Assembly (NCBI RefSeq): GCF_009690625.1
Contig: NZ_CP033878.1
Span: 2,480,001-2,544,000, forward strand
Length of the DNA stretch: 64,000 nt
Direction of reading: 5' to 3'
DNA from: Halorhabdus sp. CBA1104
Lineage (GTDB): Archaea; Halobacteriota; Halobacteria; Halobacteriales; Haloarculaceae
Shown here: positions 1 to 64,000 of the stretch, in pieces
Numbering within the stretch: the first letter of the stretch is position 1
Layout: every line of letters begins with the position of its first letter
Program-made: the position numbers and the translations under genes
Notes under the pieces: model-generated
Seen by the model: only the letters and a program-made list of their open reading frames with translations
Database searches by the model: none
What the model was told of the DNA's origin: nothing

Positions 1-1612
1 CGGCGTGCTGGACGGTCGGTGTGTGGTGGATATCAGCCACCGTGACGAGATCCAGATTCGACAGCGCATCGATCCACTGCTGGCGGTCGGGAAGCTGGTT
101 GGCCACGAAGTTCGAGGACTGGGTGTACATCATTTTCAGCGGCGGGTCGGCGTCACCCTGCAGCGCCGAGAGAATCCCCTTCTGTTGGAACCGCCGCACT
201 CCTGGGCTTCCCTCGACGGTCCCGTAATCGCTGCTGTAACCGGAGCCGGCGAATCGGCCGCCGGTGACACAGCCACTCCGGCCGTAATCGCCAGTGAGCG
301 CAAGGAGGATCGCGTACGCCTGGCCGAAGACGTGACCGTAGACGTACCGGTCGACGCCGAGGCCCGTCATCACGCCGCCGGGTCCCCGCGTTGCGAGCCA
401 GCGAACCGCTTGCCGGATGTTTTCGGCCTCGACGCCGACGGTCTCTTCGATGTCCTCCGGTGCGTAATCGGACGCAGCCGCATCGAGTTCCGTCAGCGCT
501 GTCCGGACTTCGTGGCCACCGATGTCGAAGGTGCCACGCAGTGCGTACTCGCCGTACGTTTCCGGTTCGAGTGCCACCGCCTGACTGGCCGCCTCGTCGT
601 AGGCGACCGGTGTCTCGTCGTCACCGTCCGCAAAGACGTCTCCCGTCTTGAGGAGATCGCCGTTGTCGGTTCTGACGAGGGCCGGCGCGAGTGTCCGTTC
701 TCGTAAGAATTCGGTGTCTTCCAGTCCCTCCTCGAGGACGGTGTGGATCATCCCCATCGCGAGGTGGATGTCCTTGCCGGGTTTGACCGGCAACCAGAGG
801 TCCGACTTCGCTGTCGTCTGGTTGTACACCGGATCGATACCGACGATCTTCGTTCCACCCTCGATGGCATCGAGCAGGAACCGTGCGTCGGGATTGAGGC
901 GGCTTCTGAAGACGTTGCCACCCCAAATGAGGATCGTGTCGGCGTTCTTGATGTCGGTCCGCATGTTCGTCGGGGTGTTGAAGTACCCCGAGCCGGTGAT
1001 CCGCCGGAAGCCGAGACCGACGTTGATGTCGATCGACCAGGACATCATCGTCCCGCCGAAAAGGTTCGCCAGACGGCTATAAACCGTCCCGTTGATGCCG
1101 CTACCGCCTGATCCGAGTTCGAAGTAGACACTCTCGGGACCGTACTCTTTGCGGATGCGTTGCATCTCGTCGGCGACGTAATCGAGGGCCTCGGACCACT
1201 CGATGCGCTCGAAGTCGGCGTCCGGTCCCCGTCCCTGGGGGTTCGGGGTCTCGGGCGACCAGTCGCTTCGCTTCATCGGATACTTCAGCCGGTTGGGATT
1301 GTACGTCCGGTGCATGTGGGTCTGTCCCAGCGTACAGGCTCGTCGGAACTCCTCGCGGTCGGGAATCGCCGGCTCGACTTTCCGGATCTGCCCGTCCCGG
1401 ACGTGAATGTCGAGGGGACAGTGACCTCGACAGTTGGGCGAACAGTAGCCGTGGACGACCGTGTTCTCCTGGAGGAAGCTCTCGACGTCGTTGACCCCTG
1501 AATCGTCGCTCAACGACTGGAGGACCTGCGAACCGCCGAGGCCGAGGACGCCTGCGGCCCCTCCAGCACTGAGCAGGACGTTCCGGCGCGTGACGCCGTC
1601 GTGTTCACTCAT
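1..1612 (-). CDS. DMSO-reductase-family molybdopterin oxidoreductase, catalytic subunit (3' end outside window)
   Basis: About 537 residues are visible and the C-terminus lies beyond base 1. The N-terminus carries a twin-arginine signal (TRRNVLLSAGG), so the enzyme probably acts outside the membrane. A [4Fe-4S] site follows: CSPNCRGHC, then a fourth Cys in RRACTLG. The next block (YSRLANLFGG, NADTILIWGGN, GIDPVYNQT) is typical of bis-MGD molybdoenzymes that reduce DMSO, TMAO or similar acceptors. The start overlaps the upstream small gene by 8 nt (ATGAGTGA), implying translational coupling. The electron-transfer and anchor subunits expected in a Dms operon would lie outside the window. Family is secure; the actual substrate cannot be read from the sequence. 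Confidence 0.9.
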   Translation of the reverse strand, partial: MSEHDGVTRRNVLLSAGGAAGVLGLGGSQVLQSLSDDSGVNDVESFLQENTVVHGYCSPNCRGHCPLDIHVRDGQIRKVEPAIPDREEFRRACTLGQTHMHRTYNPNRLKYPMKRSDWSPETPNPQGRGPDADFERIEWSEALDYVADEMQRIRKEYGPESVYFELGSGGSGINGTVYSRLANLFGGTMMSWSIDINVGLGFRRITGSGYFNTPTNMRTDIKNADTILIWGGNVFRSRLNPDARFLLDAIEGGTKIVGIDPVYNQTTAKSDLWLPVKPGKDIHLAMGMIHTVLEEGLEDTEFLRERTLAPALVRTDNGDLLKTGDVFADGDDETPVAYDEAASQAVALEPETYGEYALRGTFDIGGHEVRTALTELDAAASDYAPEDIEETVGVEAENIRQAVRWLATRGPGGVMTGLGVDRYVYGHVFGQAYAILLALTGDYGRSGCVTGGRFAGSGYSSDYGTVEGSPGVRRFQQKGILSALQGDADPPLKMMYTQSSNFVANQLPDRQQWIDALSNLDLVTVADIHHTPTVQHA

Positions 1613-1859
1613 CGAATCCCTCCGGCTTCGTCGGTCGGTTATCGACGCCGAACTCCTCGAGAACGGCGTCGTGATACTTCTCGTGGAAGTCCGACTCGGA
1701 CATCTCACCGATGCTGACTCGGACTGCGTCCCGCCCCATTTGCTTGCCCAATTCCGTACTGTGGGCACTCTCGTCGAGGGTTGCCTCGACTGACTGTTCC
1801 CAGTTGTCCCCGTTGAGATACCGCTCCATCTCGTCGTGTGTGTCGGTCGTATCAGTCAC
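1605..1859 (-). CDS. small acidic protein resembling the N-terminal domain of haloarchaeal 4Fe-4S ferredoxins
   Basis: 84 residues, no cysteine, no signal peptide. The pattern ELGKQMGRDAVRVS followed by FHEKYHDAVLEEFGVD resembles the helical extension I know at the N-terminus of haloarchaeal molybdoenzyme-associated ferredoxins (DmsB-like proteins), here as a stand-alone gene. It overlaps the start of the molybdoenzyme gene by 8 nt, so the two products are probably made together; a chaperone or docking role for the catalytic subunit is possible but inferred. A TATA-like element lies about 70 nt upstream. The family assignment is from memory of similar proteins, not from a search. Confidence 0.6.
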   Translation of the reverse strand: MTDTTDTHDEMERYLNGDNWEQSVEATLDESAHSTELGKQMGRDAVRVSIGEMSESDFHEKYHDAVLEEFGVDNRPTKPEGFDE

Positions 1860-1925
1860 TTCGAGCCACCACGACTGTACCCACGTTCTCCCCCTCCAAC
1901 CTACTGTCCGGACACAATTGAGGTC

Positions 1926-1933
1926 TTTATATA
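1926..1933 (-). promoter_or_regulatory. TATA box of the molybdoenzyme operon
   Basis: TATATAAA on the minus strand, about 70 nt before the ATG at 1859, in the only AT-rich stretch between the regulator and the operon. It is flanked on both sides by GTCCGGACA/CCGGACA-like sequences (1907-1916 and 1937-1946), which could be regulator half sites. Confidence 0.5.
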
Positions 1934-1960
1934 CACCCCGGACACCCGGCCACCAGCGGG

Positions 1961-2605
1961 CTAGGGTTCGTCGCTGAATAGATCGCGCATGATCTTTGCT
2001 TCCGCCGCCGAAAGCCGCTTCGAGAGGGCCGACTTCGAGATACCGATTTCGTCGGCCAACTCCTCGAAATCGATCGACCGCGGTCGATCGTAGTAGCCGG
2101 CGACGATCGCCCAGTCGATCGTTTCACGCTCTGTCTCGGTCAGATTGTCGAGATCGACGAGCTCAGAGCGACGGTCGCCAGGCCCACCCCTGACCAGTTG
2201 TTGCAAGCGGACACTCTCTGCGATCTCTCTTATGTCCGTGACGACTTCCCGTAAGGTCTCTTTGTCGGGCGGGTTCGTCCGCACGACGACCGACTGTTCG
2301 CCCAGTACCTGCAGGGAGGGGTTACAGCCGTGAGACGCCACGATCCGACAGACACACTCTCCGTCGACCGTCGTCCGTCGGTAGTGGACTGCGGCGTCCT
2401 CGATGCTCCCACACGAGGTGACGTGGCAGGTATCGTCGATTATGTGGTGGTCGAGTGGTGGGGTACTGTCACCGGTGTCGACCGCAGGACAGGCACAGTC
2501 GGCGCCCTCGACTTTTAGGACGGCAGTCAGCGGGCGTCGGGAATCGAATCCTGGTCTCTCCTCGTCGTCGATTGCATCGACTGCAGGACTCGATCGGGGA
2601 CTCAT
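1961..2605 (-). CDS. Bat-type HTH transcriptional regulator, probable regulator of the DMSO-reductase-like operon
   Basis: 214 residues. The last 70 residues (LTETERETIDWAIVAGYYDRP...SFEELADEIGISKSALSKRL-like) are the HTH_10 domain of bacterio-opsin-activator (Bat/DmsR) proteins. The N-terminal part has clustered Cys and His (GADCACPAV, HHIIDDTCHVTSC), suggesting a metal or redox sensing site. It lies directly upstream of the molybdoenzyme operon in the same direction. DmsR of Halobacterium is a Bat-like regulator in a similar position, so a role in anaerobic induction is likely. The middle region is not recognised. Confidence 0.8.
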   Translation of the reverse strand: MSPRSSPAVDAIDDEERPGFDSRRPLTAVLKVEGADCACPAVDTGDSTPPLDHHIIDDTCHVTSCGSIEDAAVHYRRTTVDGECVCRIVASHGCNPSLQVLGEQSVVVRTNPPDKETLREVVTDIREIAESVRLQQLVRGGPGDRRSELVDLDNLTETERETIDWAIVAGYYDRPRSIDFEELADEIGISKSALSKRLSAAEAKIMRDLFSDEP

Positions 2606-2825
2606 ACGTGATGATCCATACCGGAATGCCCTGAATCTATTGCCGATTATTTCGGAATGAGAACGCGTGTTGACCGATTGTACGGTTCGACATCGGAGGC
2701 GCGACCGATAGCGTGCTCTTTGACCGCACGCGTGGGACGCGTGCCCTCCGTCTGAGAGTGTGATCTCCCCCCCCTCGAATGCGGTTCACCGACCCGCTTT
2801 CCTGTGACGATCAGCCTGCCGTCGA
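2606..2825. other. non-coding gap with a GC hairpin
   Basis: No convincing gene. A perfect hairpin at 2726-2744 (8-bp stem GCACGCGT, loop GGG) and a run of eight C at 2767-2774 are visible. The part near 2606-2660 should hold the promoter of the Bat-type regulator. The hairpin lies downstream of the kinase remnant and could end its transcript. Confidence 0.4.
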
Positions 2826-3302
2826 TCAGTCGACAAACTCGACGCCCGTGATCTCGAATCGCGCCCCGCCCGCTTGGCTCTCGGTCACGCGGATCGCCCA
2901 GCCGTGAGCTTCGGCGACGCGCCTGGCGATACTCAGACCGAACCCGGTCCCGTTGTCCTGGGTCGAATAGCTGGTCTCGAAGACCGCCTCACGCTCGCCT
3001 GGCGGAATCCCTGGCCCGTCGTCTTCGACGTAGAAGCCGCCGTCGAGTGGGCCGATCCGGACGGTTACCGCGGGGGTATCGTCGCCGTCTCTGGCCACCG
3101 TCCCGGCCGGGTCAGCGCCGTGCTCTATGGCGTTCCGGATCAGATTTTCCAGCAGCTGTCGCAGTCGGTTCCGGTCTGCGGTGACCGACCGATCGATCGA
3201 CACGCGGAGTCGCGCGCCAGGGGTGTCGACCGTCTGCCAGCAGTTCTCGATCAGCGATCGTCGGGCGTGCCGGTGTCGGCCTGGCGTGGTTTCGCCGTCG
3301 CA
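2826..3302 (-). pseudogene. 3' remnant of a sensor histidine kinase (ATPase domain only)
   Basis: Only the HATPase_c part is present: RLRQLLENLIRNAIEHG (N box), VEDDGPGIPP (G1), GTGFGLSIARRVAEAHG (G2). Kinase-like sequence (ARRSLIENCWQTVDTPGARLRV) continues upstream in frame almost to the TAG that ends the GMC gene at 3303-3305. The phospho-accepting His, dimerisation helix and sensor region are missing. A 125-residue protein could start at GTG 3201-3203 but would lack phosphotransfer ability. The likely explanation is that a deletion or insertion event joined the GMC operon to the tail of an older kinase gene. A product may still be made by read-through transcription. Confidence 0.75.
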
Positions 3303-4940
3303 CTAGACCTGCTTTTGGATGTGGGCGGCTGTCCGCAACGCCAGTGCGGCGATCGTCAGGGTGGGATTCATCGCGCCGCCGGTGGGAAAGACGCTACTGC
3401 CGGCCAGCCACAGGTTCGAAAGGTCGTGGCTCTGTCCCTGTCCGTTCACGACACTCGCCGCTGGATCGCTCCCCATCCGTGTCGTGCCCATGTGATGGGA
3501 CGCCGGCCCGGTGTTCTCGGGGCCGACCTGCCAGGTTCTCTCGGCATCGAGTTCGGAGAGGATCGCTTCTTGAATCTCGTTTGCCCGTCGGATCGTCCGC
3601 TCGGTCCGGGCGTCCAGTCCCCAGTGGATCTCCGGGACGGGATTGCCGTGGTCGTCGGTCCGTGCGGGATCGAGGCCGACGTAGTTCTCCCGGCGCGGGG
3701 TCTGTTCGATCAAGGCCCCGACGGCGAGGTGATTGCCGTACGCATCGGCGACTCGCTCCCGGAGCCCGTCGCCCCAGCCGCCGTCGGCCAGTGCCGCCTC
3801 GACGGGTGCGGGACCGGCGTAGTTGTGGAATTCGAGTTTGATCGCCCCGAGGTCGTCCGCGTCGGCTCCGGCCGACGGGATCCCCTCGTCTGTCCCCGCC
3901 GCGGGATCGTCGTAGAACTGGTGGGACTCGGTGGTGTTGAACCCGACGTGGTGCTGGCGTGTCGCCTGCTCGATTCGACCGCCCGTCCCCGCAAAGAGGT
4001 GTTCGGTGAAGTACCGCCCTACCAGCCCGCTGCTGTTGGCCAGCCCGTCGGGGTACTGCGACGACTGAGAGAGCAAGAGGAGCCGTGGGGTCTCGACGCC
4101 GCCGGCCGCGACGACGAACTGCCGGGCTCGCTGCCGGTAGGTCTCGCCCTCTGGCGTCGCATACACCGCCGCTGTCACGCGCTCACCCGCCGCGTCGTGT
4201 TCGAGACGCTGGACGGGAACCCGATCGATCACTCGTGTGCCTGCTTCCTCGGCTTTCGCGACGTGACTGGTGGCGTCGTACTTCGCGCCGGAGGGACAGA
4301 CGGGCTGGCAGGTCCCATAGCCAACGCAGGCCGCCCGGTCGTCGTACGGCTCGGAGTTGCGGGCGTTGGGCACCGAGTGGGTCCCAATGCCCAGTGACTC
4401 ACAGGCCTGGGCGAAGATCGAGTCGCTGTGTGAGGGCTTGAAGGCGGGCATCGGGTGGGACTCCGCACGCGGCGGGGCGAAGGGGTTGTCGCTCGCACCG
4501 GCCACTCCCAGTGCGTCCTCCGCAGCGGCGTAATACGGCCGGAGCTCGTCGTAGTCGATCGGCCAGTCCGCCCCGACACCCTCCCGCGTTGCGACCGAGA
4601 AATCCCGCTCGTGCAGCCGCATCACCATGCCCTGCCAGTGCAGTGTCGAGCCGCCGACGCCTTTCACCCGGGCGTGATTCAGCGGGTAGTGGCGATCTCC
4701 ACTCGAAGTGAAGGCGTCCCGAGCCCCGCCCATCTCCCAGATTTCCGGGCGTCCATGTGTCGGCCGGAGGGCATCGCCCATCTGCTCGATCCGTCGTTCG
4801 GGGTCGAAGCGTGGACCGGCCTCGAGCACGACGACCGCGTAGCCCGCCTCGGCAAGCCGGTGGGCGAGCAGCGATCCGGCCGGGCCTGCGCCGACGACAC
4901 AGACGTCCACCCGCTCGCGTGGCGTCCGGTCGACGCTCAC
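3303..4940 (-). CDS. GMC-family FAD oxidoreductase (gluconate/glucose dehydrogenase large-subunit type)
   Basis: 545 residues. The N-terminal Rossmann motif VCVVGAGPAGSLLAHRLAEAG binds FAD. RVKGVGGSTLHWQG is the GMC flavin-attachment loop. A cysteine patch CVGYGTCQPVCPSGAK (about residue 210) resembles the cluster-binding loop of FAD-glucose and gluconate 2-dehydrogenase large subunits. The C-terminal GMC block SHHMGTTRMG...NPTLTIAALALRTA holds the active-site His/Asn region. No signal peptide is present. The gene overlaps by 4 nt the Tat-bearing gamma-like subunit, and co-export of the pair through that subunit is known for bacterial relatives. Substrate unknown; a sugar or sugar alcohol is most likely. 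Confidence 0.85.
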   Translation of the reverse strand: MSVDRTPRERVDVCVVGAGPAGSLLAHRLAEAGYAVVVLEAGPRFDPERRIEQMGDALRPTHGRPEIWEMGGARDAFTSSGDRHYPLNHARVKGVGGSTLHWQGMVMRLHERDFSVATREGVGADWPIDYDELRPYYAAAEDALGVAGASDNPFAPPRAESHPMPAFKPSHSDSIFAQACESLGIGTHSVPNARNSEPYDDRAACVGYGTCQPVCPSGAKYDATSHVAKAEEAGTRVIDRVPVQRLEHDAAGERVTAAVYATPEGETYRQRARQFVVAAGGVETPRLLLLSQSSQYPDGLANSSGLVGRYFTEHLFAGTGGRIEQATRQHHVGFNTTESHQFYDDPAAGTDEGIPSAGADADDLGAIKLEFHNYAGPAPVEAALADGGWGDGLRERVADAYGNHLAVGALIEQTPRRENYVGLDPARTDDHGNPVPEIHWGLDARTERTIRRANEIQEAILSELDAERTWQVGPENTGPASHHMGTTRMGSDPAASVVNGQGQSHDLSNLWLAGSSVFPTGGAMNPTLTIAALALRTAAHIQKQV

Positions 4941-5479
4941 GACTGTGGCCCCCGCTGGTAACTATCGAGGCCGCCCGGATGGCCCGGCGGGTTCTCGATC
5001 CCGACCAATTGGCCGCCGGTCGGCGAGGCATACAGCGCCAGCAGCAGGTCGTTGATCACGTAGTAACGCACCTGTTCGATGTCGCTCCCGTCGGGATCGG
5101 GCGTCGCCTCGTTGGCCCGCATTTCCCGGAGTGCGTTGTCGCGCTCTTTGCGTGACAGCGCTGTAAAGTCCCTCTCGAACCACGCCTGGCAGTACTCGTC
5201 GAGATACGCGAGGGCGTCGGCGATCCCCTCGGCGTGTTCGGGCCGTTCGGCTATACGTCCATCGACGTACCGTTCGACGAAGCCCTCGATTCCGGAGACG
5301 TCGGTCGGATAGAGGACGTCGGCAGTCGCGACCATCGTTTCCCGGTCGTGGTCGGTTAGCTGGCGGTCCGTGTCGGTCGCGCGCTCGTCAGTGCCGGGCG
5401 CTGCGACGCAGCCCGCAAGGGCCACGCCCGCAGCCGACAGCGCCGCGATCGCGTCGCGTCTGGTGAGTTCGTAACTCAT
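4937..5479 (-). CDS. gluconate 2-dehydrogenase subunit 3-like (gamma) protein with Tat lipoprotein signal
   Basis: 180 residues. LTRRDAIAALSAAGVALAGC is a twin-arginine signal with a lipobox Cys, so the protein should be anchored outside the membrane. The rest (DRETMVATADVLYPTDVSGIEGFVERYV, FTALSRKERDNALREM) matches the small subunit of gluconate dehydrogenase complexes, which chaperones and co-exports the FAD subunit. Both ends overlap neighbours by 4 nt (GMC gene downstream, glycosyltransferase upstream). No cytochrome c subunit, the usual electron acceptor in bacteria, is encoded nearby, so the acceptor is unknown. Confidence 0.85.
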   Translation of the reverse strand: MSYELTRRDAIAALSAAGVALAGCVAAPGTDERATDTDRQLTDHDRETMVATADVLYPTDVSGIEGFVERYVDGRIAERPEHAEGIADALAYLDEYCQAWFERDFTALSRKERDNALREMRANEATPDPDGSDIEQVRYYVINDLLLALYASPTGGQLVGIENPPGHPGGLDSYQRGPQS

Positions 5480-7497
5480 GGATTGGCTTCCTCGTCGGTT
5501 GTCCGAAGTGCTGTTTGGACGAACACGCCATCGGGGGCCTGTTCGGGCAGATAGGTCGCTGCACCACCACAGGCACGGACGTCCAGACAGTACTCGACGG
5601 TCGGGGTGAGCGCTCGGACTCCGTTCCGTTCGGCTTCGACTGGTACTGAGAGTCGATATTCGAAGCCACTCGCGCCGTAATCGGCGAAGACCGTCACGTC
5701 GATGTCCTCTCGGCCCTCGACGCTGAGTGTGTCCCCATCGACTGCATCGAGTGGCCCTGTTACCTGTACGGTCCCGTCGGCGATCCGGACGTCGAACGCG
5801 AGGGTTCCGTCGGTCTCGGTTGCGACGTAGTGGGCTGTCTCAGTGTCCGCTGTGACAGTGATCGTCGCACCCGTGATCCCCTCGGGGAGCCCGACGCTCG
5901 TATCCAGTGTGATGCCCGCACCCGATCGCTCGTGGACGCGCTGGAGCCGGGCATGTTCGGGCGAGCCACCCAGTGGGTCCCAGATCCCACGGTAGCCAAA
6001 CCGATACAGGTCCCGGTCGGGGAAGGCGTCGGCGACGGCGAAGGGGCGATACTCCATCGCGTAGACGGTGTGCCCGTCGTAGCCGGGGTCGTTTCGTAAC
6101 GCCTGGAAGGGGTGGCCCAGCCACGGGCCGTAGGGCGTTTCCACCATGACGACGGCGTTGTCCGGTGGTTCCGGCTCGAACGGCTCGTAGACGCGCTGGT
6201 AGGTGTCGGTCACGGCGGCGTTCCGCTCGACTGGCTCCGTGGCCCGATCGACTGTGATCCCGCCCACGACGAGTGTGCCCACGAGGGCAATTGCCGTCAG
6301 GGCGACAACCGCGCTTCGCTGGTCGAGGCGCGCTTCGAGGACGCTTCTGAGACTATCGAACGCCCACAGCGCGCCGACTGCGGCCAACGCCGCCGTCGGA
6401 ACCACCAGGTCGAAGTGGTAGTACGGCCCCAGCGCGGCGATCAGGCCGTCACCGGCCACGTCCAGATTCCCGAGCAGATTGTAGTTGCCCCAAAAGAGGA
6501 GGTTCCCGACCGGAATCGAGACGACGAGGCCGGCGAGAGTGGCTGTCCGCGGCGACCACTTTCGATCCACGACGATGGCGAGTCCGGCGAGTGCGAGGCC
6601 AGCCCCGACGATGCTGCCGAACATCCACCGGCCGACGAACGCTGTGAGCACCTGGCCGTTGGCTTCGATCGAGAGTGCGGGCGTGAACTCGATGCCGTGG
6701 TTCAGGATCTCTCTGTGGCCAAAGCCCAGGCCGTCCTGTGGGGCAAATGCCTCGTAGGGGAAGGTAAGTGCCGAGCCGGTCAGGACGGCGTTGTAGCCCA
6801 GCGCGAGCGCGACGCCGACGAGGCCGAGTCCGGCCGTCGCGGCCTGTCGGGGGAGTGCGTTTCGCCAGTCGTCTCGAAGCGTCCACAGCGCGTGGCCGAC
6901 GAACGGCGCGGCAAAGAGCACAGCCGTGAAGGGCCGTGCGAAGAACGCCAGGCCGATCGCTGTGCCGGCCCCTGCTGCCCACCGCCAGTCGTCGGTCCGA
7001 TCGGCCCGGAGGTACGCGTAGGCAAAGGCCACGTTTAGCAGCGTCGTCGGCGCGTAGGGGAGGAACGTCGCCGTGTCGAGGAGGAACAACGGCGAGGCCA
7101 GGACGAAGATGGCCGCCAGCAGTCCGGTCCGGCGATCGAAGACCTCCCTCGCCACGCCCGCGACGCCCGCGAGAATCCCGGCGGCGATGGCGGGCAGGGC
7201 CAGTCGGTAGCCCCCGAACAGTTCCCCCAGCGCGAACATGCCTGCGGGGACCGGGGCGTACTTCGGATAGAGGCCCCCGCTTCCCTCGACGAAGAACCAC
7301 GGCCGGAAGATGCCCTCGACGGGCGGCTTGAGATGGAGCTTCCCTTCAAGCAACATCGCGGCCTGCTGGAGATAGACGCCTTCGTCGTGGTTCAGCGAGT
7401 GGTACGGAAAGAGTTCCGTCGAGACGAACCAGACAGCGATGGCCCCGACCAGTGCGATCGCGAGCGTGGCGATTCGAAACCGGCGTCGGCTCATCAC
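5476..7497 (-). CDS. multi-spanning GT-C (PMT/ArnT-like) membrane glycosyltransferase
   Basis: 673 residues. The N-terminal helix is followed by SLNHDEGVYLQQA, an acidic DE motif in the first external loop that is typical of dolichyl-phosphate-sugar dependent GT-C enzymes. About ten further hydrophobic segments run to residue 420, then a soluble domain of about 240 residues ends the protein. The extracellular domain is beta-rich in appearance and is not recognised. The gene overlaps the ABC ATPase gene (upstream) and the gamma-like subunit (downstream) by 4 nt each. Being co-expressed with an iron-type importer is unusual; it may glycosylate the exported partners or a surface polymer (inference). 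Confidence 0.75.
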   Translation of the reverse strand: MMSRRRFRIATLAIALVGAIAVWFVSTELFPYHSLNHDEGVYLQQAAMLLEGKLHLKPPVEGIFRPWFFVEGSGGLYPKYAPVPAGMFALGELFGGYRLALPAIAAGILAGVAGVAREVFDRRTGLLAAIFVLASPLFLLDTATFLPYAPTTLLNVAFAYAYLRADRTDDWRWAAGAGTAIGLAFFARPFTAVLFAAPFVGHALWTLRDDWRNALPRQAATAGLGLVGVALALGYNAVLTGSALTFPYEAFAPQDGLGFGHREILNHGIEFTPALSIEANGQVLTAFVGRWMFGSIVGAGLALAGLAIVVDRKWSPRTATLAGLVVSIPVGNLLFWGNYNLLGNLDVAGDGLIAALGPYYHFDLVVPTAALAAVGALWAFDSLRSVLEARLDQRSAVVALTAIALVGTLVVGGITVDRATEPVERNAAVTDTYQRVYEPFEPEPPDNAVVMVETPYGPWLGHPFQALRNDPGYDGHTVYAMEYRPFAVADAFPDRDLYRFGYRGIWDPLGGSPEHARLQRVHERSGAGITLDTSVGLPEGITGATITVTADTETAHYVATETDGTLAFDVRIADGTVQVTGPLDAVDGDTLSVEGREDIDVTVFADYGASGFEYRLSVPVEAERNGVRALTPTVEYCLDVRACGGAATYLPEQAPDGVFVQTALRTTDEEANP

Positions 7498-8633
7498 TCG
7501 GCGGGGAACCAGGCCAGGGGATGGTCGGTCGCCAGGCGGACCCGGACGCGTTTGTCCATCCCGAGTTCTTCGGCGTGGTTGTGTTCACAGTGTAGGACGG
7601 CCCCGGAGTCTAATTCGACCGTGTAGACGAACGACGGGCCGGTGTACTGCCGATCGACGATCCGGGCGTTGGTGCCCGCGGGATCGGCCGGGACGGCCCG
7701 GATGTCGTCGGGTCGGACCAGCACGTCGATCGTGGCACTCTCGTATTCAGTGTCCAGCCCCTCGATGCGATCGGCGTCGAGACATCCTAGTGGTGTCTCG
7801 ACACAGCCGTCTGCGAAGGTACCCGAAACGAACCCCGCCTGGCCGAGGAATTCGGCGACGAAGCGGGATTCGGGCTGTTGGAAGACCACTTCCGGGCGGC
7901 CGATCTGTTCGACGTGGCCGTCGTCGATGACCGCCACGCGGTCGCTGATCGAGAGGGCTTCCTCCTGGTCGTGGGTCACGGAGACGGCGGTGACGCCGGT
8001 CTCTTTGATGATCCGCCGGACTTCTCGGCGCATCTCCTCGCGCAGGCCGACGTCGAGATTCGAGAACGGTTCGTCCAGAAGCAGGACCTCGGGTTCCGGG
8101 GCCAGCGAGCGTGCCAGTGCGACCCGCTGGCGCTGGCCGCCCGAGAGGTCCTCCGGGCTGGCTTCGCGATAGTCGCCGAGACCGACCAGCTCCAGGAGGT
8201 CCTCGACGCGCTCGTCGATTGCTGCCTCCTCGCGGTCCTGAATGCCGAAGGCAACGTTCTCCCCGACGGTCAGGTGTGGGAACAGCGCGAACTCCTGAAA
8301 GACCAGTCCCACGTCCCGCTTTTCTGGCGGGCGGAAGGTATCGCCGCCGGCGACGGTTTCGCCGCCGACCTGAATCGTCCCCTCGTCGGGTTCGTCCAGC
8401 CCAGCGAGCAGGCGTAGCGTGGTCGTCTTCCCACAGCCCGAGGGGCCAAGCAGCGTCAGCAGTTCGCCGTCCTGGACGGTCAGGCTGATGTCGTCGACGG
8501 CTGTCTCGGGGCCGAACCGGCGGGTCACGCCGTCGAGTGCGAGGATCATTTCCTGCTTTTCGTCGGTTACGTTGGATTTGCCGGTCGTCTGGGGCTGTGT
8601 GTCGACTGGAGTTGATGGTTGTGATGCAGTCAT
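7494..8633 (-). CDS. ABC transporter ATP-binding protein, ferric-iron (FbpC) type
   Basis: 379 residues. Walker A LLGPSGCGKTTTLRLLAG, Q-loop VFQEFALFPH, signature LSGGQRQRVALARSLA, Walker B VLLLDEPFSNLD and the H-loop SVTHDQEEA are all intact. A C-terminal TOBE-like domain follows from about residue 270. The N-terminal 27 residues (TASQPSTPVDTQPQTTGKS) are an unusual Thr/Gln/Pro tail before the domain; an internal ATG at about residue 29 is an alternative start. It is the energy subunit for the permease and binding protein encoded just upstream, overlapping the permease gene by 4 nt. Confidence 0.92.
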   Translation of the reverse strand: MTASQPSTPVDTQPQTTGKSNVTDEKQEMILALDGVTRRFGPETAVDDISLTVQDGELLTLLGPSGCGKTTTLRLLAGLDEPDEGTIQVGGETVAGGDTFRPPEKRDVGLVFQEFALFPHLTVGENVAFGIQDREEAAIDERVEDLLELVGLGDYREASPEDLSGGQRQRVALARSLAPEPEVLLLDEPFSNLDVGLREEMRREVRRIIKETGVTAVSVTHDQEEALSISDRVAVIDDGHVEQIGRPEVVFQQPESRFVAEFLGQAGFVSGTFADGCVETPLGCLDADRIEGLDTEYESATIDVLVRPDDIRAVPADPAGTNARIVDRQYTGPSFVYTVELDSGAVLHCEHNHAEELGMDKRVRVRLATDHPLAWFPAE

Positions 8634-10267
8634 GTGTTCGAACCCTCCTGGGCGAGGATGACGGCCATCGAGAGGCCGGAGATGACGATCAAGGCGAGAG
8701 CGGGTATCGCGGCCTGGCCGTACAGTCCGGCCTCCCGGACCTTCCAGATGTAGGTTACCAGCGTATGATCGAATTGCAGCGGCCGCATCATCAGTGTTGC
8801 CGGTAGTTCCTTCATCGTCGTGAGAAAGACCAACGCCGCGCCGGTCGCGATCCCGGGGGCGATCAGCGGGAGCGTCACCGCCCGGAAGGCACCGAGTCGG
8901 GATCGACCCAGCGTCCGGGCGGCCTCGATCAGTCGGCTATCGACTTGCATCGTCGAGGCCCGGATCGCCCCGATGGCCTGTGGGACGAACCGGACGACGT
9001 AGGCAAACACCAGCAGCGGGAGCGACCGGTAGACCAGTTCCGTGGCCGATTTCGGGAGCCCGTGGAGGCTCGCGAGCAACAGGGCGATCGCGATGACGAT
9101 TCCCGGTGTCGCGTACCCGACGTAGGAGAGCCGGTCGGCCAGCCGGGCCAGCCGTGACCGGCCGCGGGCGGCCGCCACCGCGACCGGCAGCGCGACGAGG
9201 ATCGAGGCGATCGCCGCGAAGACGGCCAGGTACACCGAGTTCCAGCCGTACGTCCAGGAAAAGGCCAGCCCGCCGGTGTTGTAGCCTGCCCCGTCACCGG
9301 TCAGCCAGAGTCCGAACACGGCGACTGGCAGGGCGACCGCAAGCAGCGCGACCGTGGCTGGAACGAGGGCGGCGACGTAGCGCCAGTTCCCCAACTTGAT
9401 GAGGGCGCCGCCGCGCGATCCGCGACTCGCGTAGGCCCCCTCGTCGTCGGCACCGAGTTGCGATTCGAGGTAGAGAATCGCTGCCGTCACCCCGAGCAAC
9501 TGCAGCGATAGCAGGGCTGCGTAGGGCCGCATCAGGTTCTGGTAGCGCGCGTAGATGAACTGCGTGAACACCTCGACACCCATGAAGTTCGGCGTCCCGA
9601 AGTCAGCTAGGGTGTACAGCGCAACCAGCAGCGCGCCGGCGGCGATCCCGGGGGCGATCTGGGGGAGTGTAACCCGTCGAAACGCACCGAGACGCCCGGT
9701 ATCGAGCGTCCGGGCGGCCTCGACCAGTGAGGTGTCGAGTGACAGTAGCGACGCTCGCGTCGTCAGGAGGACGTACGGATATGTATACAGCGTGAGGACG
9801 GCGGCCGCGCCGGCAAAGCCGGTCACGGCCGGCAACTCCGGCAGGCCCAGCGGCGCGAGCAACGTATTGAGACTGCCCCCCGAGCCAAAGCCCGAGATGA
9901 CTGCAAGCGCCCCGAGATAGCTCGGGATCGCCAGCGGGAGTGCGGTCAGGACCGTCCAAAAACGCGCGAACGGCAAGTCGGTTCGGGCGGTGAGGACGGC
10001 GATCGGGACGCCGACGAGGACACTGCCCGTCGTGACCACGACGACGAGTGCGACGCTGCGCAGGAGGACTTCGATCGTCTGTGGGTCGACGGTGAGTTCG
10101 AGGGCACGCGGCCCGAGGTCGAACACTTCGACGAACAGCCAGGTGAGAGGGACGACTAGCGCGACGGCCACGACGACGGCAAGCACCGTGAGCCCGTCGG
10201 GGAGACGCTCGCGTCCAGCTCTGGGGAGACGCTCGCGGAGGCGGTCAGTGCGGCCCGGCGAACTCAT
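8630..10267 (-). CDS. ABC transporter permease, fused two-domain ferric-iron (FbpB) type
   Basis: 545 residues with about 12 membrane helices in two homologous halves, as in FbpB/AfuB permeases. Each half has an EAA coupling loop: SLVEAARTLDTGRLGAFRRVTLPQIAPG (about residue 205) and SRLIEAARTLGRSRLGAFRAVTLPLIAPG (about residue 470). It therefore supplies both halves of the channel and pairs with a dimer of the ATPase. Overlaps of 4 nt on both sides tie it to the binding protein and ATPase genes. Confidence 0.92.
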   Translation of the reverse strand: MSSPGRTDRLRERLPRAGRERLPDGLTVLAVVVAVALVVPLTWLFVEVFDLGPRALELTVDPQTIEVLLRSVALVVVVTTGSVLVGVPIAVLTARTDLPFARFWTVLTALPLAIPSYLGALAVISGFGSGGSLNTLLAPLGLPELPAVTGFAGAAAVLTLYTYPYVLLTTRASLLSLDTSLVEAARTLDTGRLGAFRRVTLPQIAPGIAAGALLVALYTLADFGTPNFMGVEVFTQFIYARYQNLMRPYAALLSLQLLGVTAAILYLESQLGADDEGAYASRGSRGGALIKLGNWRYVAALVPATVALLAVALPVAVFGLWLTGDGAGYNTGGLAFSWTYGWNSVYLAVFAAIASILVALPVAVAAARGRSRLARLADRLSYVGYATPGIVIAIALLLASLHGLPKSATELVYRSLPLLVFAYVVRFVPQAIGAIRASTMQVDSRLIEAARTLGRSRLGAFRAVTLPLIAPGIATGAALVFLTTMKELPATLMMRPLQFDHTLVTYIWKVREAGLYGQAAIPALALIVISGLSMAVILAQEGSNT

Positions 10268-11424
10268 CCCAGCACGCCCGCCTCACGCATCAGATCGAGT
10301 GTCGGCTCGATGTCAGCGAGGTCGGCGAGATCGATCTCGGGCGGATTCAGTTCGTCGACGGTCGGCAGGCCGCCGACAGGTTCGACGTCAGGGATCATCG
10401 GGTAGGCGAAACTCACCGTCGCGAAGAACTCCTGGGCTTCGGCCGACAGCAGATGCCGGACGAAATCAGCCACGAGGTCACCCTTCTCGGTCCCTTTCAC
10501 CTGCAGCGCCCCGGCAACGTTGACGAGGGCACCGGCATCACCGCTGGTAAAGGCCAGATCGAGTGGGGCATCGGGGCGCTGATTTTTCACTCGCATCGCG
10601 TAGTAGTGGTTGGCGAAGCCAGCGGTGAGATCGCCGTCGGCGACTTCCTGGGCGACGACGTACTCGTTGGGGGAGCTACTGGTGCCTGCCTGTCCCATCG
10701 ACTGGAGCCACTGGCGAGTGGCGTCTGCACCCTTCTGCAATCGCATCGCGGTCACGAAGGACTTGAAGGCACCGTAGGTCGGTGCCCAGCCCATCGTGCC
10801 CTGGAGTGGCCCGGTCTCGGGGAACTGCGCGATCTGTTCGGGTATCTCGCTGTCGCTGATGGCGTTGGTGTTGTAGGGCACACTGCGGGCGCGGCCGGCG
10901 ACGCCGACCCACGAGCCGTCCTCGCCCTGGAAGTCGGCTGGAACGGGATCGAGCGCCGCGTCGGCAAGCGGTTCGTAGGCGTCGTTGTTGGCGACGTACC
11001 CGAGCGAGGCGGCGTCGATCGACCAGAAGACGTCGGCCTGGGCGGCCCCGGCTTCGACCTCTTCGACGACTGTCTGGGCCAGCGACGAGGAGGGAGCGTC
11101 GCTGCTGAACACCGAAAAATCCGGGTAGATCTCTTCGAGCATCTCGACGAAGTTGAGATAGATGCCACCTTCGCCGCCGCCGATGTAGAGGTTCAGCGAT
11201 CCCGACAGGTCCGGCAGGTCCGCGATCGACGTCCCGCCCGGCGCGGGCCGGCCCTCCGCGAGCGTACCGGAGCCACGGAACTGCGACAGCGAGGGAATGT
11301 CGAGGTTCCCGGCCCCCTCGGTCGTCGTCCCGTCCGTCTGTCCTGCACAACCGGCTAGACCGGCCAGCGCGCCGGCGCCGATCGCGCCTAGAAACCGTCG
11401 TCGACTCGTCGATGGCTCACTCAT
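10264..11424 (-). CDS. iron-type ABC transporter substrate-binding lipoprotein
   Basis: 386 residues from ATG at 11422-11424. TSRRRFLGAIGAGALAGLAGC is a Tat signal with lipobox. The mature part (LNLYIGGGEGGIYLNFVEML..., QADVFWSIDAASL, VPYNTNAIS, YVVAQEVADGDLTAGFANHYY) matches FbpA/FutA-like extracytoplasmic Fe(III)-binding proteins. This start is preferred over an upstream in-frame ATG because the TATA box (11450-11456) is about 28 nt before it and an iron-box-like palindrome lies between. It is the first gene of a six-gene chain with 4-nt overlaps. Confidence 0.9.
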   Translation of the reverse strand: MSEPSTSRRRFLGAIGAGALAGLAGCAGQTDGTTTEGAGNLDIPSLSQFRGSGTLAEGRPAPGGTSIADLPDLSGSLNLYIGGGEGGIYLNFVEMLEEIYPDFSVFSSDAPSSSLAQTVVEEVEAGAAQADVFWSIDAASLGYVANNDAYEPLADAALDPVPADFQGEDGSWVGVAGRARSVPYNTNAISDSEIPEQIAQFPETGPLQGTMGWAPTYGAFKSFVTAMRLQKGADATRQWLQSMGQAGTSSSPNEYVVAQEVADGDLTAGFANHYYAMRVKNQRPDAPLDLAFTSGDAGALVNVAGALQVKGTEKGDLVADFVRHLLSAEAQEFFATVSFAYPMIPDVEPVGGLPTVDELNPPEIDLADLADIEPTLDLMREAGVLG

Positions 11425-11430
11425 CTTTGT

Positions 11431-11446
11431 TTTAGGTTTGCCTAAA
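11431..11446. promoter_or_regulatory. DtxR/SirR/Idr-like operator before the iron ABC operon
   Basis: TTTAGGTTTGCCTAAA, 6-bp perfect arms with a 4-nt spacer. The half sites match the core (TTAGG/CCTAA) of the bacterial DtxR box. It lies between the TATA box (CTTTTAT, 11450-11456 on the minus strand) and the predicted transcription start near the ATG at 11424, so a bound metal-loaded repressor would block initiation. The same architecture recurs at 12654-12669. Confidence 0.75.
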
Positions 11447-11458
11447 TGCATAAAAGCT

Positions 11459-12637
11459 TCATGATCCTCCTGGGCCACCGTCGGCGGCCACGGGATGTTT
11501 CTGGGCCGGTGCCTGCCCGATCTCGCCGAGACAATCGAGCCAGTCACGCAGGTGCTCGCCACAGTATGCCAGGAACTCGCCGTTCTGGTACTCGCTTGCG
11601 TCGGCTGCGACGAGCGCGTCGGCGACCGCTCGGGCCACCTCGCGGTAGGAGTCAGCGTCTGCCCCGGCGTCGTCGACGATCTCCCAGACGTGTTCGTTGA
11701 GTTCTAACCCGGCCACTTCGTTCGCGAGGTCGTCGAACGTCGACCGCGGGGCCTTGTTGTGTGCACACAGCGGGTTGCCGTTGTAAATCTGCTTGCCCAG
11801 GACGTCACAGGCCCGTTTGAGGAGGAGTCCCGACCAGATGTCGTCGAATCGGCCCACGTCCCATGGGTTGTCGTCCATCGGGAACTGGTAGAATGCGGGC
11901 ACGACCGCCCGGCGAAACGCGAGGTTCATCGAGCAGACGGTCAGATAGTTGCCCGGTCTGGCCACGAAGTCCGGCCCGAAGTCCTCGGCCGTCGTGCGGG
12001 TCTGGGCCTGGCCCTGGAGGTCACCGTCCATCAGGATCCGGACGGCATCGAGGTCGGGCACGTTCGTCCACAGGCCCTGGGAGGCGACGACCGATTCGAC
12101 GCCAACGCTCGTCTCCGTCCAGTCTTCGTCCATCGCGCTGTAAGGATACCCGCGCGGATAGAGATCGTGGTCGCTCTGATAGAGGACGTTGACCCACTGC
12201 TCGTCGGACTCGACGGCGGGTAGCTCGCCCTCGTAGGCGAGATTGGCCAGGTGTGTCCCGAAGAAATCCGTCTCTTCGTGTGGGCGGGTGTCGTCGTCCA
12301 GGAAGACGCCGTACTCGAAGCGCTCGTTGGCCCACAGGTACAGCAGGCCGAACGACGTCTGGGCGTGGCTGCCGGCCGGGATCAGGTGCTCGTACTCGGC
12401 GATGCCGTGCTCGTGAAACCACTGCTCGCGAGCAGTCGCGTCGAAGACGGCCCCATCGAGGCCTTCCTCCTCGAGCAGTCGCTCCATCTCGTCGGTCTCA
12501 CACCAATCCTCGGTGACCAGTACGACGAACAACCGATCGGTGTCGAACCCGTGTTTGCGGGCGTTCTCGGCGTAGGCCGCGATGGCCTCGTACTCGCGTA
12601 TCGTCGGCATCACGACGCAGACATCTTGGGGTGGCAT
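11459..12637 (-). CDS. reversibly glycosylated polypeptide (RGP/UPTG)-like glycosyltransferase
   Basis: 392 residues, soluble, no signal. The N-terminus VCVVMPTIREYEAI and the nucleotide-sugar site GVFLDDDTRPHEETDF (DDD motif, about residue 115) are characteristic of the RGP/UPTG family, annotated in archaea as alpha-1,4-glucan-protein synthase. Plant relatives are UDP-arabinopyranose mutases or self-glycosylating proteins. The conserved PRGYPYS and QIYNGNPLCAHNKAPRS-like blocks are also present. It is followed after 34 nt by the iron ABC operon, and has its own iron-box-like operator. Catalytic activity in archaea is not established, so the function in iron response is open. Confidence 0.8.
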   Translation of the reverse strand: MPPQDVCVVMPTIREYEAIAAYAENARKHGFDTDRLFVVLVTEDWCETDEMERLLEEEGLDGAVFDATAREQWFHEHGIAEYEHLIPAGSHAQTSFGLLYLWANERFEYGVFLDDDTRPHEETDFFGTHLANLAYEGELPAVESDEQWVNVLYQSDHDLYPRGYPYSAMDEDWTETSVGVESVVASQGLWTNVPDLDAVRILMDGDLQGQAQTRTTAEDFGPDFVARPGNYLTVCSMNLAFRRAVVPAFYQFPMDDNPWDVGRFDDIWSGLLLKRACDVLGKQIYNGNPLCAHNKAPRSTFDDLANEVAGLELNEHVWEIVDDAGADADSYREVARAVADALVAADASEYQNGEFLAYCGEHLRDWLDCLGEIGQAPAQKHPVAADGGPGGS

Positions 12638-12653
12638 TCCTGTCGCCGCCTAG

Positions 12654-12669
12654 TTTAGGATGGCCTAAA
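12654..12669. promoter_or_regulatory. second DtxR/SirR/Idr-like operator, before the RGP-like gene
   Basis: TTTAGGATGGCCTAAA, the same 6-bp arms and 4-nt spacing as the site at 11431-11446. The TATA-like CTTTTAG (12666-12672, minus strand) overlaps its outer arm and places transcription start within about 10 nt of the ATG at 12637. Confidence 0.75.
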
Positions 12670-12845
12670 AGCTTGCTGATCGGCGATGTCCAGTGCCGTG
12701 CCGCCACTGTCCACTGATCTGGGGGACTAACTACCGGCACGTCCTCGTCTCGGATCCGACGATCTGTGCGTACTGGCCTGTCAGGCGCGTGCGGCGACCA
12801 GTCGTCGGATCGGCCCCTCTCGACGTCGAGGCTTCAGCCGACGAT

Positions 12846-13538
12846 CTAGGTGTCGTCACTGTCCTCTCCCCCGAGGCCGTCCACATCCGGGAGGGTGACG
12901 TCAGTCTCGGCCGCGAGCTGTTCGATATCGGACTGTTCTTCGGCCATGCCCGTGGTCATCAACAGCCGCAACGCCCGGCGGACACTGATGTCGATGTCGT
13001 AGGCGTCGGCTTCGGGCACTATCAGGAGTCGCCCGCCGGTCACGTTCGGGCTGGTCGGGACGAACACGTTGAACGCTTCCCCGGTGACCGTCTGGACGGA
13101 GTCGGGGCTCTCGCCGGTGACGAATCCGACTGCATAGACCCCGTCGCGTGGGTACTCGACGAGGACGACACTCTCGTAGTGGTTCTCCCGATTGCGGAGT
13201 GCGTTGGTCATCTGGCGAACGCTGGTGTAGATGACGCTGACCAGCGGGACGATGCCGAAGGCCCGATCGAACCACTCGAAGAGCCACTGGCCGAACGATC
13301 GCTGGGCGAGATAGCCAAGCAGGGCTACCAATCCGAGCAACGCGACCAGGGTGATGCCCTGGGCGACCAGTGCGATATCGGCGGTGTACCGTGACAGCGC
13401 CGTCGCCTGAACGATCGGATTGACGAACCCGGAGACCCACCCGATCAACAGTCGGAGGGCGACGATCGTGACGATGAGTGGTGCGACGAAGAATATTCCG
13501 GCGACGAAACTCCGACGGATCGTCTGCAGGCGAACCAT
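12846..13538 (-). CDS. DUF502 family membrane protein
   Basis: 230 residues from ATG at 13536-13538 (MVRLQTIRRSFVAG). Two strong hydrophobic segments occupy residues 10-35 and 60-85, followed by a soluble C-terminal domain. FVAGIFFVAPLIVTIVALR, RAFGIVPLVSVIYTSVRQ and FVPTSPNVTGGRLLIVPEAD are hallmark blocks of DUF502 (COG2928). The acidic tail LGGEDSDDT is typical of halophiles. An extension further upstream is possible in frame but would be Arg/Gly-rich and unlike the family. Function unknown; some relatives affect membrane integrity or wax transport. Confidence 0.85.
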   Translation of the reverse strand: MVRLQTIRRSFVAGIFFVAPLIVTIVALRLLIGWVSGFVNPIVQATALSRYTADIALVAQGITLVALLGLVALLGYLAQRSFGQWLFEWFDRAFGIVPLVSVIYTSVRQMTNALRNRENHYESVVLVEYPRDGVYAVGFVTGESPDSVQTVTGEAFNVFVPTSPNVTGGRLLIVPEADAYDIDISVRRALRLLMTTGMAEEQSDIEQLAAETDVTLPDVDGLGGEDSDDT

Positions 13539-13632
13539 ACTGCACAGCCAGCCACCGGAGGGTCTTAAACTTCGGTCCCGACCCTGGCCCGAATCGACGC
13601 CCACAAACCGATCCTCCTCGTAATCGCCGGCA

Positions 13633-14979
13633 ATGGACGTGCAGTTTCTGGGCGGCGCTCGCGAAATTGGTCGGAGCGCGGTCCTGATCGACGATCGACT
13701 GCTCGTCGACTTCGGGATGCAGACGGCGACGCCGCCGCAGTTTCCACTCGATGCAGACCCCGAAGCAGTCGTCGTCAGCCACGGCCACCTCGATCACGTC
13801 GGGACGATCCCCGCCCTGCTGTCGGGTGATCGGCGGCCGCCGATCCACTGGACGCCACCGACTCGTGAGTTGGCGCTGACGCTGGCCCGGGACACGATCA
13901 AACTCCACGGTGGCACCTACGACTGCCCCTTTACGGAGCAGGAAGTCAAGCGAGTGACGCAAGTTAGCGAGACGCACGGCTATCGAGAGCCCTTCGAGGC
14001 GGCTGGCTACGAGGTCACGTTCTTCGACGCCGGGCACATCCCTGGGAGTGCCCACGTTCTGATCGACGACGGCGAGACGCGACTGCTGTACACGGGTGAC
14101 TTTCACACGGGCGATCACCGCGGGAGCGACGCTCCCGCGAGCCGTACGGATCGGCGCGGCAGGCCGATCCGTGGACAGCGACTCGTCGCCGGCACCACTG
14201 CCCGGCCCGACGCCGACGTCGTGATCACCGAGAGCACGTACTCGGACGTGACCCACGAGGACAGAGCAGCGATCGAAGACCGGTTCGCCCAGAGCATCAA
14301 GACGACGCTGTGGGAGGGTGGGACGGTCGTGATCCCGGCCTTTGCGATCGGCCGGACCCAGGAAGCCATGCTGATCTGTGCGGCTCACGACATCCCCTGT
14401 TACGTCGACGGGATGGGGACGCACGTGACGGAATTGCTCCGTCGCCATCCTGAATTCCTCCGCGATCCCGAGGCACTCCAGCGGGCCAAATCACACGCTC
14501 GCTTCGTCACGGGGAGAGACGGGCAAAGCGGGGGCGGAGCCCCCGGATTCCGAGCGGGAGGCACCGGTGCCTCCCGCGAGGAGCGCGAGCGCATCGCCGA
14601 GCAGAACACGGCGATCATCACCACCTCGGGCATGCTCTCGGGCGGTCCGGCGATGACGTACGTTCCGGCGATCCGCGATCGCCCGGTGAACAAGATCGCG
14701 ATGACCGGCTACCAGGTCGCGGGCACGCCCGGCCGAGCGTTGCTAGAGACGGGCCGGGCCGAAATCGACGGCCAGGTGATGCCCGTCGCCGCCCAGGTCG
14801 AACAGTACGAGTTCTCCGCGCATGCTGACCGTGGCGGCCTGCTCGACTTTCTTGGGAACTACCGCGATTCGGAACTGCTCGTCGTCCACGGCGATCGAAC
14901 CGTCGACTTCGCCGCGGAACTGGCCGCAGACGGCTTCGACGCGTCGGCACCCGAACGCGGTGAGACGGTCACGCTGTGA
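13633..14979 (+). CDS. beta-CASP metallo-beta-lactamase nuclease (archaeal CPSF/RNase J type)
   Basis: 448 residues. Motifs in order: FLGGAREIGRS, SHGHLDHVG (metal site), GHIPGSAHVLID, TESTYSD, the beta-CASP block PAFAIGRTQEAML, TTSGMLSGGPA, EFSAHADRGGL and LLVVHGD. No N-terminal KH domains, so it is the short aCPSF2/RNase J-like form acting on RNA ends. Two in-frame segments without family equivalents, residues 163-180 and 299-315, each correspond to a pair of perfect DNA hairpins (see repeat entries) and encode low-complexity Gly/Arg/Ser-rich sequence. Catalytic motifs are intact, so the enzyme is probably active despite the insertions. Confidence 0.9.
   Translation: MDVQFLGGAREIGRSAVLIDDRLLVDFGMQTATPPQFPLDADPEAVVVSHGHLDHVGTIPALLSGDRRPPIHWTPPTRELALTLARDTIKLHGGTYDCPFTEQEVKRVTQVSETHGYREPFEAAGYEVTFFDAGHIPGSAHVLIDDGETRLLYTGDFHTGDHRGSDAPASRTDRRGRPIRGQRLVAGTTARPDADVVITESTYSDVTHEDRAAIEDRFAQSIKTTLWEGGTVVIPAFAIGRTQEAMLICAAHDIPCYVDGMGTHVTELLRRHPEFLRDPEALQRAKSHARFVTGRDGQSGGGAPGFRAGGTGASREERERIAEQNTAIITTSGMLSGGPAMTYVPAIRDRPVNKIAMTGYQVAGTPGRALLETGRAEIDGQVMPVAAQVEQYEFSAHADRGGLLDFLGNYRDSELLVVHGDRTVDFAAELAADGFDASAPERGETVTL
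14119..14172 (+). repeat. paired-hairpin insertion A (inside beta-CASP gene)
   Basis: Two adjacent perfect hairpins. Stem 1 is 10 bp (14119-14128 with 14130-14139). A 6-nt spacer follows. Stem 2 is 10 bp (ACGGATCGGC at 14146-14155 with 14163-14172), loop 7 nt. The unit is 54 nt, a multiple of three, and encodes residues 163-180 where relatives go directly from FHTGD to a short loop. Confidence 0.75.
14529..14577 (+). repeat. paired-hairpin insertion B (inside beta-CASP gene)
   Basis: Stem 1 is CGGGGGC-GGA-GCCCCCG (14529-14545). After an 8-nt spacer, a 24-bp perfect palindrome occupies 14554-14577. The encoded segment is GGGAPGFRAGGTGAS-like, lying between FVTGRDG and RIAEQNTAIITTSGML, which are normally near each other. 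Confidence 0.75.
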
Positions 14980-15021
14980 GTCGGCACGTTGTCGGGTGTC
15001 GACCCCCATCACAGCGGGCGG

Positions 15022-16275
15022 TCAGGACTTCTCGGCAGGTCCCGACGGTGGCTGCAAGGCGAGCGCCCCGAGCCCGGCCAGCACCGCCAGACACCCTCCG
15101 AGGAGGAACGTCGGGTTCCAGCCCAGGGCGACCACCGCTGTGCCGGTGACGGTCCCGCCGAAGACGCCTCCCCAGATCTTCGCGGAGTACAGCAGCGCGT
15201 AGTTGCCACTGGAGTTGGCATCGCCATAGAAGTCCGCGACTGCACTCGGGAACAAGGTGTACTGTGGACTCGAGCAGAACACGCTGGCGACGACGGCGGC
15301 GACAAACGCCGTCCCGATCCCTCCCTCTCCGAAGGCGACGACCCCGAACAGGCCGAGGCCGCTGAGACCGAACGTTACCGTCATCGTCCGCGTGCGCCCG
15401 AGTCGGTCGCTGAGCCCGCCGATCGTCAGCCGACCCGCCGCACTGGCAACCGGTAGCAGCGTCGCAGCCGCCGTGGCGACGGCCGCCCGCAGAGAGCGCG
15501 TCCCCGCATAGGAGACGACCTTCTCGATGAGCATGAGTTCGGCGCTGGCGACGGCGACGAACATCGCGTACATGAGCCAGAACTGCCGGGTCCGGACCAT
15601 CTCCCGCCAGGTGAACTGCCGGCCAGTCGCTCCCAGGTCTTCGGTCTCTGTCGACTGCCAGTCGGCCGGCGGATCACGGAGGACGAGCGCGCCGACGAAC
15701 ACGACCACGAAGATGAGTACGCCGACCTGCTGGAGGACGCCACTGTACGCCGTGACGGGACTGCCCGGTCCCGTGTTCGCCCGGACGTACGGGACCAACG
15801 CGGCGCTCCCGCCGGCAAACGCCATCGTCCCGGTCCCAGCCGTGAGGCCGCGACGGTCCGGGAACCACTTCAGTGCCGTATTGACGGCCACCGTGTAGAC
15901 GATCCCGACGCCCAGTGCACCCAGTCCGTAGGCGAGATAGACTTGCCAGACGCTCGTCGCGACTGACAACGCCAGATAGCCACCGCCGGCGAGGACAGCA
16001 GCGAGCATCGACAGTGCTCGTGGACCGTGACGATCACGCCACCAGCCGACGGGGAACTGGCTGCCGGCCTGGATCACGACGTACAGCGTGAACACGGTCG
16101 AGAGTGTGGCGCTGTCGATGCCGAGAGTGGCTGCGACGGGATCCCGGAGGCTGCTCCAGACGTACTGGTAGGGGCCAACGACGGCCATCATCCCCGCGGC
16201 CGCCAGTACCAACCACCACCGTGAGAACCCGAGCACGTCGCGAGCGCGGGCGCCGTACTCGACGTCCTCACTCAT
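15022..16275 (-). CDS. MFS transporter, OFA (oxalate/formate antiporter) family
   Basis: 417 residues with 12 predicted helices. GWWRDRHGPRALSML between helices 2 and 3 is the MFS signature; LGALGVGIVYTVAVNTALKWFPDRRGLTAG is the family's conserved helix 4-5 stretch and GGLSDRLGRTRTM is the repeat in the second half. OFA members exchange small organic anions such as oxalate or formate. The substrate cannot be read here. It is convergent with the beta-CASP gene, 42 nt away, and has no obvious operon partner. Confidence 0.85.
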   Translation of the reverse strand: MSEDVEYGARARDVLGFSRWWLVLAAAGMMAVVGPYQYVWSSLRDPVAATLGIDSATLSTVFTLYVVIQAGSQFPVGWWRDRHGPRALSMLAAVLAGGGYLALSVATSVWQVYLAYGLGALGVGIVYTVAVNTALKWFPDRRGLTAGTGTMAFAGGSAALVPYVRANTGPGSPVTAYSGVLQQVGVLIFVVVFVGALVLRDPPADWQSTETEDLGATGRQFTWREMVRTRQFWLMYAMFVAVASAELMLIEKVVSYAGTRSLRAAVATAAATLLPVASAAGRLTIGGLSDRLGRTRTMTVTFGLSGLGLFGVVAFGEGGIGTAFVAAVVASVFCSSPQYTLFPSAVADFYGDANSSGNYALLYSAKIWGGVFGGTVTGTAVVALGWNPTFLLGGCLAVLAGLGALALQPPSGPAEKS

Positions 16276-16427
16276 GGCGGCCTCCGGGAACGGCCTCGAT
16301 CATGGATCGGTCGGGGGTTTCGGGAGGAAACACTGCGAGTCGATTATCGCTGTCGTTACGACCGCCTCGGGGCTGTCGCCGGCCGGCGTCGAGACCGTCG
16401 CGGTCGAAGCCTACTCGGGAGGTGATA

Positions 16428-17609
16428 CTACTGCCGTGTTGCTTCTCGGGCCGCCTCGCGCTCGTAGACGACTTCGCCGCCGACGATCGTTGCCTGGACC
16501 GTCAGGTCGCCGTCGAGGATCGTCAGGTCCCCACGCAGGCCGGGCTCTAGCCGTCCACGGTCGTCCAGTTCCATCGCGCGAGCTGGGATGTCCGTCGCCA
16601 TCTGGACCGCCCTCGACAGGTCCAGTCCGAGCTCCTCGACCAGATTCCGGACGGCGGCGTCCATCGTGAGTGTGCTGCCCGCGAGTGAGCCATCCTCGAC
16701 GAGCCGGCTGGTTCCGTCCTCGACGACGACGTCCATTTCACCGAGGCTGTACTCGCCATCTGGCAGCCCTGTCGCGGCGATGGCGTCCGTGATGAGCATG
16801 CACCCCTCGTGTCCCTTGGCGGCCAGCGCGAGCTCGATCGCCCCCGGGTGGAGGTGTTGTAAGTCAGTGATGAGTTCGGCGGTGACGCCATCGTCGAGCA
16901 GTGACGCGCCGATGATCCCCGGCTCACGGTGATGGAAGCCGATCATGCCGTTGTAGAGGTGGGTCGCGATCGAGATGCCGGCATCGAAGGCGGTGGTGGC
17001 CGTCTCGAAATCGGCCCCGGAGTGGCCGGCCGAGACGACCAGTCCCTGCTCGCGTGCCGCCTGGATGAACTCGTCTGCGCCGGTCAATTCCGGGGCGAGC
17101 GTGACGCGAGCGAGGGTCCCCTCGGCGGCGTCGGCGACGGCCTGGAGTTCCTCGACAGCCGGGTCCCGGAGTGCAGCTGGATCTTGGGCCCCACGCTGGT
17201 CGTCGTTGACGTGTGGTCCTTCGAGGTGGAGGCCGGCGATTGAGGCGCCGTCGTGGTCGCGATCGACGGCCGTGGCGGTGGCTGCCCCCGCAGCGACGAG
17301 CTCGTCTTGGGGGGCTGAGACGGTCGTCGGGAACAGCGACGTCACGCCGGTCTCGACGACTCCTTCCGCGATATTCACCAGCCCGTCCGGATCGCCGGAG
17401 ACGGCATCGCCCGCGTAGCCGTGGATGTGTGCGTCGACGAAGCCGGGGACTGCGATCCCATCTGGATACGTTCGTGTCGGCGAGCGCTCGGCCGCTGCCC
17501 GGCTCTGGACTGCCTCGATCGTCCCGTCTTCGATCGTGACAACGGTTCCTTCGAGCTGTCGTGACGGCGTTAGCGCCTGGCCCACTGCGATCCGTTCACT
17601 CGCGGTCAT
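16428..17609 (-). CDS. nagA: N-acetylglucosamine-6-phosphate deacetylase
   Basis: 393 residues, cytoplasmic. Amidohydrolase fold with GFVDAHIHGYAGDAV near residue 60, GLHLEGPHVN (Glu metal ligand), VSAGHSGADFE, ATHLYNGM and the catalytic Asp in LITDAIAATGL. The C-terminal sandwich strand is complete. It converts GlcNAc-6-phosphate to glucosamine-6-phosphate, feeding amino sugars into glycolysis. No phosphotransferase or nagB gene is adjacent. A TATA box 27 nt before the ATG predicts a leaderless message. Confidence 0.93.
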   Translation of the reverse strand: MTASERIAVGQALTPSRQLEGTVVTIEDGTIEAVQSRAAAERSPTRTYPDGIAVPGFVDAHIHGYAGDAVSGDPDGLVNIAEGVVETGVTSLFPTTVSAPQDELVAAGAATATAVDRDHDGASIAGLHLEGPHVNDDQRGAQDPAALRDPAVEELQAVADAAEGTLARVTLAPELTGADEFIQAAREQGLVVSAGHSGADFETATTAFDAGISIATHLYNGMIGFHHREPGIIGASLLDDGVTAELITDLQHLHPGAIELALAAKGHEGCMLITDAIAATGLPDGEYSLGEMDVVVEDGTSRLVEDGSLAGSTLTMDAAVRNLVEELGLDLSRAVQMATDIPARAMELDDRGRLEPGLRGDLTILDGDLTVQATIVGGEVVYEREAAREATRQ

Positions 17610-17631
17610 CGGCGACCCTACCGGGCGAGGG

Positions 17632-17639
17632 CCTAAAAC
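17632..17639 (-). promoter_or_regulatory. TATA box of nagA
   Basis: GTTTTAGG on the minus strand, centred about 27 nt before the nagA ATG, so transcription should begin at or next to the start codon. Confidence 0.5.
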
Positions 17640-17691
17640 TGTTGGTCACCCTATCGAACGATCGCCCGGCGTCGTCGGAGACAGCGCTCGG

Positions 17692-18693
17692 CTACAGGCC
17701 GGCAGCCTCACTGCGAGCGTCCACGTCGCCGCTTTCGAGCAACGCCAGGAGCTCGGAGTACCGATCCCTGATCGTGACCTCGCTGACGTCGGCCGTCTCG
17801 GCGACGGCACCCTGGGTAACCCGGTCGCCGGTCAGCAGTCCGGCAGCGTAGATCGCGCCTGCAGCCAGTCCTGTCGGGTTCTTGCCGCTGTGGACTCCAT
17901 CCTCTTTTGCCCTCGCCAGCAGCTTGCGGGCGCGTCGTTCGAGCTCGTCACCGACCCCAAGTTCCGAGACGAACCGTGGCAGGTACGATGCCGGATCTGC
18001 GGGAGCGATCCCGAGTTCGAGCTGACGAGCGAGATACCGGTATGCACGGGCGAACTTTTGGCGAGGGACTCGACTCACGGGCTCGAACTCGTCGAGGCTG
18101 CGGGGTGTGCCGGCTTGGCGGGCTGCGGCGTACAGCGACGCCGTGGCCATCCCTTCGATCGAGCGCCCCGGGAGCAGCCCATCTTCGAGGGCTCGCCGGT
18201 AGATCACGGAGGCGGTTTCACGGACGTTGTCTGGCAGTCCCAGTGCCGAAGCCATCCGGTCGATCTCGCCCAACGCCTGTTTCAGGTTCCGATCTTGGGC
18301 GTCTTGGGCGCGAAAGCGCTCGTCCCAGACGCGAAGCCGCCCCATCTTCTCCCGCTGGGAGGCCGAGAGGGTCTGGCCGCTGGCGTCCTTGTTAGACCAA
18401 CTGATCGACGTCGAGAGCCCTTCGTCGTGGAGCAGCTTGGTCGTCGGGGCACCGACGCGACTCCGCTGGTCGCGCTCTGCGGGCGTGAATGCACGCCACT
18501 CCGGCCCGTGGTCGATGGCCTCGGACTCGACGACGATGCCACACGCCTCACAGACCCGCTCGCCGCGCTCTTCGTCCGTCACGACTGTCCCGTCACACTC
18601 GGGACACGCTGTCGTCGATTCGGCCTGCTGTCCGTTCTGCCGGTTGCCCGCTCGGTGCTTAGAGACCGTCCGTGCCGAGTTCGTTTCTGACAT
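17692..18693 (-). CDS. tfb: transcription initiation factor TFB
   Basis: 333 residues. N-terminal zinc ribbon CPECDGTVVTDEERGERVCEAC, then the B-finger region RAFTPAERDQRSRVGAP, then two cyclin repeats (from about residues 125 and 220; GRSIEGMATASLYAAAR and GKNPTGLAAGAIYAAG). It recruits RNA polymerase to TATA/TBP complexes. Haloarchaea carry several TFB paralogues that direct different gene sets, so this need not be the housekeeping copy. A TATA-like CCTAAATA at 18740-18747 lies about 50 nt upstream. Confidence 0.95.
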   Translation of the reverse strand: MSETNSARTVSKHRAGNRQNGQQAESTTACPECDGTVVTDEERGERVCEACGIVVESEAIDHGPEWRAFTPAERDQRSRVGAPTTKLLHDEGLSTSISWSNKDASGQTLSASQREKMGRLRVWDERFRAQDAQDRNLKQALGEIDRMASALGLPDNVRETASVIYRRALEDGLLPGRSIEGMATASLYAAARQAGTPRSLDEFEPVSRVPRQKFARAYRYLARQLELGIAPADPASYLPRFVSELGVGDELERRARKLLARAKEDGVHSGKNPTGLAAGAIYAAGLLTGDRVTQGAVAETADVSEVTIRDRYSELLALLESGDVDARSEAAGL

Positions 18694-18955
18694 GACTGAC
18701 CTTGCTGCGTTGTTCCGTACCTCCAGTAGCCGACCGGACTATTTAGGGCTTTCGACAGTTTTTCACTGAGATCGAAACAGAGTCGATACGGGACAAATAA
18801 CAACTCACCTGCCCCGTCGCTGGGCTATTTGTGGCGGTGATGCAGTAGAGCGCTCGGATAGCGAGGCAAATAAGTTGTGACAAACGTAGAAACGTCCAAA
18901 GGACTATTCGGATGTGGATCGAACCGAACGTACCCGAAGTGGGGGCCACGCAACC

Positions 18956-19786
18956 ATGACAGACGACAGGTCATCGACAGACGGATCGGATCACTCGATC
19001 GTCGAGGAGTGTGTCTCGCTGTTACAGACGATCGATTTCACCGAATACGAGGCGAAGTGTTTCGTCGGACTCCAGCGCGTTCGCCAGGGCACGGCCAAGG
19101 ACGTCAGTGACGTGGCGGACGTCCCGCGGGCTCGCGTCTACGATTGCATGGAGGGCTTGCAGGAACGGGGGCTGGTCGACGTCCAGCAGGGGACGCCCCG
19201 GGAGTTCCGTGTCGCCGACCCGGACGAGGCCGTCTCGCTACTTGATCGCCGCCTCTCGGATCTGCTGGACCGCCTGGCGGAACTCTTGCCGCGGTTGCAG
19301 CCGCCCGAGGCGACCGAAGACAGCGGCGACGTGTGGGTGATGGAGGGCGACGCCGAGGTCAGCGAGCGCATGGAAGGGCTCGTTCAGCAAGCCGACGAGG
19401 AGGTGTTGCTCGCTGCAGCCGTCGAGGATCTCCTGACTGACGATCTGCTTGCCGCCGTACGTGGGGCCACCGAACGCGACGTCGATGTCGTGATCGGCTC
19501 TCCCGCGGCAGGGATTCGCGAGCGCTTGCGGGAGGAACTCCCGAAGGCACGCCTCCAAGAGACCTGGACGTGGTGGGACTCACACCCGATCCAGCCGGGG
19601 GCCGTCAGTGCGATTCTCATGGTCGACGGCCAACAGTTACTCGTCAGTGCCGACGTCGAAACGTCACTTCCCGGCGTCCGGAAACACCGGGCCGTCTGGA
19701 CCGATGGCGACTCCGCGCCGTTGGTCGGGATGATGCGACCGCTGCTTGCCGACGCGATTCAGCGCTCGGCCGAACCCGCAGTGTGA
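18956..19786 (+). CDS. TrmB-family sugar-type transcriptional regulator
   Basis: 276 residues from ATG at 18956; a GTG at 18914 in the same frame is an alternative. The N-terminal winged helix (CVSLLQTIDFTEYEAKCFVGLQRVRQGTAKDVSDVADVPRARVYDCMEGLQERGLV) is of TrmB type, followed by a short coiled coil and a C-terminal phospholipase-D-like effector domain. TrmB proteins respond to sugars or redox state. It is divergent from TFB across a 260-nt gap and is followed by the Gln/Pro-repeat membrane protein gene, to which it may be linked. Confidence 0.85.
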   Translation: MTDDRSSTDGSDHSIVEECVSLLQTIDFTEYEAKCFVGLQRVRQGTAKDVSDVADVPRARVYDCMEGLQERGLVDVQQGTPREFRVADPDEAVSLLDRRLSDLLDRLAELLPRLQPPEATEDSGDVWVMEGDAEVSERMEGLVQQADEEVLLAAAVEDLLTDDLLAAVRGATERDVDVVIGSPAAGIRERLREELPKARLQETWTWWDSHPIQPGAVSAILMVDGQQLLVSADVETSLPGVRKHRAVWTDGDSAPLVGMMRPLLADAIQRSAEPAV

Positions 19787-19888
19787 GCTCCCGTCCGCTC
19801 GAAGTTCTCTGCCACGTTCGGGCACGGTCGTTGCGCTGTGGCATTTCTTCCGGAACTTATTTGTCTCGTGTCTGTATCGCCCTTGCAT

Positions 19889-20641
19889 ATGTCGGGAGGA
19901 AATCACGAAACCGGTACCGACGGTGGACAACCGCAAGATGGACAACCAGCCCACCCCCAGGAGGGCCAGCAGGGCCAGCCAGAGCAACAGGCACCGCCAC
20001 AAGGCGGACAGCAGGGCCAGCCAGAGCAACAGGCACCGCCACAAGGCGGACAGCAGGGCCAGCCAGAGCAACAGGCACCGCCACAAGGCGGACAGCAGGG
20101 CCAGCAGCACCAGCAGGGTGTCCCACAGCAACCTGCGGGCCAACCCGGCTACGGCCAGGGGCGGGGCGGCTCGGCGTTGGGGCCTGACTTCCAGAAGTTC
20201 GGCAAACTCGGGCTCGGCGTGTATCTCACGATCGGACTGGGCTCGTTAGTCATGCTGTTTCTCGTGTCTACGCTCGCTGGGGACAGCGTTAGCGGTGTCG
20301 CTGGCATCTCGATAGCCAGCGAGCAAGCGCTGTTCGTGGCGTCGTACGGTGCCTTCGAGTTCACTATCATTCTCTCGCCGCTGGTTGCGATCGGACTGGG
20401 CTTTTTCGTCGCCCAGCGGGTCTCGCCGGGGTCGTCACCGCCGGCCGTCAGTGCAGCGGTCAACGGTGGCGCTGTGCTCGGGACACTACTTCTGCTGGCC
20501 GTGTTCGTCATCCTCTTTGCCCCCGAGATGGCGTCTCCGTCGTTCGGTGACTTGCTCACGCCGGCGATCGGCGTCGCGATCGGTGCTGCTGTGATCGGCG
20601 CGGCCGGGAGTACGTTGCGCGAGCGCTTCCAGCAGTGGTAG
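19889..20641 (+). CDS. membrane protein with a Gln/Pro/Gly tandem-repeat N-terminal region
   Basis: 250 residues from ATG 19889. The first 95 residues are hydrophilic and made largely of Gln, Pro and Gly, including three exact copies of a 14-residue unit (QPEQQAPPQGGQQG) from a 42-bp DNA tandem repeat. Four hydrophobic segments fill residues 110-245. Similar layouts (disordered Q/P-rich tail plus a four-helix membrane part) occur in haloarchaeal proteins of unknown function. Repeat number may vary between strains. I do not recognise a functional family. Confidence 0.75.
   Translation: MSGGNHETGTDGGQPQDGQPAHPQEGQQGQPEQQAPPQGGQQGQPEQQAPPQGGQQGQPEQQAPPQGGQQGQQHQQGVPQQPAGQPGYGQGRGGSALGPDFQKFGKLGLGVYLTIGLGSLVMLFLVSTLAGDSVSGVAGISIASEQALFVASYGAFEFTIILSPLVAIGLGFFVAQRVSPGSSPPAVSAAVNGGAVLGTLLLLAVFVILFAPEMASPSFGDLLTPAIGVAIGAAVIGAAGSTLRERFQQW
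19967..20092 (+). repeat. 42-bp tandem repeat, three exact copies
   Basis: Units begin at 19967, 20009 and 20051 with CAGCAGGGCCAGCCAGAGCA, identical over 42 bp, and a partial fourth copy starts at 20093. They encode the QPEQQAPPQGGQQG repeats. Confidence 0.95.
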
Positions 20642-20708
20642 TCGATCCGGAGCACCACCTGCGATCCAAAACCCTCCGTTTCCCGTCCGCTGACTCGACG
20701 TGAGGGTG

Positions 20709-21391
20709 TTACCGCTCCGTCGATCGTCGGGTGATCGGCGACGGTACGTCTCCGAGGGCCGCCTCGATCGCTTCGAGTGGCTCCGAGGGCGTCGGTTCGA
20801 CCCGCTCGGGCGATAGTGTGGCGTCGGTTTCGACACATTGGACGTACAGCGGGCCGTCCCCGGCGAGGGCGGCCAGTCGTTCGAAATCGGCCGGCTCGAC
20901 CACGCCCGGGTCGAACGTCGTCCTGAACTCGTAGGCCGGTGCCTGTTCGCGGACGATCCTGGCGCTACGTTCGATGGCCTCGGCGACGCCATTTGTGGCC
21001 CCGAGTTCGCCGTAGCGAGCGGGTCGCGTCTTCAGATCCATCCCAACGTAGTCGATCGCCCCGGTTGCCAGTACCCCTCCAATGCGTCCGGCCGCATCCC
21101 GTTCGTGTCGAGTTTCACGTCCAGTCCGTGATCGGCGATTCGCTCGACGAACGCCGGCAAATCCGCCTGTAACGTCGGCTCGCCGCCGCTGACCACGACC
21201 CCATCGAGGACGTCACCCCGCGCTTCGAGGAACGCGAACAACTCTGCTTCGGGAAGCGATGGCGTCTCGTCGATCAATTCCGGATTGTGACAGTACGGAC
21301 AGCGGAGGGTACAACCGGCGGTAAAGACGGTACAGGCGACACGGCCGGGGAAATCCGACAGCGTCGTCCGCTGGAGACCACCCAGATTCAT
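20709..21391 (-). pseudogene. nrdG: anaerobic ribonucleotide reductase activase NrdG, interrupted by a one-base frameshift
   Basis: Radical SAM activase that installs the glycyl radical on NrdD. The first half has CTVFTAGCTLRCPYCHNPEL (CX3CX2C cluster motif) and VVSGGEPTLQ; the second half in another frame starts VGMDLKTRPARYGELG. The break is at the C4 run 21074-21077 (+ strand): adding one base gives a continuous 227-residue protein reading LEGVLATGAIDYVGMDLK across the join. The gene overlaps the nrdD stop by one base. Because NrdD is intact and useless without activation, a sequencing or assembly error is at least as likely as true loss. Confidence 0.85.
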
Positions 21392-23517
21392 CAGTCCCCG
21401 ACGCTCGGGCGGAAATCTGCCCGTTCGTCGAACTCAGCCTGTTTGCCGGGGTTCCAGTTTTCGGTCGGGCGAAGGTAGCCGACGACCCGCGAGTACACCT
21501 CACAGGACTCCCCGCACTCGGGGCAGTCCTCGTGTTCGCCGCTGTGATAGCCGTGGGTCGGACAGACCGAGAACGTCGGCGTCAGCGTGTAGTAGGGCAA
21601 CTCGTAGTTCTCGGCGATGGTTTTGACGAGTTGCTTCGTCGATTCGGGCGAGGGCAGTTGCTCGCCCAACCACCCATGGAAGACTGTCCCACCCGTGTAT
21701 TTCGTCTGGAGATCGTCCTGGTGGTCTAAGGCGTCGAAGAGATCTGGCTCCGCTCCGAAGGGCAACTGCGTCGAGTTCGTATAGATCGGCTCCTCGCCGC
21801 CGAGTCGGTCGGTCGCGTGGACGCGCAGGTCGGGGAACTGCTCGCGGTCGCGACGCGCCAGCCGGTAGGACGAGCCCTCTGCGGGGGTCGCTTCGAGGTT
21901 GTACATGTGTCCGGTCTCGGCCTGGTACTCCCGAAGGTGCTCGCGCATAAACTCCAGCACGTCTTCCGCGAATTGCTTCCCTTCTGGCGTGTCGATCCCT
22001 GCATCGGGGCCGCGCAGATTCAGCAACGCCTCGTGGGTACCGATGAGGCCGATCGTCGAGAAGTGATTCGCCCAGTAGCTGTCCTGTGCCGCCTTGACGT
22101 TCCGGAGGTAGAATTTGGCGTAGGGATACAGCCCTCGCTCGGTGTACCGTTCTAGGACCTCGCGTTTGGTCTCTAAACTCCGCTTTGCGACGTCCAGCAG
22201 CGATTCCAGGCAGTCGTAGAAGTCGCCCTCGTCGTCGGCCCGGTGGCCCAGTTGCGGGAGGTTGATCGTGACGACCCCGATCGAGCCCGTGAGTGGGTTC
22301 GAGCCAAATAGGCCGCCGCCCCGCGTTTCGAGTTCGCGGTTGTCCAGCCGGAGCCGACAACACATCGAGCGGGCGTCCTCGGTGTCCATCTCGCTGTTGA
22401 CGAAATTCGAGAAATAGGGCGTCCCGTACTTGGCGGTCATCTCCCAGACGGGATCGAGGGTCTCGTTGTCCCACTCGAAGTCCTCCGTGATGGAGTAAGT
22501 CGGAATCGGGAACGTGAAGGGTCGGCCTTTCGCGTCGCCCTCCAGCATGACCTCGGCGAAGGCGCGGTTGATCATGTCGACTTCCGCTTGGAAGTCGCCG
22601 TACGTCGAGTCCTGGGGCTGGCCGCCGATCACGACGGGTTTGTCGGCGAGGTGATCGGGCACCGTCAGATCCATCGACAGGTTCGTAAAGGGGGCCTGGA
22701 AGCCGACTCGCGTGGGGACGTTCAGATTGAAGATGAACTGCTGGAGTTGGTGCCGTACGTCGTCGTATGCGAGGTCGTCCGCCCGGACGAACGGCGCCAG
22801 ATAGGTGTCGAAATTCGACAGCGCCTGGGCGCCGGCGGCTTCGCCCTGCAGCGTATAGAGGAAGTTCACGAGTTGCATCAGCGCCACGTCGAAGTGCTTT
22901 GCGGGCGCGGACTCGACCTTTCCGCGGACGCCCTTCAGGCCCTCTCGGAGGATGTCTTCGATGTCCCAGCCCACACAGTAGGGACCGAGTACGCCCAGGT
23001 CGTGGATGTGGAGTGCGCCCGACTCGTGGGCCTGGGCCACCTCGGTACTGTAGATTTCTTCCAGCCAGTAGTCCTCGATAGTGCGTTCGGTGAGGTGGAT
23101 GTTCAGCCCCTGCAGTGAATAGTCCATGTTGGAGTTTTCCCGGACGCGCCAGTCCTCGCGGTCGACGTAGGCATCGACCGCGCCCTGATCGCTCTCTTGT
23201 GTGGCCCCACTGCCTTGCTCGACCAGTCCCGCAAGATCACGTAACTCGGCGTGGCGGTGTCGATAGAGGATGTACCGCTTGGCGGCCTCGTACTCGTCGG
23301 CCGCGACGAGTGTCCGCTCGACGTGATCCTGTATCGTCTCGACTGCCACTGCCCCGTCCGTCGCGTCCAGGCGGTCTACAACCCCCTCGGTCAGTGTCTC
23401 GATGCTCGTCGCTGGGGCAACTCCCGCCGCATCGAACGCCCGCTGGATGGCGGTCGTGACCTTCGTCTGTTCGAATTCCTCGCGTGAGCCATCGCGCTTG
23501 CGAACCTCCTCGAGCAT
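21391..23517 (-). CDS. nrdD: anaerobic ribonucleoside-triphosphate reductase
   Basis: 708 residues. An ATP-cone domain (residues 1-95, VRKRDGSREEFEQTKVTTAIQRAF) for allosteric control precedes the catalytic barrel (MDYSLQGLNIHLTERT, ARSMCCRLRLDNRE with the radical-relay Cys). The C-terminus has a zinc site CPTHGYHS...CPECGESC and the glycyl radical loop RVVGYLRP. It makes deoxyribonucleotides without oxygen, fitting the anaerobic-respiration enzyme at the start of the window. A 16-bp palindrome 50 nt upstream may control it. Confidence 0.95.
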   Translation of the reverse strand: MLEEVRKRDGSREEFEQTKVTTAIQRAFDAAGVAPATSIETLTEGVVDRLDATDGAVAVETIQDHVERTLVAADEYEAAKRYILYRHRHAELRDLAGLVEQGSGATQESDQGAVDAYVDREDWRVRENSNMDYSLQGLNIHLTERTIEDYWLEEIYSTEVAQAHESGALHIHDLGVLGPYCVGWDIEDILREGLKGVRGKVESAPAKHFDVALMQLVNFLYTLQGEAAGAQALSNFDTYLAPFVRADDLAYDDVRHQLQQFIFNLNVPTRVGFQAPFTNLSMDLTVPDHLADKPVVIGGQPQDSTYGDFQAEVDMINRAFAEVMLEGDAKGRPFTFPIPTYSITEDFEWDNETLDPVWEMTAKYGTPYFSNFVNSEMDTEDARSMCCRLRLDNRELETRGGGLFGSNPLTGSIGVVTINLPQLGHRADDEGDFYDCLESLLDVAKRSLETKREVLERYTERGLYPYAKFYLRNVKAAQDSYWANHFSTIGLIGTHEALLNLRGPDAGIDTPEGKQFAEDVLEFMREHLREYQAETGHMYNLEATPAEGSSYRLARRDREQFPDLRVHATDRLGGEEPIYTNSTQLPFGAEPDLFDALDHQDDLQTKYTGGTVFHGWLGEQLPSPESTKQLVKTIAENYELPYYTLTPTFSVCPTHGYHSGEHEDCPECGESCEVYSRVVGYLRPTENWNPGKQAEFDERADFRPSVGD

Positions 23518-23567
23518 GTGACTCCCGGGTTCTGTCCGGGACTACTAAACAACTTTGCTTGCTATTG

Positions 23568-23583
23568 TACAAACTAATTTGTA
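23568..23583. promoter_or_regulatory. palindrome upstream of nrdD
   Basis: TACAAACTAATTTGTA: perfect 6-bp arms and a 4-nt spacer, in the AT-rich gap between the AIR-synthase-like gene end (23611) and the nrdD start (23517). Position suits an operator for an oxygen- or redox-responsive regulator; the regulator is unknown. Confidence 0.5.
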
Positions 23584-23610
23584 TTCGGCCACGCCGACGA
23601 ACACGTCGCC

Positions 23611-24713
23611 TCAGCGGTCCGACAGCCGCGCCATGGCGTCCCAGGCGGGATCGCTCGCCGGTGGCTCGACTCGCTGGCCGTCGAGGTGGACGCCCCCTTT
23701 CCCGTCGGTCGCCTCGACTCCTCCGACTACTGCGGCCGGCGTCCCGCGCGTTTTCATCGCTTCGACGACCGCCGTCGCTTCTTCGGGGGTGCCGTGAGCA
23801 GGAGGCTCCCTGCACTGGAGACCGTCCAGGGATCGACGCCGACGGCTTCACACACGGGCTGGACGCCCGGCTGGATCGGGGCCGGCTCCCGCTCGACGAC
23901 GAACCGGTGGCCGGCTCCCGTTGCCATCTCGGCGAGCCCACCGATGACTCCGCCCTCGGTGGCGTCGTGCATCGCGTGCAGCTCCCCGGCCTCGCTGGCC
24001 CGGGTTGCGTCTGCGACCCCGAGGATGTCCTCGACGCGCTCCTGTGCCGTCGCGACGGTCTCAGCTGAGAGGTCCAGGGCGTCCGGGAACAGCGTCGCGA
24101 ACAGTCCGGCCGTCTCCGCGCCGGGACCGGTCGTGAGGACGATCGCGTCGCCCGGCTGTGCCCCGTCCGGGCGGACGAGATCCGCCGGGTCACCGACACC
24201 CAGGGCCGTAGCGCCACCGACCCACGAGTACTCGATGCCTTCGTAGCGGGCCGTGTGGCCGGCGACGACACTCACACCTAGCGATTCGGCGTGGGCGGCC
24301 ATTCCGTGCCAGGCCCTGGCGAGTTCGGCGTCGGTCATCTCCGTCGGCAGTGAGAGACTCACGGTGACGTGTGTCGGCGCGATGCCCGAAACGGCGACGT
24401 CCGTTAGCACGATATCGAGCGCCATGCGCCCGGCCCGCTCGAAGCCAAGCGTGGGGAGAATCGAGAGCGGATCGGTCGCCGTCACGATCGCGCTGTCCTC
24501 GACAGAGAGCACGCCGAAGTCGACGCCGTGTTGGGGGCCAAGCGCCACGTCCGCACGGTCGGCACCCAGTTGTGGCGCGATGATCTCCTCGAAGGTCGCG
24601 TCGTCGATCTTTCCGCGATCCGGCATTGCCACCCGTAGGTCCGTCGCCGTCAAATCGTCGGCGCTTTCCTCCCGTTGTGGGCTGGCACTGCTGACGGCGT
24701 TCGGATGCGTCAC
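23611..24713 (-). pseudogene. AIR-synthase (PurM/ThiL/HypE)-family protein, C-terminus frameshifted
   Basis: The first 300 residues are a PurM-like ATP-binding fold: VDFGVLSVEDSAIVTATDPLS, DIVLTDVAVSGIAPTHVTVSL, HDATEGGVIGGLAEMA. After AGSLLLTAP the frame breaks at a G5 run (23785-23789, + strand) and ends early in a basic tail. Adding one base restores PPEEATAVVEAMKTRGTPAA and a stop at 23611, total 367 residues. It overlaps the thiamine-type ABC ATPase gene by 4 nt, so a kinase role in thiamine or related cofactor metabolism is plausible; HypE-like dehydratase is the alternative. The loss is probably an assembly error. Confidence 0.8.
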
Positions 24714-25753
24714 TCGCCCCCGACGACGGTCACGTCCGCGCCGTCAAAGCCAAGTGTGACGGTCTCGCCCTCCGGTGCGCGCTGGGTCCTGGCTCGGATC
24801 GAGTGGCCGTTCCACGCACAGTGGACGCGGTAGGCGTCGCCCAGGAACTCGACGTGTTCGACCGTCGCCCAGAGTGTCACTTCGCCGGCCCCGAGGTGGA
24901 TGTCTTCGGGACGGACACAGACGATCGCTTCATCGCGCTCGGGGAGCGATTGCGGGCGTTCGATCCGCTCGCCGTCGATCGCCAGAGACTGACCGCCACC
25001 GTCGACCCGCGCGTCGAAGACGTTGTTCTCGCCGACGAATTGGGCGACAAAGCGCGTCGCGGGGTTGCGATAGACCTCCTCCGGGGTCCCGACCTGTTCG
25101 ATCCGACCGTCGTTGACCACGCCGATCCGGTCGCTGATCGCCAGCGCTTCGGCCTGGTCGTGGGTGACGTAGATCGTCGTGATCCCCAACTCGCGTTGGA
25201 TCTCCCGCACTTCCAGTCGCAACTGCTCGCGCAGTCGCGCATCCAGCGCCGAGAGCGGTTCGTCGAGCAGGAGGACGTCCGGGCCGGGTGCGAGTGCGCG
25301 AGCGAGGGCGACGCGCTGTTGTTGCCCGCCTGATAGCGACTCCGGCTGTCGATCCGCCAGGCCAGCCACCTCGACGAGTTCCAGCAACTCGGCGACGCGT
25401 TCGTCGGGAGCGGTCTCGCCCGGCGGCGATCGGTACCGGAGGCCGTAGGCCACGTTCTCCCGGACGGTCATGTGCGGGAACAGGGCGTAGTTCTGGAAGA
25501 CGATCCCCACGTCACGCTGTTCGGGCGGCAAGCCGGAGACATCGCGGCCGCTGATTCGAACTGATCCGCTCGCGGGCGTCTCGAAGCCGGCGACGGTCCG
25601 CAGCGTCGTCGTCTTGCCACACCCGGAGGGCCCGACGAGCGTGAAGAACTCCCCCTCGGCGACCGACAGCGTCACGTCCGACAACGCCGGGACGTCACCG
25701 AAGGTCACGGCGACGTCTTCGAGTTCGACCCCTGTTCCGGTCGAATTAGCCAT
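24710..25753 (-). CDS. ABC transporter ATP-binding protein, thiamine/iron (PotA-like) type
   Basis: 347 residues. Walker A LVGPSGCGKTTTLRTVAG, Q-loop VFQNYALFPHMTV, signature LSGGQQQRVALARALA, Walker B VLLLDEPLSALDARL, H-loop YVTHDQAEA; a TOBE domain follows from about residue 260. It energises the permease encoded upstream, with which it overlaps by 8 nt, and its own end overlaps the AIR-synthase-like gene by 4 nt. The binding protein suggests thiamine as ligand. Confidence 0.9.
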   Translation of the reverse strand: MANSTGTGVELEDVAVTFGDVPALSDVTLSVAEGEFFTLVGPSGCGKTTTLRTVAGFETPASGSVRISGRDVSGLPPEQRDVGIVFQNYALFPHMTVRENVAYGLRYRSPPGETAPDERVAELLELVEVAGLADRQPESLSGGQQQRVALARALAPGPDVLLLDEPLSALDARLREQLRLEVREIQRELGITTIYVTHDQAEALAISDRIGVVNDGRIEQVGTPEEVYRNPATRFVAQFVGENNVFDARVDGGGQSLAIDGERIERPQSLPERDEAIVCVRPEDIHLGAGEVTLWATVEHVEFLGDAYRVHCAWNGHSIRARTQRAPEGETVTLGFDGADVTVVGGE

Positions 25754-27539
25754 CGTATCGTCCCCCGACGCGATCGATAACCACGAAACTGGCGGCTGTC
25801 ACTGCGAGCAGGACGGACCCCATCGCCGTGGCGGGGCCGAGACTCGGCCCGATCGAGCGGTTGCCGACGTACCGCTCCAAGGCGACCGGCATCGTGTGAC
25901 TGGCTCCGCCCTCGGCCAGCAGGACAGTCGAGTCGAACTCGCCGATACTGATCGCGAAGGCAAAGGCTGCCCCGGCCACCAGTGGGGCGACGATCAACGG
26001 CAGGGTCACCGTCAGCAGGGCACGGAACCGCGTCGCCCCCAGCGATCGCGCGGCGTCGACGATCCGGTCGTCAATCCCGGCCAGAGCGGGAGTTACGTTT
26101 CGCGTCACGAACGGGTAGGCCGCGACGGCGTGGGCGGCGACGACCGCGAGCCAGCCGGTCACGGTGAGCCGGTGGCCAAACACGTCGACGCCGAAGACGA
26201 GTGTCTGGAGCAGGCCCAGGCCGACGACGATGCCGCTGACGGCGATCGGCGCGGACAGCAGCGTCTCCGCGAGGCGACTCCCCCGCCCGCCGCGGGTCGC
26301 GACCAGCGAGACGATGACGCCCATCGGGACGGCGACGGCAAGCGTCCCAAGAGCGAACAAAAGCGAGTTGCGAATCGCCGTGAGGGGCGCGATCGTCCCG
26401 ACCGCAGCGGAGGCCTGCTGTGCGAGCAGGAACTCGTAGTACGCCGTCGTGAACGCCCCTTCTGGCCCGGTGACGCTCTCGACCAGCAGGCTGAGGACTG
26501 GCCCGAGAAAGACCACTGCCGCGATACAGCCGTAGGCGAGTACTGCCAGGCGACGTGGATCACGAAGGGTCCCCAATCCGTCCAACAGCGCCCGTCGTGA
26601 ACGCGAGCGGCCGCCCGAACGGGACGCGATCTGCCCCGACTCGTACCGGAGGTAGAGGTACATGAGGGACAGCGAGAGCACCGATTCGAGGACGGCCAAC
26701 GCGGCGGCCGCTTCGAGGTCGAGTGATTGGACCTTCGCGTAGAGCCACACTTCGACGGTCTGTAACTCCAGGCCGCCCAGCGACAGCACGATCGGGAACG
26801 ACATGAACGAGAAGACAAACGCAAGCACCGTCGCCGAGAGCACCGCAGGGAGCAACTGGGGAAGGACGACGTCCCGGAACGCGCGAATCGGGGTTGCGCC
26901 CATCGCTCTGGCCGACTCGATCTCGCGGGCGTCGACCCCTTCCCAGGCACCCGTCACGAAGCGAGTGACCAGCGGCGCGTTGTAGAAGGCGTGGGCGAGG
27001 ACGATCGCCGGCAGCGTATAGAGCACGTCGATCGGTCCCAGGCCGACGACCGCGAGGGCGTCGTTCAGGAGCCCGGTCTGGCCGAACATCGCCTGGAAGC
27101 CGACCGCCACGAGGATCGACGGGAGGACGAAGGGAACAATCGTCAGCGACGTGAGCGTTCGCCGTCCCCAAAAATCGTAGCGGGCAAGCACGTACGCGCC
27201 GGGAAAGCCGAGTGCAACGCTCGCGAGTGCGGATAGGGCTGCCTGGTAGGCGGTAAAACCGAACAGACCGAACTCGATCGCACTGAGGGGCCCACCCGCA
27301 GCGAGCCACGAGCCTACGCCTGCAGGAATGCCCGTTGGGTCAGCAAAGACGTGATGGGCCAGGCCGACGTAGAACGGGTCAGCGAGGACGTCCACGATCG
27401 GTGCCAGCGGGGTCCCGCCAAGGTCGATCGCGGCCAGAAGCACGCGACCGACGGGGTAGTAAAAGACGACGACAAGCACTCCCAGCGTGGCCACCACGCC
27501 GGCCGGGAAGACGACCCGATCCGACGACGGCCACCGCAT
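25746..27539 (-). CDS. ABC transporter permease, fused two-domain (ThiP-like)
   Basis: 597 residues from ATG 27537-27539 (MRWPSSDRVVFPAG). About 12 helices in two halves, each with an EAA loop: REIESARAMGATPIRAFRDVVLPQLLPA (about residue 230) and RIVDAARSLGATRFRALLTVTLPLIVAP (about residue 525). This is the layout of ThiP and FbpB permeases. The start lies 3 nt after the stop of the binding-protein gene. Confidence 0.9.
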   Translation of the reverse strand: MRWPSSDRVVFPAGVVATLGVLVVVFYYPVGRVLLAAIDLGGTPLAPIVDVLADPFYVGLAHHVFADPTGIPAGVGSWLAAGGPLSAIEFGLFGFTAYQAALSALASVALGFPGAYVLARYDFWGRRTLTSLTIVPFVLPSILVAVGFQAMFGQTGLLNDALAVVGLGPIDVLYTLPAIVLAHAFYNAPLVTRFVTGAWEGVDAREIESARAMGATPIRAFRDVVLPQLLPAVLSATVLAFVFSFMSFPIVLSLGGLELQTVEVWLYAKVQSLDLEAAAALAVLESVLSLSLMYLYLRYESGQIASRSGGRSRSRRALLDGLGTLRDPRRLAVLAYGCIAAVVFLGPVLSLLVESVTGPEGAFTTAYYEFLLAQQASAAVGTIAPLTAIRNSLLFALGTLAVAVPMGVIVSLVATRGGRGSRLAETLLSAPIAVSGIVVGLGLLQTLVFGVDVFGHRLTVTGWLAVVAAHAVAAYPFVTRNVTPALAGIDDRIVDAARSLGATRFRALLTVTLPLIVAPLVAGAAFAFAISIGEFDSTVLLAEGGASHTMPVALERYVGNRSIGPSLGPATAMGSVLLAVTAASFVVIDRVGGRYDG

Positions 27540-27541
27540 CC

Positions 27542-28738
27542 TCACGCGTTGACTTCGCGGGCCCAGTCCTCGATCCATCCCTCGACGTTCCCTGCCAGTT
27601 CGTCGTAGGAGAACGTGACGGGTTCGGCTGGCTCGTAGGCGTACTTCGAGAACTCCGCGCCGGGATCGACGCCCTCGACGGCCGGGAACTGGACGTTCCG
27701 GACCGCGATCTCGGCCTGGGCGTCCGGTGAGAGCACGAAGTCCATGAACTGCTGGCCAAGCTCCGGTGTGTCGGCATCGGCGAACAGCCCCATCATCTCC
27801 GGGTTGGCGTACCCTTGGTCGTTGATGAACCCGACCTGGTGGCGCGACATATCGACGCCCTCGCCGTGATAGTAGACCTGATCGGTCGAGTAGGAGACGA
27901 CCATCGGCGCTTCCTCGTTCTGGTAGGCCTGATAGGCCGGCTCCCAATCGGAGAGGATCGTCACGTCGTTGGCCAGCAGGTCCCGCCAGTACTCAAGGTA
28001 GCCGTCCGGTCCCTTTTGGGCGATCGTCCACAGGAGAAACGCCCGGCCCGGATCGGATTGCTGGGCGTTCTGCGCGATGAGGTCACCCTGATACGGGTCG
28101 GTCGTGAGTGCGTCGAAGGTTGCCGGGTTCTCGACCTCGTTTTCGTCGTAGACCAGAGAGATGTACCCGGTGTCGTAGGGGACTGCCCGCCCGCGTGGGT
28201 CGGCCTGCAGTCCCGGCTTGACGTCTCCAGCCCGCTCTAAGTCCGGCGTCGCGAACAGCGAGCTATCGAGTTCCTGATCGGCCCGGACGAGCTCCGACGT
28301 GTTCAGCCCGACGTAGGCGTCGACATCCAGGGGGGCACCTTGCTGACGGCGCAGGATGTACTGGTTGAGGCCGCTCTCGGGCGTGACAAACTCGACAGTC
28401 ACCCCGTCGTGGGCCGACTCGAAGGCCGACTTCAACCAGTTGCCGGCGGTCCCCTCGCCAGTGAACGAGGAGTATGTCGCCACCCGCAGCGTCCGCTCGG
28501 CCGTCACGGAACCGGTCGTCGTGTCTGTCTGCGTTGCGGTGTTCTCGGCGTTCGTGTCCGTCTCGGTATTCGTCTCCGTCTCGGTCGTCGACGATCCCTC
28601 GTCCGTTTGTTCTCCGCCCGTACAGCCGGCCAGTGCCGTCATCCCGACGGCACCCACACCGGCTGTTCGAAGGAACGTGCGTCGTTTCACCACCTGGTTG
28701 TTCGACTGGGTGGTGATGTCCTTTGCGGTTTGCAGCAA
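27542..28738 (-). CDS. thiamine-type (ThiB/TbpA-like) ABC substrate-binding lipoprotein
   Basis: 398 residues. KRRTFLRTAGVGAVGMTALAGC is a Tat lipoprotein signal beginning about residue 18, followed by a Thr/Glu/Asp-rich linker (residues 45-80). The mature domain (LRVATYSSFTGEGTAGNWLKSAFE, VPYDTGYISLVYDENEV, DQVYYHGEGVDMSRH) fits the ThiB/TbpA group. The preceding 17 residues (LQTAKDITTQSNNQVV) are an atypical extension, so the true start may be later, at the GTG just before KRRTFL. It heads a four-gene operon with permease, ATPase and AIR-synthase-like genes. No TPP riboswitch was found upstream. Confidence 0.85.
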   Translation of the reverse strand: MLQTAKDITTQSNNQVVKRRTFLRTAGVGAVGMTALAGCTGGEQTDEGSSTTETETNTETDTNAENTATQTDTTTGSVTAERTLRVATYSSFTGEGTAGNWLKSAFESAHDGVTVEFVTPESGLNQYILRRQQGAPLDVDAYVGLNTSELVRADQELDSSLFATPDLERAGDVKPGLQADPRGRAVPYDTGYISLVYDENEVENPATFDALTTDPYQGDLIAQNAQQSDPGRAFLLWTIAQKGPDGYLEYWRDLLANDVTILSDWEPAYQAYQNEEAPMVVSYSTDQVYYHGEGVDMSRHQVGFINDQGYANPEMMGLFADADTPELGQQFMDFVLSPDAQAEIAVRNVQFPAVEGVDPGAEFSKYAYEPAEPVTFSYDELAGNVEGWIEDWAREVNA

Positions 28739-28861
28739 ACGTCTCTACTGCTCGCTGGCTGTGCTGTTACTCTCTCAGTGTGCTATCGCGCTCGTTCAGT
28801 CGGCACGTGCGATGATGGCTGCCATCCACGAACCACCTCGTCCAATCGAGGCGTGTCTCAC

Positions 28862-29713
28862 TTACTCGTCGTCGCCGGTGATGTCGTCGTACAACTCCTC
28901 GGCCGTCACCTCGACACCTAGTCCGGCGAAGAAGTTCGCGACGTTTGCACAGTCTCGCTGCAGGAAGTCGTCGGCGTTGGGCGAGAGGACCGTTACGGCC
29001 TGGCCGAGGTCGATCACCACGAGCTGACCTTCGTGGAAGACGACGTTGTACTCAGAGAGGTCCCCGTGCACGAGGCCGGCGTCGTAGAGGCGGCGCATGT
29101 ACTCCCGGAGGACCTCGAAGGCCGTCTCGGGGTTCTCGATGTGGACCTCGTTGAGTCGCTTGGCCCGCCCCTCGGCGTCGGTCGCGATGTACTCCATGAC
29201 GAGGACGTTTCGCTCGACGGCAATCGGTTCGGGCACCCGGACGCCGGCTTCTTTGGCGCGCCGTAAGTTGGCGAACTCCTTGCGGACCCAGGCAGTGACG
29301 ACCTTCTTCTTGTCCGAGCCGATCCCTTCGAATCGCGGGTCGCCGTCCAGATACCCGCGCATGTCCTTGAAGTCGGAGGCGTTGATCCGGTAGACTTTGA
29401 CCGCGACCTCGGTGTCTTCCGGGCCTAATGCAGTATAGACGTTTGCCTCCTTGCCAGTCGAGATCGGCGCACCGAAGGCGTCGATGTGGCCGTCCTGGAC
29501 GAGTTTGTACAGCGCAGCGAAGGTCGCGTCGTCGAAGACCGACGCTTCGACTTTGAACTGCTCGGTGTTCTTGATGCGTTTGCGAAACTCGCTGAACTCC
29601 CGATCTCGGCGGCGGGCGATCCGGTCGGCTTCGGTATCCGCGACCTCGATTTCCTCGAACTCGTCACCTGGCTTTTCGGCTCCCTCGTCGTCGATCAGGC
29701 CGAACTCAGCCAT
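28862..29713 (-). CDS. rio1: Rio1 serine/threonine protein kinase
   Basis: 283 residues. The RIO winged-helix-like N-terminus is followed by the ATP loop APISTGKEANVYTAL, the invariant Lys in EVAVKVYRI, the catalytic loop LVHGDLSEYNVV and the metal loop VVIDLGQAV. Rio kinases act in small-subunit rRNA maturation. It follows the aIF1A gene by 86 nt in the same direction, an association seen in other archaea and consistent with a translation-linked operon. Confidence 0.95.
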   Translation of the reverse strand: MAEFGLIDDEGAEKPGDEFEEIEVADTEADRIARRRDREFSEFRKRIKNTEQFKVEASVFDDATFAALYKLVQDGHIDAFGAPISTGKEANVYTALGPEDTEVAVKVYRINASDFKDMRGYLDGDPRFEGIGSDKKKVVTAWVRKEFANLRRAKEAGVRVPEPIAVERNVLVMEYIATDAEGRAKRLNEVHIENPETAFEVLREYMRRLYDAGLVHGDLSEYNVVFHEGQLVVIDLGQAVTVLSPNADDFLQRDCANVANFFAGLGVEVTAEELYDDITGDDE

Positions 29714-29799
29714 CGTCGCCCCGCGAAAACAGTCGGTGTGGGCCTCGATCCCGCTTCGACCCAGCCAGTCGGTGGGGTGCCACCGTCATGTCTCGCCCG

Positions 29800-30087
29800 T
29801 CACGGTTCCTGAATGTGGCCCTCCTCGCGCAACTGGTCGGCTTCCTGTTTCTCGTAGCGCCAGGTAACGTCGGCTTTCTCGTCTTGCCAGTCCCACGGAC
29901 TGACCAGAACAACGTCGTCTTCGCGGATCCAGATGCGCTTTTGCATCTTGCCCGGGATACGAGCGGTCCGCTCGACGCCGTCCATACAGCGGACGTTGAT
30001 GCGGTTTGCCCCCAGCATCTCTGTGACGATTGCGAACACCTCGTCGTCGTCAGGCATGCGAAGATCCGTGCGCTCCTGATCGCTCAT
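29800..30087 (-). CDS. eif1A: translation initiation factor aIF1A
   Basis: 95 residues from ATG 30085-30087. The OB-fold sequence [48 protein letters not shown] is nearly invariant in archaeal IF1A. It binds the ribosomal A site during start-codon selection. It is upstream of rio1 in the same orientation. Confidence 0.96.
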
Positions 30088-30185
30088 ATCTCCCGCTACG
30101 GGAGGCAGGGGTTTAAGGTTTGGAAACCGCCTCGGGCCGGTCTGGTCCCTGGCCACTCACTCGCCACACGCCGACCGCCCCCCGC

Positions 30186-30710
30186 TCAGTGTAGCGTCCC
30201 CTCACGGACGTGCTCGTCGTAGGCAAACAGCGCATAGCCGACCTCGGCGGGGGAGTAACCCGTCGCTTGCGCGATCTCACGGATCGGCTCGATCATCGTC
30301 ACGTAGTCGGCCGCGTCGAACGATTCCTTGCGTCCCTCCACATGTTCGAGGCGCTCCAACGAGGCCCACACGCGCGTGTCGACGACGGCGTGCCGGCCGG
30401 GATCGAGCGCGGTCAGCACGGCCGAGGCCGTCGGCGCTTTGAACCCCGAGAGCCCGCTGATGAGCCGGATCTTCGAGAAGTCGCCCTCGACTCGTCGGAC
30501 GTTTTGCGTCACTTCGATACAGCGCGCTTTTGGGTTCGATTCGACGTGGTAGGCGCTTCTGGTCGAACTCTCGAAGGCCAGGTCGTAGAGTTGCTCGCGG
30601 GTGAGATGGCCCTGCTCGCGATACTGTTCGCCGAATTCGGCGAGGCGTTCGGGTACCAACCCTTGCGTGTCCGCGTACCGATCCAGGTTTTTCGCGACGA
30701 ACTCCTCCAT
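30186..30710 (-). CDS. conserved protein with HhH-GPD-like C-terminal motif, possibly DNA-repair related
   Basis: 174 residues from ATG 30708-30710 (MEEFVAKNLDRYAD). Mostly helical. ISGLSGFKAPTASAVLTALDPGRHAVVDTRVWASLERL resembles the helix-hairpin-helix plus catalytic-Asp region of HhH-GPD DNA glycosylases (G-x-K-A...VVDTRVW), but the rest of the glycosylase fold is not obvious. It sits between the DUF460 gene and aIF1A on the same strand. Enzyme activity is uncertain. Confidence 0.7.
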   Translation of the reverse strand: MEEFVAKNLDRYADTQGLVPERLAEFGEQYREQGHLTREQLYDLAFESSTRSAYHVESNPKARCIEVTQNVRRVEGDFSKIRLISGLSGFKAPTASAVLTALDPGRHAVVDTRVWASLERLEHVEGRKESFDAADYVTMIEPIREIAQATGYSPAEVGYALFAYDEHVREGTLH

Positions 30711-30799
30711 GCGGACTCGTCGGTCCCTGGTCCACAAGAACCCTCACTTCGGGTCCGACGAGCGGTGGCACGCGCGAGTCGGTGAGTGCTCGACTTGCC

Positions 30800-32779
30800 T
30801 CACACGCTCCCGCCGTGTCCGGAGGCGCGGTGTTCGGAGATGAGCTGGTCGACCATCTCGGCGGTCCGGGCCTTCTCACGCTCGCTCTCGTAGTCGCGCC
30901 ACTCCTCGATTGCGGCCTCGACTTCCCGTTCGCGGGCGACGGCGAGTTCGTCGACCTCCTGGACGGTGACGGCGTCGGCCGGCGCGATGGGCACGCGTCG
31001 CTCGAACAGCACCTCGTCGGAGACGTCCGAGAGTCCGCCTGTCCGGAGGACCAGCCGCGGTTCCAGGTCGGCCAGCAGTTCGGCTGTCGATCGCCCGGCA
31101 CCCGTGGCGTCACGGAACAGGATGATGTCGTCCTCGGCGAGGCCAAAGCGGTCGTCGGCGTCCTCGATGGCCTCGGTGGTGAACTTCTCGACGACCTTCA
31201 CCGGGACCAGGCCCTCTTTGGCTTTCTCGACGTCGGCAAAATTGGAGTGATCGAGCTTCCAGAGGGCTTTCAGACGTTCGAGCTTGCCTTCGAGATCCGC
31301 GACGCGATCGCGCTCGTCTTCGAGTTCGCGTTCGAGGCGGTCGTTCTCGCGTTCGAGGCGGTTGACTTCCCGCCGTTTGCGCGTCTCGGCGCGCTGCTCG
31401 CTGCGGGCGGCTTCGAGTTTCTCCTCGTAGGCCGCGATCGTCTCGTCTTTGTCCTCGATCGTGCCACGGAGGTCCTCGACGTGTGATTCGAGGCGATCGA
31501 CGCGTTCCCGGAGGCGTTTGATCTCTTTCTCTTCGGGGCTCAACTCCCGTGGTTCGTGCTCGCTCGTCTCCGTGGCTTCGCTCTCGTCGTCGCTGAGGTC
31601 TTCGAGGACGCTCTCGACGGATTCGTCGTTGGCGACGACCCGCGCGAGGACGGGGCCGACCTCCTCGCGTGGCGGGACTTTCGCCGCGACCCGCTCGAAC
31701 TGCGTTTCGTGATCGTCGTAGGCTTCTAGGGCCGCCGCCAGGGCGTCCCGTTCGTGGTCGTTGTCGTAGGCCTGTTCGCGCGTTCGGTGCAGTTTCTCGT
31801 CGACGGCGAGGTCGCTGTCGGGCGTCCAGCCGGCGGCGTCGAAACTTCGGCGCAACTTCTCGACGGTCTCGGGCATCGGTGTCACGTCCGCGGCGACGAG
31901 GAGCGGTCGCCCACGCTCGATGACCCACTCGATGACTGCTGCGGTATCGTCGGTTCTCGTCGAGTAGACGTCCAGTACCTCGCCGTCGAGGCTGAGGACG
32001 GCCACGGCGGTCGTCGTTCCCGGGTCGACCCCGACGACGACGTGATCGCGCCGGTGGGCGAGTGGCTCGAATTCGATCCCGTCCCGACGCTCACGCTCGA
32101 TCTCGATGCGGGTGTCGCCGGACCGCTCGGCCGAGATGGGGATCTCACCCGGGCTCGCTTGCACCTCGAAGACTGCGTTTGCGAACCCGCCGTACTTCTC
32201 GGTGACCTCCCGCTCGTAGTCCAGTGCGGCCGCGTCAAGTTCGCGTTCGACCTCGCGCGTTCGCTTTTTGACCGAGCCGTGGATGCGCCGCGTGTAGCGG
32301 TCCTCGCTCCACCCACCACCACCGCCCGTCGAGCGACCGCGGGCGACTTTCAGGCGTGTCGTGTCGGTAAACGCCGAGACTTCATAGCCCACGTTTCCCG
32401 CGGCCAGACGGGCTGTGGCCTCGGCTTCTTCCATCGGGTCCTTGCCGTATGGCACGCCGTGGCGCGTCGCGACCCGTGATAGCGGCTCTGGCTGTTGGTC
32501 ACCGGTCACCTGGACGAGTCGCGTCTCCTCGGGCAACTCGCGGAGGAAGTGCACGAGGGCGTCCTTGTCCTCGGCGAGCTCGTACATGTTGTCCGTGGCG
32601 ACGATCGCCGGTGTCTTCGTCTCGATCAGCCGGCGGAGCTTCCGGTGGCTCACCACGTCTCGCTCGATGGACTCGCCGTCGAAGATCACCAGCGCGTAGG
32701 CGGGCGAGTTACCTCTGACGTCCCCGCTTTGGATATCCACGCCGAAGATCACGTCGTCCAGGGCAGCCGTCCGTTGCAC
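30800..32779 (-). CDS. DUF460 family protein with RNase H-like domain and long coiled coil
   Basis: 659 residues from GTG 32777-32779, the first start after a stretch unlike the family. An N-terminal region (DDVIFGVDIQSGDVRG, IVATDNMYELAEDKDALVHFL) is followed by a RuvC/RNase H-like core with HVVVGVDPGTTTAVAVLSLDGEVLD at about residue 250. A strongly charged coiled coil spans about residues 420-530 (LRERVDRLESHVEDL, NRLERENDRLERELEDE). DUF460 is an archaeal family thought to act on nucleic acid; its substrate is unknown. It starts 49 nt after the VOC gene end. Confidence 0.85.
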   Translation of the reverse strand: MQRTAALDDVIFGVDIQSGDVRGNSPAYALVIFDGESIERDVVSHRKLRRLIETKTPAIVATDNMYELAEDKDALVHFLRELPEETRLVQVTGDQQPEPLSRVATRHGVPYGKDPMEEAEATARLAAGNVGYEVSAFTDTTRLKVARGRSTGGGGGWSEDRYTRRIHGSVKKRTREVERELDAAALDYEREVTEKYGGFANAVFEVQASPGEIPISAERSGDTRIEIERERRDGIEFEPLAHRRDHVVVGVDPGTTTAVAVLSLDGEVLDVYSTRTDDTAAVIEWVIERGRPLLVAADVTPMPETVEKLRRSFDAAGWTPDSDLAVDEKLHRTREQAYDNDHERDALAAALEAYDDHETQFERVAAKVPPREEVGPVLARVVANDESVESVLEDLSDDESEATETSEHEPRELSPEEKEIKRLRERVDRLESHVEDLRGTIEDKDETIAAYEEKLEAARSEQRAETRKRREVNRLERENDRLERELEDERDRVADLEGKLERLKALWKLDHSNFADVEKAKEGLVPVKVVEKFTTEAIEDADDRFGLAEDDIILFRDATGAGRSTAELLADLEPRLVLRTGGLSDVSDEVLFERRVPIAPADAVTVQEVDELAVAREREVEAAIEEWRDYESEREKARTAEMVDQLISEHRASGHGGSV

Positions 32780-32828
32780 GGCCGTCGGTAGGGGAGTCAG
32801 GAGTATAAACGCCGTGGCGTCCCCACGC

Positions 32829-33203
32829 TCATCCGTCGAGCGGTCGGTAGAACTCGATGGTGTGTCCGTCTGGATCTTCGAGGAACGTCGCCTTGGCGTC
32901 GGCAGCCTCGACGACGTGTGGTTCGGTGCGGACCGACCCACCGGCTTTGCGGGCCTGCTCGGCGACGCGCTCGACGTCTTCGACGAGGAACGCAACGTGG
33001 TCAGTGTCTGCCCGCGACGGCGCGATCGGCGTCGTTCGCGTCGGATCGTGCTTGAGTTGGAGTTCGCCGTCGCCAGCACTGAGGTAGACATTCTCGACGC
33101 CGTCGGCAGTGAACGAGCAGGTTCGTTCGAACCCCAGATCCCCATAGAACGATAGCGAGCGATCCAACTTCGACACCCAGAGTGCGACGTGCGTCAGGTT
33201 CAT
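32829..33203 (-). CDS. VOC-superfamily (glyoxalase-like) protein
   Basis: 124 residues in two beta-alpha-beta-beta-beta modules: LTHVALWVSKLDRSLSFYGDLGFE and DHVAFLVEDVERVAEQARKAGG, ending in ATFLEDPDGHTIEFYRP. The His and Glu positions of a divalent-metal site are conserved. Members include glyoxalase I, dioxygenases and resistance proteins, so the substrate is open. It is likely co-transcribed with the DUF460 gene downstream. Confidence 0.85.
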   Translation of the reverse strand: MNLTHVALWVSKLDRSLSFYGDLGFERTCSFTADGVENVYLSAGDGELQLKHDPTRTTPIAPSRADTDHVAFLVEDVERVAEQARKAGGSVRTEPHVVEAADAKATFLEDPDGHTIEFYRPLDG

Positions 33204-33259
33204 GCCGGGACGGTTCCCATTCCTGACGGAAGACGCTAACGGCCCCTGTCTAGGCTGTG

Positions 33260-34414
33260 TTACTCGGAGTCTCCGTCGGCAATCGGCAACTGGACGGTCA
33301 CGACTGTGCCCCTGGGATCCCGATCCGCAAACGAGATCGAGCCGCCGTAGCGATCGACGAGCATCCCGACGATGTACAGGCCCAGTCCAGACTGACTGTC
33401 TACCTCGTGGCCATCGGGGTTCAGCGCGGCTGTGCGCTCGGCCGGCGGGATGCCTGGGCCGTTGTCGGCTACCGAGACAGTCACCGCCCTCTCGCTTGCT
33501 TCTACCGATACTTCGACGGACGGGTTTTCCCGATCGTTGTGTTCGACGGCGTTGGTGAGCAGGTTGTGAAAGATCGTCGAGAGGAGTTCGTCGGCGGCGA
33601 CGGCGACGTCCGGCAGTTCGCCGTCGACGGCGATCGTCGCCCGGCGATGGACCTCGCGTGCGTTGTCGACTTGCGTTTCGAGGACTCGTTCGAGTGAGAT
33701 CCGACGACTGGTCGACCGATCGTCCACACCCAGTGACGCGACGAACGCCCGGACCTGCTCGGTCAGTTGGATCGCTTCCTCGGTGGTGCGTTGGACACGT
33801 TCGAGATAGTCCTGTCCGTCGTCTTCGACGTAGCTCTCTAAGTGACCGGTCATGCCGCTGATGATCTGGAGGTCGTTGCCGATATCGTGACGGACGATTC
33901 GGTTGAGCAAGGCGAGTTTCTCCCGCTCGTCGGCCAGTCGCTCCCGTTCAGCTTCGAGATCGCGGCGACGGCGCTGGCTGCGAGCGTCGTATCGGCCGAC
34001 GAGTAGCCCGCCGATCCCACCGATCGACGCCAAGCCGCTAACGACGACGGAAATATTGGTCAACTCGACGCCGGCGGACAACTGATAGCCGACGATTCCA
34101 AGCGCGGCGAACGCGCCGAAGGCGGTCCCGAGGAACCACCACACTGTGACGGCAACGGCGAGTTCGCCGTCGAAATCGGTGTTTGCGAGCCAGTAGCCGC
34201 CGCCCAGGACACTCAGCCCGAACGTCATCGGCACGACGGTGCCAAGCAAGGGGGACCCGGTGGCGCTGGCACTCGTGACGGCCCGTATCAGCGGGACGAC
34301 GACCCCGGCCAGGCCGGCTGCAGCGATGAACCAGGCACTGGCGAGACGAATACCCCGCGGCGACGCGGCGTCGAGACCCCGTGCGATGAGGGCATCGGCC
34401 CGCTGCTTGGCCAT
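33260..34414 (-). CDS. membrane sensor histidine kinase
   Basis: 384 residues. Four to five hydrophobic helices fill residues 25-140 with little outside sequence, then a charged coiled coil leads into the H-box LLNRIVRHDIGNDLQIISG (about residue 175). ATPase motifs: IFHNLLTNAVEHN, VADNGPGIPPAER, SQSGLGLYIVGMLVDRYGG. Unlike the remnant at 2826-3302 it is complete. No response regulator gene is adjacent. Confidence 0.9.
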   Translation of the reverse strand: MAKQRADALIARGLDAASPRGIRLASAWFIAAAGLAGVVVPLIRAVTSASATGSPLLGTVVPMTFGLSVLGGGYWLANTDFDGELAVAVTVWWFLGTAFGAFAALGIVGYQLSAGVELTNISVVVSGLASIGGIGGLLVGRYDARSQRRRRDLEAERERLADEREKLALLNRIVRHDIGNDLQIISGMTGHLESYVEDDGQDYLERVQRTTEEAIQLTEQVRAFVASLGVDDRSTSRRISLERVLETQVDNAREVHRRATIAVDGELPDVAVAADELLSTIFHNLLTNAVEHNDRENPSVEVSVEASERAVTVSVADNGPGIPPAERTAALNPDGHEVDSQSGLGLYIVGMLVDRYGGSISFADRDPRGTVVTVQLPIADGDSE

Positions 34415-34530
34415 TACGACGTACTTAGACTACAGGGAAGTAACTGTTCTGACTTCGAGACACTGGCGCTTTCGCTCTCCAGTTTTCGACCGTTTCGACG
34501 GTGACGATCGCGCTCTCCTCCTCTACCGTG

Positions 34531-35454
34531 TCATTCGCTGTCCGGGAACGGGACATCGAGCGTCTGGCCGTCTGCCGCGACGAAAGCACCGTCACCGAAT
34601 GCGTCTCGGGCCTCTGTTTCGAGGCGGTGGCCCTGCCCCGCGTACCGCGTCGAGACGTGGGTGAGTGCGAGCCGCTTTGCCCCAGCCTCGGCGGCCAGCG
34701 TCGCCGCCTCGCGCGCCGTCGAGTGCCCGGTTCCGGCCGCCCGTTCGGCGCGATCGTCGGCGAACGTGCCGTCGTGGATCAACAGCTCTGCATCCTCGCT
34801 GGCTCGCCGGACAGCCTCGACTGGCCGCGTATCGCCCGTGTAGACGACGGTCCGTCCGGGTCGGGGCGGCCCGACGACCTCCTCGGGCTGGATCGTCCGC
34901 CCGTTGTGTTCGACTGGCTTGCCGTCGTGGAGTTTGGAGTACTTTGGCCCCGGTGAGATCCCGAGCTTTTCCTCGGCTTTCTGGCGGTCGAATCGGCCCT
35001 TGCGGTCGTCCTCTTCGAGGACGTAGCCGATCGACCGTGTGCGATGTTCGGTCTCGATCGCTCGAATCTCGTACTCGTCGGCGTCTAGCACCACGTCCCC
35101 TGCCCGATTTTGCGTAATCCGAATGGGGTAGGAGGGACGGTCGCCGGTCGCTCCGATGAGATCCTCCAGTCGGGACCGCGTGCCCTGAGGGGCGTGAATC
35201 GCCAGCGGGGCCTCGCGGTCGTTGAAGTCCATCGTCTGTAAGAGGCCCGGGATGCCCAGGACGTGATCGCCGTGGAGGTGGGTGATGAAGATGTGTGCGA
35301 CGTCGAATCCCGTCCCAAAGTGCATCATCTGGCGCTGAGTCCCCTCACCACAGTCAAAGAGCAGTCGCTCACCGTCTCGGGAGAACATGATCGCCGAGGG
35401 GTTACGTTCGGTCGTCGGCACCGCACCGCTGGTCCCAAGGAACGTCACGCGCAT
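34531..35454 (-). CDS. rnz: tRNase Z (tRNA 3'-processing endonuclease)
   Basis: 307 residues. VTFLGTSGAVPT at the start, zinc motif FITHLHGDHVLGIPGLL, the flexible-arm region ISPGPKYSKLHDGKPV, VVYTGDTRP, ELLIHDGTF and ALTHVSTRY. All metal ligands of the ELAC/RNase Z family are present. It cuts the 3' trailer from tRNA precursors before CCA addition. Confidence 0.96.
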   Translation of the reverse strand: MRVTFLGTSGAVPTTERNPSAIMFSRDGERLLFDCGEGTQRQMMHFGTGFDVAHIFITHLHGDHVLGIPGLLQTMDFNDREAPLAIHAPQGTRSRLEDLIGATGDRPSYPIRITQNRAGDVVLDADEYEIRAIETEHRTRSIGYVLEEDDRKGRFDRQKAEEKLGISPGPKYSKLHDGKPVEHNGRTIQPEEVVGPPRPGRTVVYTGDTRPVEAVRRASEDAELLIHDGTFADDRAERAAGTGHSTAREAATLAAEAGAKRLALTHVSTRYAGQGHRLETEARDAFGDGAFVAADGQTLDVPFPDSE

Positions 35455-35545
35455 TACCCGTCTGTCACCCGTCGACGGCTAAACGCCCTTCGAATCGACC
35501 GGGCGGCGACCGCTCGTCTCTTACCGGTTCGGGATTGTCGGCCTC

Positions 35546-35680
35546 TCACCGTGATGGCGTCGCTAGCATCCGGCCCCCACAGACGGCACAGGCCACGGGC
35601 CGGCGCTCGCCTGCTGTCTCCCAACCACACTTGGCACACTCGAACGTGTAGGGGTACTCGTCGCTGTCCTCCTCACCCAT
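35546..35680 (-). CDS. small zinc-ribbon (rubrerythrin-like domain) protein
   Basis: 44 residues from ATG 35678-35680. FECAKCGWETAGERRPVACAVCGGRM contains two CXXC knuckles 16 residues apart, a rubredoxin/zinc-ribbon arrangement. Haloarchaea carry many such mini-proteins, some important for stress or biofilm phenotypes. No catalytic part. It ends about 90 nt before the tRNase Z start on the same strand. Confidence 0.75.
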   Translation of the reverse strand: MGEEDSDEYPYTFECAKCGWETAGERRPVACAVCGGRMLATPSR

Positions 35681-36333
35681 CTCACCCACTCCCTGTACTT
35701 CCTCCCAAATCAGTGTTGATATCGGCTGTCGATCTCCCCGTGTCCGACTACTTCGTCGATTGGGAAACACACATCTGCCAGTTCTCCCCACGACCGTGAC
35801 CAATCTGTCTCAGGTCATCTCGACTGGTTCGCTGGATCACTGTGCTGTCCCTGTGCGGTCTGCTCGTCGTCGAATGGACTGCTCCTGAACAGCGACTGTT
35901 GTATTCGTAGTCGGATAGTCTTTCATTTTGATTGTAATATCGGAAAGACTCGACGCATCGTCGTCGTTTTGGGGTGCAAATTTGGTGGTATGGCAAAGCC
36001 TTTTTACAGCGTGGGTCGTGAGAACTTTTATCGGAGGTGATGTGAACGCACTACACACTCTCACTTGGTATGGCCGACGCGTGCTGCATCCCTGATCCTG
36101 TGATCGACTGTCCCTAGCCCCAGCGACCCCTGTCAGCTACTTTCCAGGCCCTAGAATGGCCCACTCCATCGGTGCGGTCGTCACTGTTTGGTCTCTCGAT
36201 TGTCACTATTCGAGCGCTCCACGGGAGAGGCTTCTATGGCTGTGGCTCACTTCTCATCGAGATGCTCCCGATCGGCTGCTTGGAGGGGCCAATGAGGGGA
36301 GCGTTTTTAGGTGTGGTGGTACTTCACACAGGT
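35681..36333. other. AT-richer intergenic region without a convincing gene
   Basis: About 650 nt with lower GC than its surroundings and many short stop-interrupted frames. TATA-like CTTTTATCGG (36027 region) and GTTTTTAGG (36302-36310) are visible; only the latter has a clear gene behind it. Minus-strand frames of 75-82 codons exist at 35748-36064 but have no halophile-like acidic composition. It could be a decayed mobile element. Confidence 0.4.
36302..36310 (+). promoter_or_regulatory. TATA box of the TrkA-like gene
   Basis: GTTTTTAGG about 27 nt before the ATG at 36334, predicting a leaderless message. The following GTGTG...CACAC (36312-36330) is an imperfect dyad that could be an operator. 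Confidence 0.45.
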
Positions 36334-36999
36334 ATGCACTTCGTCATCGTCGGGTTCGGGCGGGTCGGGATGCGTACCGCCAGGGTGCTCCGGGAGGAGG
36401 ACCACGACGTCACGATCGTCGAGATCGACGCCAAGCGGGCCGAGCGCGCACGCGAGGAGTCCTTCGAGACGATACTGGGCGACTGCACTGATACGGACAC
36501 CCTCGACGCAGCGGGCATCGCCGAGGCGGACGCCATCGCCGGGTTGACGGGCGATCTCAACGCTAATTTCGCCGCGTGTATGATCGGTACCGAACACGGT
36601 TGTCGGACGGTCCTGCGGATCGATGCGGATTATCGGGAGGAACTGTACGACAACTACGCCAGCGAGGTCGACGAAGTCATCTATCCCGAGCGGCTGGGTG
36701 CCGCGGGGGCGAAAACGGCTATGCTCGGCGGTGATTTCGACGTCTTGGCGGACCTCACCGAGCACCTGACCGTCACGTCGATCCGTATCCCGGCGGACTC
36801 ACCGGTGGTCGGTGATCGTGTGGTCACGCTCGATCTTCCTGGCTCCGCCCAAATCTACGCCCACGGTCGCAACGACGAACCGATGTCGATTCCGCTGCCC
36901 AGAACCACGATCGAACCCGGCGATCGCATCGCGATCACTGCCCCACCCGAGGCTATCGAGGAGATCCGCACCCATCTGACTCCCGCTGTCGACGCCTGA
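36334..36999 (+). CDS. TrkA-type potassium-uptake regulatory protein (RCK domains)
   Basis: 221 residues. An N-terminal Rossmann RCK_N domain (FVIVGFGRVGMRTARVLREEDHDVTIVEIDAKRA) binds NAD(H) or nucleotide; a C-terminal TrkA_C domain follows from about residue 140 (ITSIRIPADSPVVGDRV...EPGDRIAITAPPEA). It would gate a Trk/Ktr-type K+ channel, essential for salt-in osmoadaptation. No channel subunit is adjacent. Confidence 0.9.
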   Translation: MHFVIVGFGRVGMRTARVLREEDHDVTIVEIDAKRAERAREESFETILGDCTDTDTLDAAGIAEADAIAGLTGDLNANFAACMIGTEHGCRTVLRIDADYREELYDNYASEVDEVIYPERLGAAGAKTAMLGGDFDVLADLTEHLTVTSIRIPADSPVVGDRVVTLDLPGSAQIYAHGRNDEPMSIPLPRTTIEPGDRIAITAPPEAIEEIRTHLTPAVDA

Positions 37000-37098
37000 G
37001 GGGCTCTCGCTGGCTATTTCACTCACGAACGCGTGGCTGTATCACTGTGTGCCGTTCGGGCCTGTCGAAAACGGGTGGGTGCCCGGGCGCGCTGTGGG

Positions 37099-37139
37099 AG
37101 GATGGGAAAACGACGAGGCCGTCGGTGCGCGCCCATCCT
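37099..37139. other. possible structured RNA element or terminator
   Basis: AGGATGGG (37099-37106) pairs perfectly with CCCATCCT (37132-37139), enclosing an inner CGACG/CGTCG stem. It lies in the 215-nt gap between the TrkA-like gene and the transposon left end. Downstream 'CCTACAAAAA' could be an ACA box, but I cannot fit a full H/ACA guide structure. It may simply end the upstream transcript. Confidence 0.3.
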
Positions 37140-37214
37140 AACTGCCTGGTGGGGCCTACAAAAACTGCGTCAGACGAGTGCATGACGGCTCGCTGATACA
37201 GACCGATAGCGCAT

Positions 37215-37236
37215 ACCTCCGTCTTCAGGCGGAGGT
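37215..37236 (+). repeat. left-end hairpin of the IS200/IS605 element
   Basis: 7-bp stem ACCTCCG/CGGAGGT with loop TCTTCAGG, the presumed TnpA recognition hairpin; the loop matches the right-end hairpin exactly. Confidence 0.75.
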
Positions 37237-37340
37237 CAAGCGGTAGGCATAGTGCGTCAATCCACAAGTCCCGCCATTACTGGATTTCCCACGCTTCACC
37301 GAAGGTATTAACACGCTGACGAACCATAGTGTGAACACGG

Positions 37341-37775
37341 ATGAAGACCACACGGCACGCGACCTACAACCTCAACTACCACATAGTGTGGTTGCCGAAG
37401 TCTCGCAGAACAGATGGTTCTGCGGACATCGCGGAACAGGGTTCCGCTCAGTACCGTCAGTCGGTACTCGTCTACGAGGTCGCCGACCGTGTGCGAGACA
37501 TCCTCCACGAGATCGCCGACGACAAGGGCTTGGAGATAATCGACCTGACCGTTCAACCCGACCACATCCACCTGTTCGTCAGTAGTCCACCGAAGCACGC
37601 GCCGTCACTTCTCGCCAACTGGTTCAAGGGTATTTCCTCGCGGAAATACAACCACCGCTACGCCGACAACGACGGCGAGAAGATTCGATGGGCACGGGGC
37701 TACTACGCAGGAACGGCGGGGCACGTTTCCAGCGAGACGGTGCAGGATTACATTCAGCGTCAACAGAACTCATGA
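37341..37775 (+). CDS. tnpA: IS200/IS605 Y1 transposase TnpA
   Basis: 144 residues. HUH motif in VQPDHIHLFVS (His75, His77) and catalytic Tyr137 in SSETVQDYIQRQ: the enzyme nicks and rejoins single-stranded DNA at hairpin-marked ends. Residues about 21-37 (SRRTDGSADIAEQGSAQ) interrupt the normal WLPKYRR-type sequence and coincide with a pair of perfect DNA hairpins (37404-37447). The stop codon lies inside another perfect palindrome (37762-37783). The insertion is close to the N-terminal strand of the Y1 fold, so activity may be altered. Confidence 0.9.
   Translation: MKTTRHATYNLNYHIVWLPKSRRTDGSADIAEQGSAQYRQSVLVYEVADRVRDILHEIADDKGLEIIDLTVQPDHIHLFVSSPPKHAPSLLANWFKGISSRKYNHRYADNDGEKIRWARGYYAGTAGHVSSETVQDYIQRQQNS
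37404..37447 (+). repeat. paired-hairpin insertion C (inside tnpA)
   Basis: Stem 1 CGCAGAAC/GTTCTGCG (37404-37424, loop 5 nt), spacer GACATC, stem 2 GCGGAAC/GTTCCGC (37431-37447, loop 3 nt). In frame, encoding the TnpA segment not found in relatives I know. Confidence 0.7.
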
Positions 37776-37811
37776 GTTCTGTTTGGCACACGAGAAACGC
37801 CGCGTTTCTCG
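37762..37811 (+). repeat. paired-hairpin insertion D (tnpA stop and tnpA-tnpB gap)
   Basis: A 22-bp perfect palindrome (37762-37783) that contains the tnpA stop codon, a 7-nt spacer TGGCACA, then CGAGAAACG-CCG-CGTTTCTCG (37791-37811), followed by GGACG. Spacer and trailing bases resemble those of pair E although the stems differ. Confidence 0.7.
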
Positions 37812-37822
37812 GGACGTCACAA

Positions 37823-37827
37823 GGAGG
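37823..37827 (+). promoter_or_regulatory. Shine-Dalgarno site of tnpB
   Basis: GGAGG 7 nt before the tnpB ATG. Strong SD sites are uncommon in this otherwise mostly leaderless or overlapping gene set and fix the tnpB start at 37835. Confidence 0.6.
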
Positions 37828-37834
37828 ATGACCA

Positions 37835-39130
37835 ATGACGGAACTCACCAAGACGCTGGAACTGAAACTGGTAGACCCGAACGCGCACAAACGGCGGAAA
37901 CTCCGCGAGACGCGGGACGCCTACCAGCAGGCCCTTCAAGATGCGTTCGACGCTGGTTGTACCACCCAGACCGAAGCGAACGACATGGTAGTCAACTACG
38001 ACCTGTCGGGGTACGCGAAGAACGCCCTCAAGAAGTACGTCCCGCAGTTGACGACGACGTACAACGCGGGCGACCTTCACGACGACCACCCTGTTCGGTT
38101 CACCAACGAGGGGGTACGCCTCGACCACCAGCCCAAGAACGCTATCGAGTGGTACGTCAAAATCCCGCACCACGAGGATTACCACCTCTGGATGCCAGCA
38201 CAGCCGAATCCCGACCAACGGGACTGGCTGGAAGCGTTGAACGCTGGTGACGCAGAGATGGGTGAGAGTCGGCTGTTCCAGCGGGATGGGACGTGGTATT
38301 TCCACGTCACCGCCACCCGCGACGTGGAGGATTGTTCCAAGGTGTCCGCCGATGAACGGACGCCGATCGGAGTGGACATTGGGGAAGCGTCACTCGTCAC
38401 GGTGTGTCACCGCGACGGCCACGGTTCTCCGACCCGCCCTGAACTATGGGCTGACGAAGGCAAAACCGTTCGTCGGCTTCGCAAGACCTACTTCACCGCC
38501 ACGCGACGGCTTCAAGAACGCGGAAGCGAGCGTCTCGCCGAGTCATTCGGTGACGACCTGTGGAACCAGATAGACGACGTGCTCCATCGTGTCACCCGCG
38601 AAGTCGTGGAGTACGCCGAATCCGTCGAGAATCCCGTGCTGGTTCTGGAAGACCTGACGTACATACGGGAGTCGATGGACTACGGCGAATATATGAACCG
38701 CCGTCTCCACGGATGGGGATTCGCCAAACTCCATGCGCAGATACGGTACAAGGCCGTTGAGAAGGGGATTCCTGTCGAGACGGTGAATCCTCGAAATACC
38801 TCGAAGGAGTGCCATGCGTGCGGTGAAGTTGGGTATCGCCCGAGGCAGGCGACGTTCAAGTGTACGAACGACGACTGCTGGATGGGCGAGTACCAAGCCG
38901 ATGTGAACGGGGCGATAAACATCGCAGACCGCTACCTCAGCGGAGAGAGTCGTTTCAGAGAACACGAGAACGACGATGACTCGGCTGAGGATGGGGCGTG
39001 TTTGACCGCGCCACAAGACAGCCAAGCCGTTAACGAATCGCGAAGCGATTCGTTCGCACACCAGAAATCTTCGATTTCTGGGGACGATGCTGAAGTCCAG
39101 CAGGAGACGCTTGGAACGTATGCGTCTTGA
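37835..39130 (+). CDS. tnpB: TnpB RNA-guided endonuclease (IS1341 type)
   Basis: 431 residues. RuvC residues are intact: Asp181 in PIGVDIGEASL, Glu272 in LVLEDLTYI and Asp356 in YQADVNGAINIADRY. The zinc ribbon Cys326, 329, 343 and 348 (CHACGEVG...CTNDDC) is complete. TnpB proteins are nucleases guided by an RNA made from the transposon right end and help retain the element. Residues about 400-416 come from hairpin pair E and replace a normally plain C-terminal linker before the conserved TLGTYAS end. Good candidate for an active nuclease. Confidence 0.92.
   Translation: MTELTKTLELKLVDPNAHKRRKLRETRDAYQQALQDAFDAGCTTQTEANDMVVNYDLSGYAKNALKKYVPQLTTTYNAGDLHDDHPVRFTNEGVRLDHQPKNAIEWYVKIPHHEDYHLWMPAQPNPDQRDWLEALNAGDAEMGESRLFQRDGTWYFHVTATRDVEDCSKVSADERTPIGVDIGEASLVTVCHRDGHGSPTRPELWADEGKTVRRLRKTYFTATRRLQERGSERLAESFGDDLWNQIDDVLHRVTREVVEYAESVENPVLVLEDLTYIRESMDYGEYMNRRLHGWGFAKLHAQIRYKAVEKGIPVETVNPRNTSKECHACGEVGYRPRQATFKCTNDDCWMGEYQADVNGAINIADRYLSGESRFREHENDDDSAEDGACLTAPQDSQAVNESRSDSFAHQKSSISGDDAEVQQETLGTYAS
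39032..39081 (+). repeat. paired-hairpin insertion E (3' end of tnpB)
   Basis: AACGAATCGC-GAA-GCGATTCGTT (39032-39054), spacer CGCACA, CCAGAAATC-TTC-GATTTCTGG (39061-39081), followed by GGACG. In frame, encoding NESRSDSFAHQKSSISG. Confidence 0.75.
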
Positions 39131-39138
39131 AACCACAG

Positions 39139-39175
39139 GGCCGACTCGTTCGGCCTGAAATCCCGTGGCGGGATT
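39139..39175 (+). repeat. hairpin pair F in the transposon right end
   Basis: GGCCGA/TCGGCC (39139-39155, loop 5), spacer TGA, AATCCCG-TGG-CGGGATT (39159-39175). Same two-hairpin layout as pairs A-E but non-coding and next to the terminal transposition hairpin. Confidence 0.7.
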
Positions 39176-39242
39176 CCCGCGTCTTCAGGCGCGGGAGGAG
39201 GTCAACCGAGGGCTTTTGCCCGTCAGCACCGACAGGCAGGAC

Positions 39243-39347
39243 ATGGACTCCTGGGACGTGTTGTTCGACCGAGCGAAAGACGTCGAGACGTCCGTCGACG
39301 CTATCGGCCAGCGGTTGGCGGCCCACCGGGCCGATGACGACGAGTGA
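39243..39347 (+). CDS. 34-residue protein upstream of and overlapping the next gene
   Basis: SWDVLFDRAKDVETSVDAIGQRLAAHR is a single amphipathic helix followed by an acidic tail. Its stop overlaps the start of the next gene (ATG 39334) by 14 nt, implying coupling. Similar short helical proteins precede such genes in other haloarchaea as far as I recall. The transposon right end is only 37 nt upstream, so the native promoter may have been displaced. Confidence 0.6.
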   Translation: MDSWDVLFDRAKDVETSVDAIGQRLAAHRADDDE

Positions 39348-39801
39348 CCCCACGCGGTTCGTGGCTGACGCCGACGTGTTGGCGGCGGACCTGCTGGTCG
39401 GCGGCCAGGCCCGGCAGGCGATGGCACGTATTCGTGCCCACGACTGGCTGACGCTGCTCGCCAGCGACGCTCTCCTCGCCGACGCCGCGGCCCTGATTGC
39501 GGACATCGCGGGGCAGTCACTGGCTACTGACTGGCGTGCCCGGATCGAGCGTGAACGCCACTCGGTCACCCATCCGGATGGGGACCATCCGGCCCTGGCA
39601 TCGGCTGTCGCCGGCGACGCCGGGCACGTCCTCTCTTTCGACGAGCAACTCACTGGCGCACAAGCCGGTGTCGCACTCCGAAGATACACGGTCAGCGTCC
39701 GCTCGCCAGCGGCATTCCTGGCTGTGTTCGATGCCCAATCACTGTACGAAGCGACGGTCGGTGGGGACTATCCTGGGCCGGATCGTGATCCGCGACAGTG
39801 A
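39334..39801 (+). CDS. PIN-domain-like conserved haloarchaeal protein
   Basis: 155 residues. FVADADVLAADLLVGGQARQAMARIRAHDWLTLLASDALLADAAALI gives an N-terminal Asp-containing strand, and AGDAGHVLSFDEQLTGAQAGVALRR, SPAAFLAVFDA resemble the later strands of PIN-like nucleases (VLSFDEQ as the D-E site; FLAVFDA near the end). Together with the upstream 34-residue protein it could be an RNase or a toxin-antitoxin-like pair, but the partner is shorter than usual antitoxins. Family level only. Confidence 0.6.
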   Translation: MTTSDPTRFVADADVLAADLLVGGQARQAMARIRAHDWLTLLASDALLADAAALIADIAGQSLATDWRARIERERHSVTHPDGDHPALASAVAGDAGHVLSFDEQLTGAQAGVALRRYTVSVRSPAAFLAVFDAQSLYEATVGGDYPGPDRDPRQ

Positions 39802-39867
39802 GCGGTCGCAACCGAGCCCGACTGCCACGCCGAGTCGCGATTTACGCCGTCGGTTCGGCCGGGGCGC

Positions 39868-40326
39868 TCACTGCTCGATATCGAGTTCGAACTGTTCGTG
39901 TTCGACGGCCGCGTTGAGCACGACGCTCGTGTTTGACTCTTTGATCTCGGGGTCGGTAAGCAGGCTCTTGATCTCGGCGTTCATGTCGTCGGTGTCGGCG
40001 AACTTCCCGACCGCGATGATGTCGTGATCGCCCGTCACTTCGTAGACGCTGATCATCTGGTCGAGTTCTTCGAGTCGATCAGTAACTTCGGGCAGAGCGC
40101 TTCCTTCGACTTTCAACTGGAGGATCGCCGTGACGTCGTAGCCGATCTCGCCGTAGTCGACCCGCGGTGTGTACCCCTGAATGATTCCCTGTTCTTCGAG
40201 ATCCGAGAGATGGTTCGAGACCGTCGTGACCGAGACGTCGAGGTCGTCGGCGAGGCTTCGGAGGCTTGCGCGCCCGTCGCTCAGCAGTTCGTTGATGAGC
40301 TTGCGGTCGAGATTTTCGTACGTCAT
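39868..40326 (-). CDS. lrp: Lrp/AsnC-family transcriptional regulator beside glnA
   Basis: 152 residues from ATG 40324-40326 ([18 protein letters not shown]); the upstream in-frame start is less likely. N-terminal HTH ([33 protein letters not shown]) and C-terminal RAM/ligand domain ([16 protein letters not shown]). Divergent from glutamine synthetase, the conserved arrangement in Haloferax and Halobacterium, so it probably controls glnA and itself in response to amino acids. Confidence 0.92.
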
Positions 40327-40353
40327 TGGCGTCACTGACGGGATCTACCCATT

Positions 40354-40377
40354 AGAATTTTACGAATATCCAATTCT
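40354..40377. promoter_or_regulatory. candidate Lrp operator between lrp and glnA
   Basis: AGAATT at 40354-40359 and AATTCT at 40372-40377, perfect dyad with a 12-nt AT-rich centre, 27-50 nt upstream of the lrp start. The spacing suits an Lrp dimer binding site. Confidence 0.45.
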
Positions 40378-40413
40378 CGAAGTGACACGGAAGATTTGCG
40401 CAGAGCGGCAGTG

Positions 40414-40421
40414 TTTTTATA
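40414..40421 (+). promoter_or_regulatory. TATA box of glnA
   Basis: TTTTTATA, centred about 35 nt before the ATG at 40453, giving a short leader of roughly 8-10 nt. Confidence 0.6.
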
Positions 40422-40452
40422 TCGGGGGTACAGTTCGGGAGTGACGAGAAAG

Positions 40453-41823
40453 ATGACAAACGATCAGCTCACAGACGGCGGGTTGTCCGCCGAGGCCGAG
40501 GCAGTGCTCGAAGCGATCGACGAGAAGAACGTCGACTTCCTGCGGTTGCAGTTTACGGACATTCTGGGGACCGTCAAGAACGTCTCGATTACGGCCGACC
40601 AGGCCGAGAAAGCCTTCACCGAGGGGATCTACTTCGACGGCTCGTCGATCGACGGGTTCGTCCGGATTCAAGAGTCGGACATGCGCCTCGACCCCGATCC
40701 GTCGACCTTTGCCGTCCTGCCGTGGCGGACCAGCGAGGATAGCGCTGCCGCCCGTCTCATCTGTGATGTGATCAACACCTCGACTGGCGAACCCTTCGAG
40801 GGCGATCCGCGTGGCATTCTCAAGACGGCCATCGACCGCGCAAACGAGATGGGTTACGAGGTCAACGTCGCCCCCGAACCCGAGTTCTTCCTCTTCGAAG
40901 AGGACGAGGACGGTCGTGCGACCACGAAGACCAACGACGTCGGCGGGTACTTCGACCTCGCGCCCAAGGACCTCGCAAGCGACGTCCGCCGGGACATCAT
41001 CTTCGGCTTAGAGGACATGGGCTTCGACATCGAGGCCTCTCACCACGAGGTCGCCGAGGGCCAACACGAGATCAACTTCACCTACGACGACGCCCTCTCG
41101 ACGGCCGATAACGTCGCCACCTTCCGGTCGGTCGTCCGCGCCATCGCGGCCGAACACGACCTCCACGCCACGTTCATGCCCAAGCCGATCCCGAAAATCA
41201 ACGGCTCGGGGATGCACACCCACATCTCACTGTTCACCGCCGAGGGCGAGAACGCCTTCCACGACGGTGACGACGAGTTCGACCTCAGCGGGACGGCAAA
41301 GCAGTTCCTCGCGGGTATCCTCGACCACGCGCCCGCGATCACCGCCGTCACGAACCCGACCGTCAACAGCTACAAGCGCCTGGTCCCAGGCTACGAGGCA
41401 CCCGTCTACGTCGCCTGGTCCGATCGGAACCGCTCGGCGCTGATCCGCAAGCCCGCCGCCCGCGTCCCCGCCGCCAGCCGGATCGAGGCCCGTTTCCCCG
41501 ATCCGTCCTCGAACCCGTACCTGGCCTTTGCGGCGCTTATCCACGCTGGCCTGGATGGGATCGAGAACGGAATCGACTGCCCCGATCCAGTCCGGGAGAA
41601 CATCTACGAGTTCGACGAGGCAAAACGCGACGAGTACGGCATCGACACGCTGCCCGAGAACCTCGGCGAAGCGCTCGACGCCCTCGAAGACGACGAGGTT
41701 ATTCTCGACGCGCTTGGCCCCCACACCAGCGAGAAGTTCCTCCAGGCCAAACGCCAGGAGTACAAGGACTACCTGGTCGACGTCTCCGAGTGGGAACTCG
41801 ATCGCTACCTCGAGACGTTCTGA
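40453..41823 (+). CDS. glnA: glutamine synthetase, type I
   Basis: 456 residues from ATG 40453. [37 protein letters not shown] (metal site), [37 protein letters not shown] and [21 protein letters not shown] are all intact. It assimilates ammonium into glutamine. No Tyr in the adenylylation position is evident, as expected for archaeal alpha-type enzymes. After the stop, two T5 runs (41841-41856) could terminate transcription; they overlap the end of the convergent PAP2 gene. Confidence 0.97.
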
Positions 41824-41844
41824 GACGAGCCACCGGATCGCTTT

Positions 41845-42684
41845 TTACTCGTTTTTGCGGTCGTTGCCGACGGCAAGCGGCGCGGCGACGACGGCGACCC
41901 CGCCACCGGCGGCGAGCAGCGTCAGCGCGACCTGGGACAGTTCGAGCCGGAGTGCGAACAGCCCTATCACTGCGAGCCCGCCGCCGATTGCGATGGCACT
42001 CGTCCGATAGCTCGGCCGGCCAGCCCCCAGCAGTTCCCAGCCGACGAACCCACCGAGGGCGAATCCAGCGGCGAACAATCCATCGGTGTCGAGTGCGACA
42101 AGCAGTGGGCTCGTTGTGCCGATCACGCCCGCCAGCGCGAAGGTGCGTCGGGGCGTCCCTGCCACTCTGGTCGCGACGGCGAGGTAGGTCAGGCCCAGGC
42201 CAATGCCGACACTCACTTCGAGCGGTCGGTGGACACCCAGAGCGACCCGTGAGGCAGCGATCGCGACGATCGCGCCTCCGGCCACCAGGAGCGGTCGTCG
42301 ATCGTCGTCGGCAAACACCCACGCCAGGCCGCCCCAGCCGACGGCCGCGCCCGTGGCGTGGCCACTCGGGAAGGCGTACCCGCCAGGGCCGACGACCCAG
42401 GTGTAGATCGATTCGACGACAGGCCCCATCCCCTCACTGCCGGGCAGGGTGGAAGCGCCCCCCGGGCGAGTGATTGCGAGCCCTGTCTTGAGAGCGGCCG
42501 TCAACGCGAGAGCGCCGGCGATCAGCCCCAGAAGCATTGCTTCCCGCGTGCGGTCGCGCCCACCGCTACGGAGTCGGCCACCGAACAGGTACGCGGCGAT
42601 GCCGATGCTCACAACCACCAGCGGGTCCCCGAGCAGCGTCACACCGGCGACGGCGAGCCACGCCGCCGAGATCGGATCGATCAC
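41845..42684 (-). CDS. PAP2-superfamily membrane phosphatase
   Basis: 279 residues, about nine helices. Catalytic motifs: KTGLAITRP (motif 1), YAFPSGHATGA (motif 2), SRVALGVHRPLEV (motif 3; Glu replaces the usual final Asp). Probably dephosphorylates lipid phosphates such as polyprenyl pyrophosphate outside the membrane. The start is 4 nt after the YihY gene stop, suggesting co-transcription. Confidence 0.88.
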   Translation of the reverse strand: MIDPISAAWLAVAGVTLLGDPLVVVSIGIAAYLFGGRLRSGGRDRTREAMLLGLIAGALALTAALKTGLAITRPGGASTLPGSEGMGPVVESIYTWVVGPGGYAFPSGHATGAAVGWGGLAWVFADDDRRPLLVAGGAIVAIAASRVALGVHRPLEVSVGIGLGLTYLAVATRVAGTPRRTFALAGVIGTTSPLLVALDTDGLFAAGFALGGFVGWELLGAGRPSYRTSAIAIGGGLAVIGLFALRLELSQVALTLLAAGGGVAVVAAPLAVGNDRKNE

Positions 42685-42687
42685 GGA

Positions 42688-43944
42688 TCAATCGCGCCAG
42701 TCACGAATTCGATCCAGGAGGCGACCTGGCGCGCCTACGATTTTGGTCGCCACGCCGATCAGCACCATCAGCGCGTACAGGCCGAGTGTCGACAACCAGA
42801 TCACCAGCATCGCCAGGATTGCCCAGCCGCCGCCCAGGAAGTAGAAGGCCCCGAGCGTCATGACTGTCCCGTACAGCAAGACGAGGTACGGTCCCCAGCC
42901 GTGGGCGTGACCCCGACGGACGCGACGGCGGACGTACCGCTCGAGGTCGCTTTCGAAGTCATCACGATCGACCGTCCGGTCGTCGATCTCGGCTTCGAGG
43001 CGCTCGATATCGGCGCGTAACTGTTCGACCTCCGCGTGCTGGTCGGCCTCAGTCTGGCCGCTGCCCTCCCGATCCAGCGCGTCGGTCCCGTCGCCCGCCC
43101 CGTCTCTCCCGGTCATTGTCGGGTCTCTCCCGGACGTGTGAGGCGATCGAAGTTGTAATTGCCGGTCTGGCCCCGCAAGGACGGCGTTGACGACGCCCCC
43201 AAGCAGGAGGACACTTGCCCCAACGTACAGCCAGGTGACAAACAGCAGTGCGCCGCCAACCACGCCGTAGACGTCGAACTGGCCGGCATTCGCGGCGTAG
43301 ACCCGAAAGACGACACTCAATACCGTCCACCCGACGGCGGCCGTGATCGCCCCCGGGGCTGCTTCGCGGAGCCCGACTGACGTGGCTGGGAGGACGATGT
43401 ACACCGGCAACAACAGGCCCGATAACGCGACAACGACCGCACTCGTCTGGGCGAACCCGGCGAAGGCGATACCCGCCTCCGAGAGGAGGACTGTGCCAGT
43501 GACGACGGTCCCCACGCCGATCCCCAGCGCGAGTAACGCGAGACTTGCCCTCCGCAACTGGCCGCGGAACGTTTCCTCGTCGGCGGTGCCATAGATCGTT
43601 CCGAACGCTATCGTGAGACCGCGAAAGACACGCAACCCACTCCAGGCCAGCACGCCGACCCCGACGATGGTCGCACTGGTTCGACCGCTCTCACTGACGA
43701 AGGCTTCCTGGAGCAACTGACGGCCACTGGGCGAGAGTGCCCCGCTGACCGTACCGATGACCTGCTGGGCGATCGCATCGCCACCAAGCAGCGAGCCGAC
43801 GGCCACGACCAGCAAGACAAGCGGGAACACCGAGACGAACGCGTAATACGCCGTCCCCGCCGCCAGAAAAGATAGTCGAGTCTCCCGAACGGTAGTGACG
43901 ATCTCCCGGGCCGTCCCGATCAATTCACGTCCCTGTCGTTGCAT
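42688..43944 (-). CDS. YihY/virulence-factor BrkB family membrane protein with charged C-terminal extension
   Basis: 418 residues from ATG 43942-43944. Six helices in the YihY core (FLAAGTAYYAFVSVFPLVLLVV, VFRVYAANAGQFDVYGVVGGALLFVTWLYVGA). A hydrophilic segment with a predicted coiled coil (QHAEVEQLRADIERLEAEIDDR, about residues 300-330) leads to two additional helices. The extension is known in some haloarchaeal members. The old name RNase BN is wrong for this family; function is unknown. Confidence 0.85.
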   Translation of the reverse strand: MQRQGRELIGTAREIVTTVRETRLSFLAAGTAYYAFVSVFPLVLLVVAVGSLLGGDAIAQQVIGTVSGALSPSGRQLLQEAFVSESGRTSATIVGVGVLAWSGLRVFRGLTIAFGTIYGTADEETFRGQLRRASLALLALGIGVGTVVTGTVLLSEAGIAFAGFAQTSAVVVALSGLLLPVYIVLPATSVGLREAAPGAITAAVGWTVLSVVFRVYAANAGQFDVYGVVGGALLFVTWLYVGASVLLLGGVVNAVLAGPDRQLQLRSPHTSGRDPTMTGRDGAGDGTDALDREGSGQTEADQHAEVEQLRADIERLEAEIDDRTVDRDDFESDLERYVRRRVRRGHAHGWGPYLVLLYGTVMTLGAFYFLGGGWAILAMLVIWLSTLGLYALMVLIGVATKIVGAPGRLLDRIRDWRD

Positions 43945-44077
43945 GGGCGTTGCTCCACCCGGCCACGACAAAACCGCTTGGCTGGTTTCTCGCTGTCTGT
44001 CCGCTGGGCGGGGCTGCAACTTACCGTATCTCTCCTGGAGCGAAAACTGATTACGTCAGGCTCCCGCAACTGATGGT

Positions 44078-44467
44078 ATGAACCAGCGACTGGTCTGGCG
44101 CATTCGCCAGGTCACCGGTGCGGGCTTTACCGGCGGCCTCCTGTTGGTCGGATGCGGACTCGCGGGACTTCCCGGGTCGCTGCCGCTTTCGATCGCCCTG
44201 ATCGGCAGTGGCCTCGCCGGCACGGCACTGCGCCATCGTCTCTATGGCCTGCTGGACAATCGAGCGTTCGAGGCATATCTTACCGCCCTTCCCGCCGGCC
44301 CACTGGTTGCTGGCCTCGTCCTGTTGGTCTTTGCCGGGGCGTCGCCGGGTGAACTCCAGACGCTTGGCGGCGTCGTTGGCCTCCTCGCGCTGCTCAATCA
44401 CCTCTTGCGCCCGATCTACGGCCTGCTCTCTCTCGTCGTCACTCGCCTCTCGGGTGCGCTGGCCTGA
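44078..44467 (+). CDS. small membrane protein of unknown function
   Basis: 129 residues with four hydrophobic segments (about 15-35, 35-55, 70-90, 95-120). No charged catalytic motif. It is divergent from the YihY gene across 133 nt and convergent with trm1. I do not recognise the family. Confidence 0.65.
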   Translation: MNQRLVWRIRQVTGAGFTGGLLLVGCGLAGLPGSLPLSIALIGSGLAGTALRHRLYGLLDNRAFEAYLTALPAGPLVAGLVLLVFAGASPGELQTLGGVVGLLALLNHLLRPIYGLLSLVVTRLSGALA

Positions 44468-44494
44468 CGCTTCTGCCCCGTTCCACGTCGCCGC

Positions 44495-45616
44495 CTACAG
44501 CTTTGCCGTTGCCGTCCGAATCGCTTCGACGTCGGCATCCGTTTTGAACGTCGTCCCGCCGTAGTGGGTGCGGCTGGCGTCGTAGCCCCCCTCCCGGAGC
44601 GCGGCGAGAAAGTCGTCCATGGCCATCGCCGACCGGTCCCAGCGCTTACAGAGACGGTGTTGATCGTAGTGGGTCGGTTCGTCCAACTCTGCCGAGAGCG
44701 TTTCGAGGAGCGTTCCTGCACGGTCGCGGCTCCCCATCGTCTCTTCGAGGTGTGTTTCGACCGTATCGAGGAAGCCGGACTCGTGGGTCGACCCGAGCCA
44801 CAGCGGCCCGGCTGTCTGGAGGTGCTCACCGCAGTGGGGACAACTCTCTGGCGGGTCGGCGACGAGTCCATCGGCCGTCGAGCGATACAGACAATGCTGG
44901 CAGTGGTGGACGTGGCCGAGTCCCGCGATCGCATCGTCGGCGACCTGTGCGCCGTAGTCGAACTCGAGGTAGGTCCGCACGTAGTGATCGCTCGCGTGGG
45001 TGAGGATCGGCCGGGCCGCAACGTCGTAGCGTGCGGCGGTCCGCACCAGCGCGCCCAGGAGCATCCGGACCGCCATCTCGCCGTGGTACTCGGTATTTCG
45101 CGGGACCGCGCTGTAAGACCGGACGCCACTGTTGAAGTGAGCCCCACACAGGGGCGCGAGGTCGGTCGCCGTCACCGCGAGTAGGCGACTCGCGCTGTTG
45201 ACCGCGGCGTCGGCAAACGGGATCGGCGTCCCGAACGGGTCCAGATCCACGACGTCGAACTGTCGTTCGTGCATGAGTGCGTTTGCGTTCCGGTGGACGA
45301 CGTCGCCATCGAGGTCGTTGCTAGCGAGATTTGCCCGGCAGCGCTCGACAGCATCGTGATCGACGTCACACAGTGTCGTCTCGAAGTCGTTTGCGGCCGC
45401 CCGCACGCCGCGGATGCCACTTGCCGCCGTCGCATCGAGATAGGTCTCGACGGGGTGCTCGTCGCGAGCGTCGATCCGTTCGCGGTAGGCTTTGAGTGTG
45501 GCGACCGTCAGGTCTCGATTCAACTCCTGGTCGGGATTGAAAAAGACGGCATCGCCGACACCTGCCTCGGCCTGCTCGGGGACATCGACGGTTACCCGTC
45601 CCTCCGTGACACGCAT
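44495..45616 (-). CDS. trm1: tRNA (guanine26-N2)-dimethyltransferase Trm1
   Basis: 373 residues from ATG 45614-45616 ([13 protein letters not shown]). SAM-binding [30 protein letters not shown] and [13 protein letters not shown] are Trm1 motifs; the C-terminal domain has a zinc knuckle HCQHCLYR...CPHCGEHL. It dimethylates G26 of tRNA. A TATA box (GGTATAAAAGG, 45724-45734) predicts transcription from about 45702; an in-frame GTG at 45685 would add 23 residues and is possible. Confidence 0.93.
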
Positions 45617-46033
45617 ATCCTCGCTGGGCCGGCCGTGAGGAAAAGCCCCTCGCTCTTGGCCATCCTCGAGTGCCCAATTGGCCACCGCTCTGCCAGGTCT
45701 GTCGTCACCCGTCGGGCGTATCGCCTTTTATACCATCTGTGATCATAAGTACTGCGAGGGTGCTCGTCGCGCCAGCATCTACAATATAAAAATGTTGGGG
45801 ACGGGACGACGACGGACCGATCGTTGGCCCGAGAGGCTATCGTCCGGTCGGTGGCACGAATCTCGTCCCAGAGTGCATGCTGTGCCACTTTTCACTACCG
45901 CTCTGTGAGTATAAACACGGCAATCGCTGCGTTCAACCGCTTGCCGGAGAGCCGATCGGCCCTGTGCTCCCGCATTTTATATGTCATGATCGACCCCCTC
46001 CATTTATAACCATATAGAGTATATAAGTATGTG
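45617..46033. other. divergent promoter region, AT-rich
   Basis: No gene seen. It holds the trm1 TATA box (45724-45734), several further AT-rich patches (45780-45795, 45973-45982) and the TATA box of the exported phosphodiesterase-like gene (46003-46009). Confidence 0.5.
46003..46009 (+). promoter_or_regulatory. TATA box of the exported endonuclease/phosphatase-family gene
   Basis: TTTATAA about 28 nt before the ATG at 46034, consistent with a leaderless message. Confidence 0.55.
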
Positions 46034-47329
46034 ATGTCGCACGACACGACCAGGCGGACGTTCCTGCAAGGGATCGGCGCGACTGTAGCGACCGCGGGTA
46101 TCGCCGGAACGGCGAGTGCGTACGAGCCTCGTTCGGCGACGCGGTTTGCACAGTTCAACATCGAGGATCTCACAACGTCGCAGGTTCAAGAAGAAGAGAC
46201 TAGTTTCTACGAAGACAGCTCCGGCGACGAGCAGGCAGCTGCGGCCGCAGAACTCATTCAAGAGATCCGGCCGGACGTCCTCGTCATCAACGAGCTGACA
46301 AACAACATTCAGCAGGGCAAGAAGACGGACAAGACGAACATCCGGGCGTTCATCGACAACTACCTCCGCGTGCCACAGCGGGACGATCTGGACCCGATTC
46401 CGTTCCCGTACACCTTCCAGCCACCGGTCAACACCGGCGTCCTCCCCGAGGAGGATTACGACTTCAACAAGGACGGGAGTGCGGGCGAGCGGCCCGGCGA
46501 CGCCTACGGGTTCGGGTTCTACCCCGGCCAGTACGGCATGGCGATCGCCAGTCAGTATCCCATCCTGGAATCCGATATCAGAACCTTCCAGGAGTTCCTC
46601 TGGGCGGACATGCCCAACAACCTGATGCCCCTCGACGACGGCTCGATGGACCTCGACGAGGACGGCATCTACCTGACTCCGGAGGAGACAGACGCGTTCC
46701 GTCTCTCCTCGAAGACCCACGCCGACATTCCGGTTCGCGTAGACGGCGAGCCCGTTCACGTCCTCACGTCTCACCCGACCCCGCCACAGTACGACGGGCC
46801 GAACAACTTCAACGGCCGCTGGAACCACGACGAAGTCCGGTTCTGGGCGGATTACGTCGCCAACGCCGAGTACATCTACGACGACGACGGCAACGAGGGC
46901 GGACTCGACGACGATCGCTACGTCCTCATGGGCGATCAAAACGCCGCGGTCATGGGCGAACGCATCCTGAAGCCGGCCCACGCGTTCTTCCGGGAGAACA
47001 AGGACTTCTACACGGACGAACTCCCGAGCAGTCCCGGCGGCGAGAACCTCGGCAAGCCGCATGCGACCCGGATTCGCGGGCCGCGACCTGGCCAGGCCGG
47101 TGATGGCGATACCGTCGTCGGCCAACTGGATCGCGTGCTGCCCTCTCCCGCCCTCTCCTACGAGGATGGCGGCGTCGTCTGGCCCAAACCGAGCGATAGC
47201 CGGATCGAGACGGTCCGAGCCGCGTCCGACCACCGTATGGTCTGGGCCGATCTCGAATCCCCGTCCCAGTCGTCCGGTGTCAGCGAACTGCTCGCAGCGC
47301 TCCGATCGGATTCGTCGTCTGCGGACTAG
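46034..47329 (+). CDS. Tat-exported endonuclease/exonuclease/phosphatase-family protein
   Basis: 431 residues from ATG 46034 (a GTG 3 nt earlier is less likely). TRRTFLQGIGATVATAGIAGTASA is a Tat signal without lipobox Cys. EEP-fold motifs: RFAQFNIEDL (Asn), RPDVLVINEL (Glu metal ligand), VLTSHPTPP, YVLMGDQNA (Asp/Asn) and SDHRMVWADL (Asp-His). The family includes phosphodiesterases, sphingomyelinases and extracellular nucleases; a secreted phosphate-scavenging role is plausible. A T5 run at 47416-47420 may terminate it. Confidence 0.88.
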   Translation: MSHDTTRRTFLQGIGATVATAGIAGTASAYEPRSATRFAQFNIEDLTTSQVQEEETSFYEDSSGDEQAAAAAELIQEIRPDVLVINELTNNIQQGKKTDKTNIRAFIDNYLRVPQRDDLDPIPFPYTFQPPVNTGVLPEEDYDFNKDGSAGERPGDAYGFGFYPGQYGMAIASQYPILESDIRTFQEFLWADMPNNLMPLDDGSMDLDEDGIYLTPEETDAFRLSSKTHADIPVRVDGEPVHVLTSHPTPPQYDGPNNFNGRWNHDEVRFWADYVANAEYIYDDDGNEGGLDDDRYVLMGDQNAAVMGERILKPAHAFFRENKDFYTDELPSSPGGENLGKPHATRIRGPRPGQAGDGDTVVGQLDRVLPSPALSYEDGGVVWPKPSDSRIETVRAASDHRMVWADLESPSQSSGVSELLAALRSDSSSAD

Positions 47330-47510
47330 CCTCGACGCGTTGTCGGCCCCAGCGGGCCGAGCGCCGTCCCCTCCGCCTCGAACTGCCGGTCCCGGCGGGT
47401 TGACGTTCACCGCTCTTTTTCGGGCGGGGTTGTGATTCGATCTTCGTTGCTGTGTCCCGAACACTGCGTGCACCGAACCTGTTTTGCCCGACGCCATCCA
47501 AACGGAACCA

Positions 47511-47858
47511 GTGACTGGCCTCGAAGAGTGGCAAGCGGCTCTCGCTGAAGCGGGCGAACTCACCGCCGACGTCGTCGACCGTATCACTACTGTCCACGAC
47601 TCCCGTGGCGTCCGGGCCATCGAGGCTGTCGCCGAGGATCGCGTCAAGGAATACGAGGACTTCACGGTTGTCGTCGGCCACAGCGACGAGTACGTCATCG
47701 AGGGCGGCGGCTGTACCTGCGAGGACGCCGCTTACAATCTGGATCCCGACGATCCGACCGCCCTCTGCTGGCACGTTTTGGCGGTCAAGATCGCCCGGGA
47801 GATCGACGCTGTCGACCACCACGACATGTACTACTCTGACGTCCGGGATTTCGTGTGA
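47511..47858 (+). CDS. SWIM zinc-finger protein
   Basis: 115 residues from GTG 47511; a TTG 27 nt earlier in frame is possible. CTCEDAAYNLDPDDPTALCWHVLAV is a CxCx(n)CxH SWIM finger, preceded by a beta-rich lead (YEDFTVVVGHSDEYVIEGGG). Haloarchaea carry many stand-alone SWIM proteins of unknown partner; roles in DNA or protein binding are assumed. Confidence 0.8.
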   Translation: MTGLEEWQAALAEAGELTADVVDRITTVHDSRGVRAIEAVAEDRVKEYEDFTVVVGHSDEYVIEGGGCTCEDAAYNLDPDDPTALCWHVLAVKIAREIDAVDHHDMYYSDVRDFV

Positions 47859-47952
47859 CGGCCGGCCAGTCTCGTGGGTGACGATCGAAAGCCGTCATTT
47901 GCTAACTGTACCCATGATTTAATGGTTCAGGATTCCAAGACCGGGTACAATC

Positions 47953-49638
47953 ATGGAGTCGCGGGACGAGATCGTCGTGTTGCACGTCGACGACGAGTCC
48001 GCGTTCGTCGAGACGGCCAGCCAGTTGCTCGCCCGTGAGGACGAGCGCCTCGTCGTCGAAACCGCGACCAGTGCTGCCGCGGCCCTGGACGTACTGGCGG
48101 AGATCGATGTCGATTGCATCGTCAGCGACTACGAGATGCCCGACTGTGACGGGATCGCGTTCCTCGAAGCCGTTCGTGCTGAGTACGATGACCTGCCGTT
48201 TATCCTCTTTACGGGCAAAGGGAGCGAGGAGATCGCCAGCGATGCCATCTCTGCCGGCGTGACCGACTATCTCCAGAAGGGGGCAGGCACGAGCCAGTAC
48301 GCCGTCCTGGCCAATCGGGTCACGAACGCGGTCGCGACCGCCCGCAGTCGGGACCGGGCGGCGACGATGCACCGGATGCAGAAAGTCCTCCGGGACGTCA
48401 ACCAGCGTCTCGTCCGCGCTGAAAGTCGGGCTCAGATCGAAGCGGACGTGTGTACAGTTATCAGCCGGATCGAGCCCTACGGACTGGTCTGGATTGGCGC
48501 GCCTGCGGGCGGCATCGTCACGGTCCGCGCGAGTGCCGGTCCCGCAACCGACTATCTGGATGCACTCACTGTCGAGATCGATGATGCCGCTCCCGCGGTG
48601 GAACCGACTGCACAAGCTCTCGGCGGAGCCACGTCGGTCGTGGTCCAGTCGATCCCGGACGATCCTGCCCCGGAGTCCTGGGAAGCCCTCGCCCGCGAGC
48701 ACGGCCTCCGAGGTGTCGTCACCGTCCCACTCGTTCACGGCGGCCGGCAGTTCGGGGCCTTGAGTGTCTACAGCGACCAGCCGGCGTTTTTCGACCAGCG
48801 GGAACACTCTCTGCTGGCCGAACTGGGCGAAGACGTCGCACACGCGATCCATCGGGCCGAAAACGAGCGGGAATTGCGAGACAAACAGGCCGACCTGCGC
48901 GTCTACGAGCGGGCCGTCGCGTCTTCGAGTGATCTACTGGCCGGGATCGACACCGACTATACGCTCATTTTCGCCAACGAGCGCTACCGGGAATTTCACG
49001 GCATTTCCGAGGATGCCGTCGGCGAGATCCCGCTGCCCGACGCCTTAGGCGAGGTCTGGTCCGAGCAAATCAAAGCACGCGAGGATCGCGTTCTCGATGG
49101 GGCGATTCTCAACTACGAAGTGACGCGGACGGGCCCGGACGGTGACGAACGGACCTTTTCGGTCCGCGATTATCCACTGAAAGACCGCGACGGTACGATC
49201 CTCGGGGTCGTCGGGGCGATGCGGGACATCACCCCGCGAAAGATCGCCGAGCGAGAACTCAAACGCTACAAGCAACGGTACGATCTCGCCGTCGAGGCGG
49301 CTGAAATCGGCATCTGGGATTGGGATATCCGGACCGACGAGGTCCAATTCAACGAGCAGTGGGCGACGATGCTTGGGTATTCGATAGCGGAGATCGACAA
49401 CACCATCGACGCCTGGGAACAGCGTGTCAATCCGGAAGATCTCCCCGACGTCGCGGCCGCCTTGGACGCTCATCTGGCCGGTGAGACCGACCGCTACGAG
49501 AGTGAACATCGCATGCGAACGGCCGGCGGGGCCTGGAAGTGGGTCCAGGACATCGGTCGGGTGACTCGCCGCGACGAGGACGGCGACCCGCTCCGTGCTG
49601 TCGGGGTGCACATCGACGTCGACGATCGCGTCGGGTGA
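47953..49638 (+). CDS. response regulator-GAF-PAS-PAS signalling protein without kinase domain
   Basis: 561 residues. Receiver domain (residues 6-125; phospho-acceptor Asp in CIVSDYEMP, Lys in LFTGKGSEE), GAF domain (about 150-310), PAS (about 325-440; GVVGAMRDITPRKIAERE) and PAS (about 445-560; WDIRTDEVQFNEQWATMLGYS). The protein ends directly after the second PAS, so the usual histidine kinase or Bat HTH output is missing. It may pass a signal to a separate kinase. The next gene is convergent, 5 nt away, leaving no room for a lost domain. Confidence 0.88.
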   Translation: MESRDEIVVLHVDDESAFVETASQLLAREDERLVVETATSAAAALDVLAEIDVDCIVSDYEMPDCDGIAFLEAVRAEYDDLPFILFTGKGSEEIASDAISAGVTDYLQKGAGTSQYAVLANRVTNAVATARSRDRAATMHRMQKVLRDVNQRLVRAESRAQIEADVCTVISRIEPYGLVWIGAPAGGIVTVRASAGPATDYLDALTVEIDDAAPAVEPTAQALGGATSVVVQSIPDDPAPESWEALAREHGLRGVVTVPLVHGGRQFGALSVYSDQPAFFDQREHSLLAELGEDVAHAIHRAENERELRDKQADLRVYERAVASSSDLLAGIDTDYTLIFANERYREFHGISEDAVGEIPLPDALGEVWSEQIKAREDRVLDGAILNYEVTRTGPDGDERTFSVRDYPLKDRDGTILGVVGAMRDITPRKIAERELKRYKQRYDLAVEAAEIGIWDWDIRTDEVQFNEQWATMLGYSIAEIDNTIDAWEQRVNPEDLPDVAAALDAHLAGETDRYESEHRMRTAGGAWKWVQDIGRVTRRDEDGDPLRAVGVHIDVDDRVG

Positions 49639-49643
49639 GCCTC

Positions 49644-50855
49644 TCAGACCAACACGTCGACCGCGTACCCGTTCTCGCGAAGTGTCCCGAGCAGCGTTTC
49701 GACGTGCTCCGGGCCGCGCGTTTCGATGTCGAGATCGACGACCGTATCGTCCATCGCGATGTCACGCGAGGCGCGGTCGTGCTCGATGGCGTAGATGTTG
49801 CCTTGCTGGGCGGAGATGATTTCGACGAGATCCTCCAAGGCCCCGGGGTGATCCTCGAGGACGGTCCGGATCCGGAGGTACCGGCCCGTCTCGATCAACC
49901 CGCGCATGATCATCGTCGTCAGGACGTTCAGGTCGACGTTCCCACCGGACAACACCGGGACGATCGTCTCGCCGGCCTCGTATTCGAAGGCGTTCTCGAA
50001 CAGGGCAGCGACGGGCACCGCCCCGCCGCCTTCGACGAGTGTCTTCGTTCGCTCTAGCAGCTTCGTCACCGCGACGGCGATCGCCGAGTCCGGGACGGTG
50101 ACCACCTCGTCGACCCGCCGTTGGATCACCTCGAACGTTCGCTCGCCGACCTTCCGGGTCGCGATGCCGTCCGCGATCGTGTCGACGCCCTCGCGCTCGA
50201 CGATCTCGCCCGCTGCCAGCGACTGCGGGAGGCTGGCCGCACCCTCGGCCTGGACGCCGATGACGCGGACGTCCTCTGAGAGGCCTTTCAGCGCGGTCGC
50301 GACGCCGCTGATCAGTCCCCCGCCGCCGACCGCGACGACCACCGTGTCCACCTCGGGACAGTCTTCTTCGATCTCCAGGCCGAGAGTTCCCTGGCCGGCC
50401 ATCACCATCTCGTCGTCGAAGGCAGGGACGTACGTTCGATCTTCTGCGTCGGCGATCTCGTGGGCGTGTTCGGCTGCCGCGTCGTAGTCCTCGCCGTGGA
50501 GGACGACGTTGCCCCCGTAGCTGCGGGTGGCTTTGACTTTCGCGACGGGTGCACGCTCGGGCATGACGATCGTCGAATCGACCCCCATCTGGCTGGCTGC
50601 GAGTGCAACACCTTGGGCGTGGTTGCCGGCGCTGGCCGCGACGACACCGGCGTCTTGCTGGGCTTCGGTGAGTGTCGCGATCCGGTTGGTCGCGCCACGG
50701 ATCTTGAACGAGCCGGTCCGCTGGACGGTCTCGTATTTCAAGTGTACGTCCGCGCCCGTCATCTCGGAAAACGAGTACGACCGCTCTAGGGGCGTGTGTC
50801 TGGCTGTCCGGGTGACCCGATCGCGGGCCGCCAGGACGTCCTCGCGGGTGAGCAT
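49644..50855 (-). CDS. ilvA: threonine ammonia-lyase (threonine dehydratase)
   Basis: 403 residues from ATG 50853-50855 (MLTREDVLAARDRV). PLP lysine in QRTGSFKIRGATNR, phosphate-binding loop VAVGGGGLISGVA, and SAGNHAQGVALAA. A C-terminal ACT-like regulatory domain starts about residue 325 (YLRIRTVLEDHPGALEDLVEIISAQQGNI). It makes 2-oxobutanoate for isoleucine synthesis. ATTTAAGTA at about 50935 is a probable TATA box. Confidence 0.94.
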   Translation of the reverse strand: MLTREDVLAARDRVTRTARHTPLERSYSFSEMTGADVHLKYETVQRTGSFKIRGATNRIATLTEAQQDAGVVAASAGNHAQGVALAASQMGVDSTIVMPERAPVAKVKATRSYGGNVVLHGEDYDAAAEHAHEIADAEDRTYVPAFDDEMVMAGQGTLGLEIEEDCPEVDTVVVAVGGGGLISGVATALKGLSEDVRVIGVQAEGAASLPQSLAAGEIVEREGVDTIADGIATRKVGERTFEVIQRRVDEVVTVPDSAIAVAVTKLLERTKTLVEGGGAVPVAALFENAFEYEAGETIVPVLSGGNVDLNVLTTMIMRGLIETGRYLRIRTVLEDHPGALEDLVEIISAQQGNIYAIEHDRASRDIAMDDTVVDLDIETRGPEHVETLLGTLRENGYAVDVLV

Positions 50856-51024
50856 ATCTGCACTTCCGACTGGACGCCAGTAAGGGTAGGGGAAGAGAGC
50901 GTGTGACTGCACTCGAAGCGGGTGGTGGAGAGTACTTAAATCTCGTGGTAGCGTGATGGGCGTAAAATCGCAGGACTCAAAGCGGTTAGAGGAGCAGTCT
51001 GACGGGTGACCGACGGACGTCCGG

Positions 51025-51402
51025 TTACTTAAATAGAATCTCCGGCGGTCGTACCGAGACAGCGATCATCCGCTCGGCGTCGGCCTCGACCGTGACTGTC
51101 TCGTTGAAGCGGACAGTCGACTCGTTGGTGACAGAAACACGCAGTGTGTGAGACTCGTCGTCGTTGTTGGTGAGGACGACTGGGGCATCGTCACCATCCA
51201 GGATCGTCGTGGGTTCGCTCGTCGTCGTTGCCGTCTCCGTTGTAGCTGGGGTCGCTGTCGGGGCTGCTGTCGTCGGCGTCGCGGTCGGCGTTGCGGTTGT
51301 AGTGGCGGTTGGCGTTTGGGTCGTCGGCGCACTCGTCGTCGCACAGCCTGCTATCGCGACGATACCGACGACCACAAGCAGGGGGACAAGGCGGCTCGAC
51401 AT
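51025..51402 (-). CDS. small lipoprotein with Thr/Pro-rich linker
   Basis: 125 residues from ATG 51400-51402. LVPLLVVVGIVAIAGC is a Sec-type lipoprotein signal; a Thr/Pro/Ala linker (about 50 residues) resembles an O-glycosylated stalk; the C-terminal part (VVLTNNDDESHTLRVSVTNESTVRFNETVTVEADAE) looks like a small beta-sandwich. Function unknown. Confidence 0.7.
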   Translation of the reverse strand: MSSRLVPLLVVVGIVAIAGCATTSAPTTQTPTATTTATPTATPTTAAPTATPATTETATTTSEPTTILDGDDAPVVLTNNDDESHTLRVSVTNESTVRFNETVTVEADAERMIAVSVRPPEILFK

Positions 51403-51528
51403 ACCGATCACTGGCCATCAATGTGGTATATGTTTTTGGGCGAACGGGAATCGTCGAGCGCATCGATAACACAAACCGGCCTTTGAGTCTTCTGAAAGCA
51501 CTTTTCGGTGGCCGCGGTACGGACGCCC

Positions 51529-52245
51529 ATGAACCGACGAACGTTCCTGGCACTGTGTGGAACGGGGGGCCTCGGCACTGCCGGCTGCTTGTCCACGGCG
51601 CGCGACGACGGTCACTCGCCAAGCGAGACCCGACAGCAGCCTGGAACGACAGCGGCGTCCCCGACCGGCACCGACTCCAATGGCCCCGACGAAACCGCGA
51701 CACCGACGAAGGAAGACATCGAGACGAGCACCCGGACTGGGACCGAAACGACGCAGACGTCACCCGTCACCGTCGAGTACGACGTTCGAGCCGGCGACGT
51801 TCCCGATACCGTGCAATCTCTCGACGTGACTCTCCAGGTGGTTTTCCTCAGCGACGCTGGGGAGATGACGGCCTGTTTGCGGGAAACCTACACGGGACCG
51901 TACAAGCCGACGCCAACGCCGATTCCGACGCCAACCCAGGACGCCTGCCATCGGTCAGATTCGTTCACGATCGACCTCACCGAGATCGAGTCCGGGTACT
52001 CGATCGGTCCACTCAGTGCGCCCGGTTCGTTCGCGGCGGGCCACGCCCTGATCGTCACCAAGGTGACCGTGACGGACCAGGACGGCGAGGCCGTCCCGAT
52101 CAAAGGGACCGGGGGCCACCGTGCCGCCGTCGTCGAGGAGCGACCAGACGGTCCGTACCAGGTCGAACTCGGCGTCGCGACCGGCCCAGACGAAGCAGGG
52201 TACGACTACGAACTCGTTTCGACTCTGCTCGAACCGACGAACTGA
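51529..52245 (+). CDS. Tat lipoprotein of unknown function
   Basis: 238 residues from ATG 51529. NRRTFLALCGTGGLGTAGC is a Tat lipobox signal, then a Ser/Thr/Pro-rich linker (about 60 residues) and a beta-rich domain. A proline stretch YKPTPTPIPTPTQDAC in the middle of that domain is unusual. Transcribed away from the small lipoprotein gene across 126 nt. No family recognised. Confidence 0.7.
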   Translation: MNRRTFLALCGTGGLGTAGCLSTARDDGHSPSETRQQPGTTAASPTGTDSNGPDETATPTKEDIETSTRTGTETTQTSPVTVEYDVRAGDVPDTVQSLDVTLQVVFLSDAGEMTACLRETYTGPYKPTPTPIPTPTQDACHRSDSFTIDLTEIESGYSIGPLSAPGSFAAGHALIVTKVTVTDQDGEAVPIKGTGGHRAAVVEERPDGPYQVELGVATGPDEAGYDYELVSTLLEPTN

Positions 52246-52286
52246 CGGACTAGAATCCAAACTTGTCGAGCGGTTCGGCGCCGAGC

Positions 52287-53426
52287 CTACCGCTTGTCGA
52301 TCCGAACGAATGCCTGATCGTCGGGGCCGACGTAACGGGCTCGCGGGCGGATGAGGCGGTTTTCGTCCTGGTATTCGAGGACGTGGGCGACCCAGCCGCC
52401 GACGCGACTCATCGCGAAGATGGGCGTGTAGATGTCGATCGGGATGCCCATCTGGTAGTACATCGACGCCGAGTAGAAGTCGACGTTCGGCGCGATGCCC
52501 GTCTCTTTGTCCATGAACTCCTCGATGGCCCGGCTATAGGAGTACCACTTGAACTCGTCTGCGGCCTTGCCCAGGGCCTTGGATTTCGCGCCGAGGATCT
52601 TCGCCCGGGGATCCTTGACGCTGTAGACGCGGTGGCCAAAGCCGGGGATGCGCTCGCCGCTCTCGATGGCCTCCCGAGCCCACTCGACGGCCGTCAGCTC
52701 GTGCTCGTCGATTTCGAGCAGCGTGTGCATCACGTTCTGGTTGGCACCGCCGTGTAGATCCCCCTTCAGCGCGCCGATGGCGCTGGTGACCGAGCTGTGC
52801 AGGTCAGACAGCGTCGAGGCGGTCACCATCGCGGCGAAGGTCGAGGCGTTGATGCCGTGGTCGGCGTGGACGACCAGGGCCATGTCGAAGATGTCCGCGA
52901 GCGTCTGGTCGGGTTCCTCACCGTTGAGCATGTACAGGAAGTTCGCCGCGTGGCCCAGGTCCTCTCGGGGCGGGACGTACTCCTCGCCGTCACGGAAGCG
53001 CTTGTAGGCGGCGACGATCGTCGGCATCTTGGCCGTAATTCGCCGCCCCTTCCGCTGGGTGATCTCGCCGTTGCCCCCCTCCCCGGTCGAGTCCTCGGGA
53101 TCGTAGGCCGACAGCATCGAGACGGCCGTCCGGAGAGCGGCCATCGGGTTCTCCTCGGCGGCCGCCAGCTCCCGGATCGTCGAGAGGACGGCCTCGTCGA
53201 CCTCGCGTTCGTTTGCCATCCGCTCTTGGAAGTCCGCCAGTTCCGATTCGGTCGGCAACTGCCCTTCCCAGAGCAAGTACAGTACCTCCTCGAAACTGGC
53301 GTTTCTGGCGAGGTCCTCGATGGCGTACCCCCGGTAGACGAGTCGGCCCGCGTCGCCGTCGATGTCACTCAATGTCGACTCGGCGACCAGCACGCCCTCT
53401 AGTCCCTTCCGGAGCTCCTCAGGCAT
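52287..53426 (-). CDS. citZ: citrate synthase
   Basis: 379 residues. GRLVYRGYAIEDLA at the start, DHGINASTFAAMVTAST (first catalytic His), GALKGDLHGGANQNVM (second), RIPGFGHRVYSVKDPRA (third) and YYQMGIPIDIYTPIFAMSRVGGWVAHVLEY with the catalytic Asp region downstream. Length and motifs match archaeal citrate synthases that condense oxaloacetate with acetyl-CoA. Methylcitrate synthase activity cannot be ruled out. Confidence 0.95.
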   Translation of the reverse strand: MPEELRKGLEGVLVAESTLSDIDGDAGRLVYRGYAIEDLARNASFEEVLYLLWEGQLPTESELADFQERMANEREVDEAVLSTIRELAAAEENPMAALRTAVSMLSAYDPEDSTGEGGNGEITQRKGRRITAKMPTIVAAYKRFRDGEEYVPPREDLGHAANFLYMLNGEEPDQTLADIFDMALVVHADHGINASTFAAMVTASTLSDLHSSVTSAIGALKGDLHGGANQNVMHTLLEIDEHELTAVEWAREAIESGERIPGFGHRVYSVKDPRAKILGAKSKALGKAADEFKWYSYSRAIEEFMDKETGIAPNVDFYSASMYYQMGIPIDIYTPIFAMSRVGGWVAHVLEYQDENRLIRPRARYVGPDDQAFVRIDKR

Positions 53427-53638
53427 ACCCTATACTGCTTTCCGTCAAGGAAAAGCATTATCGTTTCCCGGTCTCGTCTGCCGGCGTCTCCTGTTTTTGG
53501 TCCGTTTACTGGTCGAATGGCGCCGTTTCGGGTCTGTCGCTGGACGTTCGTCTCTCTTGGCGAGTGGTATGGTACCAATAACCGATCCCGGTCGACGCCG
53601 GGCAATCCTTTTGGCCCGTGGCGCTGAACCGATACTGA

Positions 53639-54856
53639 ATGTCGCCCGACGAGGCTGTCAGCTACGAGCCGGTCAGTGTCAAGGCAGTGCTGGCGGAGAT
53701 GAAAGACACTGCCGAGCTGTTGATCGATCTGTCGTATTCGGCCGTCCTGTTGGGGAGTGACGATATCGCCGAGGAAGTGCTCGTCTTAGAAGAGCGCATG
53801 GACGTCTTGCACCTGCAGGCACGGATGAGTCTCCTCATGGCCGCCCGCAATCCGTCCGATGCCGAGGCGCTCGCCCCGGTGCTTGGGGTCGTCGGGGCTG
53901 CCGAGAAGATCAGCGACGCCGCGGGCGACATCGCCAAGGTCGTCCTCGAAGACGTCGGCCTGCCGCCGGCGATGCGAGCGACGCTTCCGGAGGCCGTCGA
54001 GACGCTGGTGCGGGCAACCGTCACAGATGGGTCGTCTTACGCCGGCCGGTCCCTCGGTGATCTCAACCTCGAAACCGCCACTGGGGTCCGCGTGATCGCA
54101 ATTCGTCGCCAGGGCGAGTGGTTGTTGAATCCCGACGCGACGACGGCACTCGAAACCGGGGATGTCCTCCTGGTGCGCGGGCCGGACGACGGGATCGCCG
54201 ATGTCTACGCGGTCGCGACCGGTGAAGACTACGAGCCGCCGGCCGCCCCCGAACCGGCCATCGAGGACCTCGAACGGGCGGTCGACTCGATCGTCCTCAT
54301 GAAGAACATGAGCGAACTCGCCGTCGACCTCGCTTATGGGGCCGTGCTGTTCGACAGCGAGGCCGTCGCCGAGGAGGTCCTCGAACTCGAAGCGGAAGTC
54401 GACGCCCTCCAGTCCCGGTTTGAAGCCTGGACGCTCCGGGCGGCCGGCCGGGTCGAGGAGCCGATCAGCCTCCGGGGGATGGTCCGCCTCGCCAACGCGA
54501 CGGAGGTGATCTCGGATGCCGCCCTGGAGATCAGTGAAGGTGTCCTCCGGGGATTGGGGACCCACCCTGTGGTCGCGGCCGCCGTCGAGGAGAGTGACGA
54601 AGTGATCGTCCGGGAGGCCGTCGACGCCGACAGCCAACTCGACGGCGTCACGCTCGGTGAGCGGGAACTCAAGACCGAGACGGGGATGCGCGTCATCGCC
54701 GTCCGCCGGCCTCGCGACCAGCCGACCGGGAAACACGGGACCGAGTGGGAGCTCTCGCCCGGACCGAAAACGGAACTTACCGCGGGTGACGTCCTCATTG
54801 CCAAGGGAACCCGCAGCGGTGCCGAGCGGCTGGCGGCCCTCTTGGACGGTGCTTGA
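53639..54856 (+). CDS. PhoU/TrkA-C protein with internal duplication, potassium-channel-associated
   Basis: 405 residues in two similar halves. Each half has a PhoU-like helical part (AEMKDTAELLIDLSYSAVLLGSDDIAEEVLVLE; MKNMSELAVDLAYGAVLFDSEAVAEEVLELE) followed by a TrkA_C domain (GVRVIAIRRQGEWLLNPDATTALETGDVLLVRG; GMRVIAVRRPRDQPTGK...LTAGDVLIAKG). The architecture belongs to haloarchaeal Trk/KefB-type K+ transport regulators. No membrane channel is adjacent, so it may serve a distant one. Confidence 0.9.
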   Translation: MSPDEAVSYEPVSVKAVLAEMKDTAELLIDLSYSAVLLGSDDIAEEVLVLEERMDVLHLQARMSLLMAARNPSDAEALAPVLGVVGAAEKISDAAGDIAKVVLEDVGLPPAMRATLPEAVETLVRATVTDGSSYAGRSLGDLNLETATGVRVIAIRRQGEWLLNPDATTALETGDVLLVRGPDDGIADVYAVATGEDYEPPAAPEPAIEDLERAVDSIVLMKNMSELAVDLAYGAVLFDSEAVAEEVLELEAEVDALQSRFEAWTLRAAGRVEEPISLRGMVRLANATEVISDAALEISEGVLRGLGTHPVVAAAVEESDEVIVREAVDADSQLDGVTLGERELKTETGMRVIAVRRPRDQPTGKHGTEWELSPGPKTELTAGDVLIAKGTRSGAERLAALLDGA

Positions 54857-54883
54857 GCGGCGGTGGGTGTCGACTGGGCGCCG

Positions 54884-55153
54884 TCACCGGCGATCCGGCG
54901 GGCCGTCCTCGGCGGCCAGTTTGTACGCTTCAGCCCCGACCAGCACCGTCGTTACGACCGCGCCCACGCTCAGTGCCAGGACGACCAGGAGCGTCACGTA
55001 CAGCGCTCGCGTCACGAGCGAGCCCGCCCGGAGGACAAACAGCACGTAGAGACCAACGGCGAAGGCCATACCCGCCCCGAAGCCGAGCTTCGCGTGTTCT
55101 TGGACCCGGAGTGCACGGACCAGTCGTCTACGGCCGTTCGATGCCTCGGACAC
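54884..55153 (-). CDS. small two-helix membrane protein
   Basis: 89 residues from GTG 55151-55153 (SEASNGRRRLVRALRVQEHAKLGF). Two hydrophobic helices separated by a short Arg-containing loop, then a cytoplasmic acidic tail. The GTG start fits conserved haloarchaeal homologues as I remember them. Convergent with the PhoU/TrkA-C gene. Confidence 0.65.
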   Translation of the reverse strand: MSEASNGRRRLVRALRVQEHAKLGFGAGMAFAVGLYVLFVLRAGSLVTRALYVTLLVVLALSVGAVVTTVLVGAEAYKLAAEDGPPDRR

Positions 55154-55318
55154 GGGTCGACTTGGCGCGGGACCGTCAAGAACTCCCCGGACCAGCGATC
55201 CGGCCGGCTGCTGGGAACGGTGCCGGCCGTGGTGCCGCCGCGACACCGCCGTGTGCCTTTCCGGCACGCTTGACCCACATCGAACTGCTAAAGACGGTGG
55301 CCCCGTCCAGTACGCACA

Positions 55319-56275
55319 ATGACGAGTCTGGGGACGGCGACCGCCGCGCCCGGCGAGATCGCCACCGGACGAATGCACGTCGGAGAGACCCGCGATGGGA
55401 GTGCGGTCGGCCTGCCGGTCGCCGTCGTCAACGGCCGCGAGGACGGCAAGACCTTGTACGTCCAGGCGGTCAGCGACGGCGACGAACTCAACGGCGCAGG
55501 CGTCCTCACACGGCTCGTGCCGACACTCGATCCCGACGCGATCAGTGGCACGATCTTGCTCGTCGGGATCGTCAACTACCACGGGTTCCAGGTCGCCGAA
55601 CATCGCAATCCCATCGACGACACGAAGCTGAACCGGGCCTACCCCGGCGAGGAAGCCGGTACCACCAGCGAGCGCCTCGCCGCGGCGACCTTCGCGGCTG
55701 CCTCCCGGGCCGATCTCGTGCTCGACCTGCATCAGGGCTCGACCAGTCGGATGATCGACGAGACCCGGATCCGGTGTGGCACACGCCACCGTCTTCACGA
55801 GGCGTGTCTCGAACTCGCGAAAGCCTTCGGCTGTGGGCACGTCCTCGACCAGAAGGGGCCAGACGGCCAGCTCGCCCGGGCCGCGCCCGACGAGGGCATC
55901 CCGACGATCGATCCCGAACTCGGCGGGGCCGTCGGCTGGGACGAGGGCTCGATCCAGGTGGGGGTCGAGGGCGTCCGGAACGTGCTCAGACACTACGGCT
56001 TCCTCGACGGAACGGCCCCGATGGAGACCCAGACCCGCGCCAGTGGCTTCGACCAGTACGGTGCACCGGCTGGGGGGCTGGTTCATTTCGAACCCGACCT
56101 GGGCGAGCGCGTCGCGGCCGGCGATCACCTCTTTTCGGTGACGGACGTCTTCGGGACCGTCAAAGAGCGTGTCAGCGTCGACTCCGACGGTATCTTCTGG
56201 CGGACACGCCGGCTCCCGCAGGTCGCGACCGGCGAGTACGTCTGCTCGGTCGGGACCACTATCGATTCGTACTGA
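55319..56275 (+). CDS. succinylglutamate desuccinylase/aspartoacylase-family protein
   Basis: 318 residues. The M14-like fold is visible in VQAVSDGDELNGAGVL, GTILLVGIVNYHGF, LNRAYPGE and LVLDLHQGS. The first zinc-binding site in classical members is HGxE; here it reads DGDE, so the first His is replaced by Asp, while the second His (LDLHQGS) is kept. A C-terminal beta domain (residues 235-318) ends in TGEYVCSVG. Amide hydrolase activity is possible but metal binding may differ. Confidence 0.82.
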   Translation: MTSLGTATAAPGEIATGRMHVGETRDGSAVGLPVAVVNGREDGKTLYVQAVSDGDELNGAGVLTRLVPTLDPDAISGTILLVGIVNYHGFQVAEHRNPIDDTKLNRAYPGEEAGTTSERLAAATFAAASRADLVLDLHQGSTSRMIDETRIRCGTRHRLHEACLELAKAFGCGHVLDQKGPDGQLARAAPDEGIPTIDPELGGAVGWDEGSIQVGVEGVRNVLRHYGFLDGTAPMETQTRASGFDQYGAPAGGLVHFEPDLGERVAAGDHLFSVTDVFGTVKERVSVDSDGIFWRTRRLPQVATGEYVCSVGTTIDSY

Positions 56276-56548
56276 CCGTCGAGTATCGCCCGATGCCACA
56301 CCGTCGTATCGACGTCCCGTCACCGACACCACTGGCACTCTGGCGGGTGAGACACGATCGTTCGGGGCTCTATCATCGAACGCACGGTGCTGGCTTCGTC
56401 GTCACCCGCTCCCTAGAGCGTTCACTCCGACGCTGAGTCGAGTGTGTTGTTGCGTGTCCATGGGGCGTGATCGGTCGGTGGCACCTTCGATAGCGACACG
56501 ATCTTCCGGGGAACAAGGGGTATTACGGGACTCTCCCTTACTCCCCCT

Positions 56549-57651
56549 ATGCGAACGTCTTCGAAACGCAGGCTCTCTATCCTCCTGGCTGCCAGTCTCG
56601 CGGCGGTCCTCTCGGCTGTGCCGGTCAGTGCCCACGTCGAGTACGTCACCGGCGACGAGGGCACTGGGAACGCCGCTGAACTGTTCACCGCTGTCTTCAC
56701 CGATCCGGGCAGTCTCGTGTTGCTCACCGGCGGTGCGATCGGTGCGCTCGCGCTGGTCGCGGGGTATCTCCGCTTTGCCAGCGTCGTTCCGGACATCGCC
56801 GTCGCCAGCAAGGCCCTCCAGTCCTACCGGCCCTATCTCCCTGGATGCTCCGGCTGTCGGTCGGCCTCCCGCTGGTGGGCGCTGGCTTTGCCGGCTACCT
56901 GTTCACGCCGAGTCTCTCCGTCGAAGCCCGACTCTTGCAGGTCGCGATCGGCTTCCTGCTGTTGTTCGGGTTAGCGACCCGCGTGGTCGCGGCGATCGGG
57001 CTGGTCGTCTATCTCGGCTTGCTCGCCACCGATGCCACGCTCTTGCTCGCCAGCGAGTACATCGCGGGCTTTCTGGGTATCATGATCGTCGGGGCCGGCC
57101 AGCCCAGCGCCGATATGCTCATCCGGCGGCTGGTCGTCACTGATGGCACCCTCGCCAGCCGCGGCCGCGGCCTGCCGACGCCGGCCGAACTCGCCGGCCG
57201 GGTCGGGATCGACGAGTGGCCCCTCGCCCCCTTGCTCCGGCTGTTCGTCGGGGCGAACTTCCTGTATCTGGGTGTGACCCAAAAGTGGTTCAACCCTGCA
57301 AGCGCCCTCGCGGTCGTCGAGAAGTACGAACTGACCCGGGTCGTCCCCGTGGCGCCCGAACTGTGGGTGTTTGGCGCGGGCTTAGTCGAGGCCGCCGTCG
57401 GCGCGGCGTTCATCCTGGGGCTGTTCACCCGCGGGAGTGCCGCCGTCGGCTTCCTGATGTTGACGACGACGCTGTTCGGCCTACCGGACGATCCCGTCCT
57501 CGCCCACATCACCCTGTTTGGCCTCCTCTCGGCACTGCTGGTCGTCGGGAGCGGCCGGTACTCGCTTGACTCCTCGCTCGTTCCCGCCATCCGGAAGCGA
57601 CTCGACCCTCACTGGGAGTCGCCGGCCGATCCGGCATCGGCGGCCGACTGA
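56549..57651 (+). pseudogene. DoxX-like membrane protein with a one-base frameshift
   Basis: The first 95 codons give a signal-like helix and a second helix ending ALQSYRPYLP; the rest continues in another frame from WMLRLSVGLPLVGAGFAGYLF to the stop at 57651. One extra base in the C3 run 56839-56841 joins them into a 367-residue protein with about nine helices. The second half (LRLFVGANFLYLGVTQKWFNP, LVEAAVGAAFILGLFTRGSAAVGFLML) is DoxX-like; relatives act in quinone or thiosulfate-linked redox reactions. Probably an intact gene with a sequence error. Confidence 0.8.
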
Positions 57652-57695
57652 GCATCGACCGATAGATCCGAGTCTCGGGGCCGAGGAGTGACGGT

Positions 57696-58769
57696 ATGAA
57701 ACGCGTCTGTACCGACTGTGGACGGACGTCTCCGACTGCGGGTCCCTGGCGGTGTTCGTGTGGGTCGCCACTGGCGCTCCAGGCATTGCCGAGGCTGCCG
57801 GCGACGCCACCCGCTCTCGATCGGGACGCTGGGCTGTGGGCCTGTGATGGGTTCGTCCCCGTCGCCCGCCAGGTCACGCTCGGTGAGGGCTGGACCCCGC
57901 TGATCGACAGCGAGCGCGGTATCCAGTACAAACTCGAACACCTGTTTCCGACGGGGAGTTTCAAGGATCGCGGTGCGGCCGTCGTCATCTCTCGTGCCGT
58001 CGAGCGCGGGGCCGATCGCGTCCTCGAAGACTCTTCTGGTAACGCCGGGCTGGCGATCGCCACCTATGCGGCCCGGGCCGGGATCGACGCCGAGATCTTC
58101 GTCCCCAGCGACGCCACGCCCTCGAAGATTCGGGCGATCGAGGGGACGGGAGCCACAGTCCGGCAAATCGACGGCTCCCGAAGGGCCGTGACTGACGCCT
58201 GCATCGGGGCCGTCGAGCGAGGGGACGGGTACTATGCGAGTCACGCCTGGGACCCACTCTTCTTGGCCGGGACGGCCACGTTCGCTCTGGAAGTGCTCGC
58301 CCAGCGCGACTGGACGGCCCCCGACGCAGTGGTGACGCCGCTGGGTCACGGCACGCTGTTTCTGGGTGCAGAACAGGGCTTTCAGCGCCTTTACCGGGCG
58401 GGATGGATCGATTCGCTGCCACGATGCTACGGTGTCCAGGCCAGCGGCGTCGCCCCGATCGCTGCCGCCCGGGGCAACGAGCGCGACGCGGCCCGCAACG
58501 ACGTGGCTGACGGCATCCAGATCGCTGACCCGGTGCGGCGGCGTCAGATACTCGATGCGATCGAGACGACAGTGGGCGATGCGATCGCAGTCACGGCCGG
58601 CGAAACCGAGCGCGCACACGAGCGACTGCGTGGAGAGGGACTGGTCGTCGAACCGACGAGCGCGACAGCGGTGGCGGGCGTGGCGCGACTTCGTGAGCGA
58701 GGGGCGATCGCGGATGGTGAGGACGTGGTGGTCCCACTGACGGGGCGAAACGGCACCACGATTCGCTGA
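57696..58769 (+). CDS. threonine-synthase-like PLP enzyme
   Basis: 357 residues. A zinc-ribbon-like N-terminus ([19 protein letters not shown]) precedes the PLP domain: [24 protein letters not shown] (PLP Lys), [20 protein letters not shown] and [11 protein letters not shown] (phosphate loop). Shorter than true threonine synthase (about 400), so a related lyase or cysteine-synthase-like function is possible. Its start is 44 nt after the DoxX-like gene. Confidence 0.8.
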
Positions 58770-58864
58770 CTGCCCCTCACAGTGTGAGCGTGCAGAACGC
58801 CGGGCTTTCCCGAGTAGGCACCGACGGAAAGCCTTTACCGCTGCCACAGCGTAGCCGCGAGCAA

Positions 58865-60262
58865 ATGGTACTCGACGATTTGGGATCGTCTCTGCGGGGG
58901 GCACTCGACAACCTCCGGGGGAAGTCCCGCATCAGCGAGGACGACGTCGCCGATGTCGTCCGGGAGGTCCAGCGGTCGCTCCTCCAGGCCGACGCGGACG
59001 TCGACCTGGTGATGGAACTTTCGGACAACATCGAGACGCGGGCCTTAGAGGAGGAGCCACCGGCCGGCACCTCTGCCCGTGACTGGGTGTTGCGCATCGT
59101 CTACGAGGAACTGGTCGATCTGGTCGGTGAATCGACGCCGATCCCGCTCGAGCCCCAGACGATCGTGCTGGCCGGCCTCCAGGGGTCGGGGAAAACCACC
59201 ACGGCATCGAAAATCGCCTGGTGGTTCTCGAAGAAAGGACTGCGCCCGGCGGTCATCCAGACCGACACCTGGCGGCCCGGCGCCTACGAACAGGCCGAGC
59301 AGATGGCCGAACGCGCCGAGGTCGACTTCTATGGCGATCCCGATAGCGACGACGCGGTCCAGATCGCCCGTGACGGCCTGGAAGCCACCCAGGACGCCGA
59401 CGTGCGGATCGTCGACACCGCCGGTCGCCACGCCCTCGAAGACGACCTCATCGACGAGTTAGAGGAGATCGAATCGGTCGTCGAGCCCGACCGGAACCTG
59501 CTGGTGCTCGACGCCGCGATCGGCCAGGAGGCCAAAGAGCAGGCCCAGCGCTTCGAAGGGGCTGTCGGGATCGACGGCGTCGTCATCACGAAACTCGACG
59601 GGACGGCGAAAGGTGGCGGGGCCCTGGTGGCCGTCAACGAGACCGATTCGACGATCGCGTTCCTCGGTACCGGCGAGACCGTCAAGGACGTCGAACGCTT
59701 CGAGCCCTCCGGATTCGTCTCCCGCTTGCTCGGGATGGGCGACCTCGAACAACTGACCGAGCGCGTCGAGCGCGCGATGGAGGAGACGGGCGAGGAAGAA
59801 GACTGGGACCCCGAGGACATGCTCCAGGGAGAGTTCACCCTGAAGGACATGCGCAAGCAGATGGAGGCGATGAACAAGATGGGGCCGCTCGATCAGGTGA
59901 TGGACATGATCCCGGGCCTGGGCGGTGGGATGATGGACCAACTGCCCGACGACGCCATGGACGTCACCGAAGAGCGCATGCGTGACTTCGAGGTCATCAT
60001 GGACTCGATGACCGAAGACGAGCTAGAGAACCCGCGCCAGATCGGCCGCAGCCGGACTGATCGTATCGCCCGTGGCTCTGGGAAACCAGAGGATCGGATT
60101 CGGGAACTGCTCGAACAGCACAAGATGATGGAACGCACGTTGAAGCAGTTCCAGGGCATGGGCGACGCCGACATGGAGCGCATGATGAAACAGATGGACC
60201 AGGGTGACATGGGCGATATGGGCGGCGGCATGGGTGGCATGGGCGGCAACCCGTTCGGATAA
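58865..60262 (+). CDS. srp54: signal recognition particle GTPase SRP54
   Basis: 465 residues from ATG 58865. N domain (residues 1-90), G domain with [13 protein letters not shown] (P-loop), [36 protein letters not shown] and [26 protein letters not shown], then the Met-rich M domain (about 310-465) that binds signal peptides and 7S RNA. The C-terminus is an extended Met/Gly tail ([14 protein letters not shown]). Confidence 0.97.
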
Positions 60263-60424
60263 CTACCGTCTGCGAGCAGCGACCGGTCTCGGTCAGACCA
60301 ACTGCTCGAAACGTCGCTGCAATCGCATTCGACCGACCGATTCAGGGTTCTGACGCCGGTGGACGGACAGGTAGCCGCGGGTGCCTACCGGGGTCTCTCG
60401 TCTCACTGCCGACTCGAAAAATAG

Positions 60425-61126
60425 TTACTCTTCGGCCCGCTCGCGCGTCTGCTGGCCGAGTGCCCGGGCAAGTGCAATCACAAGCCCCAGCCCGGCCTGA
60501 ACGTCGGGGTCACGAGTGGCCTTCAGCAGTCCGATTGTACCGATTTTCTCGGGATCCTTGCTTGTGGCTTCACCCAGAGCAGCCAGCACCTCCTCGAGGC
60601 CGCGTGCAACGTCGTCGTCAGCCGCGGTATCGGCGACTTCGCCAAGCCGCGTCCCGGTCGAGGCAAGCGACATCACCATCTCGTCGTCCATCGCGGCGCT
60701 GGCCAGGGAGGCCAGTTCCGCCAGTTCGAGCAGGTCGTCCAGCGTGCCCGTTCGCTGCAATTCGGCGATTTTCTCGACGCCGTCGGCAAGATCGTCGGCG
60801 TTCTGCCCGACGGCCTCGCCGAGCTGGACGGTCTCGTCGGTCGCGATCTCGTTGGCTGCGAGTCCGAGATTCGTCCCCGTGCCGGCAAGGGACTGGACCA
60901 TCTCGTCGTCCATCGCCGACGTGGCGACGTCGGCGCCGTCCAGCAGGTCGTTGACCAGATCGAGACGTTCGAGCAGGCGGGCGACCGCCTCGGGGTTCTC
61001 GGCGACCAGTGATTCGAGATCGACGTCGGTCTCACTCTCTCCGTGCCCGTTCTCGGTTGCCTCTTCCGTCTCGACGTGGCCAGCACCGCCGTCAGTACGG
61101 AGCCGGTCGGCAGGGTCCTCGGTCAT
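60425..61126 (-). CDS. DUF1641 protein, last gene of the sulfur-type operon
   Basis: 233 residues from ATG 61124-61126; a GTG at 61135 is an alternative. Two repeats of SAMDDEMVQSLAGTGTNLGL / SAAMDDEMVMSLASTGTRLGE are visible, and the C-terminal GLLKATRDPDVQAGLGLVIALARALG is the DUF1641 core. These proteins often follow sulfide:quinone-oxidoreductase-like genes; function unknown. A T5 run just downstream (60416-60421 on the minus strand) is a likely terminator. Confidence 0.85.
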   Translation of the reverse strand: MTEDPADRLRTDGGAGHVETEEATENGHGESETDVDLESLVAENPEAVARLLERLDLVNDLLDGADVATSAMDDEMVQSLAGTGTNLGLAANEIATDETVQLGEAVGQNADDLADGVEKIAELQRTGTLDDLLELAELASLASAAMDDEMVMSLASTGTRLGEVADTAADDDVARGLEEVLAALGEATSKDPEKIGTIGLLKATRDPDVQAGLGLVIALARALGQQTRERAEE

Positions 61127-61136
61127 GACTGGCACC

Positions 61137-62276
61137 TCACAGCAGTCCCCTGGCGGTCAGCCAGTAGGACTCGTTGTAGCCCAGTTTCGCCCAGTGGACG
61201 GGTTTGGATGGTTCGCGCATCGCCGGCTCGTCGCCGTACCCGAACTCGACGAACGTCGCCTCGTCCATGCCAGTCTCGATGAAGCAGACCGTCTTCCCGT
61301 CGTAGACCGAGGTCGGCGTCTGACCCCGGACGCGGCTGGCGATCCGGTCGGCGACGACGCCGGCCTCGTAGTGGGCGACGCTGCCGGCCTTGCTCGTCGG
61401 CACGTCGGCCACGTCGCCGATCGCGTAGACGTCTTCGGCCTGTTCGGCCTCCAGGGTCGCTCGGTCGACGTCGATCCAGGTATCGCCCAGTCCGGCCTCG
61501 CTCACGAGGTCACTGGAAGTGTGGGGCGGAATCGCCACGAGCAGGTCGTAGTCGAGTTCGTTGCCTTCCATGGTCTCTAAGACCTGTGCGTCGGGATCGA
61601 CCCGATCGGCGTTGAAGAACGTCTCCAGGTTGATGTCCCGGGACGCAAGTTTCGGTCTCGCCCAGTCGGCGACCGATTGCAGGCCGTGGGCGCGCTGAAT
61701 CGGGTACGTGTACGTGATCTCGATGTCCTCACGGATGCCGCGTTTCCGGAACCAATCGTCGGCCATGAAGACGAACTCCAGAGGTGCGGCCGGACACATG
61801 TGCGGGACGCCGATGACCGACAGCACGAGGTGCCCCTCATCGAAGTCCGCCAGCTCGTCTCGAAGCGCCTCCGCACCCTCGGGTCCGTAGAAGTGATGGC
61901 CGCTCTCGGTGAGGCCGGGGACTTCCTCGGGGTCGAGACTCGCGCCTGTTGCTATCACGAGGTGATCGTAGGCGAGTTCGTCGCCGTCTTCGAGCGTGAC
62001 GGACTTGCCGTCGGTATCGATCCCCGTGACGCGATCGATACGTAACTCGACGCGGCGATCCAACAGATCGGTCAGTGGCCGTTTGGCCTCCTCGACGGTC
62101 TTCTTGCCGAAGGGGACGTAGAGGTAGGCGGGTTTGTAGTGCTGGTGCTCGCCGTCGTTGATCACGGTCACGCGGGCCTCGCCGGCGTCGATCGCCGACC
62201 CGAGGCGCTCGGCGAGCCGGTTCGCCAGGACAGTGCCGCCGGTGCCGCCACCGACGACGACGATCTCGTCGGTCAT
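61137..62276 (-). CDS. sulfide:quinone oxidoreductase-like FAD protein
   Basis: 379 residues. FAD/NAD(P)-binding EIVVVGGGTGGTVLANRLAE at the N-terminus, LVIATGASLDPEEVPGLTE, and VYAIGDVADVPTSKAGSVAHYEA near residue 285. One Cys lies in IGVPHMCPAAPLEF, a redox position shared with type SQR/FCC-like proteins; the second redox Cys of classical SQR is not evident, apart from one in TVCFIETGM. It overlaps tusA by 4 nt. Likely moves electrons from a sulfur donor to quinone; substrate uncertain. Confidence 0.85.
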   Translation of the reverse strand: MTDEIVVVGGGTGGTVLANRLAERLGSAIDAGEARVTVINDGEHQHYKPAYLYVPFGKKTVEEAKRPLTDLLDRRVELRIDRVTGIDTDGKSVTLEDGDELAYDHLVIATGASLDPEEVPGLTESGHHFYGPEGAEALRDELADFDEGHLVLSVIGVPHMCPAAPLEFVFMADDWFRKRGIREDIEITYTYPIQRAHGLQSVADWARPKLASRDINLETFFNADRVDPDAQVLETMEGNELDYDLLVAIPPHTSSDLVSEAGLGDTWIDVDRATLEAEQAEDVYAIGDVADVPTSKAGSVAHYEAGVVADRIASRVRGQTPTSVYDGKTVCFIETGMDEATFVEFGYGDEPAMREPSKPVHWAKLGYNESYWLTARGLL

Positions 62277-62512
62277 GTAGTCTCGACGTAGATGGCCCAG
62301 TGGTCGTCGATCTCTTCGACCGTCAGTAGTTCGTGGCCGGCCTCATCGAGCCACTCGGGCACGTCGTTTTTCGAGCCCTCGTCGCTCGTCAGCAGCTCGA
62401 TCGTCGTCCCTGCCTCGACCTCTTTGACCTTGCCGATCAGGTCCATCAGCGGGCCGGGACAGGTTGCACCGCGCGAATCGACCTCGATGTCGGGAGTTGG
62501 TGTGTCACTCAT
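62273..62512 (-). CDS. tusA: TusA-type sulfurtransferase
   Basis: 79 residues from ATG 62510-62512. The active-site motif TCPGPLMDLIGKVKEVEAG (Cys-Pro-x-Pro) defines TusA/SirA-like sulfur carriers. It hands persulfide sulfur between the DsrE-like protein upstream and, by context, the SQR-like flavoprotein downstream, which it overlaps by 4 nt. Confidence 0.93.
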   Translation of the reverse strand: MSDTPTPDIEVDSRGATCPGPLMDLIGKVKEVEAGTTIELLTSDEGSKNDVPEWLDEAGHELLTVEEIDDHWAIYVETT

Positions 62513-62522
62513 TGGAATCACT

Positions 62523-62924
62523 TCAGACGAAGAGTACCTGTTTGTCCGACGCACGGTTCAGGAACCCGGCGACACCCAGCGTGTCGTCGAAGACGTCGAC
62601 GTAATCGTCGAGATCCGTGTCCATGATGTCCATGACCATCTCGCAGGCGTAGACCTCAAGCGGGCCGATCCCTTTGGCCCGCTCCAGTTGCTCGAAGAAC
62701 AGCGGCACCTCGTCGCCGCCCGACTGCAACATCGCTTCGCCGGCCGGGCCGGCCACCTGGAAGTCACCGCTCTCGATGCGGTCTTTCTCGAAGGCCGAAA
62801 GGCCGTTCATCGTCACGAACACCTGGACGGGCGTGTCCGAGGAGGCCGCGATCGAGCTGATCATGCTGACTGCCTGTACACGCTCTAGATCGCCGGATGC
62901 CAGCACAACTGCGTAGCCTGTCAT
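62523..62924 (-). CDS. DsrE/DsrF/DrsH-like sulfur-carrier protein
   Basis: 133 residues from ATG 62922-62924. The core (AVVLASGDLERVQAVSMISSIAASSDTPVQVFVTMNGLSAF) and the conserved Cys in LEVYACEMVMDIM are those of DrsH/DsrE-like proteins that bind sulfur. First gene of the operon, 10 nt before tusA. With TusA and the SQR-like protein it forms a persulfide-handling set. Confidence 0.9.
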   Translation of the reverse strand: MTGYAVVLASGDLERVQAVSMISSIAASSDTPVQVFVTMNGLSAFEKDRIESGDFQVAGPAGEAMLQSGGDEVPLFFEQLERAKGIGPLEVYACEMVMDIMDTDLDDYVDVFDDTLGVAGFLNRASDKQVLFV

Positions 62925-62956
62925 CGATCTCTCACACTCGTATCTATGGCTCGGCC

Positions 62957-62964
62957 GTTTATAG
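62957..62964 (-). promoter_or_regulatory. TATA box of the DsrE/TusA/SQR-like operon
   Basis: CTATAAAC on the minus strand, centred about 37 nt before the DsrE-like ATG; predicts a leader of roughly 10 nt. Confidence 0.55.
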
Positions 62965-63088
62965 TATTTCGCAATGTTTCCAAGATAGTGAGAACAATGT
63001 GTACTGGTGTTGAGTGCCGCGTTACTGTGTATCACTATTCGGTCGGGGACGCGGGCGTTTTTTGAGTCGGCCGGCCGTCGGTCCGGTA

Positions 63089-63663
63089 ATGACCGTCCGC
63101 GAGGTGGCGCTTAGGGCCTACAGGGAAGGGCTTCCGGCTCTCTCTGCCAGCCTCGTCGGTGGCCTGCTCGCCGGCGTCGTCCTCGGCGGGATGCGGGCCG
63201 AACTCACCGCGATCGATGGCTTGCTCGTGCTCGTGCCGGCGTTGCTCGCCACGCGAGGCAACGTCTATGGCTCGCTCGGGGCGCGGATCGCGACCGCACT
63301 CCACCAGGGTCTGCTCGAACCTCGTGTGAGTGAGGCCGACGACCGACTGCTCAAAGCGGTCGCCGCGGCGATCGCCAACGGCCTGCTCGCCAGCGTCTTC
63401 GCGGCGGTCGTGGCGACGGCGGCACTCGTCTGGCTCGGCCGCCCGGGTGCGAGCCTCCCGGTACTAGTCGCTGTCGCGTTCATCTCGGGCATTCTCTCGG
63501 GTATTGCCCTGGCCACCACGGTCGTGCTGGTCGTCTTCGCCGGCTTCCGTCGCGGCTACAACCCGGATACGCTGGTCGGGCCGCTGGTCACGACTGCCGG
63601 CGACGTCTTCGGGATGGCCGCGCTGTTGCTCGCTGCCAGACTCGTCATCTGGGGGTGGGATGA
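63089..63663 (+). pseudogene. MgtE-like divalent-cation transporter, first half-gene, with a probable one-base frameshift
   Basis: Hydrophobic protein of about 190 residues: LPALSASLVGGLLAGVVLGGM, LVLVPALLATRGNVYGSLGARIATAL and TLVGPLVTTAGDVFGMAALLLAARLVIWG match MgtE-type membrane domains. After WG the frame stays open to the window end with Arg/Asp-rich nonsense. One more G in the G5 run 63651-63655 creates TGA at 63661-63663 and the usual 4-nt overlap with the next gene's ATG, so a one-base error is likely. Confidence 0.75.
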
Positions 63664-64000
63664 TGGCCCGGACCGACTGGACGATGCGGGCGATCACGCG
63701 AGCGATGTTGCCAGTCTTGCTCGTGTTGACCACGATCGAGATCGGGAGCGGCCTCGTCCTGGAAAGTTTCGAGTCACAGCTGCTGACCCATCCCTCGTTG
63801 CTGATCCTCGTGCCAGTGACGATCGGCACGGCCGGGAACCTCGGGTCGATTCTCGCGGCCCGGTTCTCGACGGCGTTTCATCTCGGGACCCTCTCGTTTT
63901 CCCCGACGGACGATCGCCTGCTCGGGAACGTACTCGCGACGGTCGCACTCGCGCTGACGGTCTTTCCCGTGATCGGCGTCGGTGCCTGGGGACTGGGTGT
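63660..64000 (+). CDS. MgtE-like divalent-cation transporter, second half-gene (continues beyond window)
   Basis: At least 113 residues from ATG 63660. MLPVLLVLTTIEIGSGLVLESFE and LLILVPVTIGTAGNLGSILAARFSTAFHLG repeat the MgtE-type helix pattern seen in the preceding gene (compare VPALLATRGNVYGSLGARIATAL). Split pairs of such half-genes are common in archaea; the two products should pair to form one transporter for Mg2+ or a similar ion. Confidence 0.8.
   Translation, partial: MMARTDWTMRAITRAMLPVLLVLTTIEIGSGLVLESFESQLLTHPSLLILVPVTIGTAGNLGSILAARFSTAFHLGTLSFSPTDDRLLGNVLATVALALTVFPVIGVGAWGLG

What the first reader, a model, noticed from the sequence alone, without database searches (positions are those of the whole stretch)
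37404..39195. Hairpin pairs concentrate in a transposon whose transposase recognises hairpins
Four of the six hairpin pairs lie within one 2-kb IS200/IS605 element, one of them next to the terminal transposition hairpin (39176-39195). TnpA-family HUH enzymes act on hairpin-marked single strands, and RAYT/REP systems show that relatives can mobilise separate palindromes. The beta-CASP copies could therefore be non-autonomous units moved by this or a related TnpA.
Basis: inference. Interest (0 to 1): 0.65.

Follow-up and report, generated by a model that had tools for sequence, protein, structure and literature searches.

The report
Haloarchaeal hairpin-pair inserts inside an IS605
The paired hairpins in this salt-loving archaeon's IS200/IS605 transposon and in a neighbouring nuclease gene are short DNA inserts, mostly in frame, of a REP-like repeat class spread through about half of the haloarchaea sampled; they gather in IS605 elements, but whether the transposase moves them is not shown.

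Summary
Observation partly confirmed. The IS200/IS605 is 37198-39205, inserted 3' of CTGAT without target duplication (empty site in a sister genome). Of its four hairpin pairs, three (37404-37447, 37762-37811, 39032-39081) are separate 51-57-nt insertions with clean empty alleles in other IS copies. The fourth (39159-39196) is the IS's own right end. Two more pairs are 60- and 57-nt in-frame inserts in a beta-CASP nuclease gene.

These are REP-like paired hairpins: about 45-60 nt, covarying stems, often CGTC...GACG tags. One subfamily core occurs in 147 of 292 haloarchaeal genomes, and its copies sit at CG at about a dozen distinct sites. IS605 loci (tnpA or tnpB) carry them about ten times more densely than random chromosome; 26 kb of DDE elements carried none.

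The transposase link is unproven. Copy number correlates with tnpA, but equally with tnpB. The unit shared by beta-CASP genes lacks the CG signature, and none of seven other carriers has a detectable tnpA. The units lack the IS's CTGAT target and TCAA end.

Best reading: an independent REP-like element using IS605 as refuge and vehicle, moved by an unidentified, perhaps HUH-type, enzyme. New variant of a known kind.

The parts
37198..39205 (+). IS200/IS605 element, 2008 bp, inserted 3' of CTGAT, right end ...GGTCAA, no target duplication
   Evidence: empty site GGCTCGGTGAT|CCGAGGGC in G002
37341..37775 (+). tnpA, Y1 HUH transposase (PF01797)
37835..39130 (+). tnpB (Cas12f1-like TNB domain, PF07282)
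37401..37451 (+). unit U3: 51-nt in-frame insert in tnpA (SRRTDGSADIAEQGSAQ); hairpins 37404-37424 and 37431-37447
   Evidence: empty alleles CCGAAG|TACCG in most of the other tnpA copies; covariation; second hairpin module also dispersed in G278 without tnpA/tnpB nearby
37760..37816 (+). unit U4: 57-nt insert at the tnpA stop codon, CG on both sides (37758-59, 37815-16); hairpins 37762-37783 and 37791-37811
   Evidence: empty CAGCGTCACGAGG in other IS copies
39030..39086 (+). unit U5: 57-nt in-frame insert near the tnpB 3' end, CG on both sides (39028-29, 39085-86); hairpins 39032-39054 and 39061-39081
   Evidence: empty AAGCCGATGCTGAA in other IS copies; subfamily core in 147/292 genomes
39159..39196 (+). 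native IS right-end double hairpin (not an inserted unit)
   Evidence: recurs in IS copies with and without the other inserts
37216..37235 (+). IS left-end hairpin CCTCCGTCTTCAGGCGGAGG
   Evidence: sequence
13633..14979 (+). beta-CASP metallo-beta-lactamase nuclease gene (PF10996, PF07521, PF00753)
14116..14175 (+). unit U1: 60-nt in-frame insert; hairpins 14119-14139 and 14146-14172
   Evidence: clear inserts at the same site in 6 of 30 orthologues including this one, plus 2 decayed; empty in 22; low-confidence loop in AF2 model
14527..14583 (+). unit U2: 57-nt in-frame insert found only in this genome; hairpins 14529-14545 and 14554-14577
   Evidence: empty in the other 29 orthologues aligned; pLDDT 24-47 loop

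Best explanation
U3, U4 and U5 are independent insertions of short (about 45-60 nt) non-autonomous REP-like elements made of two hairpins joined by a 4-8 nt linker, often with outward tags CGTY...RACG. U1 and U2 in the beta-CASP gene have the same architecture but a different sequence, no tags and no CG signature. Shown: they are inserts (clean empty alleles); those inside genes keep the reading frame; the stems covary; the family is class-wide in haloarchaea and dense in IS200/IS605 elements with or without tnpA; the U4/U5 subfamily sits at CG dinucleotides. Inferred: they move as single-stranded hairpins cut and joined at CG by an HUH-type enzyme supplied in trans (an IS200/IS605 TnpA is the obvious candidate); IS605 elements act as refuge and vehicle; copies in host genes survive only where the frame is kept and the insert falls in a loop. 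The pair at the IS right end is the IS's own terminal structure.
For: Empty alleles for 70 of 210 units, including every class in this window; insert lengths of 45, 51, 54, 57 and 60 nt inside ORFs; CG on both sides at about a dozen distinct sites of the U4/U5 subfamily, several joining to the empty site at 28/28 bases; tags on both sides in 19/93 units against about 0.3% expected from a 5.3% background rate per side; covariation above all 500 shuffles and all slides; core 17-mer in 147/292 genomes, 58/76 genera, reversed control nearly empty; density contrast; arrays without tnpA/tnpB nearby in G278; inserts modelled in low-confidence loops; repeated gain or loss at the tnpA site, at least 15 changes, 7 forced by starred branches.
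Against: U1, U2 and U3 lack the CG signature and the tags, so one family for all is not proven. No enzyme identified. IS605-rich genomes trivially carry more IS605-borne copies. Stems that stay perfect can also arise by quasi-palindrome correction rather than selection or fresh insertion. The CG rule was found after the fact and several junctions are homologous.
Confidence: 0.7

Rival explanations
1. One reading: this IS's TnpA, or a close relative, mobilises all the pairs, including the beta-CASP copies.
For: Unit count correlates with tnpA (rho 0.42); all 14 multi-copy genomes checked have tnpA; REP-like architecture; U2 found only in this genome, which has 2 tnpA genes.
Against: 0 of 7 other genomes with the beta-CASP U1 unit have tnpA; equal correlation with tnpB; the IS target CTGAT and end TCAA are absent from the units; units occur in tnpB loci of a tnpA-less genome.
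Confidence: 0.15
2. IS200/IS605 only carries units that arose elsewhere; copies spread between IS copies by homologous recombination or gene conversion, without transposition of the unit.
For: Same insert at the same tnpA site on diverged backbones; the insert is less diverged at third codon positions than the right flank (0.14 versus 0.32-0.36).
Against: The same subfamily occurs at about a dozen different sites and in arrays away from tnpA/tnpB; the left flank is equally conserved in empty copies, so low divergence is not diagnostic.
Confidence: 0.25
3. The hairpins are made in place by replication template switching; no mobile element is involved.
For: Perfect stems with hypervariable 1-3 nt loops; no constant target duplication for U1-U3.
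Against: Shared linker (TCGCACA), tags and CG target across genera and sites.
Confidence: 0.12
4. The pairs are functional RNA parts of the IS (omega RNA or mRNA control elements).
For: U5 lies near the tnpB 3' end, where omega RNAs are encoded in related elements (my knowledge); stems covary.
Against: Most IS copies lack them at any given site and keep open tnpA/tnpB frames; beta-CASP is unrelated to the IS.
Confidence: 0.08

Closest known systems
CGTC-tagged REP dimers of bacteria, including Rickettsia RPE-4/RPE-6 (Di Nocera 2013, PMC3733652)
   Same: Short hairpins tagged CGTC, tags outward (their HH dimers), two different partners, intragenic copies, no identified transposase
   Different: Reported from five bacterial phyla, none archaeal, and not associated with transposase genes; stems 8-9 bp with 4-5 nt loops and a 3-nt tail mostly CCA, versus stems often 9-11 bp, loops 0-3 nt and TGTG/TGGC linkers here; here dense in IS200/IS605
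SMR-A/SMR-B and PATEs of Haloquadratum walsbyi (Dyall-Smith 2011, PMC3119063)
   Same: Haloarchaeal transposase-free mobile repeats; SMR-A preferentially target IS605-type transposons and PATEs; mobiliser of SMRs unknown
   Different: SMR-A about 110 bp with terminal inverted repeats, mostly outside ORFs; PATEs carry IS605-like ends; the units here are 45-60 nt hairpin pairs, often in frame inside tnpA, tnpB or host genes
REPINs mobilised by RAYT transposases (PMC3116915, PMC2817692 listed; details from my knowledge)
   Same: Two hairpins with outward tags, suspected mobilisation in trans by a Y1 transposase
   Different: CGTC rather than GTAG tags, CG at the junctions, no RAYT flanked by the repeat found

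Membership tests
IS200/IS605 (the carrier) | Y1 HUH TnpA and TnpB | tested here: met
   PF01797 and PF07282 hits
IS200/IS605 (the carrier) | insertion 3' of a short target without target duplication, subterminal hairpins | tested here: met
   CTGAT target, empty site in G002, LE and RE hairpins
CGTC-tagged REP superfamily | CGTC tag outside the hairpins | tested here: met
   U4 CGTC/GACG, U5 CGTT/GACG; 19/93 units tagged on both sides; not seen in U1-U3
CGTC-tagged REP superfamily | stem 8-9 bp, loop 4-5 nt, 3-nt tail mostly CCA | tested here: not met
   stems often 9-11 bp, loops 0-3 nt, TGTG/TGGC linkers
REP/RAYT (REPtron) | GTAG tag and a dedicated RAYT flanked by the repeat | tested here: not met
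   CGTY tags; units lie inside ordinary tnpA/tnpB elements, no RAYT found flanked by them
REP/RAYT (REPtron) | cleavage and transfer by a Y1 transposase | not testable with these tools
   needs biochemistry
PATE (IS605-derived) | IS605-like terminal palindrome and end sequence | tested here: not met
   units lack the RE/LE sequences and the TCAA end
SMR-A | about 110 bp with prominent terminal inverted repeats, targeting IS605-type elements | tested here: not met
   IS605 targeting met; length 45-60 nt not met
Rickettsia-type palindromic elements in ORFs | in-frame insertion in protein genes | tested here: met
   insert lengths multiples of 3 with clean empty sites

The most novel reading that the evidence does not exclude
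A class-wide archaeal REP-like system: hairpin dimers cut and pasted as single strands at CG dinucleotides by IS200/IS605 TnpA proteins in trans, repeatedly seeding in-frame peptides into transposases and a conserved RNA-processing nuclease.
Probability: 0.28. Interest if true: 0.75.

Novelty: new variant of a known kind. Interest (0 to 1): 0.5.

Why it matters
REP-like repeats with CGTC tags have been described in bacteria without a mobilising enzyme, and haloarchaeal repeats that target IS605 elements also lack one. A family in archaea that sits inside IS200/IS605 elements, at a fixed CG dinucleotide, gives a concrete substrate, target and candidate enzyme to test. It also shows short selfish hairpins entering conserved protein genes in frame in archaea, as known for Rickettsia.

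Tried and rejected
Two small argument errors. The first pair scan (loops up to 7, long stems) also caught chance coding palindromes in DDE transposases, so geometry was tightened. First beta-CASP insertion list was wrong for minus-strand loci and redone. MAFFT could not align all units, so no covariance model was built; per-site alignments were used. Rfam gave only a sub-threshold HgcC hit at the IS right end. An IS-wide four-unit reading was rejected because the 39159-39196 pair is native. Insert age by third-position divergence was inconclusive.

Full report
What is in the window. The window lies in a haloarchaeal genome of 2.63 Mb, one contig. The IS200/IS605 element carries tnpA at 37341-37775 (Y1_Tnp) and tnpB at 37835-39130 (TNB domain). 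A sister genome, G002, lacks the IS: its sequence ...GGCTCGGTGAT|CCGAGGGC... places the IS at 37198-39205, directly 3' of CTGAT and without target duplication, as expected for this family.

Hairpin pairs. A scan for two adjacent hairpins found pairs at 37404-37447 (U3), 37762-37811 (U4), 39032-39081 (U5) and, in a beta-CASP nuclease ORF (13633-14979), 14119-14172 (U1) and 14529-14577 (U2); Markov sequence gives about 0.45 pairs per 64 kb. The pair beside the terminal hairpin (39159-39196) recurs in IS copies irrespective of the other inserts and is the IS right end itself.

They are insertions. Among 30 beta-CASP orthologues, U1 is a clear 60-nt in-frame insert (in one genome within a longer insert) in six including this one, decayed in two and precisely absent in 22, including four members of the same genus; U2 is present only here. 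On the gene tree the U1 label needs six changes (three forced), so it was gained or lost repeatedly. In tnpA the 51-nt U3 insert is present in about two dozen copies and absent from the identical position in most others, with at least 15 changes on the tree, seven of them forced. U4 and U5 have empty alleles in other IS copies; over all loci, 70 of 210 units have one. Inserts inside ORFs are 45, 51, 54, 57 or 60 nt. An AlphaFold model of the beta-CASP protein puts both inserts in low-confidence loops.

They are a family. Stems covary in the U3 set (26 both-side cells, none of 500 shuffles as high) and in the U5 set (17 cells, likewise), and far exceed slid controls. In 93 units, CGTY lies 5' of the first hairpin in 27, its complement 3' of the second in 38, and both in 19, against a background of 5.3% per side. 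A U5 subfamily (ACGARWCGC..GCGWYTCGT-TCGCACA-CCAGAA..TTCTGG) recurs at several positions of IS605 elements. Its 17-mer core occurs in 147 of 292 genomes and 58 of 76 genera, with almost no hits to the reversed pattern. The second hairpin of U3 is itself dispersed: G278 holds 15 copies, in hairpin arrays with no tnpA or tnpB nearby.

Insertion site. For U4/U5-type units the joined flanks reproduce the empty site when CG is kept on both sides; this holds at about a dozen distinct sites, and one unit sits in the tag of another. This is either a 2-bp duplication of CG or transfer to a CG target by an element ending in CG. U1, U2 and U3 do not show it. The rule was noticed after the fact, and several junctions are homologous.

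Concentration in IS200/IS605. Strict pairs per 100 kb: 28.7 in the 80 TnpA loci (inflated by a search peptide inside U3), 10.3 in PF01797 loci, 15.6 in tnpB loci, 1.0-1.4 in IS flanks and chromosome samples, 0 of 26 kb in DDE elements, 0.33 in Markov sequence.

Is TnpA the mobiliser? For: core count correlates with tnpA (0.42), and all 14 multi-copy genomes tested have tnpA. Against: the tnpB correlation is 0.41 and both are largely built in; 10 of 32 tnpA-less genomes carry the core; G002 has no tnpA yet carries units beside or inside tnpB genes. None of the seven other genomes with a U1 unit has a Y1_Tnp hit, against 65 of 97 in the class (Fisher p 7e-4; 0.014 with the four genomes listed at 99% completeness; relatedness not corrected). 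The IS's own target (CTGAT) and end (TCAA) are absent from the units. U1 is old, so past mobilisation by a lost TnpA is not excluded.

Known relatives. Bacterial CGTC-tagged REPs share tags, orientation and intragenic copies, but were reported from bacterial phyla only and without transposase association (PMC3733652). Haloquadratum SMR and PATE elements share the IS605 link but are longer or carry IS605 ends (PMC3119063). Further searches of the paper library listed no description of these units; most subscription journals are not held.

Verdict. Real, widespread, insertional and REP-like; one of the four pairs in the IS is native; mobilisation by TnpA is plausible for the CG-type units, not shown, and not supported for the shared beta-CASP unit.

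Noticed in passing
39136-39218: Sub-threshold Rfam HgcC match (28 bits, gathering 50, E 6.6e-4) over the IS right end, where an omega RNA 3' end would lie.
   Followed up: no
L038:349-394 and L288:5785-5830 (own genome): Another similar hairpin pair, CCAAAAACnT(C)-CGAGCGCC..GGCGCTCG-cgaa-ACG..CGT-ATGCT, at two places in the own genome, the first upstream of an aldo-keto-reductase-like ORF.
   Followed up: no
L097:5052-5196: Three 51-nt tandem copies of a hairpin pair (GTGGTCGGGAAGCGACCAC-gaggttg-GTCGGACTCCGTCCGAC) near an IS605.
   Followed up: no
L008 (G004) and L033 (G020), beta-CASP gene: Further 45-nt in-frame inserts at other positions of the same gene, both carrying a TCGGACGCAGTCCGA hairpin.
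   Followed up: partly
19943-20110: Tandem repeats of a 42-nt unit encoding a Q/G/P-rich stretch.
   Followed up: no
L142 (Halorutilus salinus): Seven or more hairpin pairs inside and beside one IS605 element, the densest nesting seen.
   Followed up: no
G207, seven places: U3-type hairpin pair flanked by tnpA-like ccgaagtctg but mostly without tnpA/tnpB hits: looks like a multi-copy PATE-like remnant.
   Followed up: partly
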